Shown here: positions 1-35,314 of the stretch, in pieces
Layout of the letters: each line of letters begins with the position of its first letter
Numbering within the stretch: position 1 is the first letter of the stretch
IMG/VR virus record: IMGVR_UViG_3300012206_000013
Span: 1-35,314 of that record
Strand: one strand, 5' to 3'
Source: a virus
Length of the DNA stretch: 35,314 bases
Notes under the pieces: generated by a model
Seen by the model: the letters and a program-made list of their open reading frames with translations, nothing else
What the model was told of the DNA's origin: nothing
The model's database searches: none
Made by a program: the position numbers and the translations under genes

Positions 1-199
1 AAGTTAAAAAGCCTTCTTTACTTAGGACAGAGTTTGGCCCAAGTCTTTGAAGTATAGCAAAGGCTCGGAGAGAGTGCAAGGGGTTTCAAGCCTAAGTTTT
101 ATCATTGTTAATAAGAAGATAGTTAGTTTCTCAATGAGATAGTTTGTTGAAATATTGACAGTTGTTGCAGCGGAATAATAGATGAGAGTTCATTTGAGA

Positions 200-457
200 T
201 TATAACTTAAGGTCTTTGAAGAACATTTCATCTCTTACTTGTGTACATATCTTGAGAAATTCAGTTGTTGCATCTAATATCTTAGTTGCAGCATTAGTTA
301 GTTCTTCTGAGCCTTGCTCTATTGCTATCTCGGAGAGTTGTTTGTTCGGCATATTTGTGTTTAGCATTCTATCTGATTTTGCTAAGTTACTTAATGCTAA
401 GCGTACAATTGCTCGTGCTACTGCTATACTTGCTAAGTTACTCATTTTAACTTTCAT
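200..457 (-). CDS. Hypothetical 85-aa protein
   Basis: I do not recognise this protein. The translation is mainly helical and amphipathic, with Ala/Leu/Ile-rich segments at residues 6-25 and 50-70, no clear transmembrane span and two Cys/Met-containing C-terminal turns. The composition is protein-like rather than random. No strong ribosome binding site is visible before either Met1 or Met5, which weakens the call. It reads leftward, away from the FNR-type promoter region, and is the only leftward gene in the left arm. It could be the last gene of an operon that continues at the other end of the genome. A competing rightward ORF covers 216-560 but has a low-complexity translation that looks like a shadow. 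Confidence 0.5.
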   Translation of the reverse strand: MKVKMSNLASIAVARAIVRLALSNLAKSDRMLNTNMPNKQLSEIAIEQGSEELTNAATKILDATTEFLKICTQVRDEMFFKDLKL

Positions 458-534
458 ATGTGGTGGTATGGGATCTCACTATATACCCCATCCCGTTAGG
501 GGGCAAGGGTGTCTCTCCGGCGACCTGATGTGCC

Positions 535-611
535 GAGTTAGTTATATACCTTGCTACTAACTCTCTCTAGTGCTAACTAGCCTTAGTCTTTTGCTAAGCC
601 CCCCTCCCCCC
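535..611. repeat. Three tandem hairpins and a C-tract
   Basis: Three adjacent inverted repeats are visible: GAGTTAGT/ACTAACTC (535-542 with 556-563, 8 bp, 13-base loop), CTAGT/ACTAG (567-571 with 576-580) and CTTAG/CTAAG (582-586 with 594-598). A run of C broken by one T follows at 599-611. There is no T-run after the hairpins, so it is not a standard rightward terminator. Its function is unknown; a structured RNA, a protein-binding array or an origin/packaging feature are all possible. Confidence 0.4.
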
Positions 612-869
612 ATCTAAAATTTATAAATAAAGAAAGTTTTGTAGTTATTTATAAGGGGATATAAGTAAGGGAAATACAATAGTAAGTAGTGGTAACGCTG
701 TGTGGATAGAGAGGGTGGCCTATTGATAGGATGCCGTATATGGGGAGATCCTATAGGATGGTATCCTTTAGTTGGAATAATATAAAATCTTGTTCAGTTT
801 GCAAGCTTGTTCAGACTTCAAATAAGTTGATTGCTGCTATGCACAATTTATTGATAACTTAACACAATA

Positions 870-885
870 AGTAAGTGCTTACTTC
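870..885. promoter_or_regulatory. Candidate operator, left copy of AGTAAGTRCTTACTTC
   Basis: The sequence AGTAAGTGCTTACTTC contains inverted AAGTAAG/CTTACTT arms (869-884) around a 2-base centre. A near-identical copy lies at 2145-2160. This copy ends 17 bases before the FNR-type dyad core and lies at about -81 to -66 from the inferred start of the rightward promoter, so it could be an operator for a dimeric regulator. No regulator gene is identified in the window. Confidence 0.4.
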
Positions 886-896
886 AGGTATATTTC

Positions 897-922
897 AATT
901 TCTTGATCTAGATCAAGGAATT
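897..922. promoter_or_regulatory. FNR/ANR/FixK-type box in a 26-base dyad
   Basis: The core TTGATCTAGATCAA (903-916) matches the FNR-family consensus TTGAT-N4-ATCAA exactly. The dyad extends to CTTGATCTAGATCAAG (902-917) without a mismatch and to 897-922 with only one mismatch (901/918). CRP/FNR-superfamily activators (FNR, ANR, DNR, FixK, FnrL) bind this consensus as dimers. The centre lies between 909 and 910, exactly 41.5 bases upstream of the start site implied by the TATAAC hexamer at 939-944, which is the class II activator geometry. Binding is inferred; a phage-encoded regulator using the same dyad is possible. Confidence 0.6.
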
Positions 923-951
923 CTATATCTATCTGTACTATAACCAAAGGT
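903..951 (+). promoter_or_regulatory. Candidate class II FNR-dependent promoter
   Basis: The -10 hexamer TATAAC (939-944) matches five of six consensus bases. The FNR-type dyad occupies the place of the -35 box, centred at -41.5 if transcription starts at about 951. No separate good -35 hexamer is seen, as expected for an activator-dependent promoter. It faces the 250-aa gene whose ATG lies about 140 bases downstream. Confidence 0.55.
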
Positions 952-1092
952 AGCACTGATAAGAGTCTCAGATACGTGGGAACACCCACAAGGCGCGACG
1001 GTGCGAGCAAGTCGGACGATACCGGGATAGTTACCGGCTCTGAACGTTCGATCAGTTCTTTTTCTTAACTCTCCCTGAAAGGGGAATTCCAA
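951..1092 (+). promoter_or_regulatory. Structured 5' leader of the 250-aa gene
   Basis: The inferred untranslated leader is about 140 bases and clearly richer in GC than the late genes. It contains the hairpin GTGGG-AACA-CCCAC (976-989) and a CCGG/CCGG stem (1022-1025 with 1034-1037). Short CTGA/TCAG pairing (1040-1043 with 1052-1055) precedes a T-rich run at 1056-1064, which could act as a weak pause or attenuator. A purine-rich ribosome site (GAAAGGGGA, 1077-1085) ends it. I recognise no known riboswitch. Confidence 0.35.
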
Positions 1093-1845
1093 ATGGAAAC
1101 GTTTGACCAGTCTGTAGTTGATTCTGTAAAGTCTGCACTTCCACAGGTTCCTACTCTCGCAAGTGCAGTAACTGAGAGTCTGGACTTTACGAAGTTCAGT
1201 TCCGAGAGACAACTGTCATTTGTTGTTGGCTATAATCCGAAAGTTTCGGAGATGCAGGGATACCGTCATGCAGTTGTCCGGTATCGCATTACTGGAACTA
1301 ACAAGGTTGAAAAGCCGGCGAAAATGGCAACAGTTCCTCAAGTTACCTTGCCTGATTCTGAATACCTGATGCCAAAGGAAGCAGCCCAGGTGTTAGTGGG
1401 GATTCTCGAAGATCAACAAGACGCAATGATTCGAGACATGATCGAGAGTGGAGCTGTTACGATCAAGTGGGACGAGATCACACTTGAGAAAACACTTTCC
1501 TCTCTGACTGCGACTCGGGTTAGTAACAGACTCACAAAGGAAATGATCGAGAACTGGGCGGCTATTGCTATCCGTAGTTTCACAGATGCAAGAGCAATTC
1601 AGATAGCAGAGCAAAAAGGCTTTGCTGCTGATGAGGTGCGAGTAGGAGCACAGAAAGCAGGTACATTCAATGCTTATTGTTTCAATCTCGCAAAGCTTGC
1701 GGCCGCAGTTCCTAATGTCGGGCAGGAAACTGCAACAGCGTTGCAGAACTTTATGAGTGCAAGCAAGCTCGACGATGACTTGGCGAAAGTTCTTAATAAG
1801 AAACTTCACGCTATTCTGAATCCAGCGGCAGTTGGTGATCTGTGA
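1093..1845 (+). CDS. Unrecognised 250-aa protein, probably early
   Basis: The start is well supported by GAAAGGGGA about 8 bases upstream of the ATG. I do not recognise the family. The protein is soluble and mixed alpha/beta. Residues 35-85 look beta-rich with the segment VVGYNPKVSEMQGYRHAVVRYR. Residues 90-250 look mostly helical, with an acidic stretch around residues 103-120 (VGILEDQQDAMIRDMIESGA) and an Ala-rich C-terminus. There is no signal peptide or membrane span. Base composition and codon use are richer in G and C than the structural genes. It lies downstream of the FNR-type promoter and 61 bases before a 52-aa membrane peptide, followed by a strong terminator, so it is probably expressed separately from the late operon, perhaps early. 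No function is assigned. Confidence 0.85.
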   Translation: METFDQSVVDSVKSALPQVPTLASAVTESLDFTKFSSERQLSFVVGYNPKVSEMQGYRHAVVRYRITGTNKVEKPAKMATVPQVTLPDSEYLMPKEAAQVLVGILEDQQDAMIRDMIESGAVTIKWDEITLEKTLSSLTATRVSNRLTKEMIENWAAIAIRSFTDARAIQIAEQKGFAADEVRVGAQKAGTFNAYCFNLAKLAAAVPNVGQETATALQNFMSASKLDDDLAKVLNKKLHAILNPAAVGDL

Positions 1846-1906
1846 GCGGCGCACTTTGGGGGGCAATCGCCAGTAGTAGCAAGTAACGAAAGGAAAGGAA
1901 AGTCCC

Positions 1907-2065
1907 ATGAGTTACTATCCTGAGTGGGAACACGAGAAGGATGCTCGTATCACGGCTGAGGTGCGACGCATGATGCTTGGATGGACTAAGCTATTCATCC
2001 TTGCAAGTGTGTTGCTCTTCGGATTCTGGTTCCTAGCAATACTGGTAATGAATCTCGGAACCTGA
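1907..2065 (+). CDS. 52-aa single-pass membrane peptide
   Basis: A short ORF starts at an ATG preceded by the strong ribosome site AAAGGAAAGGAAAG. Residues 1-27 are charged (MSYYPEWEHEKDAR...). Residues 28-49 form one hydrophobic span (KLFILASVLLFGFWFLAILV), followed by a short NLGT tail. Positive residues cluster before the span (R20, R21, K28), so the N-terminus is probably cytoplasmic. It follows the 250-aa gene and ends just before the terminator hairpin, so the two form one transcription unit. Small inner-membrane peptides in phage early regions often act on the host membrane or on superinfection, but nothing here identifies a specific role. Confidence 0.7.
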   Translation: MSYYPEWEHEKDARITAEVRRMMLGWTKLFILASVLLFGFWFLAILVMNLGT

Positions 2066-2072
2066 AATATTA

Positions 2073-2132
2073 GAGAGAGTATCTTTGCAAGCTGTATATC
2101 CATACAGTTCGCTTAGATACTCTCTTATTTTT
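2073..2132 (+). terminator. Long-hairpin rho-independent terminator
   Basis: AGAGAGTATCT (2074-2084) pairs with AGATACTCTCT (2115-2125). Inside it, CTGTAT (2092-2097) pairs with ATACAG (2102-2107) around the loop ATCC, and 2087-2088 pair with 2111-2112. The result is an almost continuous hairpin with two small internal mismatches. A T-rich run, TTATTTTT, follows. It sits just after the 52-aa gene stop and closes the early-looking unit. The unusual length could also give a stable 3' end for a small RNA. Confidence 0.8.
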
Positions 2133-2144
2133 ACCTATTCAGAG

Positions 2145-2160
2145 AGTAAGTACTTACTTC
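2145..2160. promoter_or_regulatory. Candidate operator, right copy of AGTAAGTRCTTACTTC
   Basis: AGTAAGTACTTACT (2145-2158) is a perfect 14-base palindrome. With the following TC it matches the copy at 870-885 at 15 of 16 positions. The two copies flank the 250-aa/52-aa unit. This one lies between that unit's terminator and the late promoter. Confidence 0.4.
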
Positions 2161-2326
2161 GCGGCGCTCCTTCGTAGTTACCATCGTACTTCGTAATTAA
2201 ATGCACGATAACATCTCCCGAGTTTTAAATGGGGGAGGGTAGTTAGACCTTTTAGTGCTACGATTAAACCTTTTCCTAAGTTCCTCTTAAAAATTCCTAA
2301 AGTTTTATGCTTCCGCAATGCTCGCA

Positions 2327-2354
2327 TTTCACAATCTGAAGTTTTCACAATCTG
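2327..2354 (+). repeat. TTTCACAATCTG direct repeat upstream of the late promoter
   Basis: Two exact 12-base copies (2327-2338 and 2343-2354) have a 16-base period. They end 15 bases before the -35 hexamer at 2370. Their position suits an activator or host-factor binding site, but no protein is identified. Confidence 0.35.
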
Positions 2355-2369
2355 GAGGGAATTACTCTC

Positions 2370-2398
2370 TTGAATGTTTCTCTATGAAGCGATATACT
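2370..2398 (+). promoter_or_regulatory. Sigma70-type promoter of the late operon
   Basis: TTGAAT (2370-2375) and TATACT (2393-2398) are separated by exactly 17 bases. They match the -35 at four of six positions and the -10 at five of six. Transcription should start near 2405, about 50 bases before the small terminase ATG. No other promoter of this quality is seen before the following 24 kb of rightward genes. Confidence 0.6.
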
Positions 2399-2455
2399 TG
2401 TAGCATGATAGCAAGAGGAGCAAGTGAGAGGTAGCCATTGCCGGAATTTTAACTT

Positions 2456-3094
2456 ATGGAAAATACACAACTTTCCTCAAATAGGGAAATTACAAAGCCC
2501 CGAAAGGAATATATTGGGATTGCAGCGAAACTCTTGAAATTTCTCGGGAGTGGTTGTACACAAGTGCAAGCAGCAAATGCTTGTGGTGTTTCAGAAGGAC
2601 TTGTTTCTCAACTTTGTGCAGAAGAAAGTTTCCAAGAACAGATTGCTGAGGTGCTTTCAAGGAATATTGAAGTTGCATCTCAAATTGATGAGAACTATGT
2701 GGAAGTTGAGAAAATTCTCTCGAAAAGACTTCGAGATGTTATTGGTTATATGACCAACGCAGATCAAATAGCAAGAATTCTCAAAACAGTTGCAAATATC
2801 CCAAGAAAGACTCAACCAAGAGTTCCTCTTAACTTAGAAACAGTTAGCGGAGCAATTGCACCAGTAACTCTTGCGATTCCAATAGTTGCAAGAAATGTAT
2901 TTGTTATTTCTCCAAACTCAGAAGTTGTTAAACTTGATGATAAGGAACTTGTTACTCTAAACTCATCTTCTATGGAATCTCTATTACGACAAAAACGTGA
3001 AAGAGTTACTATAGAACAATCCAAACCAGTAAAATTTGTAGAACCCGTAAATGGAAAACCATATCAAAGTTCAGATGAATATTCAGACCTCTGA
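2456..3094 (+). CDS. Putative terminase small subunit (HTH DNA-binding)
   Basis: The 212-aa protein probably recognises phage DNA for packaging and loads the large subunit. The N-terminal third contains a helix-turn-helix-like segment at residues 22-60 (AAKLLKFLGSGCTQVQAANACGVSEGLVSQLC), typical of small terminase subunits. A second helical region follows at 70-120 (SQIDENYVEVEKILSKRLRDVI), suited to oligomerisation. The C-terminal 80 residues are polar and low in helix. Its position as first gene of the late operon, two genes before the large terminase, supports the call. The ribosome site is weak. A generic transcriptional regulator is the main alternative, but the location argues for TerS. 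Confidence 0.65.
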   Translation: MENTQLSSNREITKPRKEYIGIAAKLLKFLGSGCTQVQAANACGVSEGLVSQLCAEESFQEQIAEVLSRNIEVASQIDENYVEVEKILSKRLRDVIGYMTNADQIARILKTVANIPRKTQPRVPLNLETVSGAIAPVTLAIPIVARNVFVISPNSEVVKLDDKELVTLNSSSMESLLRQKRERVTIEQSKPVKFVEPVNGKPYQSSDEYSDL

Positions 3095-3245
3095 AAAAAT
3101 GGCTGAAGTCCATCGGAGATTGCAAGAAGAAGAAAATCAGAAAGCTAGAGCATTGCTTGCTACCGCAATGTCTCATCTGGAGGCATTGCGCGTTATGCAA
3201 AGTAGTATTTCAAAGAAGATGAATGGAGTTAATGTCAAGAGATAA
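3075..3245 (+). CDS. Small helical protein, unknown
   Basis: The protein is 56 aa if it starts at 3075. An in-frame ATG at 3051 would give 64 aa, and one at 3099, just after the TerS stop, 48 aa. No start has a clear ribosome site, so translation is probably coupled to the preceding gene. The sequence is one long charged helix (EVHRRLQEEENQKARALLATAM), likely a coiled coil, with a basic tail. It lies between the terminase genes and overlaps the following gene by 23 bases. It may assist packaging, but it matches no family I know. Confidence 0.6.
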   Translation: MNIQTSEKMAEVHRRLQEEENQKARALLATAMSHLEALRVMQSSISKKMNGVNVKR

Positions 3246-3603
3246 TCTTCCTATTAAAGATCTTTCAAGGCAAGTTCAAGGAAGATTAGTCCCAAATATT
3301 TGGGAACCAATTTCTTGGATTGTAAACAGAATTTGGTATTCAGATCAGTTCGGTGCATTTAAATACTATCGAGGATATACTTCAGAGAATATTCATGGAA
3401 TGCTTTTTGTATGTCCTGGTTGTGGAGGGGTAAGTTGCCTTCCATTTATAAGCGATAATCCTAAACATGATAAATGGATTCCAGGAGGAACTATTTTGAA
3501 GCCACATCTTCGTCCAAGTATATTATCTGCTCCCGCAAAAGGTGGCTGTGGATGGCATGGATTTCTTAATCATGGTTATTTTGAATTAAGTCCTAGAGAA
3601 TAA
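3223..3603 (+). CDS. Zinc-binding protein resembling DUF6527
   Basis: The 126-aa protein shows a CPGCG motif (residues 64-68) after a GMLFVCPGC strand. It then has W80-PGGT, a KPHLRPSIL segment (residues 92-100) and a second CGWHGFLNHGYFE segment near residues 108-121. This order (metal-binding CxxC, W, the P-x-x-x-PSI motif, then C-x-H and NG/HG) is what I recall for the DUF6527 family of small phage proteins. Function is unknown for the family; a zinc-stabilised fold is inferred. An alternative start at 3232 has a GGAG close upstream. Immediate adjacency to the large terminase (stop at 3603, next ATG at 3604) suggests co-translation. Confidence 0.6.
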   Translation: MELMSRDNLPIKDLSRQVQGRLVPNIWEPISWIVNRIWYSDQFGAFKYYRGYTSENIHGMLFVCPGCGGVSCLPFISDNPKHDKWIPGGTILKPHLRPSILSAPAKGGCGWHGFLNHGYFELSPRE

Positions 3604-5100
3604 ATGGATCAGGTACTTCGAAGTGATATTGATATAGTAAAAGTAAATCCAAAAGAAGCGGTAAATGCTGCAATGGCGCATCTTAACTTCCTTGCAGCAC
3701 TTGTTCTTGGGGAACATATGATATATCTTTTCCCAGGAATGTTTATTGCTATTTGGAACTTCCTTAAAGGGAAAGTTCATCTTATACGAGATTTTTCGCA
3801 ACTTGCAATTGGGATTCCTCGTGGATTCGCAAAGACAACAATAATAAAAATCTGGATTGTATTTTGTATTCTTTTCACAACAAAGAAATTTATACTTGTT
3901 ATCTCATCAAATGAAGATCATGCAGTAAATATAATAAAAGACGTTTGTGATATGCTTTCAATGCCAAATATTCTTGCTCTCTTTGGAGATTTTCGTACAA
4001 ATTTTGAAAGAGATCAAGCACAATGTAAAATTTTTAGATTTCGTGGAAGAAAGATAATACTTGCAGGATTTGGGGCAAAAGGTGCAATTCGTGGATTGAA
4101 TGTAGGTTTGGAACGGCCAGATATCATTATCTTTGAAGATTACCAAACAAAGAAAGAATCTGAGAATGAAGAACTCTCAGAAGAACTCTTCAAAGAAATG
4201 CTTGGCACACATATGAAGGCAAAATCCCCGTTTGGATGTCTTTTCATATTTGTTGCTAATATGTATCCAACTCCTGGGAGTATTCTGAAGAAACTCAAAG
4301 GAAATAAAGATTGGTTAAGTTTCATTGTTGGTGGTATTACTACTGATGGTACAAGTTTGTGGGAAGAACTCCAACCACTTGACCAGTTACTTTCTGAATA
4401 CGAAAGAGATCTCAATGCTGGACATCCAGAGGTATTTCTTGCAGAAGTACTAAATGATGAGCACGCTGGAATTAAGGCTGGAATTGATATTACAAAAATT
4501 CCAAGATTTCCATTTGATGAAGATGACCTTCCACAAGGTCGAGCAATAATAATTGATCCTTCACTTGATAATCCCACAAGTGATTATAATGGTATTGGTC
4601 TTATGGGAATTTATGATGGGATTCCTTGCCTTGAGAAAGTCAAACTTGCAAAATTCACGCCATTTGAACTTATAAAGTATGCAATAATTCTTGCGATGGG
4701 AACTGGAACAAGATTGATATGTGTTGAGAATATTGCTTATCAATCCTCACTTCTTTTCTGGTTTACAAAAGTTTGTGTTGATAATGGCATTGAAGGATTC
4801 CATTTTATGCCATTAAATGTTGGGGGAAAAAGTAAAAATGCAAAAATAATGAGTACACTCAAGGAACTTGAGAAGAAGGAAGTTCTTATTAAAGATGATG
4901 TTCGTCCCCTTCTTATAAATGAAGTTATAAAGTTCAATCCTCTCAAAAAGAATAATCAGGATACTTGTCTTGATCTTCTTACATTTTGTAAGAAAGTTAT
5001 AGAACAATATAGTGAATTAACACTTATGGTTTATGAAGCAGAATACCAAAGTATTGGGAATGCTACTCCTCGTGCAATTGAAGATAACTGTCTTTTTTGA
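3604..5100 (+). CDS. terL: Terminase large subunit
   Basis: The 498-aa protein is the packaging motor ATPase and headful or end-cutting nuclease. The N-terminal ATPase has a Walker A-like loop GIPRGFAKTT (residues 70-79), a hydrophobic strand FILVISSN (96-103) typical of the next core strand, and a Walker B DIIIFED (173-179) ending in the catalytic acidic pair. The C-terminal RNase H-like nuclease shows AIIIDPSLD with D318, VEN with E375, and a late acidic pair in QDTCLDLL (D454/D458). Length and domain order match phage large terminases. It starts directly after the previous stop without its own strong ribosome site and is followed 12 bases later by the portal gene. Confidence 0.93.
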   Translation: MDQVLRSDIDIVKVNPKEAVNAAMAHLNFLAALVLGEHMIYLFPGMFIAIWNFLKGKVHLIRDFSQLAIGIPRGFAKTTIIKIWIVFCILFTTKKFILVISSNEDHAVNIIKDVCDMLSMPNILALFGDFRTNFERDQAQCKIFRFRGRKIILAGFGAKGAIRGLNVGLERPDIIIFEDYQTKKESENEELSEELFKEMLGTHMKAKSPFGCLFIFVANMYPTPGSILKKLKGNKDWLSFIVGGITTDGTSLWEELQPLDQLLSEYERDLNAGHPEVFLAEVLNDEHAGIKAGIDITKIPRFPFDEDDLPQGRAIIIDPSLDNPTSDYNGIGLMGIYDGIPCLEKVKLAKFTPFELIKYAIILAMGTGTRLICVENIAYQSSLLFWFTKVCVDNGIEGFHFMPLNVGGKSKNAKIMSTLKELEKKEVLIKDDVRPLLINEVIKFNPLKKNNQDTCLDLLTFCKKVIEQYSELTLMVYEAEYQSIGNATPRAIEDNCLF

Positions 5101-5112
5101 AGGAATTAAAAA

Positions 5113-7083
5113 ATGGCACAGCCAAGTACTGGAAATGTACTAAGAATTTCTGAGGAATCTCAAAATAAGCTTACTACATATGTAAAGGCTGCTGCTACTA
5201 TTCGAGATGAGGGTTGGCAACTTCGGAATAGACTTGAGAATATTGATCTTGCATATATGCGGGAAAGAGATTTTACTGAAGAGCAAAGAAAAGCTGAAAA
5301 TGCAAATAAGGCTGGAGATCTTACAAAACTCCAGAATATGCAAGTTCCATTAATTGAAGAATCCGCAGAAAATACTGTTGGGTTCCTTACAAATGTATTT
5401 GCTGCTGATTATCCAATGTTCAAATTTGCAAGTGATCCAAAGAACGAAGATCTTGCATTGATGTGGAATACGCTTGTAGGTGAGGATCAGATACATTATG
5501 GATGGGCTGGAGAGTTTAATAAATCTTTCAGAATGGGAGAGAAATATAATTTCGCTCCTATTGAAGTTGATTGGAAGAAAGAAATTCTTTATAAACCAGT
5601 AAATGGTGCCGGTACTAATGGCACAGCACTTGAACAGACTATTTGGGAAGGGAATTGCATCCGAGCTCTTGATCCATACAATACTATTTATGATCCAAGA
5701 GTTCCAATTCACAAAGTTCATGAACGTGGAGAATTTGCTGGTTATATTGATCTAGCAACAAGAATTGAACTTAAACTTTTTTTAACAAGTCTTGGAGAAT
5801 CAAGACTTAAGAATGATGTTAAAGCATTTGAATCTCCTGGATGGGAAGTATCATACTATACTCCACACCTTAATCGTCAAGTTATTCTTAAGAATAAGAA
5901 TTGGATGGATGGAAGTTTTAATTGGACAAATTGGGCATTGGGCCTTGCACAAGATCATATTGCTTATCAAAATACTTATACAGTTATTACATTGTATTGT
6001 CGCTTGATGCCATTTGAGTTTGGTATTAGTGCTCCGCGAGATCAAACACCAGATATTTGGAAGTTAATAGTTGTAAATGGCACTCTTGTTTATGCACAAC
6101 CACTTCCAAATGCACATAATTATCTTCCGATTATTATAGGACAAGCAAAAATAGATGGACTTGACCACCAAACGAAATCTCCTTCAGAATCTCAACTTCC
6201 ATTTCAGGAAATGGTTTCTGCTTTATGGGCTGCAAAGCTTAATTCTGCTCGTAGACGTACTACAGATCGTATGCTGTATAATCCATTACTTGTTGATCCA
6301 GATCACATCAATTCCCCTAATCCATCTGCGAAAATTCCGATCCGTCCTACTGCATATGGAAGAAAACTTGAAGAAGCTATATATGTGATTCCATTTAATG
6401 ATGAGAACTCACAATTCTTTTTAACAGAAGCAAATGGAGTTGCTGAATGGGCAATGCGAGCAAATGGACAAAATCGTCCGATGCTTGGACAGTTTCAAAA
6501 AGGAAATAAACTTCAGGATGAGTGGCAACAAACAATGGCAAATGGTTCTAACCGTGAGAGAACAAAAGCTCTTATGTGGGAGTCATATTGTGTGCAACCA
6601 ATTAAAGTTATTTTGAAGAGTAATTATCTTCAAATGACTCCAAAAGGAACTAGGTATAATAGAGCTGAAGCAACACTTGTAAATATAGATCCAACACAAC
6701 TGCGGAAGTCTGAAGCTGAGTTTGTAGTTGGAGATGGACTTCTTCCAATTCAAAGACTTGTGCATGGCGAGAATATGCAACAAGCTTTTCAAACTCTTGT
6801 AGGAGTTCCTGCAATTGGTGATGGATATAATCTTGCTCCAATGTTTTCATATATGAATAAACTTCAAGGAATAGAAGGACTTGATCAATTTGAAAAAGAT
6901 TCTGAAACAATAAAATATGAGCAAGCATTAAAAGCATGGCAAAATGCAGCAGCACTTCTTGCAAAGAATGCAACTTATGGGGAACTTAAACCTGAACAAA
7001 TGCAACAGATATTAGGCCCAATGCCACAACCTCCAGCTCCTCCTAAACAACTAGGACAACCAAATGTTGGTACGACCAGATAG
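5113..7083 (+). CDS. Portal (head-to-tail connector) protein
   Basis: The 656-aa protein should form the dodecameric portal ring at the capsid vertex. It follows the large terminase directly. A good ribosome site (AAGGA) lies ahead of the ATG. The length, the N-terminal helical RDEGWQLRNRLENIDLAYMRERDFT segment, the middle region with LDPYNTIYDPRVP (about residues 191-203), the SARRRTTDRMLYNPLL segment (about residues 376-391) and the NRERTKALMWESYCVQPIKVILKSNYLQ helices late in the protein fit podovirus-type portals. The C-terminus is Ala/Gln/Pro-rich (QPPAPPKQLGQP). It overlaps the next gene by 20 bases. I rate the portal call high from position and length; the exact family was not checked. 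Confidence 0.85.
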   Translation: MAQPSTGNVLRISEESQNKLTTYVKAAATIRDEGWQLRNRLENIDLAYMRERDFTEEQRKAENANKAGDLTKLQNMQVPLIEESAENTVGFLTNVFAADYPMFKFASDPKNEDLALMWNTLVGEDQIHYGWAGEFNKSFRMGEKYNFAPIEVDWKKEILYKPVNGAGTNGTALEQTIWEGNCIRALDPYNTIYDPRVPIHKVHERGEFAGYIDLATRIELKLFLTSLGESRLKNDVKAFESPGWEVSYYTPHLNRQVILKNKNWMDGSFNWTNWALGLAQDHIAYQNTYTVITLYCRLMPFEFGISAPRDQTPDIWKLIVVNGTLVYAQPLPNAHNYLPIIIGQAKIDGLDHQTKSPSESQLPFQEMVSALWAAKLNSARRRTTDRMLYNPLLVDPDHINSPNPSAKIPIRPTAYGRKLEEAIYVIPFNDENSQFFLTEANGVAEWAMRANGQNRPMLGQFQKGNKLQDEWQQTMANGSNRERTKALMWESYCVQPIKVILKSNYLQMTPKGTRYNRAEATLVNIDPTQLRKSEAEFVVGDGLLPIQRLVHGENMQQAFQTLVGVPAIGDGYNLAPMFSYMNKLQGIEGLDQFEKDSETIKYEQALKAWQNAAALLAKNATYGELKPEQMQQILGPMPQPPAPPKQLGQPNVGTTR

Positions 7084-7426
7084 TATTCTCCAAGAGTATC
7101 TATTTTCTGAAGAAGAAAAAATAGCTGCACGAATTTTAAATCCTCTTCAGATTGCATGGCTTCATAATAAATATGCACAAAGATTTAAAGAAAAAGCAAC
7201 TCAGATAGTTCCTGAAGCTACTGAACTTGATAGGAGTTATCTTTTAAAACTTGGTGAGCTTGAAGGTATGCTCGCGCAATTACAAGAATTATTTACTGAA
7301 CATCAGGATGCTCAGAATGAACTTAAGAAATCTAAATCTCAAGATACTACATTTGTACCTGGTATTCTTGAGCAAGCTGCTATTGAAACTCGTGCTTCTG
7401 AACTCGTTCACAAAACACAGGAGTAA
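7064..7426 (+). CDS. Helical virion-assembly protein, unknown
   Basis: The 120-aa protein begins inside the portal gene (20-base overlap), so translation is probably coupled. It is helical and charged, with a likely coiled coil at residues 60-100 (LLKLGELEGMLAQLQELF...). There is no membrane segment. It lies between portal and scaffold, a slot where podoviruses often encode small assembly or accessory head proteins. I do not recognise a family. Confidence 0.7.
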   Translation: MLVRPDSILQEYLFSEEEKIAARILNPLQIAWLHNKYAQRFKEKATQIVPEATELDRSYLLKLGELEGMLAQLQELFTEHQDAQNELKKSKSQDTTFVPGILEQAAIETRASELVHKTQE

Positions 7427-7431
7427 TTATC

Positions 7432-8241
7432 ATGGCTGGTTCAGTTATTCAAAATCCATTTTCTTCTGTTCCTGCTGCTAATCCTCGTGGAGGACAGTCA
7501 CAACCTCAACCTATTGCTAATGATGATCCAAAGAATCAGAATAAAAATAAATCAGGAGTTATTCCTGGAAATGAAGAAATTATAGATGATCCTACTAAAG
7601 CATCAAAAGGTGATGATCCTATGCTTGATTTCAGTAAATTGTGGGAGAATGAGCCAATTGATCCCAAAAATCCTCCCCAACCTGAAGAAACAAATTTCCT
7701 TCCCAAAATTGATCCTGCTAAACTTGGTGAAATAGTCGGTAAGATGGATTTCTCCAAGTATGCAACTCCAGAAGAACTTACTGCAATTACTGCTGGTGGA
7801 GAAGGTGCAACAAAAGCACACTTTTCTGTCCTTAATAAGACTTTGAGACAAGCACTTCTTACATCATTTAATGTAAGTCATAAACTTGTTGAATCTGGAC
7901 TTACAAATGCTGAAGGAAGATTTCTTAGAAAAGTCCCTGGTCATGTTAAGGATATAATTGTTGAAAGTGATTTGACTGCTGGTGATCCAATTATGTCAAA
8001 TCCTGCTTTTGCTCCTATTATTGAAAGTACAAGACAGCGTTTTCAAGAAAAGTTTCCAAAAGCTACACCAGCTCAGATTTCTAATGCTGTTAAGAAGTAT
8101 ATCCAAAATTTCGTTGAAACTGCAACAAAGAAGTCTGCTACAGTTGAAACTGATAATGCCACTAAACTCAATAAAGGTGCAACTGACGCTGATTGGGAAA
8201 AGTGGATTGAGCCCGAACTAGAAAATGCTCTCCAACCTTAA
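7432..8241 (+). CDS. Probable capsid scaffolding protein
   Basis: The 269-aa protein probably directs procapsid assembly and is absent from the mature head. The first 80 residues are disordered, Pro/Asn/Asp-rich (PQPIANDDPKNQNKNK). The middle is helical (TPEELTAITAGGEGATKAHFSVLNKTLRQALL) and the C-terminal third is charged, ending in the acidic DADWEKWIEPELENALQP. Acidic, partly disordered proteins between portal and capsid are typical scaffolds. The ATG is preceded by CAGGAG. No protease motif is visible. The family is not verified. Confidence 0.7.
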   Translation: MAGSVIQNPFSSVPAANPRGGQSQPQPIANDDPKNQNKNKSGVIPGNEEIIDDPTKASKGDDPMLDFSKLWENEPIDPKNPPQPEETNFLPKIDPAKLGEIVGKMDFSKYATPEELTAITAGGEGATKAHFSVLNKTLRQALLTSFNVSHKLVESGLTNAEGRFLRKVPGHVKDIIVESDLTAGDPIMSNPAFAPIIESTRQRFQEKFPKATPAQISNAVKKYIQNFVETATKKSATVETDNATKLNKGATDADWEKWIEPELENALQP

Positions 8242-8286
8242 ATCCAAAACATACTCCAAAATTCCTTTTAACTTTGGAGACTCATT

Positions 8287-9015
8287 ATGTTGGTTCAAAT
8301 AACATATAATCTTGGTCCCCTCCAGATGCCTATGTTTCCTGGTGACATTATTAATGGTGTGGAACTTGATCAATTTGCTATTGCAAATGTTGCTGTTGTT
8401 GCATATACTGGAGCACAGTTCGGGCCTACAGATATTAACCGAAGTGGTGCTGCAGCTGTAAGTGATACATTGCCAACTGCTGATGATCTTATAAAATCAA
8501 TGATTGGTAGTGTAAATCTTATTAGTCCCCCAGCAAATTCTTTGTATGGTATCTTGCCAAATCAAGCAGTAGCATTGGCATGGCCTGCAAATGTAATGCC
8601 ACTAATGCCGGGCTCTTCTTTCCGTAGAACAATTTATAATAATAATACTGGTTTGCTTACTCTTGCTGTTCCTGCAAATGCTGGAATTTCATTAGTAGGT
8701 ACAACTACAATTGCTACTGTGTTGTGGAGAGAATATCTTGTTAAGATTCTCAATTCCTCGCCGGCGGTAACTCTCTCTTGTACAACTTCTACCAACACCT
8801 TGCTTACCAATGTTGATACTACCTTGATTAACAATGTAACTCCTGGTATGTCAGTATATGGTGCAGGTATTGCAGCGGCTACAAAAGTTGCAGCAGTAAA
8901 TAGAGATACCGGTACTATTACTCTAGATACTGCAACTACTGCTACTGCCAATAACGTTGGTGTAACCTTTACTCCTACTGTGACCGTTCGTGGTCTCCGT
9001 AGTGGTACAGTATAA
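8287..9015 (+). CDS. Structural protein, possible head decoration
   Basis: The 242-aa protein lies between scaffold and major capsid and has a GGAG ribosome site. The first part (residues 1-155) includes a beta-rich segment with PGSSFRRTIYNNNTGLLTLAV, reminiscent of phage virion proteins that handle Gaussian-looking beta domains. The last 80 residues (SCTTSTNTLLTNVDTTL...GVTFTPTVTVRGLRSGTV) form a second Thr/Val-rich beta domain. The DNA of this second domain uses more C-ending codons (ACC, TTC, ATT mixed with TTG) than the first, so it may have been acquired separately. Head decoration or a capsid-stabilising role is an inference from position only. Confidence 0.7.
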   Translation: MLVQITYNLGPLQMPMFPGDIINGVELDQFAIANVAVVAYTGAQFGPTDINRSGAAAVSDTLPTADDLIKSMIGSVNLISPPANSLYGILPNQAVALAWPANVMPLMPGSSFRRTIYNNNTGLLTLAVPANAGISLVGTTTIATVLWREYLVKILNSSPAVTLSCTTSTNTLLTNVDTTLINNVTPGMSVYGAGIAAATKVAAVNRDTGTITLDTATTATANNVGVTFTPTVTVRGLRSGTV

Positions 9016-9027
9016 AGGAGATAACCA

Positions 9028-10221
9028 ATGGCTATCGGAACAGTAGCTTCTAATATTTTTACAAAAGACCAGGCAGCAAAAAGTTTTAGTGGAATGATTG
9101 CGCGATTTATGCCTATGGGCGATGCGCCATTATTTGCTATGACAAGTATGCTAAAAACTGAAACTGCTGTGCAATTCCAGCATGGCTATTTCAGCAAAAG
9201 CATGATCTTTCCTTCTGTAGTACTTTCTGCTTCTGCACTTGCATCGGATACTATTCTCAATGTTACTTCTACTGCGAATATTATCCCAGGAATGTTGCTT
9301 CGGCCAGATGGTGCTGCAACTGAAGTAATGATGGTGCTTGGAGTAATTGGGCAACTCCAGATTCAAGTTCAACGTGGAGTTGGCAATGCTGCTCCTGCTG
9401 CTATCAATAATGCCACTCTGTGTATCCAAGTTGGTAATGCAAATGAGGAAGCATCAACTCGTCCTCTAGCAGTTAGCATTGCAACTGTCTTGCAAAATAA
9501 CTTTACCCAGATCTTTAGAAATACTTGGGCTGTTTCTGGTACTGCTGCAGAAACCAAGATGATTGTGGGTGAAGGAAATGTTGGTGAAAGCAAGATGGAT
9601 TGCGCTGCATTACATTCCGCAGATATTGAAAAAGGTATTATCTGGGGACAGAAGTTCCTCGGAATGCGGAATAACCAATTGTTTCATACAATGGATGGAA
9701 TTCTTTCCATTCTTGGGGCACAAGCTGGTGCAAATGTTGTAACTCTTGGTGGTACCACTACTTTCTCACAGCTTGAAACTGCAATTGACCCTGTATTTAA
9801 TGTTCGTACGGATCAAATGATTGGTAATGAGCGTGTGATGTTTGTTGGTGGTGTTGCTCGGAGAATTCTCAATAACATCTTCCGTCTTAACAGTTCTTAT
9901 TTTGTTGAAGATGGTCAAACAAGTTATGGTTTGCAGTTTTCTACTGCAAAACTGACTCGTGGTGTTTTGAGAATTGTTGAACATCCACTTCTCAATGCTT
10001 TTGGTTCTACTGCTTCCTACGCGAAGATGGCAATTATTGTTGATCTTGCATCATTCAATCTTGCTTATCTTGGAAACAGAAAGACGAAAGCATTTGATAT
10101 CGTTGGAGAAGATGGAGTTGATGCAATTGGTGGAACTCTTACAACTGAACTTACAGTTCTTGTAAAGAATCCCCAAGCATTTGCAGTTCTCTATAACTTC
10201 ACTGCTGCTGCTGTAGGTTAG
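9028..10221 (+). CDS. Major capsid protein (DUF5309/SU10-like)
   Basis: The 397-aa protein should be the HK97-fold capsid subunit. The segment VLQNNFTQIFRNTWAVSGTAAETK (residues 155-178) followed by EKGIIWGQ and a C-terminal domain with VARRILNNIF is the pattern I associate with DUF5309/SU10-like capsid proteins. An inserted beta domain at about residues 65-135 (SALASDTILNVTSTANIIPGMLL) lies where this family carries its glycine/threonine-rich insertion. A strong AAGGAG site precedes the ATG. It is followed at once by a strong terminator, which would make this the most abundant 3' end of the operon. It follows scaffold and decoration genes, as expected. Confidence 0.88.
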   Translation: MAIGTVASNIFTKDQAAKSFSGMIARFMPMGDAPLFAMTSMLKTETAVQFQHGYFSKSMIFPSVVLSASALASDTILNVTSTANIIPGMLLRPDGAATEVMMVLGVIGQLQIQVQRGVGNAAPAAINNATLCIQVGNANEEASTRPLAVSIATVLQNNFTQIFRNTWAVSGTAAETKMIVGEGNVGESKMDCAALHSADIEKGIIWGQKFLGMRNNQLFHTMDGILSILGAQAGANVVTLGGTTTFSQLETAIDPVFNVRTDQMIGNERVMFVGGVARRILNNIFRLNSSYFVEDGQTSYGLQFSTAKLTRGVLRIVEHPLLNAFGSTASYAKMAIIVDLASFNLAYLGNRKTKAFDIVGEDGVDAIGGTLTTELTVLVKNPQAFAVLYNFTAAAVG

Positions 10222-10228
10222 TAGTAAA

Positions 10229-10275
10229 ACCAGAGAGACTCCTTACTTGAAGTGGGAGTTTCTCTGGTCTTTTTT
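10229..10275 (+). terminator. Intra-operon terminator after the capsid gene
   Basis: A 14-bp stem (10229-10242 with 10255-10268, one G-T pair) around a 12-base loop is followed by CTTTTTT. It begins 8 bases after the capsid stop. Genes downstream lack a visible new promoter, so it probably works by partial read-through and sets a high capsid-to-tail ratio. Confidence 0.9.
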
Positions 10276-10297
10276 CATTCTAAACTTTGGAGACAAA

Positions 10298-10765
10298 ATG
10301 GTTGAGCCTAAAGTTTTTACCCAAACTCCTACTGCTAAAAAAAGATACTATTCACAAGTTGCAGGATCAAGATTTATTACTGAAGATGGTACTGAAATTC
10401 AATTTCGTTATGGATTTGCTGATATAGATATTCTTGAACATCAGAAAGAACTTGATAAGATTCTTGGGAAGAATCCAGTAATTTATATTCCTGAAAAACT
10501 CCCTGAGAAACTTCCTGAAGTTCCGCAAAATGCAAAATCAGAAGCAGAAATTGCTGCTGCTGAAGCTGCACTTCGTGGAACTATTGGAAAAGTATCTGGA
10601 GATGCAAATCTTTCTGCAACTCCTGGAGTTCCCACTGATCCTAATGCTAGTGCAGTTGATAAGGATCTTCAAGCAGCAGTATTTGGTGGAGCTGAGCCAA
10701 TAAAGAAAGTATCTCCTGAAAATGCTATAAAAGCAGGTGCCGCAGCAAGTGTTTCAATGAAGTAA
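10298..10765 (+). CDS. Virion-associated hypothetical protein
   Basis: The 155-aa protein starts at the ATG at 10298, which has TTTGGAG upstream. A longer in-frame reading from 10247 would begin inside the terminator hairpin and is rejected. Residues 1-50 are compact and beta-like (RYYSQVAGSRFITEDGTEIQFRYGF). Residues 60-155 are Pro/Ala/Glu-rich and probably disordered, with a KLPEKLPEVPQ repeat-like stretch. It lies between the capsid and adaptor genes. The short beta head (VAGSRF.TEDG..I.F..G) is common in small phage structural proteins. No function is assigned. Confidence 0.75.
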   Translation: MVEPKVFTQTPTAKKRYYSQVAGSRFITEDGTEIQFRYGFADIDILEHQKELDKILGKNPVIYIPEKLPEKLPEVPQNAKSEAEIAAAEAALRGTIGKVSGDANLSATPGVPTDPNASAVDKDLQAAVFGGAEPIKKVSPENAIKAGAAASVSMK

Positions 10766-10784
10766 CTCTAAAGATTAAGGAAGA

Positions 10785-11447
10785 ATGGCATTCTCCTTTA
10801 TTCCTACTGGGAATTTTGCTGTTGATACAGTTATCCAGTATATATTGGATGATACAAATCGCCCAGATAAACTTGAAGAGATAAAGAGGAGAATTCAGAG
10901 AGCTGTAATAAAACATCATTTCAAAGATTTTTACAAGCGTGATTTGATTGAAGATACATACAATTTTACTAATAAACAAGCTCTCCAGTTTATTGATACA
11001 ACAAAATTAATAAGATTCCGATCATTTTCTTATATAAAGAAGTTTCGGGCTATTGATACACAAGGAAACCCAATAATTAATCAATCTGGTGCAGTTGGAA
11101 CTCTTCAAGGTGGAGATCTCACGGAGACTGCGCCAGAAATTGCATTTGATAGTTATGGATTTGATAAGACAGATGTTATGTATAAGGCAGGATCTCTTGT
11201 TAAGATAAATGCTTCAGCACCGATTGATGAGGTATTTATTGGATATTTTACTTTTCCACAAATTGAGCCAATTACTGCTCTTCAAAGTTGGATAGTAAAT
11301 GAATATCCATCTCTAATTGCAGCAGTTGTAAAACAAAGAATATTTAAAAATGCTGGAAAAGATGATGAAGAAAGATCAGCAAAAGTTGAGGAAGCTGAAG
11401 AACTTCTTGTTCTTCAAACAAATAATATTCGGCTAACTGTTATGTGA
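10785..11447 (+). CDS. Head-tail adaptor (connector) protein
   Basis: The 220-aa protein probably forms the ring under the portal, as P22 gp4 or T7 gp11 do. An N-terminal helical region (residues 14-50, DTVIQYILDDTNRPDKLEEIKRRIQRAVIKHHF) leads into a beta region with the IDTTKLIRFRSFSYIKKF core. The end is a helix bundle, SWIVNEYPSLIAAVVKQRIFKNAGKDDEER...LLVLQTNNI, the layout typical of such adaptors. Position after the capsid and before the appendage and nozzle genes fits. A close-spaced AAGGAAG precedes the ATG. Tail tube or completion roles are the alternatives. Confidence 0.65.
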   Translation: MAFSFIPTGNFAVDTVIQYILDDTNRPDKLEEIKRRIQRAVIKHHFKDFYKRDLIEDTYNFTNKQALQFIDTTKLIRFRSFSYIKKFRAIDTQGNPIINQSGAVGTLQGGDLTETAPEIAFDSYGFDKTDVMYKAGSLVKINASAPIDEVFIGYFTFPQIEPITALQSWIVNEYPSLIAAVVKQRIFKNAGKDDEERSAKVEEAEELLVLQTNNIRLTVM

Positions 11448-11456
11448 AAGATATAC

Positions 11457-11726
11457 ATGAATATATCTAGTGTTTGGGGAAGTATAGGTGCAAATGTCTC
11501 CACAAGAGAACTTTTTATTGTTAATCTTCTTACTGATTTGAGAGCATTAACAACTCCAGCGGGCGATGTTACTGTTCTTATAACAGGAAGAGTAGCAATA
11601 AATGATGGACTTGGAGCACACTATTACTGGAATGCTGCTGATGCTAGTGCTGATAATGGTACAACTATTATTCAGCCAAATGATCTTCCCGCAGTTGGAA
11701 GGTGGAATAAGTTGACACTCATATGA
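11457..11726 (+). CDS. Small virion appendage domain protein
   Basis: The 89-aa protein contains the pattern AINDGLGAHYYWNAADASADNGTTIIQPNDLPAVGRWNKL (read at residues 48-86). This resembles the short beta domain often found at the N-terminus of phage tail spikes and fibres (G-G-x-Y-x-W ... D-x-x-x-V-I-x-P ... G-R-W). It stands alone here and overlaps the next gene by 4 bases, so it may anchor or cap an appendage. No signal peptide is present and the ribosome site is weak. Confidence 0.65.
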   Translation: MNISSVWGSIGANVSTRELFIVNLLTDLRALTTPAGDVTVLITGRVAINDGLGAHYYWNAADASADNGTTIIQPNDLPAVGRWNKLTLI

Positions 11727-12418
11727 CTTATACTGTAGATCCAGCAAATCCAACAACTCCACTTGGTTCTCAGGGAGCAAAACAAGGAGCTGAAGAACTT
11801 CGCGCGCTTAAAGCACTTGTACAAAGCGCACTTAAAAATATAGTAAGTTGGAATCCTCTTGATACAAGTTCTAGTATTCTTCTTTCTGGACTTAATCTTA
11901 TAGCGACGAAAAATAATATTGATGCATTGTATCATGCAGTACGTGGAAATACAAAGATAAGTTCTGGAAAGATTTACTGGGAAATAACAATTAATAGTGT
12001 AGGAGCTGTACTTCCAATTTTCGGTATTGGAACTATCAATGCAGCTCTTGAAAACTATGTTGGAAGTGATCCATATGGTCTAGGGTATGGTGGAAATGCT
12101 GGAAATATATTCAATGGTGGAGTAGGAACCGCATTTGGAGCACCTTTTGCTGCAGGTGATGTTATTGGATTTGCTCTTGATATGACTGTACCATCATTCC
12201 AGATTTTCAAGAATAACGTATCTCAAGGAACAATTGCACTAACTGCTGGACAGACTTGGTATCCAATGGCAAGTATGTCTATAAATGGAGAACAAAATAC
12301 AATTAATTTTGGGGATCAGGCCTTTAAATATACTCCTCCAGTAGGATTTGTATCTATTATTCTTGCAGTTATAAGTATAAGAGATTTCTTTGTGAAACAG
12401 TTTTTCCCTTATTTCTAA
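11723..12418 (+). CDS. SPRY-domain virion appendage protein
   Basis: The 231-aa protein begins at an ATG that overlaps the previous stop. Residues 1-40 form a Pro-rich start and an amphipathic helix (GAEELRALKALVQSALK), typical of virion attachment segments. Residues 60-210 resemble a SPRY/B30.2 fold: GKIYWEITINS, FGIGTI, DPYGLGY, DVIGFALDM, FQIFKNNVSQGTI, WYPMASM and a final YTPPVGF appear in the expected order. Such domains occur in phage structural proteins and probably bind surface ligands. The final 22 residues are hydrophobic and unlike a usual SPRY ending, so a small frameshift or alternative end cannot be excluded. Reading the other two frames gave no better ending. Confidence 0.7.
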   Translation: MTYTVDPANPTTPLGSQGAKQGAEELRALKALVQSALKNIVSWNPLDTSSSILLSGLNLIATKNNIDALYHAVRGNTKISSGKIYWEITINSVGAVLPIFGIGTINAALENYVGSDPYGLGYGGNAGNIFNGGVGTAFGAPFAAGDVIGFALDMTVPSFQIFKNNVSQGTIALTAGQTWYPMASMSINGEQNTINFGDQAFKYTPPVGFVSIILAVISIRDFFVKQFFPYF

Positions 12419-12430
12419 GGATTTGCAAAA

Positions 12431-12850
12431 ATGGCTGCGAATACTCAACCAATCTCTCCAATTGCACCAGCAGAAAGTTGGAATACTACTCCACTTGTCG
12501 GGGCGAATACTGCACTTGATGGTACTGGAACTGTTGGTACTATTATTACTGCTGGCCCGAATGGGACGAGAGTTCCACGAGTAAGAATTGTACACCGTGG
12601 TGCGAATGTTGCAACTGTTCTTAGAATATTTGAGAATAATGGACTTACAAATGCTACTCCAGGGAATAATAATCTTATAGCTGAGATTACTATTGCTACT
12701 GTAGCTGCACTTTCTCAGGTTGCAGCACCAATATTTTATGATCTCTGGCTAAATATTATTCTCAAGCCAGGGTATAAACTTCTTTATACAATAGGCACTG
12801 CTGTTGCAACAGGACATTCAGTTAGTGCTCCAGATGCAGGAGATTATTAA
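12431..12850 (+). CDS. Small virion structural protein
   Basis: The 139-aa protein has a TAAGGA ribosome site. It is beta-rich: residues 48-70 (VRIVHRGANVATVLRIFENNG) and 95-135 (APIFYDLWLNIILKPGYKLLYTIGTAVATGHSV). This pattern (I-x-V-x-H-x-G-x-x-x-x-V-L-R-I-F, then L-x-P-G-x-x-L-x-x-x-x-G) is common in small phage tail or capsid appendage proteins. It lies among similar-sized appendage genes. No enzyme motif is visible and the exact virion location is unknown. Confidence 0.7.
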   Translation: MAANTQPISPIAPAESWNTTPLVGANTALDGTGTVGTIITAGPNGTRVPRVRIVHRGANVATVLRIFENNGLTNATPGNNNLIAEITIATVAALSQVAAPIFYDLWLNIILKPGYKLLYTIGTAVATGHSVSAPDAGDY

Positions 12851-12851
12851 A

Positions 12852-13136
12852 ATGAGTACAAATACCAAATATCATGCAATTGAGTTCACAACGCCAAATT
12901 ATGATAATAATACTGACCAAAGAAAAGTTATTGGAGCTACTGTAACTGGAATTGGTTATCAGAGAGTTGAAGATCAAGTAGAAGTTGTAGTAAATGGTAA
13001 TAAAACTTTAATGGATGGTGTTTGTACGGGACTTCTTAAAGAAGATGGAACACTTCTTCCTCAAGATTATGTTTGTGAATATCGACTCAAGAATGGAATG
13101 AATGTGGTAGTTCCCCCATTTGTGAAAGTTCTTTAA
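12852..13136 (+). CDS. Hypothetical structural-region protein
   Basis: The 94-aa protein starts at ATG 12852, one base after the previous stop and with AGGAG (12838-12842) 9 bases upstream. A longer in-frame start at 12804 lies inside the previous gene and is not supported. The protein is mixed beta with a central QVEVVVNGNKTLMDG turn and ends VVPPFVKVL. I do not recognise a family. Its place between appendage genes suggests a minor virion protein or an assembly helper. Confidence 0.7.
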   Translation: MSTNTKYHAIEFTTPNYDNNTDQRKVIGATVTGIGYQRVEDQVEVVVNGNKTLMDGVCTGLLKEDGTLLPQDYVCEYRLKNGMNVVVPPFVKVL

Positions 13137-13137
13137 G

Positions 13138-13563
13138 ATGTATGATATTCCAGCAAACCAGAAGGCATTAGGGAATGCTCCAAATAATGTAGTGCATGGG
13201 AAGGTATTGCTTATACCAGGGGCGCCCATAGCAAACGATGGGAATACCCACTCTGGAACTTTCGTTGTTCCCGATGGTGTATATTTGCTTTGGATAAGTC
13301 TAGTTCAATCCGGAGTTATAAATGGTACGGGTTCTGGACTTGGTAAAGTAGCAGTACCTATGCAGGTTACGCCTGGAGAGGTTATAAACTGGTTTGTGGC
13401 AGCTGTTAGCGGTGCGGCCACTACTTTCGGGCAAGATGCAAGACAAATCAGTTCTGCAGGAGGATTTGCTGTTGGAATTTCAGGTTTACTTGGTGCAGGA
13501 TGGGGATCGGCAGACGGTGGTACTGCCAGTGGTTATACAGGTAATATCCTCGTAGAATGGTAA
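13138..13563 (+). CDS. Gly-rich appendage or fibre-like protein
   Basis: The 141-aa protein is rich in Gly, Ala, Val and Ser, with beta segments HSGTFVVPDGVYLLWISLV (residues 38-56) and NGTGSGLGKVAVPMQVTPGEVINWFV (62-87), and a Gly-rich end (GAGWGSADGGTASGYTGN). The -F-x-V-P-x-G-V- start and the V-x-P-G-x pattern are typical of small phage fibre or receptor-binding modules. Codon choice and GC content are visibly higher than the flanking genes (for example GGC, GCG, CCC), which suggests recent transfer, as is usual for host-recognition genes. Translation must start without a strong ribosome site. Confidence 0.7.
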   Translation: MYDIPANQKALGNAPNNVVHGKVLLIPGAPIANDGNTHSGTFVVPDGVYLLWISLVQSGVINGTGSGLGKVAVPMQVTPGEVINWFVAAVSGAATTFGQDARQISSAGGFAVGISGLLGAGWGSADGGTASGYTGNILVEW

Positions 13564-13572
13564 AAACTTAAT

Positions 13573-15192
13573 ATGCCACAAGTTGTATATCGTGCAAATA
13601 CAGCTTCTCAACATTTTCCGTTTCTCTCCATACATCATGGAAGGACAGTTATTGTTCCAAAGCAAGATCAAGCTTTCAAATCAAATATTATTCAGAATCC
13701 TGCTGATGAAGATAAAGATATTGGTATTCCACAAGCATACTATATGCACAATGTTATGCCAACAAATCAGGGATTGCAAAGTATTGGGTTTATAAAAAAG
13801 CTTAATGGGATAAGTGGGCATACAGATTTTGATAATATCTTTCTCTTGCGGGACTCTTCTGAAAATAAATTCTTATACTCTCCATCAGGTGGACAGAACT
13901 ATATATTTGATGGAGATAATAATTTCTGGCTTTCTACTCTTCCCCTTACAATACCAAGTGATGCAATAGTAACTGTTGCATATGTTGGTGGGAATACTTA
14001 TATTTTTATAAAGAAACTTGGTATTTTTCAATATGATACTGTTACAAAAACACTTCTTCCTGTTACACTAATAGGAGTTGTACCAACTCTCTTGAATGGT
14101 ATTTGTTCCTCAAGTGGATTTCTTATTGCATTTGATGATTTCACAGTATACCGTTCACAAGCAACAAGTGTACTTAATTTCACTCCTGATCCATCTCTTG
14201 GCTCTGGATCAAGTATTCCTGAAGATATAAAAGGGCCAATTATTGCTTGCCTTCCAATTACAAATGGATTTATTATTTATACTACTAAAAATGCAGTTGG
14301 TGCAACATTTAGTCAGAATATCCGTTACCCATTTATTTATGCTGAAATTTCAGGGAGTTCTGGGATTCTTCAACCTGAACATGTGAGTTGGCAGCATAAT
14401 GGTGATTTTCATTATGCTTGGACGCAAGCAGGACTAATGAAAGTTACTAAATCGCAAGCACAACTTGTATTTTCAGATGTTACAGATTTTCTCACACAGA
14501 AACTTTTTGAGGATTATGATGAAGTTGCGGATGTTTTTATTCTTACTAAACTTATTTCTCCTATTCAAATTCGTTTGAATGTAATTGAGAGGAAATTCTT
14601 TGTAATATCTTATGGAATCTCAAGTTTCACCCATGCACTTGTATATGATATTGGGTATAAACGCTGGGGAAAGATAAAACTTCTTCATGTTGGAGCATTT
14701 GAGTTCTATCTCCCAAATCGTTATGGTGATGTAACATGGGGTATGCTTGCTGATCTAACTTGGGATGATTTCAATAATACAACATGGGACGCACTTGGAA
14801 CACAAGTAAAGACATTTGAACAGCCAAAAGAAGTTCTTGCTTTCCTTCAAAAAGACGGTACTGTACAGGTTGTAGATTTTTCTCTTACAACAACACAAGA
14901 TGCTGGAGTATGTGTTCTCGGGAAATACCAATTCATAAGAGATCGCTTACTTTCAATGCAAGAAATAGAAGTTGAGAATATAAATGAAAATGCAAACTTC
15001 TCTCTGAAAGTTTTTCCAAGTTTTGATGGAGCAACATTACTTCCACCAATAACTCCATTTCTTGCAATAAACTCTGGGAAATATAGAAAATATCAAATGG
15101 ATATTTCAGGAAAGAATCATAGTATTCTTGCAAAGGGAAACTTTCATCTTTCAAGTCTTGGACTTACCTTTAGTGTTCTTGGAAGAGCCTAA
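13573..15192 (+). CDS. Tail nozzle/stabilisation protein (P22 gp10-like position)
   Basis: The 539-aa protein has no membrane segment and is almost all beta. Repeating strand patterns occur through residues 60-420 (FLYSPSGGQNYIFDGDNNFW, VAYVGGNTYIFIKKLGIFQYD, GFLIAFDDFTVYRSQ, ALVYDIGYKRWGKI). This is the look of a beta-propeller protein of the P22 gp10 or T7 gp12 kind, which closes the tail below the adaptor. The N-terminal MHNVMPTNQGLQSIGFIKKLNGI (about residues 57-79) fits the start seen in such proteins. Position after adaptor and appendage genes supports a tail nozzle or hub. The family is inferred from appearance and position. Confidence 0.65.
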   Translation: MPQVVYRANTASQHFPFLSIHHGRTVIVPKQDQAFKSNIIQNPADEDKDIGIPQAYYMHNVMPTNQGLQSIGFIKKLNGISGHTDFDNIFLLRDSSENKFLYSPSGGQNYIFDGDNNFWLSTLPLTIPSDAIVTVAYVGGNTYIFIKKLGIFQYDTVTKTLLPVTLIGVVPTLLNGICSSSGFLIAFDDFTVYRSQATSVLNFTPDPSLGSGSSIPEDIKGPIIACLPITNGFIIYTTKNAVGATFSQNIRYPFIYAEISGSSGILQPEHVSWQHNGDFHYAWTQAGLMKVTKSQAQLVFSDVTDFLTQKLFEDYDEVADVFILTKLISPIQIRLNVIERKFFVISYGISSFTHALVYDIGYKRWGKIKLLHVGAFEFYLPNRYGDVTWGMLADLTWDDFNNTTWDALGTQVKTFEQPKEVLAFLQKDGTVQVVDFSLTTTQDAGVCVLGKYQFIRDRLLSMQEIEVENINENANFSLKVFPSFDGATLLPPITPFLAINSGKYRKYQMDISGKNHSILAKGNFHLSSLGLTFSVLGRA

Positions 15193-15194
15193 AA

Positions 15195-15776
15195 ATGGCA
15201 AGTCCAACAAATTTTAACTCCCTAATAAATCTCGGACTTCCAGCACAAGCACCAGATTTTATAAAGAATCCAGAAGTACGAGCTGCTGTTGAAATGTCGA
15301 TTCTTTCAATAAATGCTCTACTTCGTGCAATTGAGCAGTATGGAGGAATTACTCAGAAGGATATTACTCTCTGGAGTTCCTTACACCCAAATGATACATT
15401 GTTACGACATCAACAAGGAAGATTCTACCTTCCAGCATTTGAAGCACTTGCTTTTGGGGCATTTATAAATCTTTTTAGTGATGCCGGAATTTGTAAAGCA
15501 AGGAATTCAAGTTCTATTGCAAAACCAGCACACGGGTATTGTAATGTTACTGGGGGAAGTTTAGCTGGAGCATTTACTGAAGTTATACTTGCTCAGGGTA
15601 TTCTTGCGGTAACAGGTATTCTCCCAGGACAAGCACTGTATCTTGCAAATACTGCTGGACTTTCTTCAACAGTACCAGATACAGCAGTAGGAAGAATTGA
15701 ACAATTTCTTGGTATTGGAGTTGCCCCAGGAATTGCATATATTGATATAACTCTTGGGCAATATATACAGCATTGA
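15195..15776 (+). CDS. Virion structural protein, unknown
   Basis: The 193-aa protein starts 2 bases after the preceding stop. Residues 1-60 are helical (PEVRAAVEMSILSINALLRAIEQYGG), a likely attachment or trimerisation element. Residues 110-193 are Gly/Thr/Ala-rich beta (ARNSSSIAKPAHGYCNVTG...AVTGILPGQALYLAN). This helix-plus-small-beta-domain layout is common in phage appendage proteins. No enzyme motif is seen. It is followed by an AAGGAGAAAGAA ribosome site for the next gene. Confidence 0.7.
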   Translation: MASPTNFNSLINLGLPAQAPDFIKNPEVRAAVEMSILSINALLRAIEQYGGITQKDITLWSSLHPNDTLLRHQQGRFYLPAFEALAFGAFINLFSDAGICKARNSSSIAKPAHGYCNVTGGSLAGAFTEVILAQGILAVTGILPGQALYLANTAGLSSTVPDTAVGRIEQFLGIGVAPGIAYIDITLGQYIQH

Positions 15777-15791
15777 ATTAAGGAGAAAGAA

Positions 15792-16019
15792 ATGAGTGTA
15801 TTTATTGATGCAGTTGGTAGATTTTATCAAGCGGGTATTACAAAAGATCCTGGAGATGCAAAGATTGAATTCCCTTCTGATGAAATGCAGAAATATCTTA
15901 CTGGAGATCCAAAAACTCCAGCAGAATTTGGAAAGATTATTATAGATAAGAAGATTGAAGAAATAAACACTCCACAAGTAAAGGATAAAGAAGTTGAGGA
16001 AAGTATTACAATCCACTAG
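15792..16019 (+). CDS. Small acidic hypothetical protein
   Basis: The 75-aa protein has a strong ribosome site (AAGGAGAAAGAA). It is charged (FPSDEMQKYLTGDPKTPAEFGKIIID..., acidic C-terminus KDKEVEESITIH) and has no membrane span. It overlaps the next gene by 26 bases, so translation of the two is probably linked. The family is not recognised. Confidence 0.65.
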   Translation: MSVFIDAVGRFYQAGITKDPGDAKIEFPSDEMQKYLTGDPKTPAEFGKIIIDKKIEEINTPQVKDKEVEESITIH

Positions 16020-16524
16020 TATTTTTCTTTTCCTTGCTACTTCCTGGGCTTTCGGGCAAGGAAGTGTTGTTATTCGTGGTGAAACATCTACTGGTGTTTA
16101 TCAGAATATTGGTGCAGTTTCAGGAGCAATAAAAACAATTGAACAAGGTGGAACTATAGCTGAAACTGCATCAAATCTTTGGGTATCTGGAACATCAGCA
16201 GTTAATGCAGCACTTACAGTAACACTTCCAGCAGTTTCGGGGCAGTTTCATTATATAACAAGTATTCAAATTCAAAAGCTTTATAATGTTATTGGTGTTG
16301 CAAGTGCAACTGGAAATATAATTACAACTACAAATCTTCCTGGGAATCCTGCATTTACAACTGAACAGTTAGCAAGTGCGGCAGGAACAGTAGTAACAGT
16401 TGTTAGTTTAAGTATGACTTCTCCGATAAAATCAAGTGTTGTGAATACAGCTACAACTATTGTTATGCCACAGCAATTACAAACTATTTGGCGTGCTAAT
16501 GTGAATTATTATACAGCACCATGA
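15994..16524 (+). CDS. Signal-peptide virion-like protein (TTG start)
   Basis: The 176-aa reading starts at TTG 15994. It shows a complete Sec-type signal peptide: a basic start (RKV), a hydrophobic core (IFLFLATSWAF) and a likely cut before Q22 in AFG-Q. The mature part is Thr/Val/Ala-rich beta (VSGTSAVNAALTVTLPAVSGQFHYITSIQIQKL, TEQLASAAGTVVTVVSL), like small phage appendage domains. The TTG is inside the preceding gene and there is an AAGGAT/AAAGAAG purine stretch upstream. No ATG is available that keeps the signal peptide. An exported phage protein could act in the periplasm or be displayed on the cell, but function is unknown. Confidence 0.65.
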   Translation: MRKVLQSTSIFLFLATSWAFGQGSVVIRGETSTGVYQNIGAVSGAIKTIEQGGTIAETASNLWVSGTSAVNAALTVTLPAVSGQFHYITSIQIQKLYNVIGVASATGNIITTTNLPGNPAFTTEQLASAAGTVVTVVSLSMTSPIKSSVVNTATTIVMPQQLQTIWRANVNYYTAP

Positions 16525-16850
16525 AAAAGCTATTTGGAATTCTTATACTTTTAATATCAGTATTTGCCTTTGGGCAGATGCCTGATTATACTTATACTAA
16601 TATAATTGTAAATGGTACTACATTAGTAAAAACTGGACCTGGATTTTTACATTGCATTACAATAAATAGTATCGGAACTTCTTGGAATTTAGCTATAGTA
16701 GATAATACTATTGCTGCTGGAACTAAAGTTGCAACTATAACTGCTATTGCAACTCAGGGACAAGTTTGTTATGATATTAACTTTTCTGTTGGATTAACTA
16801 TAGTTACTACTGGAACACTTCCAGGAGATATAACTATATCTTGGAGATAA
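16521..16850 (+). CDS. Signal-peptide appendage-domain protein
   Basis: The 109-aa protein overlaps the preceding stop (ATGA). Residues 1-19 form a classic Sec signal peptide (MKKLFGILILLISVFAFGQ), with the same AFGQ junction as the gene before. The mature part (residues 30-109) resembles the common approximately 90-aa phage virion domain: VKTGPGFLHCITIN, AIVDNTIAAGTKVATI, CYDINFSVGLTIVTTGTLPGDITISWR. Two Cys residues (in LHCITI and QVCYDI) could form a disulphide once exported. Cytoplasmically assembled virion proteins are not normally exported, so this pair is unusual. Confidence 0.75.
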   Translation: MKKLFGILILLISVFAFGQMPDYTYTNIIVNGTTLVKTGPGFLHCITINSIGTSWNLAIVDNTIAAGTKVATITAIATQGQVCYDINFSVGLTIVTTGTLPGDITISWR

Positions 16851-16851
16851 T

Positions 16852-17121
16852 GTGGATCTTGAAGATCTTCTTGATGAAAATAAGATTCTTGTAAAAGCAT
16901 TATTGGACAATATTGATAATGCTACAAAGGTAATTAACGAGAATGTGAAGGCTATTGTATCCTCTATGCGTTCAACCCCATCAAATAAAAATAAAGAAGC
17001 AGGAGAAGGAGAAGTTGAAGCAGGTATCTTAAGTGATGAAACTTTTGATTCAAAAGGATTTGATACTACAAAAGTTGATGCTGGGGGTTGGGATGAGGCT
17101 AATGATCTTTATGGAGGATAA
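16852..17121 (+). CDS. Small acidic hypothetical protein (GTG start)
   Basis: The 89-aa protein starts at GTG 16852, directly after the preceding stop, with TTGGAG 5 bases before it. Residues 1-40 are helical (EDLLDENKILVKALLDNIDNATKVINENVKAIV). The rest is acidic, Gly-rich and probably disordered (GEGEVEAGILSDETFD...GGWDEANDLYGG). It opens the lysis-region run of overlapping small genes. The family is not recognised. Confidence 0.7.
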   Translation: MDLEDLLDENKILVKALLDNIDNATKVINENVKAIVSSMRSTPSNKNKEAGEGEVEAGILSDETFDSKGFDTTKVDAGGWDEANDLYGG

Positions 17122-17129
17122 TATATAAT

Positions 17130-17465
17130 ATGAGTTCTCTACCATTCAATCCTGAAAATCTTTCAGCAAATGAAAGACTTATTTTTTACTCAATAAAAAC
17201 TGCTGTTAAAGAGGAAATAGAGAAATATTTTGGACAGAATGGAGAACAGCATAAACTAGATCATACTGAAATAATTCCGATGCTAAAAGAAAGATTTGAT
17301 ACACAAATAGAAGAATTAAAAAATAAAAATATTTTCTGGGAAGGGATTAAGAAAGATATCTATAAATTTCTACTAAAAGTATCAGTAGTATTAGTAATTG
17401 GTATTATTCTTGTAAGTCTTGGAATAACAAGTTGGCCTAAACTTATAGGACTTATTACATCATGA
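17130..17465 (+). CDS. Membrane-anchored lysis-region protein
   Basis: The 111-aa protein has a GGAGG ribosome site. Residues 12-75 are charged and helical (AVKEEIEKYF...LKERFDTQIEELKNKN). A single hydrophobic span lies at residues 82-104 (LLKVSVVLVIGIILVSLGI), so most of the protein would stay on one side of the inner membrane. It overlaps the endolysin gene by 4 bases (ATGA). XhlA-like lysis accessory proteins have a coiled coil followed by a C-terminal transmembrane helix, which this resembles. A holin, holin partner or unusual spanin are alternatives. No lipobox is seen. Confidence 0.65.
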   Translation: MSSLPFNPENLSANERLIFYSIKTAVKEEIEKYFGQNGEQHKLDHTEIIPMLKERFDTQIEELKNKNIFWEGIKKDIYKFLLKVSVVLVIGIILVSLGITSWPKLIGLITS

Positions 17466-17896
17466 TGATTTCAAAAAAACTTGATGACCTTCTTCTTCCA
17501 ATGCGAAGCAGAATGATAATGTTTATTGCAGGATGCTCTCAACGTGGAGTTGATATAGTAGTTATTTGTACAAGACGAGATCACGAAGCACAAGCTGCAC
17601 TTTATGCTTGTGGACGAACACTCCCAGGGCCAGTTAAAACTAATGCTAAACCAAATAGTAGTATGCATGAATTCGGATTAGCTGTGGATTTTGTTCCAGT
17701 TAAGGATGGGAAAGCAGAATGGGAAGTATTTTCTTCAGGAGACCTTAGTAAGGATTGGGAAATTGTAAAGGAAGAAGCAGAGAAAGCTGGACTTGAATGG
17801 GCTGGGAATTGGAAAACATTTAAAGAATATGACCATGTGCAGTATACTGGTGGACTTACACTTGCACAAATTCAGAATGGAGAGATTCCAGTATGA
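17462..17896 (+). CDS. Endolysin, M15 peptidase (L-Ala-D-Glu/VanY-like)
   Basis: The 144-aa single-domain enzyme probably cleaves the peptide stem of peptidoglycan at the end of infection. The zinc-binding motif S-x-H-x-x-x-x-x-x-D appears as SSMHEFGLAVD (H69, D76), and the third ligand is in KEYDHVQ (H125). GLEWAGNW (residues 110-117) is the typical segment before it. The N-terminal half contains the TRRDHEAQAALYACGRT stretch seen in phage M15 endolysins (R-x-x-x-x-Q-x-x-L-Y-x-x-G-R-T). There is no signal peptide or membrane anchor, so release depends on the holin. It overlaps both neighbours by 4 bases. Confidence 0.9.
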   Translation: MMISKKLDDLLLPMRSRMIMFIAGCSQRGVDIVVICTRRDHEAQAALYACGRTLPGPVKTNAKPNSSMHEFGLAVDFVPVKDGKAEWEVFSSGDLSKDWEIVKEEAEKAGLEWAGNWKTFKEYDHVQYTGGLTLAQIQNGEIPV

Positions 17897-18453
17897 GTTT
17901 TGACTGGCGCGGACTTATAGGAACTGTAGCACCAACAATTGCAAGTGCCTTTGGAACACCACTTGCAGGAATGGCTACTTCTGCTATTTGTCAAGCTTTA
18001 GGATTAACTCCTAAAGCTAATGATGATGAAAATAGTACAATGATTGCTGCTAAACTTGCAGGAGCTACTCCAGCAGATCTTTTAGCACTTAAGACTGCTG
18101 AGGAACAATTTCAGAAGGATATGAAATCTCTTGATATTGATCTTGAGAGATTAGTAGTAGGAGATCGTGCAAGTGCAAGAGATGCAGCAACTAAACTTGC
18201 ACAAGCAGGAATTAAGAATTATACAATTCCAATGCTTATTGCTGCTGCATTTATTACTCTTATTGTTCTCTTTGTTTGGGTATGGCTCCAACCAGCTATT
18301 CCTGAATTTGCAAAAGGAATTATCTCTCTTGCAATTGGTCGATTTCTCGGTTATCTTGACCAAGCATATAGTTTTGAATTTGGAAGTACAAGACAATCAC
18401 ATATAAATCAAGCAGCAATGTCTGTTGCTATTCAAAAGGAATCTAATAATTAG
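17893..18453 (+). CDS. Holin, GTA_holin_3TM-like
   Basis: The 186-aa protein has an N-terminal hydrophobic region (residues 7-35, GTVAPTIASAFGTPLAGMATSAICQALG). A charged middle follows, with the DRASARDAATK segment (residues 91-101) characteristic in my recollection of GTA_holin_3TM family proteins. Two more hydrophobic spans lie at about 112-133 (PMLIAAAFITLIVLFVWVWL) and 140-155 (GIISLAIGRFLGYL). It is immediately downstream of the endolysin (ATGA overlap), which supports a membrane-permeabilising role. The last 25 residues are polar. Confidence 0.85.
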   Translation: MSFDWRGLIGTVAPTIASAFGTPLAGMATSAICQALGLTPKANDDENSTMIAAKLAGATPADLLALKTAEEQFQKDMKSLDIDLERLVVGDRASARDAATKLAQAGIKNYTIPMLIAAAFITLIVLFVWVWLQPAIPEFAKGIISLAIGRFLGYLDQAYSFEFGSTRQSHINQAAMSVAIQKESNN

Positions 18454-18478
18454 ATTTTTATTTATATTGGAGATACTT

Positions 18479-19657
18479 ATGGCTGCTGGAAATGCAATGG
18501 TTCCAGTTCCACAACAAGGTGGACTTGATGAACTTCTGAATCTATTAAGCCAGTTTGGTGGGCAACCCACTACTGAACGTGGGACACTTAATAAAGGTCA
18601 AAGTGATGAGGCAAGTCAACTTCTTGCAAAGATTCAGGAAAGTGTAAGTCCTGAGAATATGAGTAATCTTGTTACGAATATTCTTACTCGTGCAAAGATG
18701 AAATTTGGGCCACAAATATCTGAAAGTCTTGGTGCAGGCAATCGTGCACTTTCTGATACAACTCTTGCACAAGGACAAACGGAAGCACAAGCTCGTGCTA
18801 CTGGAGAAGCTGCTCAAGCAGTTCTTGAAGCACAAACAAATGCCAATAAAATGGCAACACAAATTACAGATACAAAACTTCGTGCAACATCTGGAAGAAC
18901 AAGTGTCAAAGGAATTGGAGCTGCTGGAAAGATATTAACTGGAGCTGCACTTGCAAGACTTGCAAAAAGTGGGTATAGTGCAATTATGAGTGCTGATAAG
19001 TCTGGTGCTGTTACAGGGCCAGAACAACTTAGTGGGCCGGGAACAGGTGGAATTCCTGAAAATCCTGATACTATTGCTCCACTTAATGTTGGTGGAAACG
19101 ATAGTGCTGATGCAATTGCTCAAGCATTTGGAGGTACAACTGGTGGGAATGTTGCAGGAGTTATTCCTGTTGCACTTGATACTTCTGGAGCTGAAGCATT
19201 AACTGCTGAACAAGCTACGGGAATTACAAATACTGAGGAAGCTGCAGCTGCTGCAAGTACATTAGGAGTAACACCTGGTGCTACAGCATTAGGAATTACT
19301 TCTCCGGCAGTATTAGGGGCATCACAAACTGCTGATGATTTAGCATTAGCAAAAGCTTCAGGACTAAAACCAGTTTATGATAGTAATGGAAATATAATTG
19401 ATTATCAACTATCAGAAGGTGGTGGAGTAAGTGGCGAAGCAGGAACCCCTGGTACCTTAACAGATCTCATTGGCCCCTCACTTGATACTGGTTCTACAAG
19501 TTTAGAAGGTGCTACTGCTAGCGCTGAAGGAGCTGGTGCAACTGATCTTGGTATAGCTGCTGGTGGTACTGCTGCAGCTGCAGGAGCTACTGATGTTGGA
19601 GCTGCTGCTGGCGGAGAAATAGCACTTGAAGATCTTCTTCCTGCTGTATTTGCTTAA
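18479..19657 (+). CDS. Internal virion (ejection) protein 1, Ala/Gly-rich
   Basis: The protein is 392 aa from ATG 18479, which has TTGGAG 9 bases upstream. An in-frame start at 18425 lies inside the holin gene and is rejected. Residues 1-160 are helical and Gln/Ala-rich (TLAQGQTEAQARATGEAAQAVLEAQ). The rest is strongly Ala/Gly/Thr-rich, ending with two 16-residue near-repeats (AGATDLG..., AGATDVG...) encoded at 19532-19627. It is the first of three successive large proteins in the same order as T7 gp14-gp15-gp16, so a DNA-ejection role is inferred from order and composition, not from a recognised domain. Confidence 0.65.
   Translation: MAAGNAMVPVPQQGGLDELLNLLSQFGGQPTTERGTLNKGQSDEASQLLAKIQESVSPENMSNLVTNILTRAKMKFGPQISESLGAGNRALSDTTLAQGQTEAQARATGEAAQAVLEAQTNANKMATQITDTKLRATSGRTSVKGIGAAGKILTGAALARLAKSGYSAIMSADKSGAVTGPEQLSGPGTGGIPENPDTIAPLNVGGNDSADAIAQAFGGTTGGNVAGVIPVALDTSGAEALTAEQATGITNTEEAAAAASTLGVTPGATALGITSPAVLGASQTADDLALAKASGLKPVYDSNGNIIDYQLSEGGGVSGEAGTPGTLTDLIGPSLDTGSTSLEGATASAEGAGATDLGIAAGGTAAAAGATDVGAAAGGEIALEDLLPAVFA
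19532..19627 (+). repeat. Two tandem 48-base coding repeats
   Basis: Two adjacent 48-base units encode AGATDLGIAAGGTAAA and AGATDVGAAAGGEIAL near the C-terminus of the 392-aa protein. Eleven of sixteen residues are identical. The unit looks like a recent internal duplication in a low-complexity region. Confidence 0.5.
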
Positions 19658-19674
19658 AGATAAGGATATTGAAA

Positions 19675-21333
19675 ATGGATCTTGAAGAAGCAACTCAACA
19701 AGCTGATGATCTCATTAGAGGGGCAGTTACTACTCTCTCTAAACCTCTGGGGCCAATTCCTACCTATTCATCTGTGGATACAGTTCGTGCAGATGAAACT
19801 CTAAATCGTGCTGAAGAAACTTCTGGAGAAGTTTCACGAGTGTACAAGGAATCAACTGAAAAAGCTGGAACTGCTACTGAAGCAGAGAAGAAAGCTATTG
19901 GAGAAGAGGGAAAAGCTAAAGCTGAACTTTCATTTGCTACTGCACAACGTCAGAAACTTGAAGCGCAACAATATCAATTCTATCAACGTTTATTCGGTCT
20001 TGATGCTTCTCCTGATTCAGAAATTGCAAATGCAGCAGCTCGTATGCGCCAGATTCGAGATGAAGCTGGCCCCAAACTTGATAGAATACAGAAACTTGGA
20101 CGTGTAAGTGTAATTGATGATCCAATTCAATATATTATGAACCAACTTGATCTTCCAGCAGCTATTAGTGATTACAATGCTGATGTTGCAAAGGTTCATA
20201 ATCTTCAAGGTGCAATTGATGATGGAATACAGACTGCAAGAAATGCTGGGGATCTTGCAAATAAAGGTATCCCAACTATTACTGATGCTCAAGCAAAAGC
20301 AAATGCTGATATTGCACTTGCTGAGGCCGCAAAACAGAAAGCTCAAGCTGATCTTAAACTTGCAAGTACAAATGTAGATTTTGCAACAAAGAAACTTTCA
20401 ATGGATCTTGCACTTGCAAATTCAACTCGAGAGAATACTCAACTTGAGATTCGGAATGAGGAACTGAAATATACATCAATGATAAATGCAATTCGTCTTG
20501 TTGATACTCATGCAGCAAGACAAGAAGCAGCAGGGAAACTTCTTCTTGATCTTATTGATAAGAAGGCTCTTGATGTTCTTCTTAAGCAATACGATGCAAC
20601 AATGGGGCATCCTCCTGGTGCTACCAATAGATTTTTATTCCAAAGACTACCAGCTATAGAAAAAGAGAATATTGTTGGAATTGCAGTTGGAAGTGCTGGA
20701 GTTGATCCTTTTACTGGGTATGTTAATTTCTCCCGTGCTCGTCCTGGGCAGCAACTTTCTCCTGAAACAAGTAGAATGTATACTGAAATTCAGGGACAAA
20801 TTGAAGCACTTCGTGGAAGTGAAGTTATCCGTTCACTTCCTAAGGAAGAACAAGCAATCAAGCTTGGTGCAATGGTAAAAGAAAAGATGATTGCAGTTAT
20901 GAATGATGCTTGGAAGCAGGGAAATCTTTATCATGAAATGGAACCTGCGAAGATGATTGCTGCTAATGCAGTTCCAGCAGGAACTAAACTTGCTGATGTT
21001 CTTGCCCCGCTTACTAATGTAGCTGGGCCAATTCCTACAAATACTGTTATTGAAGCTATAATGAAGGAATGGAAGAATCCTGCTGAAGCGGGAGCAGTTG
21101 GTGCAGAATACTACCGGCTAAATATGGAACTTCGTAATAAGTCTTTAAATGGAAGTCTATTTGGTATTTATCCCCCAACTTCTTATATAATTCCAGTAAA
21201 AAGATGGCATGGTATAGGCTACGCTGGAAGATTTGATATTACAACTCCTGATGGCATGACAAAATATATCCTAAGTCAGAAAGTTCAAGATGGTTTAATG
21301 CATGAATATTCTCGTCCAGTAAGTGCTCAATAA
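19675..21333 (+). CDS. Internal virion (ejection) protein 2, coiled-coil
   Basis: The protein is 552 aa from ATG 19675, which has AAGGA 8 bases upstream; the in-frame TTG at 19669 is less likely. Residues 30-110 and 170-270 are long charged Ala/Glu/Lys/Gln helices (KAGTATEAEKKAIGEEGKAKAELSFATAQRQKLEAQQ, QAKANADIALAEAAKQKAQADLKLAS), probably coiled coils. The C-terminal 150 residues look globular (GAEYYRLNMELRNKSLNGSLFGIYPPTSYI). There is no enzyme motif. Its place between the 392-aa and 1637-aa proteins, and its length, fit an internal core protein of the T7 gp15 type by position only. Confidence 0.65.
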   Translation: MDLEEATQQADDLIRGAVTTLSKPLGPIPTYSSVDTVRADETLNRAEETSGEVSRVYKESTEKAGTATEAEKKAIGEEGKAKAELSFATAQRQKLEAQQYQFYQRLFGLDASPDSEIANAAARMRQIRDEAGPKLDRIQKLGRVSVIDDPIQYIMNQLDLPAAISDYNADVAKVHNLQGAIDDGIQTARNAGDLANKGIPTITDAQAKANADIALAEAAKQKAQADLKLASTNVDFATKKLSMDLALANSTRENTQLEIRNEELKYTSMINAIRLVDTHAARQEAAGKLLLDLIDKKALDVLLKQYDATMGHPPGATNRFLFQRLPAIEKENIVGIAVGSAGVDPFTGYVNFSRARPGQQLSPETSRMYTEIQGQIEALRGSEVIRSLPKEEQAIKLGAMVKEKMIAVMNDAWKQGNLYHEMEPAKMIAANAVPAGTKLADVLAPLTNVAGPIPTNTVIEAIMKEWKNPAEAGAVGAEYYRLNMELRNKSLNGSLFGIYPPTSYIIPVKRWHGIGYAGRFDITTPDGMTKYILSQKVQDGLMHEYSRPVSAQ

Positions 21334-21336
21334 TAT

Positions 21337-24300
21337 ATGAATGATAATCCACTTCTTTCCGCAGTAGATAACCATAATGTTGCTAATGGAGATGATTCGT
21401 GGTTCTCCACAAGAGTCAATGATACTGGAGATTTCATTGACTCAGTTGGAGAAGCAGTTACAAAAGGAAGTATTGGGGCGGTGGTTGCGGGGGTTGATAG
21501 TCTTATAAATACTGGAGTTGCAGTAGCAAACTTTCTTGGCGCTGATCTTGAGCCAACTTCAACTTATGAAAATCTCAAAGCAATTGACGATGATCTTGGC
21601 CTATACTATCGCCAACATGAAGCTGGGGTTGAAACTGCTGGATTTGTAGTAACAAGTCTAGTTCCCGGAACTGCTGGTATAAAAGCAATAAATGCTGCTA
21701 AAGCTGGAGTTCTAGGAACTAATATGGCTAAGGCTTCTGGTCTTATGCGTTCAGTTACAGCAGATTATGCAAAAGTTGCAAGGATTGAATTTGCAATGGG
21801 AGAAACTCCATTTTCAATTCTTAATGCAAATACTGTAAAAGCATTGGCGCAGGGAGTTGGTTCTAGTGCTATTGATATGGCAGCATTTGAAGCTGCTACT
21901 TATGCAACAATGTATAAGAGTCCACTTCTTGATGGACAAGGTGCAAGTGATATATTCTGGAATATGACTACTGGTACTTTAATTGGTGGCGGACTTGGTG
22001 GAATATTCCATGGAGCAAGTCTTGCTCATGGAATTTTTAAAGCAGGAAAGCAGGCTGATATTGAGCTTTTTCCATATAAAAATATTGAAATGCTTCCTGA
22101 GCTTGCAACTCCTGATCTTAAACTTATAAATCTCTTCCATCAGAAATTCAATATGCCAGAAGCAGAACTTCTAGAGGATGCAAAAAGTGAACTTGATCCT
22201 GCAGCTAGACTTAAACTTATAAATAGTGCAAGAACAAAAACACTTGATAAGATTGATGTTCTTATTCGTGAACAAGTAACTGATATAGCTGGAGGAGATC
22301 CGCGACTAAGCGCACAAATGTATGATACTCTTCAGAGAGCACAATCTTTTCAAGATGTTACTGGAGCACTAATGCACGTTCGTGCTCTTAAAAGAATAAC
22401 TCAAGCAGAGACACTTGAATATGGAGATGTTATTTTTCCACAGGATAGTATGCAAAGAAGTATATATGATGGAATTGTAGCAAATGGATCCTATGATAAA
22501 CTCTTTGTAAATTCAGCGACTGCAAATACTCAAGGATATTTGGTAGCCGGAGATATCTCAAAATTAAAAGTTACTTCATACACTGGAGTACTTGGGAATA
22601 AAGAAGTTGCATTTGCAGCAAAATATGATATGTTTCGTAATCCTAATGGAACTTTCTCAGTAAATCCTGAAAGTACAATTCTCAAACAATCAGATCTTGT
22701 GCGTACAAAGAATAATCGAATAGTTGATTTTGAACAAGATGGTACTGTTGTATCAAAGGCAACTCCAGGACTTGCTGATATTGCAACAAAGGATAATCCA
22801 ATTGAAGTTCGAGGAGATACAATTCTTGCCGGAAAGATAAATCCTATAAAAGTTAAGGATTCTCTAAGATATTCTCCTCTTGAGGGAACTCAGTTTGATG
22901 CGCAAGCTCGTTATATTTGGGCACAAGAGCAGAAGAATATTCCTTGGAAGAATAAAGTAGTTGGTGAGAATGATCTTCCAATGCTTGAACGTGCATATTA
23001 TGCTGCAGAAAGATCTCATGGAATGATTATAAAGTTTGCTGATGGTAAAACATCTCTTGCCCCTACTGGAGAAGCTCTTGGGAGATTCATTGAGCAAAAG
23101 AAAACTGAACTTGCTCAACTAATGAATGGGAAACCTTTAGATGAGATTGGACTTCGTCTAAATGTAAGTGATAATTGGCTTAAAGGAGAAAAAGATGATC
23201 TTGCACGAATTCGTCCAGGAGTAGATTACCAAAATCCTCGTTATGGTCGAGTTGATTACTCTCCAGATGTAAATGCAATGGAGACTTACAATGCAAATCA
23301 GATTGATGGATTTATAAACTATCAACTTCAGAAAGGTATAATTGAGCAAAGACATATTCAAAACTTTGCAAACTATGCACGAGAACTAACTCCTGATTTT
23401 CTTGATGCGCCAAACTGGAATGATCCAGGAAGAACTCCTACTCGCGGAGGTGCAGGTGCCGCACTTGCAGGGTTTGCAAATGCAAATTATGGAAGTGCTG
23501 GAGCTTGGGCACAATATACAGGAACTCAAGTTAATAAGTTGAAGATTGCGAAGAAAACTAATACTGCTCAACTTCTAAATCTTGCTATTTCTAAGGTATC
23601 TCAAGCCGGGCCAGATGCCATCGCAGAATTTGCACTTATTCAAAATAAACTTAGGAGTTCACCAGAAGCTTGGGTATTTCATCCAAGTAAGGAAAATGTA
23701 CTTATTCCTAGGAAAGATTTTACAAATGTTCTTCAGAAAAAAGGAGATCCTTCTGAGGAGATAAGAATAAATAGTGTAGGTGTTGTTGATCTCCTTAAGG
23801 CACATACGGATATAAATAATGAACGCCAAGCTCATGTTGCAAATCTTAAAGGAACTGCTGGGGTTTTTGATAATAGTGATTCTGCAGTTGTATATCCTAT
23901 TCCTATTGATACTACAAAATATAAGCACTTTGTAATAGTTGAGCCAAAAGGATTTAATCTTCCTGATAAAAAGAGAATAATAGCTGCAAAAGATGAGTTA
24001 ACTCTTTCAAAACTTGCAGATCAGGTTGATCGTTCTCAATTTACGGTAACAACAAAACAACAAGCTGAGGATTGGCATAAAGCACTTGGGGATTATGATT
24101 TCTCACTTGGAATAAATGAAAGTTCAGTTGACTCAACCTTAAATAGAAAAGGAGTACTCTCTGAATTCTTTCCTACAACTTCTGGAGATAGAGTTCTTCA
24201 GGATCTTCTTGATTGGCATATGAAGCAAGAGGATATTCTTGCTACAAGAATGATTGACCATCGGTATTCTCAAACTTTTCAAGAACTTGAGAATCTTGGA

Positions 24301-26250
24301 AAACAATATACTAATCTTGCAACTTCTCAATTCCGTTCACTTACTCAGAAACTTCAAAGTGGAGTAAAAGATCCCTATCTTGAAGTTATAAAAACAGCAC
24401 TTGATATTTCAACTGGTACAGAATCAAGATATAATTGGTGGAGAGGATTTAATGATACAATAAAAGATGCAATTGAAAAACCAGTTAATAAAATGCGGGA
24501 GATATTCAATACTGCTCCTGAAATGAATGATGAAACTCTTGCAAAAATAAATGCAATAAGTGAGAGAATGGGAATGGGGAAACCATATGAAACTGCATTT
24601 GCAGCAAATGTTGCTAATGGGAATATAATTGCAAAACCTTGGCTTGCAAGAGGAATTGCAAAGGCTAATGGTATAATGTCCTCAACTCTCTTACAACTTG
24701 ATTTCTTTAATGCAATAAACAATGCAATCTCAACTCCAATTATTACAAGTGCTGAAATAAGCAATCTCACAAAAGCAATAATGCATGGAGATGAGACTGT
24801 TGCAGGAAAACTTGCACGTTTAATGAGTGTAGAAAGTCCTGATGGTAGTGGAATTACTATTCCAACTACTGCAAAATTAACACAAAATGCAATTGAAAAT
24901 ATTAGAAATGATATGCAAACTACAGATACACCATTACTTAAGAGATATGAACGTGCTGGGATCACTACAGATATTATTCATGAAGAAAGACAGATGCTTG
25001 ATAATTTAGTTTGGGATTATAGTAAAGTAACTCAAGGACAAATGGATTCAGGACTTCAAAAAGCAGTTGAATTTGGTAAGAAGTGGACTGGAAACAAATT
25101 AGCAGAACAATGGTCAAGGCTCATTCCAGCAGATATAATGCGTCAATTAACTGATCTAGGTATTGAGAGTGGAGTTATTAAGGACATCAGTGAAGCGAAT
25201 GAATATATTCAACTCTTTACGAATAGGACGCAAGGTAATTATCTCCATTCTCAACGTCCTATAGTCTTTCAGGGAGTAGTAGGCCAAGCAATCAGCCTCT
25301 TTCAAACTTATCAATTCAACTTGATGCAACAAATGTTTAGGTATGTCTCTGAGGGAGATAAGAAGTCTATAGCCATTCTTCTCGGATTGCAAGGATCTAT
25401 ATATGGCATGCAGGGTTTGCCAGCATTTAACTTCCTTAATACTCACATTGTAGGTAATGCAGCTGGAAATACAAATCATGCTGATCTTTACCAGGCAAGT
25501 TATACAACATTTGGGAAATCTCTCGGAGATTGGATTCTCTATGGACTTGGAAGCAACGCATTAAGCTTAATTGATCCACAATTAAAAGTTAATATATATT
25601 CCCGTGGTGATATTAACCCTCGACAAGTTACCGTCCTCCCAACATCTTTAGCTGATATTCCAATAGTAAATGCTTCAGTGAAGTTCGTAAAGAATCTTTA
25701 TCAAGTTGCTGATCGTATTGCACAAGGTGGGGCAGCATGGCCAATACTATCTCAAGGGATTGAGCATAATGGGTTATCACGTCCTTTAGCAGGACTTGCT
25801 CAGATTGCTCAAGGTTATACGACAACTCAGCAAGCTTCGTTATTATCTTCTTCTCAAGATTTCTTGAGTATTGCCACTTTAGCAAGAGTGCTTGGCGGAA
25901 AACCATTCGATGAGGCAGTGGCTTTGGATGCAATGTATCGAATAAATGCTTATCAGGCAAAGAATACCTCACAAATAAATGAACTTGGTAGTGCTCTCAA
26001 AACAACTATGATCGGTGGCGGATATCCAAGTGAGGATCAAGTTGTGAACTTTGTTAAGGAGTATGCTAAAGCTGGTGGTAGAATTGAAGGATTCAATAGA
26101 TTCTTCTCCGGAGCTATGATTGGTGCAACACGTTCTCAAGTTAATAGAGTTGCAGAGCATCTCAATTCTCCATTTGCAAAACAAATGCAAATTATTATGG
26201 GCGGCGTTCCAATTCCTGATTATGGAAATCAACCAACTACAGCCCAATGA
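21337..26250 (+). CDS. Giant internal virion (ejection) protein 3, 1637 aa
   Basis: This is the largest gene in the window and the last of the late operon, starting 3 bases after the preceding stop. Hydrophobic Gly/Ala-rich segments at about residues 105-130 (FVVTSLVPGTAGIKAINAAKAG) and 208-232 (MTTGTLIGGGLGGIFHGASLAHG) could insert in membranes. Most of the middle is charged alpha/beta without a recognised enzyme motif; I see no lysozyme or transglycosylase signature. The C-terminal quarter has the pattern RPIVFQGVVGQAISLFQTYQFNLMQQMFRYV and GLQGSIYGMQGLPAFNFL, which I have seen in giant phage ejection or polyvalent proteins. By position it matches T7 gp16. Its 3' end overlaps the leftward operon by 14 bases. 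Confidence 0.75.
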   Translation: MNDNPLLSAVDNHNVANGDDSWFSTRVNDTGDFIDSVGEAVTKGSIGAVVAGVDSLINTGVAVANFLGADLEPTSTYENLKAIDDDLGLYYRQHEAGVETAGFVVTSLVPGTAGIKAINAAKAGVLGTNMAKASGLMRSVTADYAKVARIEFAMGETPFSILNANTVKALAQGVGSSAIDMAAFEAATYATMYKSPLLDGQGASDIFWNMTTGTLIGGGLGGIFHGASLAHGIFKAGKQADIELFPYKNIEMLPELATPDLKLINLFHQKFNMPEAELLEDAKSELDPAARLKLINSARTKTLDKIDVLIREQVTDIAGGDPRLSAQMYDTLQRAQSFQDVTGALMHVRALKRITQAETLEYGDVIFPQDSMQRSIYDGIVANGSYDKLFVNSATANTQGYLVAGDISKLKVTSYTGVLGNKEVAFAAKYDMFRNPNGTFSVNPESTILKQSDLVRTKNNRIVDFEQDGTVVSKATPGLADIATKDNPIEVRGDTILAGKINPIKVKDSLRYSPLEGTQFDAQARYIWAQEQKNIPWKNKVVGENDLPMLERAYYAAERSHGMIIKFADGKTSLAPTGEALGRFIEQKKTELAQLMNGKPLDEIGLRLNVSDNWLKGEKDDLARIRPGVDYQNPRYGRVDYSPDVNAMETYNANQIDGFINYQLQKGIIEQRHIQNFANYARELTPDFLDAPNWNDPGRTPTRGGAGAALAGFANANYGSAGAWAQYTGTQVNKLKIAKKTNTAQLLNLAISKVSQAGPDAIAEFALIQNKLRSSPEAWVFHPSKENVLIPRKDFTNVLQKKGDPSEEIRINSVGVVDLLKAHTDINNERQAHVANLKGTAGVFDNSDSAVVYPIPIDTTKYKHFVIVEPKGFNLPDKKRIIAAKDELTLSKLADQVDRSQFTVTTKQQAEDWHKALGDYDFSLGINESSVDSTLNRKGVLSEFFPTTSGDRVLQDLLDWHMKQEDILATRMIDHRYSQTFQELENLGKQYTNLATSQFRSLTQKLQSGVKDPYLEVIKTALDISTGTESRYNWWRGFNDTIKDAIEKPVNKMREIFNTAPEMNDETLAKINAISERMGMGKPYETAFAANVANGNIIAKPWLARGIAKANGIMSSTLLQLDFFNAINNAISTPIITSAEISNLTKAIMHGDETVAGKLARLMSVESPDGSGITIPTTAKLTQNAIENIRNDMQTTDTPLLKRYERAGITTDIIHEERQMLDNLVWDYSKVTQGQMDSGLQKAVEFGKKWTGNKLAEQWSRLIPADIMRQLTDLGIESGVIKDISEANEYIQLFTNRTQGNYLHSQRPIVFQGVVGQAISLFQTYQFNLMQQMFRYVSEGDKKSIAILLGLQGSIYGMQGLPAFNFLNTHIVGNAAGNTNHADLYQASYTTFGKSLGDWILYGLGSNALSLIDPQLKVNIYSRGDINPRQVTVLPTSLADIPIVNASVKFVKNLYQVADRIAQGGAAWPILSQGIEHNGLSRPLAGLAQIAQGYTTTQQASLLSSSQDFLSIATLARVLGGKPFDEAVALDAMYRINAYQAKNTSQINELGSALKTTMIGGGYPSEDQVVNFVKEYAKAGGRIEGFNRFFSGAMIGATRSQVNRVAEHLNSPFAKQMQIIMGGVPIPDYGNQPTTAQ

Positions 26251-26452
26251 GTTTTTCCAAAATTTCTCTAATAAACCTTGCATTATCAAATAATTCTCCA
26301 TCTTCAAATTTACCTAGATAACTTTCTATTTCTTTTGCATACCTTAGTGCATCATTAACTTCATCTCTTCTAACTTTTCCAATGTAATTATTTCCTGGAT
26401 CAAGCATGTCATCTCCAAAAGCCGGATCAATTGTATAATCTTTAGAACTCAT
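26237..26452 (-). CDS. Small acidic hypothetical protein, end of leftward operon
   Basis: The 71-aa protein overlaps the upstream ATPase gene by 4 bases (ATGA), so translation is coupled, and its 3' end overlaps the convergent 1637-aa gene by 14 bases. It is acidic, with a helical second half (DEVNDALRYAKEIESYLGKFEDGELFDNARFIREILEKLIGL). I recognise no family or motif. No terminator hairpin is visible after either convergent gene. Confidence 0.7.
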   Translation of the reverse strand: MSSKDYTIDPAFGDDMLDPGNNYIGKVRRDEVNDALRYAKEIESYLGKFEDGELFDNARFIREILEKLIGL

Positions 26453-27753
26453 ATTCGTATATCCTCTTCTTTAGATTTCATTTCAATATATTCAGGAAGT
26501 GAAAAAACATTACTATGTACAAAATCCCATTTTGGAATAGCTCTTTTAATAATAACTCCTCCATTTTCAATACTATCAACTTTCCCCGCTGCCCTTAATC
26601 CAATCAATAGATCTGCAAGTTGTTTCATACTCTCAAGATCACGATTTACTTGTGGCCAGATCTCTCTTGCTGGATCAAGTGGCTTTTCAGCTTTTTCAAG
26701 GAGTTTAAGGATTTTTTCGGTAACATCGCTATTTCTAGCTTTACCAAATTCTCCGAGCGCCTTAGGCATGAAGTACTCAGTATAGTGAAGTATTGAGTTG
26801 GCGTAAATGACAATTCCAAGATCAATACTTTTTTGTTGCCTCGCAGCCGCACAAGCAAGGCACAATTTAAGGAGGTGAGTATGTCTTCGAGAGGAATAGC
26901 TTTTAAATCTAACATCATCTAGATCTTTCCAGGATTGATAAATATCATCAAGTGCAATAACTGCTTGTGGCTTTATCTCAAATTGTCCCCGCATTTCCAT
27001 TCGTATTTTCATTAGTAAAGAAATGAGGTGAGCCGTAAATTCCGGAATAGGAGGAGGAGGAAAAGATATACGACGACCGCTGGGATCACTATATACCATA
27101 ATAAGTCTGCTGAAGTAACCTTGCCCGATGACTTCGGGAGGGAAAGCTATACTAATGCCGACACCAGTATTACCAGCAAGAATAGATATAGTGGGTTCAG
27201 GAATACGGACGGAACGCCCATTCTTAATACGATTCTCATAGAGTCCTTCCCAATCCCACAATGCAGTTAGAAGATCAATAAACTCAACATTACTATGACC
27301 AAGAAAAGAATTAAACTCACCACTAGTAATGAGACACTCCGCGGGTTCGCTGCTCTTCTCAATTCCAAATAATTCTCGCATTGTTGGATTTTTCTTTTCA
27401 TTCCTTCGAACATCAAGTCTTTCCTCTTCAGAATTGTGAGCATTGTCCATTCCTTCTTCTAGGTCAATTAGAAACTTCTCTTTAGTAGTTTTATCTGCAC
27501 TTATGGTCTTGTAACCAGCTCCAACTAGAAGTCTTTTAACTCCACGAATTGCAGTATCTTTTCGTGTACCACTTTCCCCTACGAGCATTACATAAGGATT
27601 TGCATATATCTTATTATGTCCATGTATAACCCAAGCATTTCTACCAAGTAAAGCTCCTATGCCTGTAATAGCACACCAACGATGATATATTGTTGGAGGT
27701 TCTGTACCTTTCTGATAGTCTAGGTACAGATCAAGAAAGTTTTCATTGGGCAC
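26449..27753 (-). CDS. P-loop ATPase, putative replicative helicase/primase-type (DUF3987-like)
   Basis: The 434-aa protein starts at GTG 27753, inside the end of the polymerase fragment. The segment YHRWCAITGIGALLGRNAWV (residues 23-42), then a P-loop GESGTRKDT (59-67) after an ANPYVMLVG strand, a Walker B-like strand AECLITSGEFNSFL (138-151) with E146, a sensor-like ISILAGNTG (189-197) and QGYFSRLIMVYSD (211-223) match the DUF3987/YfjI-like phage helicase layout as I recall it. The Walker A is unusual: Arg precedes the Lys and Asp follows where Ser or Thr normally coordinates Mg. The C-terminal 100 residues resemble a winged-helix region. It probably works with the adjacent polymerase at the fork. 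Confidence 0.7.
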   Translation of the reverse strand: MPNENFLDLYLDYQKGTEPPTIYHRWCAITGIGALLGRNAWVIHGHNKIYANPYVMLVGESGTRKDTAIRGVKRLLVGAGYKTISADKTTKEKFLIDLEEGMDNAHNSEEERLDVRRNEKKNPTMRELFGIEKSSEPAECLITSGEFNSFLGHSNVEFIDLLTALWDWEGLYENRIKNGRSVRIPEPTISILAGNTGVGISIAFPPEVIGQGYFSRLIMVYSDPSGRRISFPPPPIPEFTAHLISLLMKIRMEMRGQFEIKPQAVIALDDIYQSWKDLDDVRFKSYSSRRHTHLLKLCLACAAARQQKSIDLGIVIYANSILHYTEYFMPKALGEFGKARNSDVTEKILKLLEKAEKPLDPAREIWPQVNRDLESMKQLADLLIGLRAAGKVDSIENGGVIIKRAIPKWDFVHSNVFSLPEYIEMKSKEEDIRI

Positions 27754-28561
27754 TTTGTGGAATCCATGTTGTCATTTCACCCCAGTTGTGGCCGACTTTA
27801 GCTTTAACTGGGATAACCATTGTGCGAGTTTTCCCTTTGCAATCAGTAACTTGCGTTGGACGAATACAAAGTATCCTTGCTGCTTCAATAAGATATTCCT
27901 TGCCAATTCGTATTTGTGAGAATATAGAATCATGACCTTGAGCTTTGAGTCTAAAGTCTTTAGGATTCTGGATTTGAATTTTCCAGAAGATGTCTTTAAG
28001 TGCTTCATTGATAATAGCAACACTAAGGTTCTGTGGTGGATGGGCCACAAGAGCATTGAGATCAAGTTTTGATTTCTCTGGATTACCAAAGCAATAGCGT
28101 GTCCATCCCAGTGGTGAAACAAGTTTGCTGGTAGCTCGAACGGTATCTTTAATTGATTGATACCAAATACTTCTAACATCCGGATATGCTTTGTCATATA
28201 CATCTAGAAGATACTCACAAACTCTTTGGCGATTCCACCATTTTGGCAGTCCCAGAAGTTGCTTTGCTTTATCAACATTTTCATAACCCATAGTAATGAG
28301 GAGTACATACCATCCCATATTATAATTTGCACCGTGGTTAATACGCTTAGCAAGCTGACGAATATCATAATTAAGAACCTCTCCAGTTGGAGATATTATT
28401 TCATTATATGAGATTCCAAAAAATCTTTCAGCATTTATCCCGTGCAAGTCCTTTGAAGATTCTACTGCTGAAATGAGATTCTCATCTCCACTTAGGTAAG
28501 CAGTACATCTGCTTTCAGACTGTTCGTTATCTAATTCACACAGAATGAATGAGTTTTCCAC
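27743..28561 (-). CDS. Family A DNA polymerase, C-terminal half (palm and fingers)
   Basis: The 272-aa fragment starts at GTG 28561 with AAAAGG upstream. It contains motif A as ELDNEQSESR (D11, E16, R18; canonical D-Y-S-Q-I-E-L-R), the O-helix motif B RQLAKRINHGANYNMG (residues 68-83; R68, K72, Y80, G83) and motif C HDS (210-212; canonical HDE). It therefore holds both catalytic aspartates but no exonuclease or thumb. The missing N-terminal part is encoded upstream at 29027-30493, separated by two small zinc-protein genes. The 3' end overlaps the helicase gene by 11 bases. The two halves probably associate into one enzyme; a broken gene is the alternative, but all motifs are intact and both frames are open. 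Confidence 0.88.
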   Translation of the reverse strand: MENSFILCELDNEQSESRCTAYLSGDENLISAVESSKDLHGINAERFFGISYNEIISPTGEVLNYDIRQLAKRINHGANYNMGWYVLLITMGYENVDKAKQLLGLPKWWNRQRVCEYLLDVYDKAYPDVRSIWYQSIKDTVRATSKLVSPLGWTRYCFGNPEKSKLDLNALVAHPPQNLSVAIINEALKDIFWKIQIQNPKDFRLKAQGHDSIFSQIRIGKEYLIEAARILCIRPTQVTDCKGKTRTMVIPVKAKVGHNWGEMTTWIPQSAQ

Positions 28562-28784
28562 GCTTTAACCTTTTCTTATTACGATTCCTCCAAAATTGTA
28601 CTGTACGAACGTCACATAGCTTGCAATTCGCATGGAGCCTTCCATTAGGATAAACGTAGAATGAAGATAATGGTTTTTCAATTCTACAATTGGGACAAAC
28701 TTTTACTATTTTTTTTGGATGCAGCTTTTGTTCTTCAGGAATACGAAGAATTTCTTGAACAAAGAAACTTATTCCATTATTCAT
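28536..28784 (-). CDS. Zinc module like the N-terminus of an HNH/EndoVII-type endonuclease
   Basis: The 82-aa protein has a four-Cys zinc site: CPNC (C30, C33) and CKLC (C54, C57). Between them is the spacing and signature IEKPLSSFYVYPNGRLHAN typical of the pattern C-x-x-C-x-x-x-K-P-L-x-x-F-x...C-K-x-C that begins many phage HNH and recombination-endonuclease-VII-like proteins. The C-terminus is very basic (RNRNKKRLKRGK), suited to DNA binding. No catalytic HNH/DHH triad follows, so it looks truncated or stand-alone. It lies between the two polymerase halves, overlapping the C-terminal half by 26 bases and the 87-aa gene by 8. A homing-endonuclease remnant is the favoured inference. Confidence 0.7.
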   Translation of the reverse strand: MNNGISFFVQEILRIPEEQKLHPKKIVKVCPNCRIEKPLSSFYVYPNGRLHANCKLCDVRTVQFWRNRNKKRLKRGKLIHSV

Positions 28785-29040
28785 ATTGAGTATAAAGTTT
28801 TATAAATTCTTGCGCTTCTTGTGCAGCATCTAAATATTCTTTTGAAGGATTTTTATCTATTTCCTGTCCTGAGCGATATGCTTTCCAAATTTTAGTTCTT
28901 ATATTTATTGGAAGTATAAACCAATGTTTTGAACATCCCCAGAAGGTCGGAGGTACTTGTTTATTACATCCGGGCCAATGACACTTATGTTCTTTAGTTT
29001 GAGGTTGAGATTTTACATAATCAACTTTAGTCTGGAACAT
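28777..29040 (-). CDS. Small zinc-binding phage protein between polymerase halves
   Basis: The 87-aa protein contains HKCHWPGCNKQVPPTFWGCSKHW (read at residues 18-40) with C20, H21, C25, C36 and H39 able to bind zinc. An ILPINIRTKIWKAY helix and a GQEIDKNPSKEYLDAAQEAQEFI tail follow. Small proteins with this C-x-W-P-G-C ... W-G-C-x-x-H-W pattern are familiar from many phages, with unknown function. Its ATG overlaps the end of the polymerase N-terminal half by 14 bases, and it overlaps the next gene by 8 bases. It therefore sits inside the interrupted polymerase locus. Confidence 0.75.
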   Translation of the reverse strand: MFQTKVDYVKSQPQTKEHKCHWPGCNKQVPPTFWGCSKHWFILPINIRTKIWKAYRSGQEIDKNPSKEYLDAAQEAQEFIKLYTQYE

Positions 29041-30493
29041 ACATTCCCTTTATTGCTTCAGTTTGATTCTGGAAGTTAGCTCCCGTCCAGTTATATCCTT
29101 CACTTGAACTCAGTCGTCCTGTATCCGTACCATCTGGATTCATTGAATAATACATTCTTCCGTAATGAAGAAGATATGTCTTCTTTTTTGTTGGCTTTAC
29201 TGAAACTGAGAAATCTTTTGGTTTCAGGTATCGAGATATAAGAGCACCAGTTTCCCGGAGTTTAAGTATCTCTGTAGCAAATCGTGCATTAAGTGGATGT
29301 CTAATTGCGAACAATCGTAAAGCTGCCTCATCAGCGTTTGGTATGTCTGAGCTTCCATAAAAATGCACAAGTTTTGACACTTGTGCTGGTGAGTTGCCAC
29401 TGAAATCTTCACCGAACCAATGTTGTAGACGCTTTCTTGACGAATTGAACTCTGTAATATATTGCACAATAAGTCTAGATCTTGTATCTTCATTTACTTT
29501 AACTCCTTCAAGATTCATATAAAGACAAGCTGGCCATAGTGGAAACTTTAGGAGATAATTATTCCATGCCCATTGAGGCATTTCTTTACAGAGTCCCAGG
29601 AAGGATACAAGTGTAGCCCAACCATCTCGTGCATTGTACTCAAAGATTCTTCCAGTTTCCTTTGCCAAGTCCTTCCAATAGAAAATGTTATGAACCAAGA
29701 AAGCTCCAATGAAAGCCAAGTTTTTGGGCAATTCTGAATACCAAGAATGGAACATAGACTGTGTATCGAAAAAATATCCCCAACCCGGAGATGAGTAACT
29801 GATACAGTGTGCATTGTCATATAATCCATTCTGAAAGATTTTTGGAACTTTAAGAAGAAGGAATTTCCTCATCCAAATTACCCAATACATTTGTTCTTCA
29901 GAAGGAGCCTCAAGTATTGGTAATACTATTGTATGAATATTCCCATCAAGCCATAAACCTGTAAATGCTATGCATCGTATAGCAGTCTCATATTCCCCAT
30001 TTGATACATTTTCAAATGAAGAAGTTTCAATATCACTTGCAATAAGAATCGCTTGAGAAAAGAGTTGGTACCACTTTTCGATTGTTTCAAGTTTTGTGAG
30101 TTCCCAGCTAAACTCTGGAGTTCTAGGCCAGTCGCTTGGTCGTACCAACTTGCTAAGAAATCTCTTAGCAAGGAATTTCCCATACGGAACACTATATAAT
30201 TGTCGCAAAGGATTAAGGAACAGATATGTGATTCCTTCCCGCTCAAATAAAGAGCCGGCCCAATTATCGAGTGACTGATGCCTCTGACTTCCAATGACGA
30301 GATTAAGAACGATAGAAGATGTGGAGATGATATTTCTAATACCCTTAGATTCTGCATATAATTGAATCTCCGCGGCTGTATCAGGATTTTTATCTATTAC
30401 ATAAGTATGACGTCCATGAAGAAGTGACTTCAGGGTTGTGAGATATGGAATATCATCTGGAATTACCATTAGAAGAATTGGTGAGGAATCCAT
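29027..30493 (-). CDS. Family A DNA polymerase, N-terminal half (exonuclease and thumb)
   Basis: The 488-aa fragment carries a DnaQ-like 3'-5' exonuclease: ASDIETSSF (ExoI, D154 and E156), FQNGLYDNAHC (ExoII, N222 and D226) and EYNARDGWA (ExoIII, Y286 and D290). The thumb and start of the fingers follow, ending with YYSMNPDGTDTGRLSSSEG and NFQNQTEAIKGMYVPD. That end aligns with the Pol I stretch running from TGRLSS to IRQAF-APED, immediately before motif A. Motif A resumes in the C-terminal half at 28561, so almost nothing of the domain is missing. The stop codon at 29027 overlaps the 87-aa gene start. The fragment alone could proofread but not polymerise. Confidence 0.88.
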   Translation of the reverse strand: MDSSPILLMVIPDDIPYLTTLKSLLHGRHTYVIDKNPDTAAEIQLYAESKGIRNIISTSSIVLNLVIGSQRHQSLDNWAGSLFEREGITYLFLNPLRQLYSVPYGKFLAKRFLSKLVRPSDWPRTPEFSWELTKLETIEKWYQLFSQAILIASDIETSSFENVSNGEYETAIRCIAFTGLWLDGNIHTIVLPILEAPSEEQMYWVIWMRKFLLLKVPKIFQNGLYDNAHCISYSSPGWGYFFDTQSMFHSWYSELPKNLAFIGAFLVHNIFYWKDLAKETGRIFEYNARDGWATLVSFLGLCKEMPQWAWNNYLLKFPLWPACLYMNLEGVKVNEDTRSRLIVQYITEFNSSRKRLQHWFGEDFSGNSPAQVSKLVHFYGSSDIPNADEAALRLFAIRHPLNARFATEILKLRETGALISRYLKPKDFSVSVKPTKKKTYLLHYGRMYYSMNPDGTDTGRLSSSEGYNWTGANFQNQTEAIKGMYVPD

Positions 30494-30496
30494 TCT

Positions 30497-30637
30497 TTAA
30501 AATCTTTTAACTCCGGGTTTTAAAAAGTAGATGAATTTTCCACAAATAGCACAGTTAAATTCATCACAAGTATCATGTGAGCTATATTTAAATAATCTTG
30601 GATGCCTACAAAATAATTTTTTAAGAAATTTTTTCAT
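30497..30637 (-). CDS. 46-aa zinc-ribbon peptide
   Basis: The short ORF encodes a basic start (MKKFLKKLF), then C10, H12, C24, C29 and C32 in CRHPRLF...DTCDEFNCAICGKFIYF, an arrangement suited to one zinc site, and a basic end (KPGVKRF). Its ATG overlaps the upstream TGA (ATGA), and its stop lies 3 bases before the polymerase ATG, which fits the tight packing of the operon. Similar tiny zinc proteins occur in phage replication operons; function is unknown. Confidence 0.65.
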   Translation of the reverse strand: MKKFLKKLFCRHPRLFKYSSHDTCDEFNCAICGKFIYFLKPGVKRF

Positions 30638-30774
30638 TTGCAGAACGCCGAATGGAGTGCACCAAATGCAAGAAATGGAATTGTAATAGCAATAGTAATT
30701 CCAACGCTTGCTGCTAGAACCATTCCAGCTCCAACCATTAAATCATATGCAATAGCTAATATTTTATCGCGCAT
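30634..30774 (-). CDS. 46-aa membrane peptide
   Basis: The short ORF starts inside the end of the Nudix gene (11-base overlap) and ends in an ATGA overlap with the zinc-ribbon peptide. After MRDK it is almost continuously hydrophobic at residues 5-40 (ILAIAYDLMVGAGMVLAASVGITIAITIPFLAFGAL), enough for one or two spans. A rightward ORF at 30638-30913 covers the same bases but is a shadow. The exact fit between its neighbours is the main support; role unknown. Confidence 0.55.
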   Translation of the reverse strand: MRDKILAIAYDLMVGAGMVLAASVGITIAITIPFLAFGALHSAFCK

Positions 30775-31267
30775 ATCTTATCTCGCACTTGAAATTAACT
30801 CCTTGTGGGTTAAGTTGGTAGAAACTTCCAGCTCTCATATTATATATTATCATATGAATGAGATAATAAAGATTATAGATATAATCTCCGCGATCCCAGA
30901 ATATATCAATTAGAGTATGTTTCTTTATTTCTTCTCTATTATTTAGAAAACTTCCCAGAGAATATTTCTTTATTTCATCTCCAAATGCAGCAAGATAATA
31001 AACTTTTGTATCATTCTTAAACTGTTCAATATGGAAACAATGCCATCTTTTTATTGAAGTTTCAATTCCAGTTTCTTCTTTGAATTCTCGTACCATTGCT
31101 TCCTGAGGAGTTTCAACTATATCTGGTAGCGCGGGATCTTTTTGAGTATTCTCAATTTTCCCACCAATTCCATTCCATTTTCCTTTCTGCCATTTAGGAT
31201 GAGTTTTCCTGATAAGAAAAAATTCATGCATATCCCAAGACATCATGAATCCGCAAACGTATTCCAT
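30764..31267 (-). CDS. Nudix hydrolase
   Basis: The 167-aa enzyme probably hydrolyses a nucleoside diphosphate derivative linked to X, for example a damaged or non-canonical nucleotide. The Nudix box is present as GGKIE (residues 35-39) and E52-x7-REFKEETGI (60-68), with the Mg-binding E61, E64 and E65. About ten extra residues (NTQKDPALPDIV) lie between the first Gly and the E52 half of the box, so the loop is longer than the consensus G-x5-E. The start overlaps the MazG-like gene stop (TAATG), so the two nucleotide-cleaning enzymes are co-translated. The substrate cannot be read from the sequence. Confidence 0.88.
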   Translation of the reverse strand: MEYVCGFMMSWDMHEFFLIRKTHPKWQKGKWNGIGGKIENTQKDPALPDIVETPQEAMVREFKEETGIETSIKRWHCFHIEQFKNDTKVYYLAAFGDEIKKYSLGSFLNNREEIKKHTLIDIFWDRGDYIYNLYYLIHMIIYNMRAGSFYQLNPQGVNFKCEIRYAR

Positions 31268-31839
31268 TATTTTTCTCCAGCATCTTTTCTTGAATATCCA
31301 GCCCCAGGAGTAATTTTTGCAAGTTCTTCTCCATGAAATTGTTTTCGTATCTCTCCAGTAGAAAGAACTTCAGGATGATGACGGAGATGATAAATCTTCC
31401 ACGTATCATTAAGAACTCCCCAAACATCCGGAGGAATCCAACCTTCTGGTTTCTGAATCTTTCCAGTTTTCGGATCACGAATTGGATTTATTTTTCCATC
31501 TTTATCAATAACTTTTTTAATATTTGCTATAGATACTTCATGCCAAGCTGCGTTGAATGGTAATGACATACAAACCGAAGTCCAAATAAGAACGTAGATA
31601 CTATCTACAATATCATCAAGAAGTTGCGCCATAAGCTCAAGGGAATATGGTGCAGCTTGAATCTTATCGAGCGTAGGAAGAAGTTCTTTGACAACCTCTT
31701 CATAAATCAGTTCCCGTGCAAGCTTAATTGTTGCTTCAGATGGTTTAGTTTCAGGTTTTGAAATAAGTTCAGGTTGTGCATGAGCAATGAAGTGAGCAAC
31801 ATCAGATACTATTCTTGGAGCATTGAAGTTTAGTTCCAT
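31267..31839 (-). CDS. MazG-like/PRA-PH nucleotide pyrophosphohydrolase
   Basis: The protein is 190 aa from ATG 31839, which has AAAGGAA 9 bases upstream. A longer TTG reading to 31899 runs through the terminator and is rejected. The all-alpha core shows VSDVAHFIAHAQPE, LARELIYEEVVKELLPTL (the E-E-x-x-E metal site) and LLDDIVDSIYVLIWTSVCM (the D-x-x-D second metal site). AWHEVSIANIKKVIDKDGK and KPEGWIPPD follow, a tail shared by many phage MazG-like proteins. Such enzymes remove pyrophosphate from nucleoside triphosphates, cleaning the pool or lowering alarmone. It pairs with the Nudix gene downstream. Confidence 0.8.
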   Translation of the reverse strand: MELNFNAPRIVSDVAHFIAHAQPELISKPETKPSEATIKLARELIYEEVVKELLPTLDKIQAAPYSLELMAQLLDDIVDSIYVLIWTSVCMSLPFNAAWHEVSIANIKKVIDKDGKINPIRDPKTGKIQKPEGWIPPDVWGVLNDTWKIYHLRHHPEVLSTGEIRKQFHGEELAKITPGAGYSRKDAGEK

Positions 31840-31856
31840 CTCGGAAATTCCTTTTA

Positions 31857-31892
31857 GGAAAAAACTGGGAGGACTACTTAATCTTCCCAGTT
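31857..31892 (-). terminator. Leftward rho-independent terminator after the SSB-like gene
   Basis: An 11-bp stem (31863-31873 with 31882-31892, one G-T pair) and an 8-base loop are followed on the minus strand by TTTTTT (31859-31864 overlapping the stem base). It begins 7 bases beyond the SSB-like stop codon. It should end most transcripts of that gene and reduce transcription of the MazG-to-helicase genes downstream. Confidence 0.85.
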
Positions 31893-31899
31893 GAAACAA

Positions 31900-32376
31900 T
31901 CAGACTGCTGCTACAGCTTCTCTTGTTTGAGCATAGATCTTGGGTGGCCTTTGTTCCTTATCCACTCTATTTGTGATAACACATTTGATTTGCATACCTT
32001 CCATCTTATTCAACATCTCAAGCAAGTTTGTAGTGCCAAGTGCTGGTGCAAGTCCTGCATACTTTTTCTTAAGTACTGATAGAGTTGTTTCAATTCTTTC
32101 AGGATCATTGAACCAGAAAGCTTCAGAGAATTTATCTCCTGCTTTCACACCTGTTTCACCTTCTTGAAGCGGCTCATTGAGTTGTACAGTATTAACAATA
32201 TCATATTCAACTACAAGTGCTGTCTTTTGATTGATTTCTCGTTGTTCAATCTTTGATACCAGGAGCTTATAGACTCCAGGCTGAGGAACAACGTAATCAG
32301 GAAGATCAGGGATATCATTGATATCACGAGCTACAACTCCGGCAAGTGCTCCAAGTTTTGCTGCATCTAGGGCCAT
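31900..32376 (-). CDS. Putative single-stranded DNA-binding protein
   Basis: The protein is 158 aa from ATG 32376, which has GAAAGGAAA upstream; an in-frame ATG at 32391 is less likely. It has an acidic linker (DINDIPDLPDYVVPQPG), then beta strands VYKLLVSKIEQRE, KTALVVEYDIVNTVQL and KFSEAFWFND (an OB-like order), a helical part with LKKKYAGLAPALG, and a closing strand MQIKCVITNRVDKEQRPPKIY. This is the layout of phage DUF669-like SSBs. A private promoter and terminator point to high expression, as expected of an SSB. It sits next to the recombination and polymerase genes. The family is inferred, not verified. Confidence 0.6.
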   Translation of the reverse strand: MALDAAKLGALAGVVARDINDIPDLPDYVVPQPGVYKLLVSKIEQREINQKTALVVEYDIVNTVQLNEPLQEGETGVKAGDKFSEAFWFNDPERIETTLSVLKKKYAGLAPALGTTNLLEMLNKMEGMQIKCVITNRVDKEQRPPKIYAQTREAVAAV

Positions 32377-32403
32377 TGCATTTCCTTTCATTCAACTCAA
32401 CTC

Positions 32404-32438
32404 AAGTTAATAACAATACAGCTCTATTTGATAAGCAA
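32404..32438 (-). promoter_or_regulatory. Candidate leftward sigma70 promoter of the SSB-like gene
   Basis: On the minus strand TTGCTT (32438-32433) and TGTTAT (32415-32410) are separated by 17 bases, with a transcription start near 32403. Each hexamer matches the consensus at four of six positions. It lies in the only sizeable gap of this arm (32377-32439) and would give a 27-base leader. Confidence 0.4.
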
Positions 32439-32439
32439 A

Positions 32440-32673
32440 CTACTTCTTATACAATGGGCGCTTATCAGGCCCAAAGACTTTTCCACGAATCTTAGTTATA
32501 GTGCAAGGATTACATTTATATTGCGCAGCAAGTGCTATTGTTTTTGTAGTAAGATCAGCTTGGATCTCTGCTCGCTCTTGTGTAGAAAGATGCTTGAATT
32601 TTCGTATATCCTTCCAATAAAACTTAGATCCGCAAACTGGACATTTATACGGGCTTCTTCTTTGAGTGCTCAC
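32440..32673 (-). CDS. Zinc-ribbon plus HTH small protein (GTG start)
   Basis: The 77-aa protein starts at GTG 32673 with AAGGAA upstream, inside the end of the previous gene (29-base overlap). CPVC (C11, C14) and C54/C57 in KCNPC give a possible zinc site. The segment TTKTIALAAQYKCNPCTITKIRGKVFG (residues 42-68) looks like a helix-turn-helix with a recognition helix at TITKIRG. It could be a small transcription factor or a DNA-binding accessory of the replication operon. The exact family is not recognised. Confidence 0.65.
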   Translation of the reverse strand: MSTQRRSPYKCPVCGSKFYWKDIRKFKHLSTQERAEIQADLTTKTIALAAQYKCNPCTITKIRGKVFGPDKRPLYKK

Positions 32674-32950
32674 GAGGTTCCTTATAACAGCTTCCTGTGA
32701 GAATCATATTTTCAACAAGTTTTGCAAAGCCACCAATATCATGCCAGTTATCGGGATACTCAGGATTTCCTGAAAGGATGCGAGAAGTCTTAGTCATAAT
32801 CATATCAAGTGATTCTTTTTTGTCTGCTGAAAGTTTATCCCAGCCTTTATAAGAACGAAGTTCATCTTTAAGGTTCTGTGCTATTGTTGCATTCTCAATG
32901 AACTCACCGTATCTTTCTTGTCTTGCAAGAAGTGTATCCTGAATACTCAT
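32645..32950 (-). CDS. DUF6378-like protein
   Basis: The 101-aa protein overlaps the upstream ATPase gene by 4 bases. It shows LLARQERYGEFIENA (residues 7-21), WDKLSADKKESLDMIMTKTSRILSGNPEYPDNWHDIGGFAKLVENMI (37-83) and a basic tail. The pattern E/Q-R-x-x-x-Y-G-x-F, then Q/K-x-E-x-L-x-M-I-x-x-K-x-x-R-I-L-x-G-N-P-x-Y-x-D-x-W-x-D-I-x-G, is what I recall for DUF6378, a common small phage protein of unknown function found near nucleotide or recombination genes. It may be distantly related to all-alpha NTP pyrophosphatases, but that is only a guess. Confidence 0.7.
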   Translation of the reverse strand: MSIQDTLLARQERYGEFIENATIAQNLKDELRSYKGWDKLSADKKESLDMIMTKTSRILSGNPEYPDNWHDIGGFAKLVENMILTGSCYKEPREHSKKKPV

Positions 32951-33948
32951 GGTTGAAGTATCTCCTTAGGTTTGGGTTGTGGAAGTTTGCGATCGCTAAA
33001 GAACCATTCATTATAAGAACCTTTGAGAAGTTCCTCAGCTTCTTTTGGGCGAAATATATGTATAAGTGATGGGACTTTTTTCTCCTCAAGTTTAATGTTG
33101 GAACGACTTTTTGCTTGTTCAGTTAAACTATAGGTTGTAGATGATATAAACTTATGTTGATAGTTCATAAGTTTAGCATGAATCTCCGTACCGTAATATC
33201 TAGCATAGTTGACTGAGGCAGCCTCACTACCTGCAATAGGAACTATACTCTTTACTCGTTCATTAACTCCAGTTCCCTCAGTGATAAACAATTCATGAGA
33301 GATAGCAATGAACTGACATCTTAGATCTTTTACATAGCTTCCAAATTTCTCAACAACATTTCTTGCACCACCCCAGTATGCAAACATCTCATCTTTAACT
33401 CCTCTCCAATATTCATCACTTTCTTTTCCAATCATTTGGGGATTTACTTTATAGTAAGAGAGAGCAAGAGCACTTGCTACGAATTGACTTTGGGAATCCA
33501 TGATAACAACCCAATTCTTGGGGAGAGTATTTATAGCAACTGTTACCTTTTTAGCAGTATTGCTAATGCACATTGGACAAGAAACAATCCCATGAGCTAG
33601 ACATATCTCCGTTTGTCTCCCAGTTATAGCTCGTAGCATAGTACTAACCATAATTGGATTGAGTGGAGTATCAGGAATCTTAATTGGGTGAATTCTTGAA
33701 ACTAATTCAACTGGAAGATTATGAATAAGTGCAGTCATACCCTTATCACCATCAAACCAAAGGATATGAAAAAATTCTGCTAGGAGTCCAGCTAGAGTTG
33801 TTTTTCCAGTACCACTTGCACCATAGATAATAACATGGTCAACCTCATCTACTGAAGTTTCAACAAGAGATGGGAGTGCAAGAAGTCCAGATACTATTTC
33901 TTCAGAAGAAAGAAGTTTTGGAGTTGCAAGTTTGGAGAGTTCAGCCAT
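32947..33948 (-). CDS. RecA/Sak4-like AAA ATPase, putative recombinase
   Basis: The 333-aa protein has a perfect Walker A GASGTGKTT (residues 43-51), a Walker B-like strand NWVVIMDSQSQF (145-156, D151) and ISHE (a sensor-like motif near residue 218). Between them is a zinc-knuckle-like C-x2-H-x4-C-x2-C (C116, H119, C124, C127; CLAHGIVSCPMC), which I recall from many phage ATPases of this group. Sak4-like proteins promote single-strand annealing or strand exchange, often with an SSB and a nuclease, and both are encoded close by. The C-terminus is Pro/Lys-rich. A role in phage recombination or replication is inferred. Confidence 0.75.
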   Translation of the reverse strand: MAELSKLATPKLLSSEEIVSGLLALPSLVETSVDEVDHVIIYGASGTGKTTLAGLLAEFFHILWFDGDKGMTALIHNLPVELVSRIHPIKIPDTPLNPIMVSTMLRAITGRQTEICLAHGIVSCPMCISNTAKKVTVAINTLPKNWVVIMDSQSQFVASALALSYYKVNPQMIGKESDEYWRGVKDEMFAYWGGARNVVEKFGSYVKDLRCQFIAISHELFITEGTGVNERVKSIVPIAGSEAASVNYARYYGTEIHAKLMNYQHKFISSTTYSLTEQAKSRSNIKLEEKKVPSLIHIFRPKEAEELLKGSYNEWFFSDRKLPQPKPKEILQP

Positions 33949-33951
33949 ATC

Positions 33952-34140
33952 TTACCACCAAGTATGTTTCCAAAATGCTGCAATACCATAAACTATAATT
34001 ATAGGAACTGTTATGATTCCTATAATAAATGCAACAACAGTATATTTATAATCATCTACTTGACTTTTAGTTGCTGCTAACCAAAGCATAAGTCCAGTTA
34101 ATACACAAAATACTATAGAAAGTATTGCAAGGAATTTCAT
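33952..34140 (-). CDS. 62-aa two-span membrane protein
   Basis: Two hydrophobic spans are clear: residues 3-22 (FLAILSIVFCVLTGLMLWLA) and 34-57 (TVVAFIIGIITVPIIIVYGIAAF), joined by a short charged loop (TKSQVDDYK). It ends KHTWW. Its ATG overlaps the upstream stop (TAATG). Its position inside a DNA-metabolism operon is odd for a membrane protein; role unknown. It is not a typical holin location. Confidence 0.7.
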   Translation of the reverse strand: MKFLAILSIVFCVLTGLMLWLAATKSQVDDYKYTVVAFIIGIITVPIIIVYGIAAFWKHTWW

Positions 34141-34430
34141 TAGGATTTCTCCGCAAGTTTAATTGCAACTATACAAAGAGCATCAACTACTTTATGGAAT
34201 TCAGATTGTGTATGCTCTCTAATAGCTTCATGTCTTCCTTCATAATATCCTTTATTTTGTTGCTCATTGATTGTTCTTTGCATAATTTCATAATATGCAA
34301 TTTTGGTTCTTGGATATGGAGGATAAGCTTTTCCTGCTATATGAGCAAATGGAGCATCTCCAGCAGGTTTAAGTTTTTGTATTTCTTTTAATTGTTTTTG
34401 CATTTCCATACATTCAGTTTGGGTTGGCAT
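34140..34430 (-). CDS. Hypothetical helical protein
   Basis: The protein is 96 aa from ATG 34430, which has GGAG 10 bases upstream and begins right after the nuclease stop. A longer open reading to 34616 is only the antisense frame of the nuclease. The middle and end are helical (RTKIAYYEIMQRTINEQQNKGYYEGRHEAIREHTQSEFHKVVDALCIVAIKLAEK). The EGRHEAIREH segment is charged and may bind metal or nucleic acid, but I recognise no family. It lies between nuclease and membrane-peptide genes. Confidence 0.65.
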   Translation of the reverse strand: MPTQTECMEMQKQLKEIQKLKPAGDAPFAHIAGKAYPPYPRTKIAYYEIMQRTINEQQNKGYYEGRHEAIREHTQSEFHKVVDALCIVAIKLAEKS

Positions 34431-34431
34431 T

Positions 34432-35314
34432 TTAGATAAGCTCCTTCTGGGTTTGGATAATTTCAGAAATCTTAAATTTAAAATCAAATGAATGTTTTTC
34501 GAGATCTTCCTTTGTAACTGTATCAAAGTCTCCTTTTGCATTAAAGTGTTCAAATCCAAGGTCACAAATATCAAAGAACTCACATGGTCGAAAGTAATCA
34601 AAACAACTTCCTCCACGCTTCGGCCAGTATCCTGCTTGTCGATAGATATTTACTCTCTGAATATCAAGAAGAATAGTATTGATCCATCCTGCTCTCATGC
34701 TCCGTGCTTTTGTAAATTCAAAGAGTTTCCATGCATCAAGACCGGTGGAAAATACCAAGTAAAAGATTTCAAAAGTTGCTGTTTCTTCTTTATCCTTCGT
34801 AATAGAGTCAAGCATGACGCTGTAGCCAGTGGCCTGATCGGAATTCTTGTACATAGCCTCATGCAAGTTGGAACTGCCAGTTGTCTTGATCTCAAGAACA
34901 CGGTATCTCCGTTCAGTTGGATGATAAAGAATAACATCAGCATGACCAACATAGAAGTGTCCAGTCTCAAGATCAATAAGCATTGCAAGTTCAATAGCAG
35001 GTTTATCATTGAACCATGCAAGTTCCCATCCAGGAAATATTGTTTCCTTGATAAGAAGAAACTGGTCGATAGCAATAGTAGCATCAACAAAAGACTTTGC
35101 ATAACCTTTAGGATGTCCAGCATTTAGTGGCATATCCCACGCAAGAAACATATCAAAGAAGATTTCTTGTCGAGATTTCTTTAGGAAGGAAGATTGGATA
35201 CCAGATTCAATAGCTTTACCAAATGCAAAGTCTATATTTGTATAAGGGAGATATTCACCACTCTCTGAGACTGAAGCTTGAGTAAGTTTCTTAAGTGCAA
35301 ACTTACGTTCACAA
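34432..35314 (-). CDS. PD-(D/E)XK nuclease of RecB/Cas4 type, 5' end outside window
   Basis: The frame stays open to the window edge, so the start is beyond 35314; the Met at 35151 is internal. The visible upstream part reads CERKFALKK near the edge and FGKAIESGIQ about 30 residues later, the usual start of PDDEXK_1/AddB-like nucleases. The active site follows: E54, GHAD (D72), EIK (E87, K89) and QATGY (Q106), numbered from Met 35151. C-terminal Cys residues (SCFDYFRPCEFFDIC) plus the N-terminal Cys suit a 4Fe-4S cluster as in Cas4/AddB. It is an exonuclease candidate for the nearby Sak4-like recombinase. The gene is partial. Confidence 0.82.
   Translation of the reverse strand, partial: CERKFALKKLTQASVSESGEYLPYTNIDFAFGKAIESGIQSSFLKKSRQEIFFDMFLAWDMPLNAGHPKGYAKSFVDATIAIDQFLLIKETIFPGWELAWFNDKPAIELAMLIDLETGHFYVGHADVILYHPTERRYRVLEIKTTGSSNLHEAMYKNSDQATGYSVMLDSITKDKEETATFEIFYLVFSTGLDAWKLFEFTKARSMRAGWINTILLDIQRVNIYRQAGYWPKRGGSCFDYFRPCEFFDICDLGFEHFNAKGDFDTVTKEDLEKHSFDFKFKISEIIQTQKELI

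Follow-up and report, generated by a model that had tools for sequence, protein, structure and literature searches.

A candidate class II promoter for a host FNR-family regulator ahead of the first rightward gene of a podovirus

The question raised by this locus is whether a phage transcription unit could be placed under an oxygen- or redox-responsive regulator of its host. The window, defined here as the whole 35,314-nucleotide stretch that was analyzed, is a 35.3 kb virus record with 37.6% GC (46–49% GC in the ORF250 unit described below). Its TerL, portal, MCP, polA, and primase genes bear out the initial annotation of the DNA as phage. TerL (~31–33% identity) and portal (26–29%) align over most of their length with those of PaP2-type phages, EBPR podovirus 3, Tiera, and P5. 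The same kin are recovered by TerL, portal, capsid, DNA polymerase, and primase together (PaP2/119X, EBPR podovirus 3, Polaromonas phage Tiera, and Aeromonas phage P5, at ~26–33% protein identity). By these protein similarities, the window is a podovirus related to PaP2/119X and Tiera. The layout is that of PaP2/119X-related podoviruses, in which early genes point leftward and virion genes point rightward, and the box lies in the region between the leftward early genes and the rightward genes. Judged against relatives of 43–46 kb, roughly 8–10 kb of early leftward region is absent from the window. A tRNA search made for host assignment found none, and window positions 600–3600 have no DNA homology to sequenced phages.

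The box is an exact TTGAT-N4-ATCAA, TTGATCTAGATCAA, as had been claimed, and a scan of all 35,314 bases returned it as the sole zero-mismatch copy. With just one box, the window holds no regulon. The 26-base dyad AATTTCTTGATCTAGATCAAGGAATT that surrounds the box was also described correctly, with 12 of 13 pairs matched and one mismatch. It is the top-scoring dyad of the window (an equal score was reached in 1 of 20 dinucleotide shuffles), and its 26 bases compare with the 14 needed by FNR. The TATAAC hexamer is separated from the box by 22 bases. The −35 position for this hexamer reads AGGAAT, a poor match of 2 out of 6, which counts for a class II reading because class II promoters have a poor −35. 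The letters thus combine an exact box, a −10 at a gap of 22, and a weak −35 in the class II FNR arrangement, with a transcription start expected near 951. The class II spacing of TATAAC stands as first described; the dyad center at "exactly" −41.5 does not. The base at 951 is T; a start at the closest purine on either side, G950 or A952, would place the center at −40.5 or −42.5, so that −41.5 is an assumption within ±1. Feature coordinates are listed in Table 1.

Table 1. Features of the locus and FNR-type boxes of two further phages. Positions are those of the window unless another genome is named.
Feature	Position	Strand	Remark
AGTAAGTGCTTACT dyad, first copy	870–883		centre 33 bases upstream of the FNR-type dyad; also at L019:7586
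26-base dyad AATTTCTTGATCTAGATCAAGGAATT	897–922		centre 909.5, one mismatch
FNR/ANR-type box (FF site) TTGATCTAGATCAA	903–916		exact sequence match
TATAAC −10 hexamer	939–944	+	presumed start near 950–952
Presumed 5' leader	951–1092	+	51% GC; folding modestly above shuffles, z −1.5 to −1.6
ORF250, first rightward gene, conserved phage protein	1093–1845	+	homologues in L016, L019, L036; weak in L026/L037/L038
52-codon ORF, one likely membrane span	1907–2065	+	read by eye from sequence
Intrinsic terminator-like hairpin GAGAGTATC...GATACTCTC, then TTATTTTT; unit end	2075–2124	+	sequence
AGTAAGTACTTACT dyad, second copy	2145–2158		same place: AGTGAGCACTCACT in G002, AGTAAGTACTCACT in L019
Boxes of G008	5154, 6495, 14999, 41092, 43318	one strand	loci L057, L099, L162–L164
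Boxes of G009	26132, 27791, 29801		loci L043, L166

The expectation by chance was estimated from 2000 dinucleotide shuffles of the whole window and 20,000 of the intergenic region 458–1092. An exact box arose in 349 of the 2000 whole-window shuffles (17%), and a box with a −10 of at least 5 out of 6 at 21–23 bases in 22 (1.1%). Within the intergenic region, which was picked after the fact, the exact box arose in 23 of 20,000 shuffles (0.12%) and the box with a spaced −10 in 1 (0.005%). The claim that chance would rarely give such a match in 35 kb is thus too strong for the box alone, and it holds for the box together with its spacing and intergenic position.

The gene downstream, ORF250, is a real and conserved one, as had been supposed. 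Homologues are present at the same locus in L016 (48% identity) and L019 (46%); L036 has a cut copy. Weak relatives were found in L026, L037, and L038, and are leftward in the latter two. ORF250 has no match in Pfam, PHROG, or PDB, and its AlphaFold model is of low confidence (pLDDT 66.7, pTM 0.41) with no useful fold match. Hairpins resembling the one that closes the unit are found 3' of ORF250 in L019 and 5' of terS in G002; terS of the window starts at 2456, downstream of the terminator-like hairpin. No Rfam family reached its gathering threshold in the leader region. A Flavo-1 RNA hit over the dyad (23.7 bits, E 0.05, against a gathering score of 42) was taken as chance.

Relatives were sought via TerL, portal, TerS, and ORF250, and only L016, L019, L026, and the cut L036 carry ORF250 beside the region. 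Among GTDB genomes, TerL led to two phage contigs, both diverged (L037 and L038). G001 (33.8 kb) is collinear with the window at ~70% DNA identity and ends at window position ~2550, and G002 ends near 2030; both stop before the box region, so the comparison of the box covers diverged relatives. An exact FNR-type box is absent near ORF250 in L016, L019, and L026, and is found nowhere in Tiera, PaP2, or P5. No class II combination occurs outside genes in G001, G004 (the L019 genome), Tiera, EBPR3, PaP2, or P5. In Tiera the counterpart gene is preceded by a plain TTGACA-N17-TACAAT. The site is thus not conserved beside the intact gene in L016 and L019, the two relatives that span the region; by the initial annotation's own criterion this counts against its reading, although both relatives are diverged. 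Because these relatives have ORF250 without the box, the box is not ancestral, and its acquisition seems to fall within the lineage of this phage.

L016 and L019 have a motif of another kind at both of their divergent promoters, the sigma-54-like TGGCAYN6TGC (GG-N10-GC), at 6733(−)/7440(+) in L016 and 7011(−)/7716(+) in L019, 705–707 bases apart. These motifs were set aside, since nothing in the window corresponds to them and the leftward pair can also be read as TTGCGC-N17-TATACT.

An IMG/VR scan for the FF site followed by TATAA at 21–23 bases returned at least 119 stretches. Counting these as 119 promoters was rejected, because about half represent a single coding motif and about half belong to one marine T4-like intergenic family. 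Approximately 100 marine contigs share the box letters, ~50 in coding sequence and ~50 after a stop codon. The T4-like family (L047, L050, L066, L068, and ~45 others) has a stop codon, TTGATCTAGATCAA, a T-run, and TATAA(A/T), and is likely a terminator hairpin joined to a T4-type late promoter. With the same letters in other settings in these contigs, the string alone proves nothing.

Among the stretches listed, the look of a promoter set was found only in G008 and G009 (and L125, a near-duplicate). G008 (IMGVR_UViG_3300035499_000745) is a T4-like phage fragment, 48.7 kb long, that encodes T4-like baseplate proteins. It has five exact boxes, all TTGATCYRGATCAA and on one strand, each 21–22 bases from TATAAT. 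TTTC precedes four of the five, as in the window, and the −35 matches are 2–3 out of 6 in all. TTGACA is present at other G008 promoters, and CATTGA lies near the start site of the boxed ones. G009 (IMGVR_UViG_3300014914_000021) is a 32.3 kb phage fragment with 28% GC, and all three of its boxes have a −10 (TATAAT, TATAGT, or TATACT) at 21–22 bases. Shuffles predict 0.013 class II combinations for G008 and 0.023 for G009, and an average of 0.16 exact boxes per G008 shuffle. Ten control palindromes, with one mismatch allowed, reached at most 2 and 3 in the two fragments, respectively. Both fragments were retrieved by the searched box, and their further boxes fall outside the search criterion. 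Box plus spacing, first proposed as a promoter arrangement for the window, is thus found again in unrelated phages, there in sets of several promoters. These sets are far above the shuffle expectation, which argues that phages do build promoters of the class II FNR type.

The box letters also occur between genes upstream of the anaerobic ribonucleotide reductase genes of Xanthomonas phage XbC2 (L170, record 72250) and Erwinia phage Kaldavass (L169, record 311309). At both sites TTGATCTAGATCAA is followed by a terminator-like hairpin, and there is no class II −10.

The closest laboratory counterpart is the FF-41.5 class II FNR reporter, whose FF site is TTGATCTAGATCAA letter for letter (PMC4505428), so the description of the site as the exact consensus was accurate. 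Like FF-41.5 and other class II FNR promoters (E. coli FNR, Pseudomonas ANR), the window promoter has the 14-base box, the −10 spacing, and no good −35 (PMC4505428). Unlike FF-41.5, it is a predicted promoter in a phage, its −10 is TATAAC, and its dyad extends to 26 bases. A natural site identical to the box is found before ccoN of Shewanella (PMC3078092).

In a plasmid search with window positions 880–1100, the match of lowest E-value was a dyad ~48 bases before ccoG of Rhizobium bangladeshense. This site, ATTTCTTGATCTGGATCAAGGAATT, shares 24 of 25 bases with the window, flanks included, and at E 0.6 it is meaningful solely through its location. Among the classic targets of FnrN/FixK are the microaerobic cbb3 genes, and the window site resembles the rhizobial FnrN/FixK anaeroboxes (ccoG/fixG) to that extent. 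The ccoG site differs in fronting a host respiratory gene, and the phage's host is not known as a rhizobium.

Control of phage genes by a global regulator of the host has precedent in cyanophages. T4-like cyanophages carry 1–16 sites each for NtcA, a member of the CRP/FNR superfamily (PMC3037559), and binding of PhoB has been demonstrated for promoters of cyanophage S-PM2d (PMC10976474). The proposed reading of the window would be of the same kind; it differs from the cyanophage cases in the FNR-type box, in a signal that would be oxygen or redox, and in being a podovirus with a single site. The latter study also warns that host-regulator boxes predicted without binding tests are unreliable (PMC10976474), and this applies to the window site. 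Prophages of Neisseria gonorrhoeae and Pseudomonas aeruginosa are induced anaerobically, with phage genes raised in the absence of oxygen; the accessible text of that source mentions no phage promoter with an FNR-type box (PMC3032703).

Candidate regulators were sought in the phage proteins. No CRP/FNR HTH domain (PF13545) was found in the window, G004, G008, G009, or G010. Pfam and PHROGs identified no HTH regulator or sigma factor in the window, whose early region is missing, or among 33 early proteins of L019 and L016. The lack of an HTH regulator in the scanned phage proteins points to a host protein. The early proteins do include an Acb2/Tad1-like hairpin protein (PF24729, E 2e-16; L039/L040, in the L019 genome), which may represent an anti-CBASS gene.

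A host regulator of the FNR family (FNR, ANR, FixK, or FnrN type) may use the dyad as a class II activator site, and we give this reading roughly even odds. It is based on the box, the dyad, the spacing, the poor −35, the conserved gene, the terminator-like hairpin, and the recurrence in unrelated phages. An FNR-family dimer bound at 903–916 would have its center ~41.5 bases before the start and would recruit host sigma-70 RNA polymerase to TATAAC almost without a −35. The ORF250 unit (1093–2065, to the hairpin) would then be transcribed more when host oxygen is low, or in another state that activates the regulator. The presence of such a regulator in the host, its binding, the start near 951, and the oxygen response are all inferred here. 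With a box at activating distance before its gene, the phage may read the oxygen state of its host.

The host FNR-family promoter is the best single explanation, held at about evens, and two others rival it about equally with one another; each of the two is rather improbable. In one, a non-FNR regulator would use the dyad as its operator, overlapping the −35 position and repressing or timing the ORF250 promoter; this regulator would be a host repressor or a phage protein encoded in the absent early region. The length of the dyad, which exceeds an FNR box, fits such an operator, as does the early leftward region of roughly 8–10 kb outside the window. The unit is also flanked by AGTAAGTNCTTACT dyads, whose partial conservation in L019 and G002 includes paired changes, and GACGAANNTTCGTC-like repeats occupy the same place in L016. 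Against it, Pfam/PHROGs recognized no HTH repressor or sigma factor among the window proteins and the 33 early L019 and L016 proteins, the core reproduces the FNR consensus exactly and its flanks match the Rhizobium ccoG site, and this core recurs at the same spacing in unrelated phages.

The other, to which we give the same low weight, is an ordinary weak promoter whose palindrome fits FNR by accident. The whole-window shuffle frequencies (17% for the box, 1.1% with the −10) allow for this, the box is not conserved in L016 or L019, and post-hoc choice matters because many features were inspected in the first annotation. The site is nevertheless intergenic, on the right strand, correctly spaced, with a poor −35 and a conserved gene, a combination that is rare (1 in 20,000 local shuffles), and the dyad is the best of the window. 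That the dyad is instead a nucleic-acid structure (a terminator, or a replication or packaging signal) is very improbable. The marine T4-like group does have TAA-TTGATCTAGATCAA-TTCTTTT, with a stop codon before and a T-run after, but the window dyad is followed by no T-run on either strand, and the nearest upstream ORF of at least 60 codons is more than 300 bases away.

A broader form of the host FNR-family explanation is more tentative, at somewhat under even odds. The window podovirus, G008, and G009 would have built class II FNR-type promoters independently, ceding a transcription unit or units to an oxygen/redox regulator of the host, with none self-encoded. If true, the infection programs of some phages would answer host anaerobiosis directly through the host's FNR-type sensor, much as cyanophages are controlled through NtcA and PhoB. 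Phage production would be linked to anoxic niches, and a simple DNA signature would serve for spotting oxygen-responsive phages.

The AGTAAGTNCTTACT dyads bracket the ORF250 unit in the window and likewise flank ORF250 in L019 (7586 and 8745). The AGTGAGCACTCACT copy before terS in G002 differs from AGTAAGTNCTTACT on both arms. Since the AGTAAGTGCTTACT dyad adjoins the FNR-type dyad, the region may be under a regulator of its own. A AGTAAGTNCTTACT dyad is also present at position 91 of L014, and three GACGAANNTTCGTC-like dyads lie at 7286–7380 of L016, upstream of its ORF250 promoter.

Elsewhere in the window, DNA polymerase A (27743–30493, minus strand) is split into ORFs of 488 and 272 aa, ~0.5 kb apart, with two small zinc-finger/HNH-like ORFs in the gap. 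The L019 DNA polymerase A is unsplit, at 772 aa. Just 5' of terS, conserved GTTAGACCTTTTT and AAAAATTTCTAAACTTTT-like stretches lie at 2246–2306. They recur at the same place in L016, L019, L037, L042, and L022, several contigs end nearby, and these stretches are possibly a packaging signal.

Follow-up and report, generated by a model that had tools for sequence, protein, structure and literature searches.

A family A DNA polymerase encoded by two separate genes in a phage contig, with the break directly before motif A and similar breaks in other phage lineages

How can a replicative DNA polymerase be maintained when its gene is interrupted within the polymerase domain, immediately ahead of the first catalytic motif? 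This question is raised by IMG/VR record IMGVR_UViG_3300012206_000013, a stretch of 35,314 nucleotides analysed here as a whole and referred to as the window, in which a preliminary description based on the letters alone had recognised two pieces of a family A DNA polymerase at coordinates that proved right for both. The analysis indicates that the polymerase is split into two genes, whose predicted chains very probably assemble in trans into one enzyme. Split phage polymerases are already known, namely gp43 of Aeromonas phages (family B) and the polymerase of phage MEP401 (family A), and no published account of the split in the window lineage, or of repeated fission at this site, was found in the open-access literature searched; the recurrence of the break at one site and the evidence against an intron in the MEP401 group appear to be new.

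Organization of the two polymerase genes

The two pieces, the gap between them and the following gene are arranged as follows:

29027–30493, minus strand: N piece of the family A DNA polymerase, 488 aa (phrog_17, E 9.9e-28)
28562–29026, minus strand: gap between the pieces, 465 nt, at a junction that is unbroken in 93 of 98 related loci
28777–29040, minus strand: gap ORF 1, 87 aa, phrog_18063 (E 5.1e-28)
28536–28784, minus strand: gap ORF 2, 82 aa, zinc-ribbon-like with CxxC...CxxC (phrog_2255, E 1.8e-7; phrog_1035, E 4.5e-6)
28559–28561, minus strand: GTG start codon of the C piece, the sole ATG, GTG or TTG from the in-frame stop to the motif A aspartate
27743–28561, minus strand: C piece of the family A DNA polymerase, 272 aa, GTG start (Pfam DNA_pol_A, E 9.1e-14; phrog_17, E 3.7e-22)
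26449–27753, minus strand: next gene of the operon, DNA primase family phrog_14296 (DUF3987; E 6.9e-62)

The N piece contains the 3'-5' exonuclease domain, the thumb and the TGRLSS stretch and terminates in GMYVPD followed by the stop codon, whereas the C piece opens with motif A (ELDNEQSESR) and holds motif B (R..AK..NHG.NY) and motif C (HDS). The exonuclease residues DIE, NG.YD and Y..RD are kept together with TGRLSS, as are the residues of motif A (D, E), motif B (R, K, Y) and motif C (HD), and these motifs with their catalytic Asp, Arg, Lys, Tyr and His-Asp place the enzyme in family A (phrog_17 / PF00476). The N piece occupies positions 635–1002 of the phrog_17 profile and the C piece positions 1008–1238, so nothing is lost at the break, and the whole polymerase is jointly covered by two separate genes, as in a two-chain phage polymerase; the earlier statements that the N piece holds the complete exonuclease and ends just before motif A, and that nothing catalytic is missing, are borne out by these residues and by this coverage. 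The alignment of the N piece with intact relatives agrees with its assignment as the N part of the polymerase. Ends of the split intein type are absent, polymerase residues ending the N piece and beginning the C piece, and a split intein was rejected by this inspection. In a Klenow profile alignment with hand-counted numbering, the break presumably falls at Pol I 697/698, 7 residues ahead of the motif A aspartate, and the places that we take to be those of Pol I F762 and E883 (E. coli numbering) are His and Ser throughout the window polymerase family (39 of 39 rows).

The position of the break was also located in structure models. In the model of the intact relative L016 (pLDDT 92.8; match to Klenow 8oo6, E 2.9e-27), the junction is the loop 491–494, directly before the motif A strand 495–502. 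The C piece of the window modelled alone (pLDDT 93.5) matches Bst, Taq and Klenow, with E 4e-13 against Bst/Taq, and the Pol I (Klenow) fold is thus predicted for both the intact relative and the separate C piece.

Sister contigs with the same split and intact relatives

Altogether 101 loci (to L101) were fetched; apart from the window itself and two loci that lack the C region, 98 were compared. A search of relatives for an unsplit gene at the same place had been proposed beforehand, and 93 of the 98 loci (86 distinct DNA sequences) are indeed unbroken across the junction; a split is present in four loci, which belong to two contigs (one with L001, L011 and L013, the other with L014), and L082 displays an 8-nt deletion near the junction in comparison with its near twin L085. 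In the intact relatives that were aligned, which include Aeromonas phage P5, Polaromonas phage Tiera, Pseudomonas phage PaP2, EBPR podovirus 3 and the IMG/VR loci L002 and L003, the two pieces abut end to end with no residue lost, VPD being followed directly by (E/D)G(Y/F). Both split sister contigs show about 70% amino acid identity to the window in both pieces (72% over all 488 residues for the N piece of L011), and the N piece stops after the same codon in the window, in the L001/L011/L013 contig and in L014; only these three phages of the window lineage are known to be split.

The lengths of the gaps differ, from 465 nt in the window to 152 and 156 nt in the sister contigs. The sister gaps hold an ORF of 57 aa, which is unrelated to the 87-aa and 82-aa ORFs of the window and returned no convincing profile match, and neither of the two window ORFs is present in the gaps of the two sister phages. 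Between L013 and L014, the 57-aa ORF shows 61% identity, with dN 0.28 and dS 0.68, and in L014 the ATG of the C piece overlaps the stop codon of this ORF (ATGA). Across the three phages, dN ranges from 0.14 to 0.23 and dS from 0.68 to 1.33 for the N piece, and dN from 0.14 to 0.26 and dS from 1.35 to 2.13 for the C piece (Nei-Gojobori; dS above 1 is near saturation). The resulting dN/dS of about 0.1–0.2 indicates that purifying selection acts on both pieces. Each of the three phages has a single start codon in the interval from the in-frame stop to the motif A aspartate (GTG, TTG and ATG), and both genes thus start independently and are subject to selection, as would be expected of a two-chain phage polymerase. 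A separate intact polymerase elsewhere had been named as an observation that would speak against the split enzyme; the family profile finds the two halves alone in the window record, which is possibly a fragment, and no other family A polymerase in any of the three records, each possibly a fragment.

The gap ORFs and their operon neighbours

All frames in the region are open and tightly packed, as described before, with overlaps of 14 nt between the N piece and the 87-aa ORF, 8 nt between the 87-aa and 82-aa ORFs, 26 nt between the 82-aa ORF and the C piece, and 11 nt between the C piece and the primase-family gene. The ATG of the 87-aa ORF sits within the final codons of the N piece, and an AAGG lies 8–11 nt upstream of the GTG of the C piece. 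Homologues of the 87-aa ORF occur outside the polymerase gene, near it in L008, L009 and L046, and among replication and recombination genes in L010; this ORF (phrog_18063, function unknown) is an ordinary gene of the replication region. The match of the 82-aa ORF to phrog_2255 is confined to positions 49–99 of 211, and the ORF resembles the zinc-ribbon part alone of phage HNH/endonuclease VII proteins; no nuclease core was found in it in the profile matches to the HNH/endonuclease VII families, and its homologues in named phages are weak.

Two claims of the preliminary description require adjustment in the light of these results. The gap does hold two small ORFs that overlap by 8 nt and have visible Cys/His patterns, but their designation as zinc proteins describes a pattern and would have to be read as putative. 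The suggested history of a mobile endonuclease finds a counterpart in a split locus of another lineage, L181, whose gap holds a real endonuclease (phrog_3322, E 7.7e-29); against it, the 82-aa ORF is without a nuclease core, the 87-aa ORF is an ordinary gene elsewhere, and neither is found in the sister gaps. No nuclease gene, as expected for the insertion of a mobile homing endonuclease, was found in the gaps of the window or its sisters. A mobile endonuclease is a possible though weakly supported cause of the break, which the endonuclease in L181 keeps conceivable.

The MEP401-type lineage and its separate origin

For the OM43 phages MEP401 and MEP402, a family A polymerase has been described whose two parts are ORF13 and ORF15, separated by a small ORF; the authors considered an intron possible for their phages (PMC10580990). 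The N piece of MEP401 terminates in FLSRYGE and its C piece begins with MILNADAKALE, and from these ends its break lies at the same place as that of the window, at phrog_17 positions 1003/1008 versus 1002/1008; the window polymerase thus shares with the MEP401 type a break just before motif A. Both halves were observed in 77 of 81 MEP401-type loci, all 77 being split, and in all 78 loci in which the motif was located (of 81) a start codon lies between the in-frame stop and motif A. The gaps range from −17 to 635 nt, 14 of the 77 being negative with overlapping halves (ten of −1 and four of −17), and the cultured Alcaligenes phage QDWS535 has TAATG at the join; its C piece, used as a query in viral_contigs, gave no match. 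The contents of the gaps vary, such as an ORF family of 74–81 aa in some; the endonuclease of L181; a DHFR_2 (R67-type) ORF in MW202697 (PF06442, E 2.7e-22); and seven genes, including a cytosine methyltransferase, in a further phage, MW202796, where the halves lie 3.6 kb apart.

Separate origins of the split were indicated for the two lineages. In a maximum-likelihood tree of 47 rows, two changes are imposed on the split rows by supported branches, and a tree with a single change was obtained in 0 of 200 bootstrap trees, while in a tree of 28 rows the holding together of all split rows costs 177.8 log units (AU p = 0.001). The intact polymerases of HMO-2011 and HTVC033P are sisters of the MEP401 lineage. 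Common descent of the split in the window lineage and the MEP401 type did not stand up to these comparisons, and the tree, as inferred from the sequences, needs separate origins for the two splits.

Alternative explanations

A self-splicing intron of group I or II in the gap, the removal of which would restore one mRNA and one chain, is considered very unlikely, even though no residue is missing at the break, just as would be expected of an intron, and the 465-nt gap of the window, taken alone, is roomy enough for a small intron. Introns are also often present in phage DNA polymerase genes (PMC10580990). However, two ORFs, one of which belongs to a known family, span the window gap, and the sister gaps of 152 and 156 nt are filled by the conserved 57-aa ORF. 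An Rfam intron search of the window region, L013, L014, L181, L412 and L333 gave a sole intron-type match, a 16-nt group II D5 in L014 at chance level (E 1.6), which lies inside the C piece rather than the gap, and no match was found in the gaps of the window, L013 or L014. The SPO1-like Goe26 polymerase gene, which we take to belong to an intron-bearing group, scored as a yardstick only E 0.22 for group I, so that Rfam, which overlooks divergent introns, counts little by its negatives alone; the Goe26 gene is interrupted some 45 residues upstream of motif A, away from the site of the window. The MEP401-type halves that overlap or lie 3.6 kb and seven genes apart speak against an intron there and, by analogy, in the window lineage, and the intron idea for the MEP401 group thereby receives a direct test.

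A decaying, non-functional polymerase, with replication by a host or unseen enzyme, appears marginally less probable than an intron; the reading frame of an essential gene is broken and the record is perhaps incomplete, but the catalytic residues and start codons are kept, dN/dS is low in both pieces of all three phages, and the family profile found no substitute in the three records. The joining of the frames by ribosomes, through bypassing or frameshifting, would yield one chain without splicing, and ribosome bypassing is known from T4 gene 60; here, hops of 465, 152 and 156 nt across ORFs would be needed, each C piece has its own start codon, and in the MEP401 lineage other genes separate the halves by up to 3.6 kb, which leaves this explanation barely any probability. 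An equally negligible probability is given to an error of sequencing or assembly: small frame breaks such as that of L082 do occur in such contigs, but the occurrence of the same split in two other contigs makes chance or sequencing error implausible, and the agreement of three separate contigs, of which two share a conserved insert, refutes it for practical purposes. The split is real and not a sequencing artefact.

The proposed two-chain polymerase and known split polymerases

The functional use of two subunits proposed at the outset is well supported by the conserved split, the purifying selection on both pieces, their own start codons, the unlike coding gaps, and the overlapping or distant halves in the MEP401 type. 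The anatomy, the same split in three phages, the selection, the start codons, the intact relatives and the recurrence elsewhere were all shown. In the two-chain explanation, the gene of a replicative family A polymerase would have been split within the loop that directly precedes the motif A strand, a loop that may tolerate free ends, with the two genes remaining in one operon. One operon mRNA would serve for the separate translation of both, with the C piece beginning at its own GTG and probably coupled to the preceding ORF, and the chains would associate non-covalently to form one Pol I-like enzyme, to which the N chain would supply the exonuclease, thumb and TGRLSS stretch, and the C chain both metal-binding aspartates and the fingers. 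The break crosses the polymerase domain, and the catalytic centre would therefore have to form across two chains. The gap may afterwards have become a permissive place for small genes that differ between phages.

Several known systems resemble this arrangement to different degrees. MEP401 and MEP402 (PMC10580990) likewise have a family A enzyme encoded as exonuclease and N part, a small ORF, and then motif A onward, but are distant relatives on a separate tree branch with intact sisters, and their split is of separate origin. Alcaligenes phage vB_Af_QDWS535 (OK172329) shows the same break and is annotated with two family A polymerase CDS, although its genes overlap by one base and it is a member of the MEP401 lineage. 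The replicative polymerase of Aeromonas phages 25 and 44RR (gp43A and gp43B) is likewise made of two chains, with a gap that may hold a mobile gene, but is of family B, and its gap contains a seg endonuclease or untranslated sequence; 43A and 43B of phage 25 co-purify with polymerase activity, the split NrdA of Aeh1 is active, and for gp43 it is, according to the review, difficult to decide between a split caused by the seg endonuclease and the arrival of this endonuclease in a gene already split (PMC2988022). In LUZ24-like phages, DNA polymerase part I and part II are two family A genes with small ORFs between them, while the break lies between the exonuclease and polymerase parts (171 + 546 aa) and not within the polymerase domain (PMC3890496). 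The family A gene of the SPO1-type Goe26 (OM728296) is also interrupted before motif A with an ORF in the gap, and differs by its more upstream break and the weak group I match in its gap.

Breaks between the TGRLSS stretch and motif A in further phages

The stretch from TGRLSS to motif A of phage family A polymerases is probably a recurrent fission zone, in which two-chain enzymes would have arisen at least three times, the first two (window; MEP401/QDWS535) breaking at one loop within about three residues and the third represented by L333/L406/L412, the gap then serving as a slot for exchangeable genes that reaches 3.6 kb in one phage. The near-identical cut in unrelated phages suggests a natural breaking point, and repeated independent fission at one loop, if true, would mean that Pol I-type enzymes remain functional when cut there, which would be of use in studies of the modularity of phage genomes and for split-polymerase reporters.

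In the third split set (L333 and L406/L412/L421), the N piece ends just after PNLQN, the C piece opens some 18 residues ahead of motif A, and ORFs of 67–123 aa lie between them; their intact kin are 36–37% identical. When L333, L406, L412 and a single intact relative of theirs were placed in a quick tree without bootstrap values, three changes in all were needed, and the third set may represent one or two fission events. In a scan for TAATG before T7-type motif A, with at least 120 matching stretches, the T7-type polymerases among the 80 analysed were unbroken except for two seeming breaks that are contig starts. A scan for DYSQ-type motif A covered 119 stretches, all of which were analysed, with 120 matches, 29 of them flagged as breaks by a crude rule and most not polymerases. 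L333, L341, L406, L412, L421 and L424 resemble polymerase C pieces (in the case of L333 under a less strict limit than that applied to the 29); the N pieces were located for L333, L406, L412 and L421, and the contig of L341 starts at the C piece.

Residues at two Pol I positions in the polymerase family

Two positions of Pol I are occupied by other residues throughout the window polymerase family: histidine stands at the F762 position and serine at the E883 position in all 39 rows of alignment A4, which comprises the window C piece (27743-28561) and relatives. Because F762, here replaced by histidine, is a known site of sugar discrimination, nucleotide selection may be unusual in this family. 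A distant relative from Caulobacter phage Kuura (L191, 1766-3448) has an annotated length of only 560 aa, and the exonuclease domain may be absent from the N part of its polymerase.

Gaps and frame changes in related loci

The gaps between the polymerase halves of two MEP401-type loci, L185 (MW202697, a spring-water phage) and L181, each hold a gene:

L185, 2782-2988: R67-type dihydrofolate reductase ORF (PF06442, E 2.7e-22)
L181, 2567-2995: endonuclease gene (phrog_3322)

Both loci also carry a one-base frame change in an A-run directly 3' of motif A (GACGCAAA...), at about 3022 in L181 and at about 3010 in L185, which may represent an error, a mutation or a slippery site. At L424 (2530-4379), a locus from the scan for DYSQ-type motif A stretches, the polymerase frame is broken upstream of motif A, and a clear TGRLSS stretch was not found in the inspected part of the N ORF. 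Among the relatives of the window polymerase, L082 has 8 nt deleted near the junction (about 4983) compared with its near twin L085.
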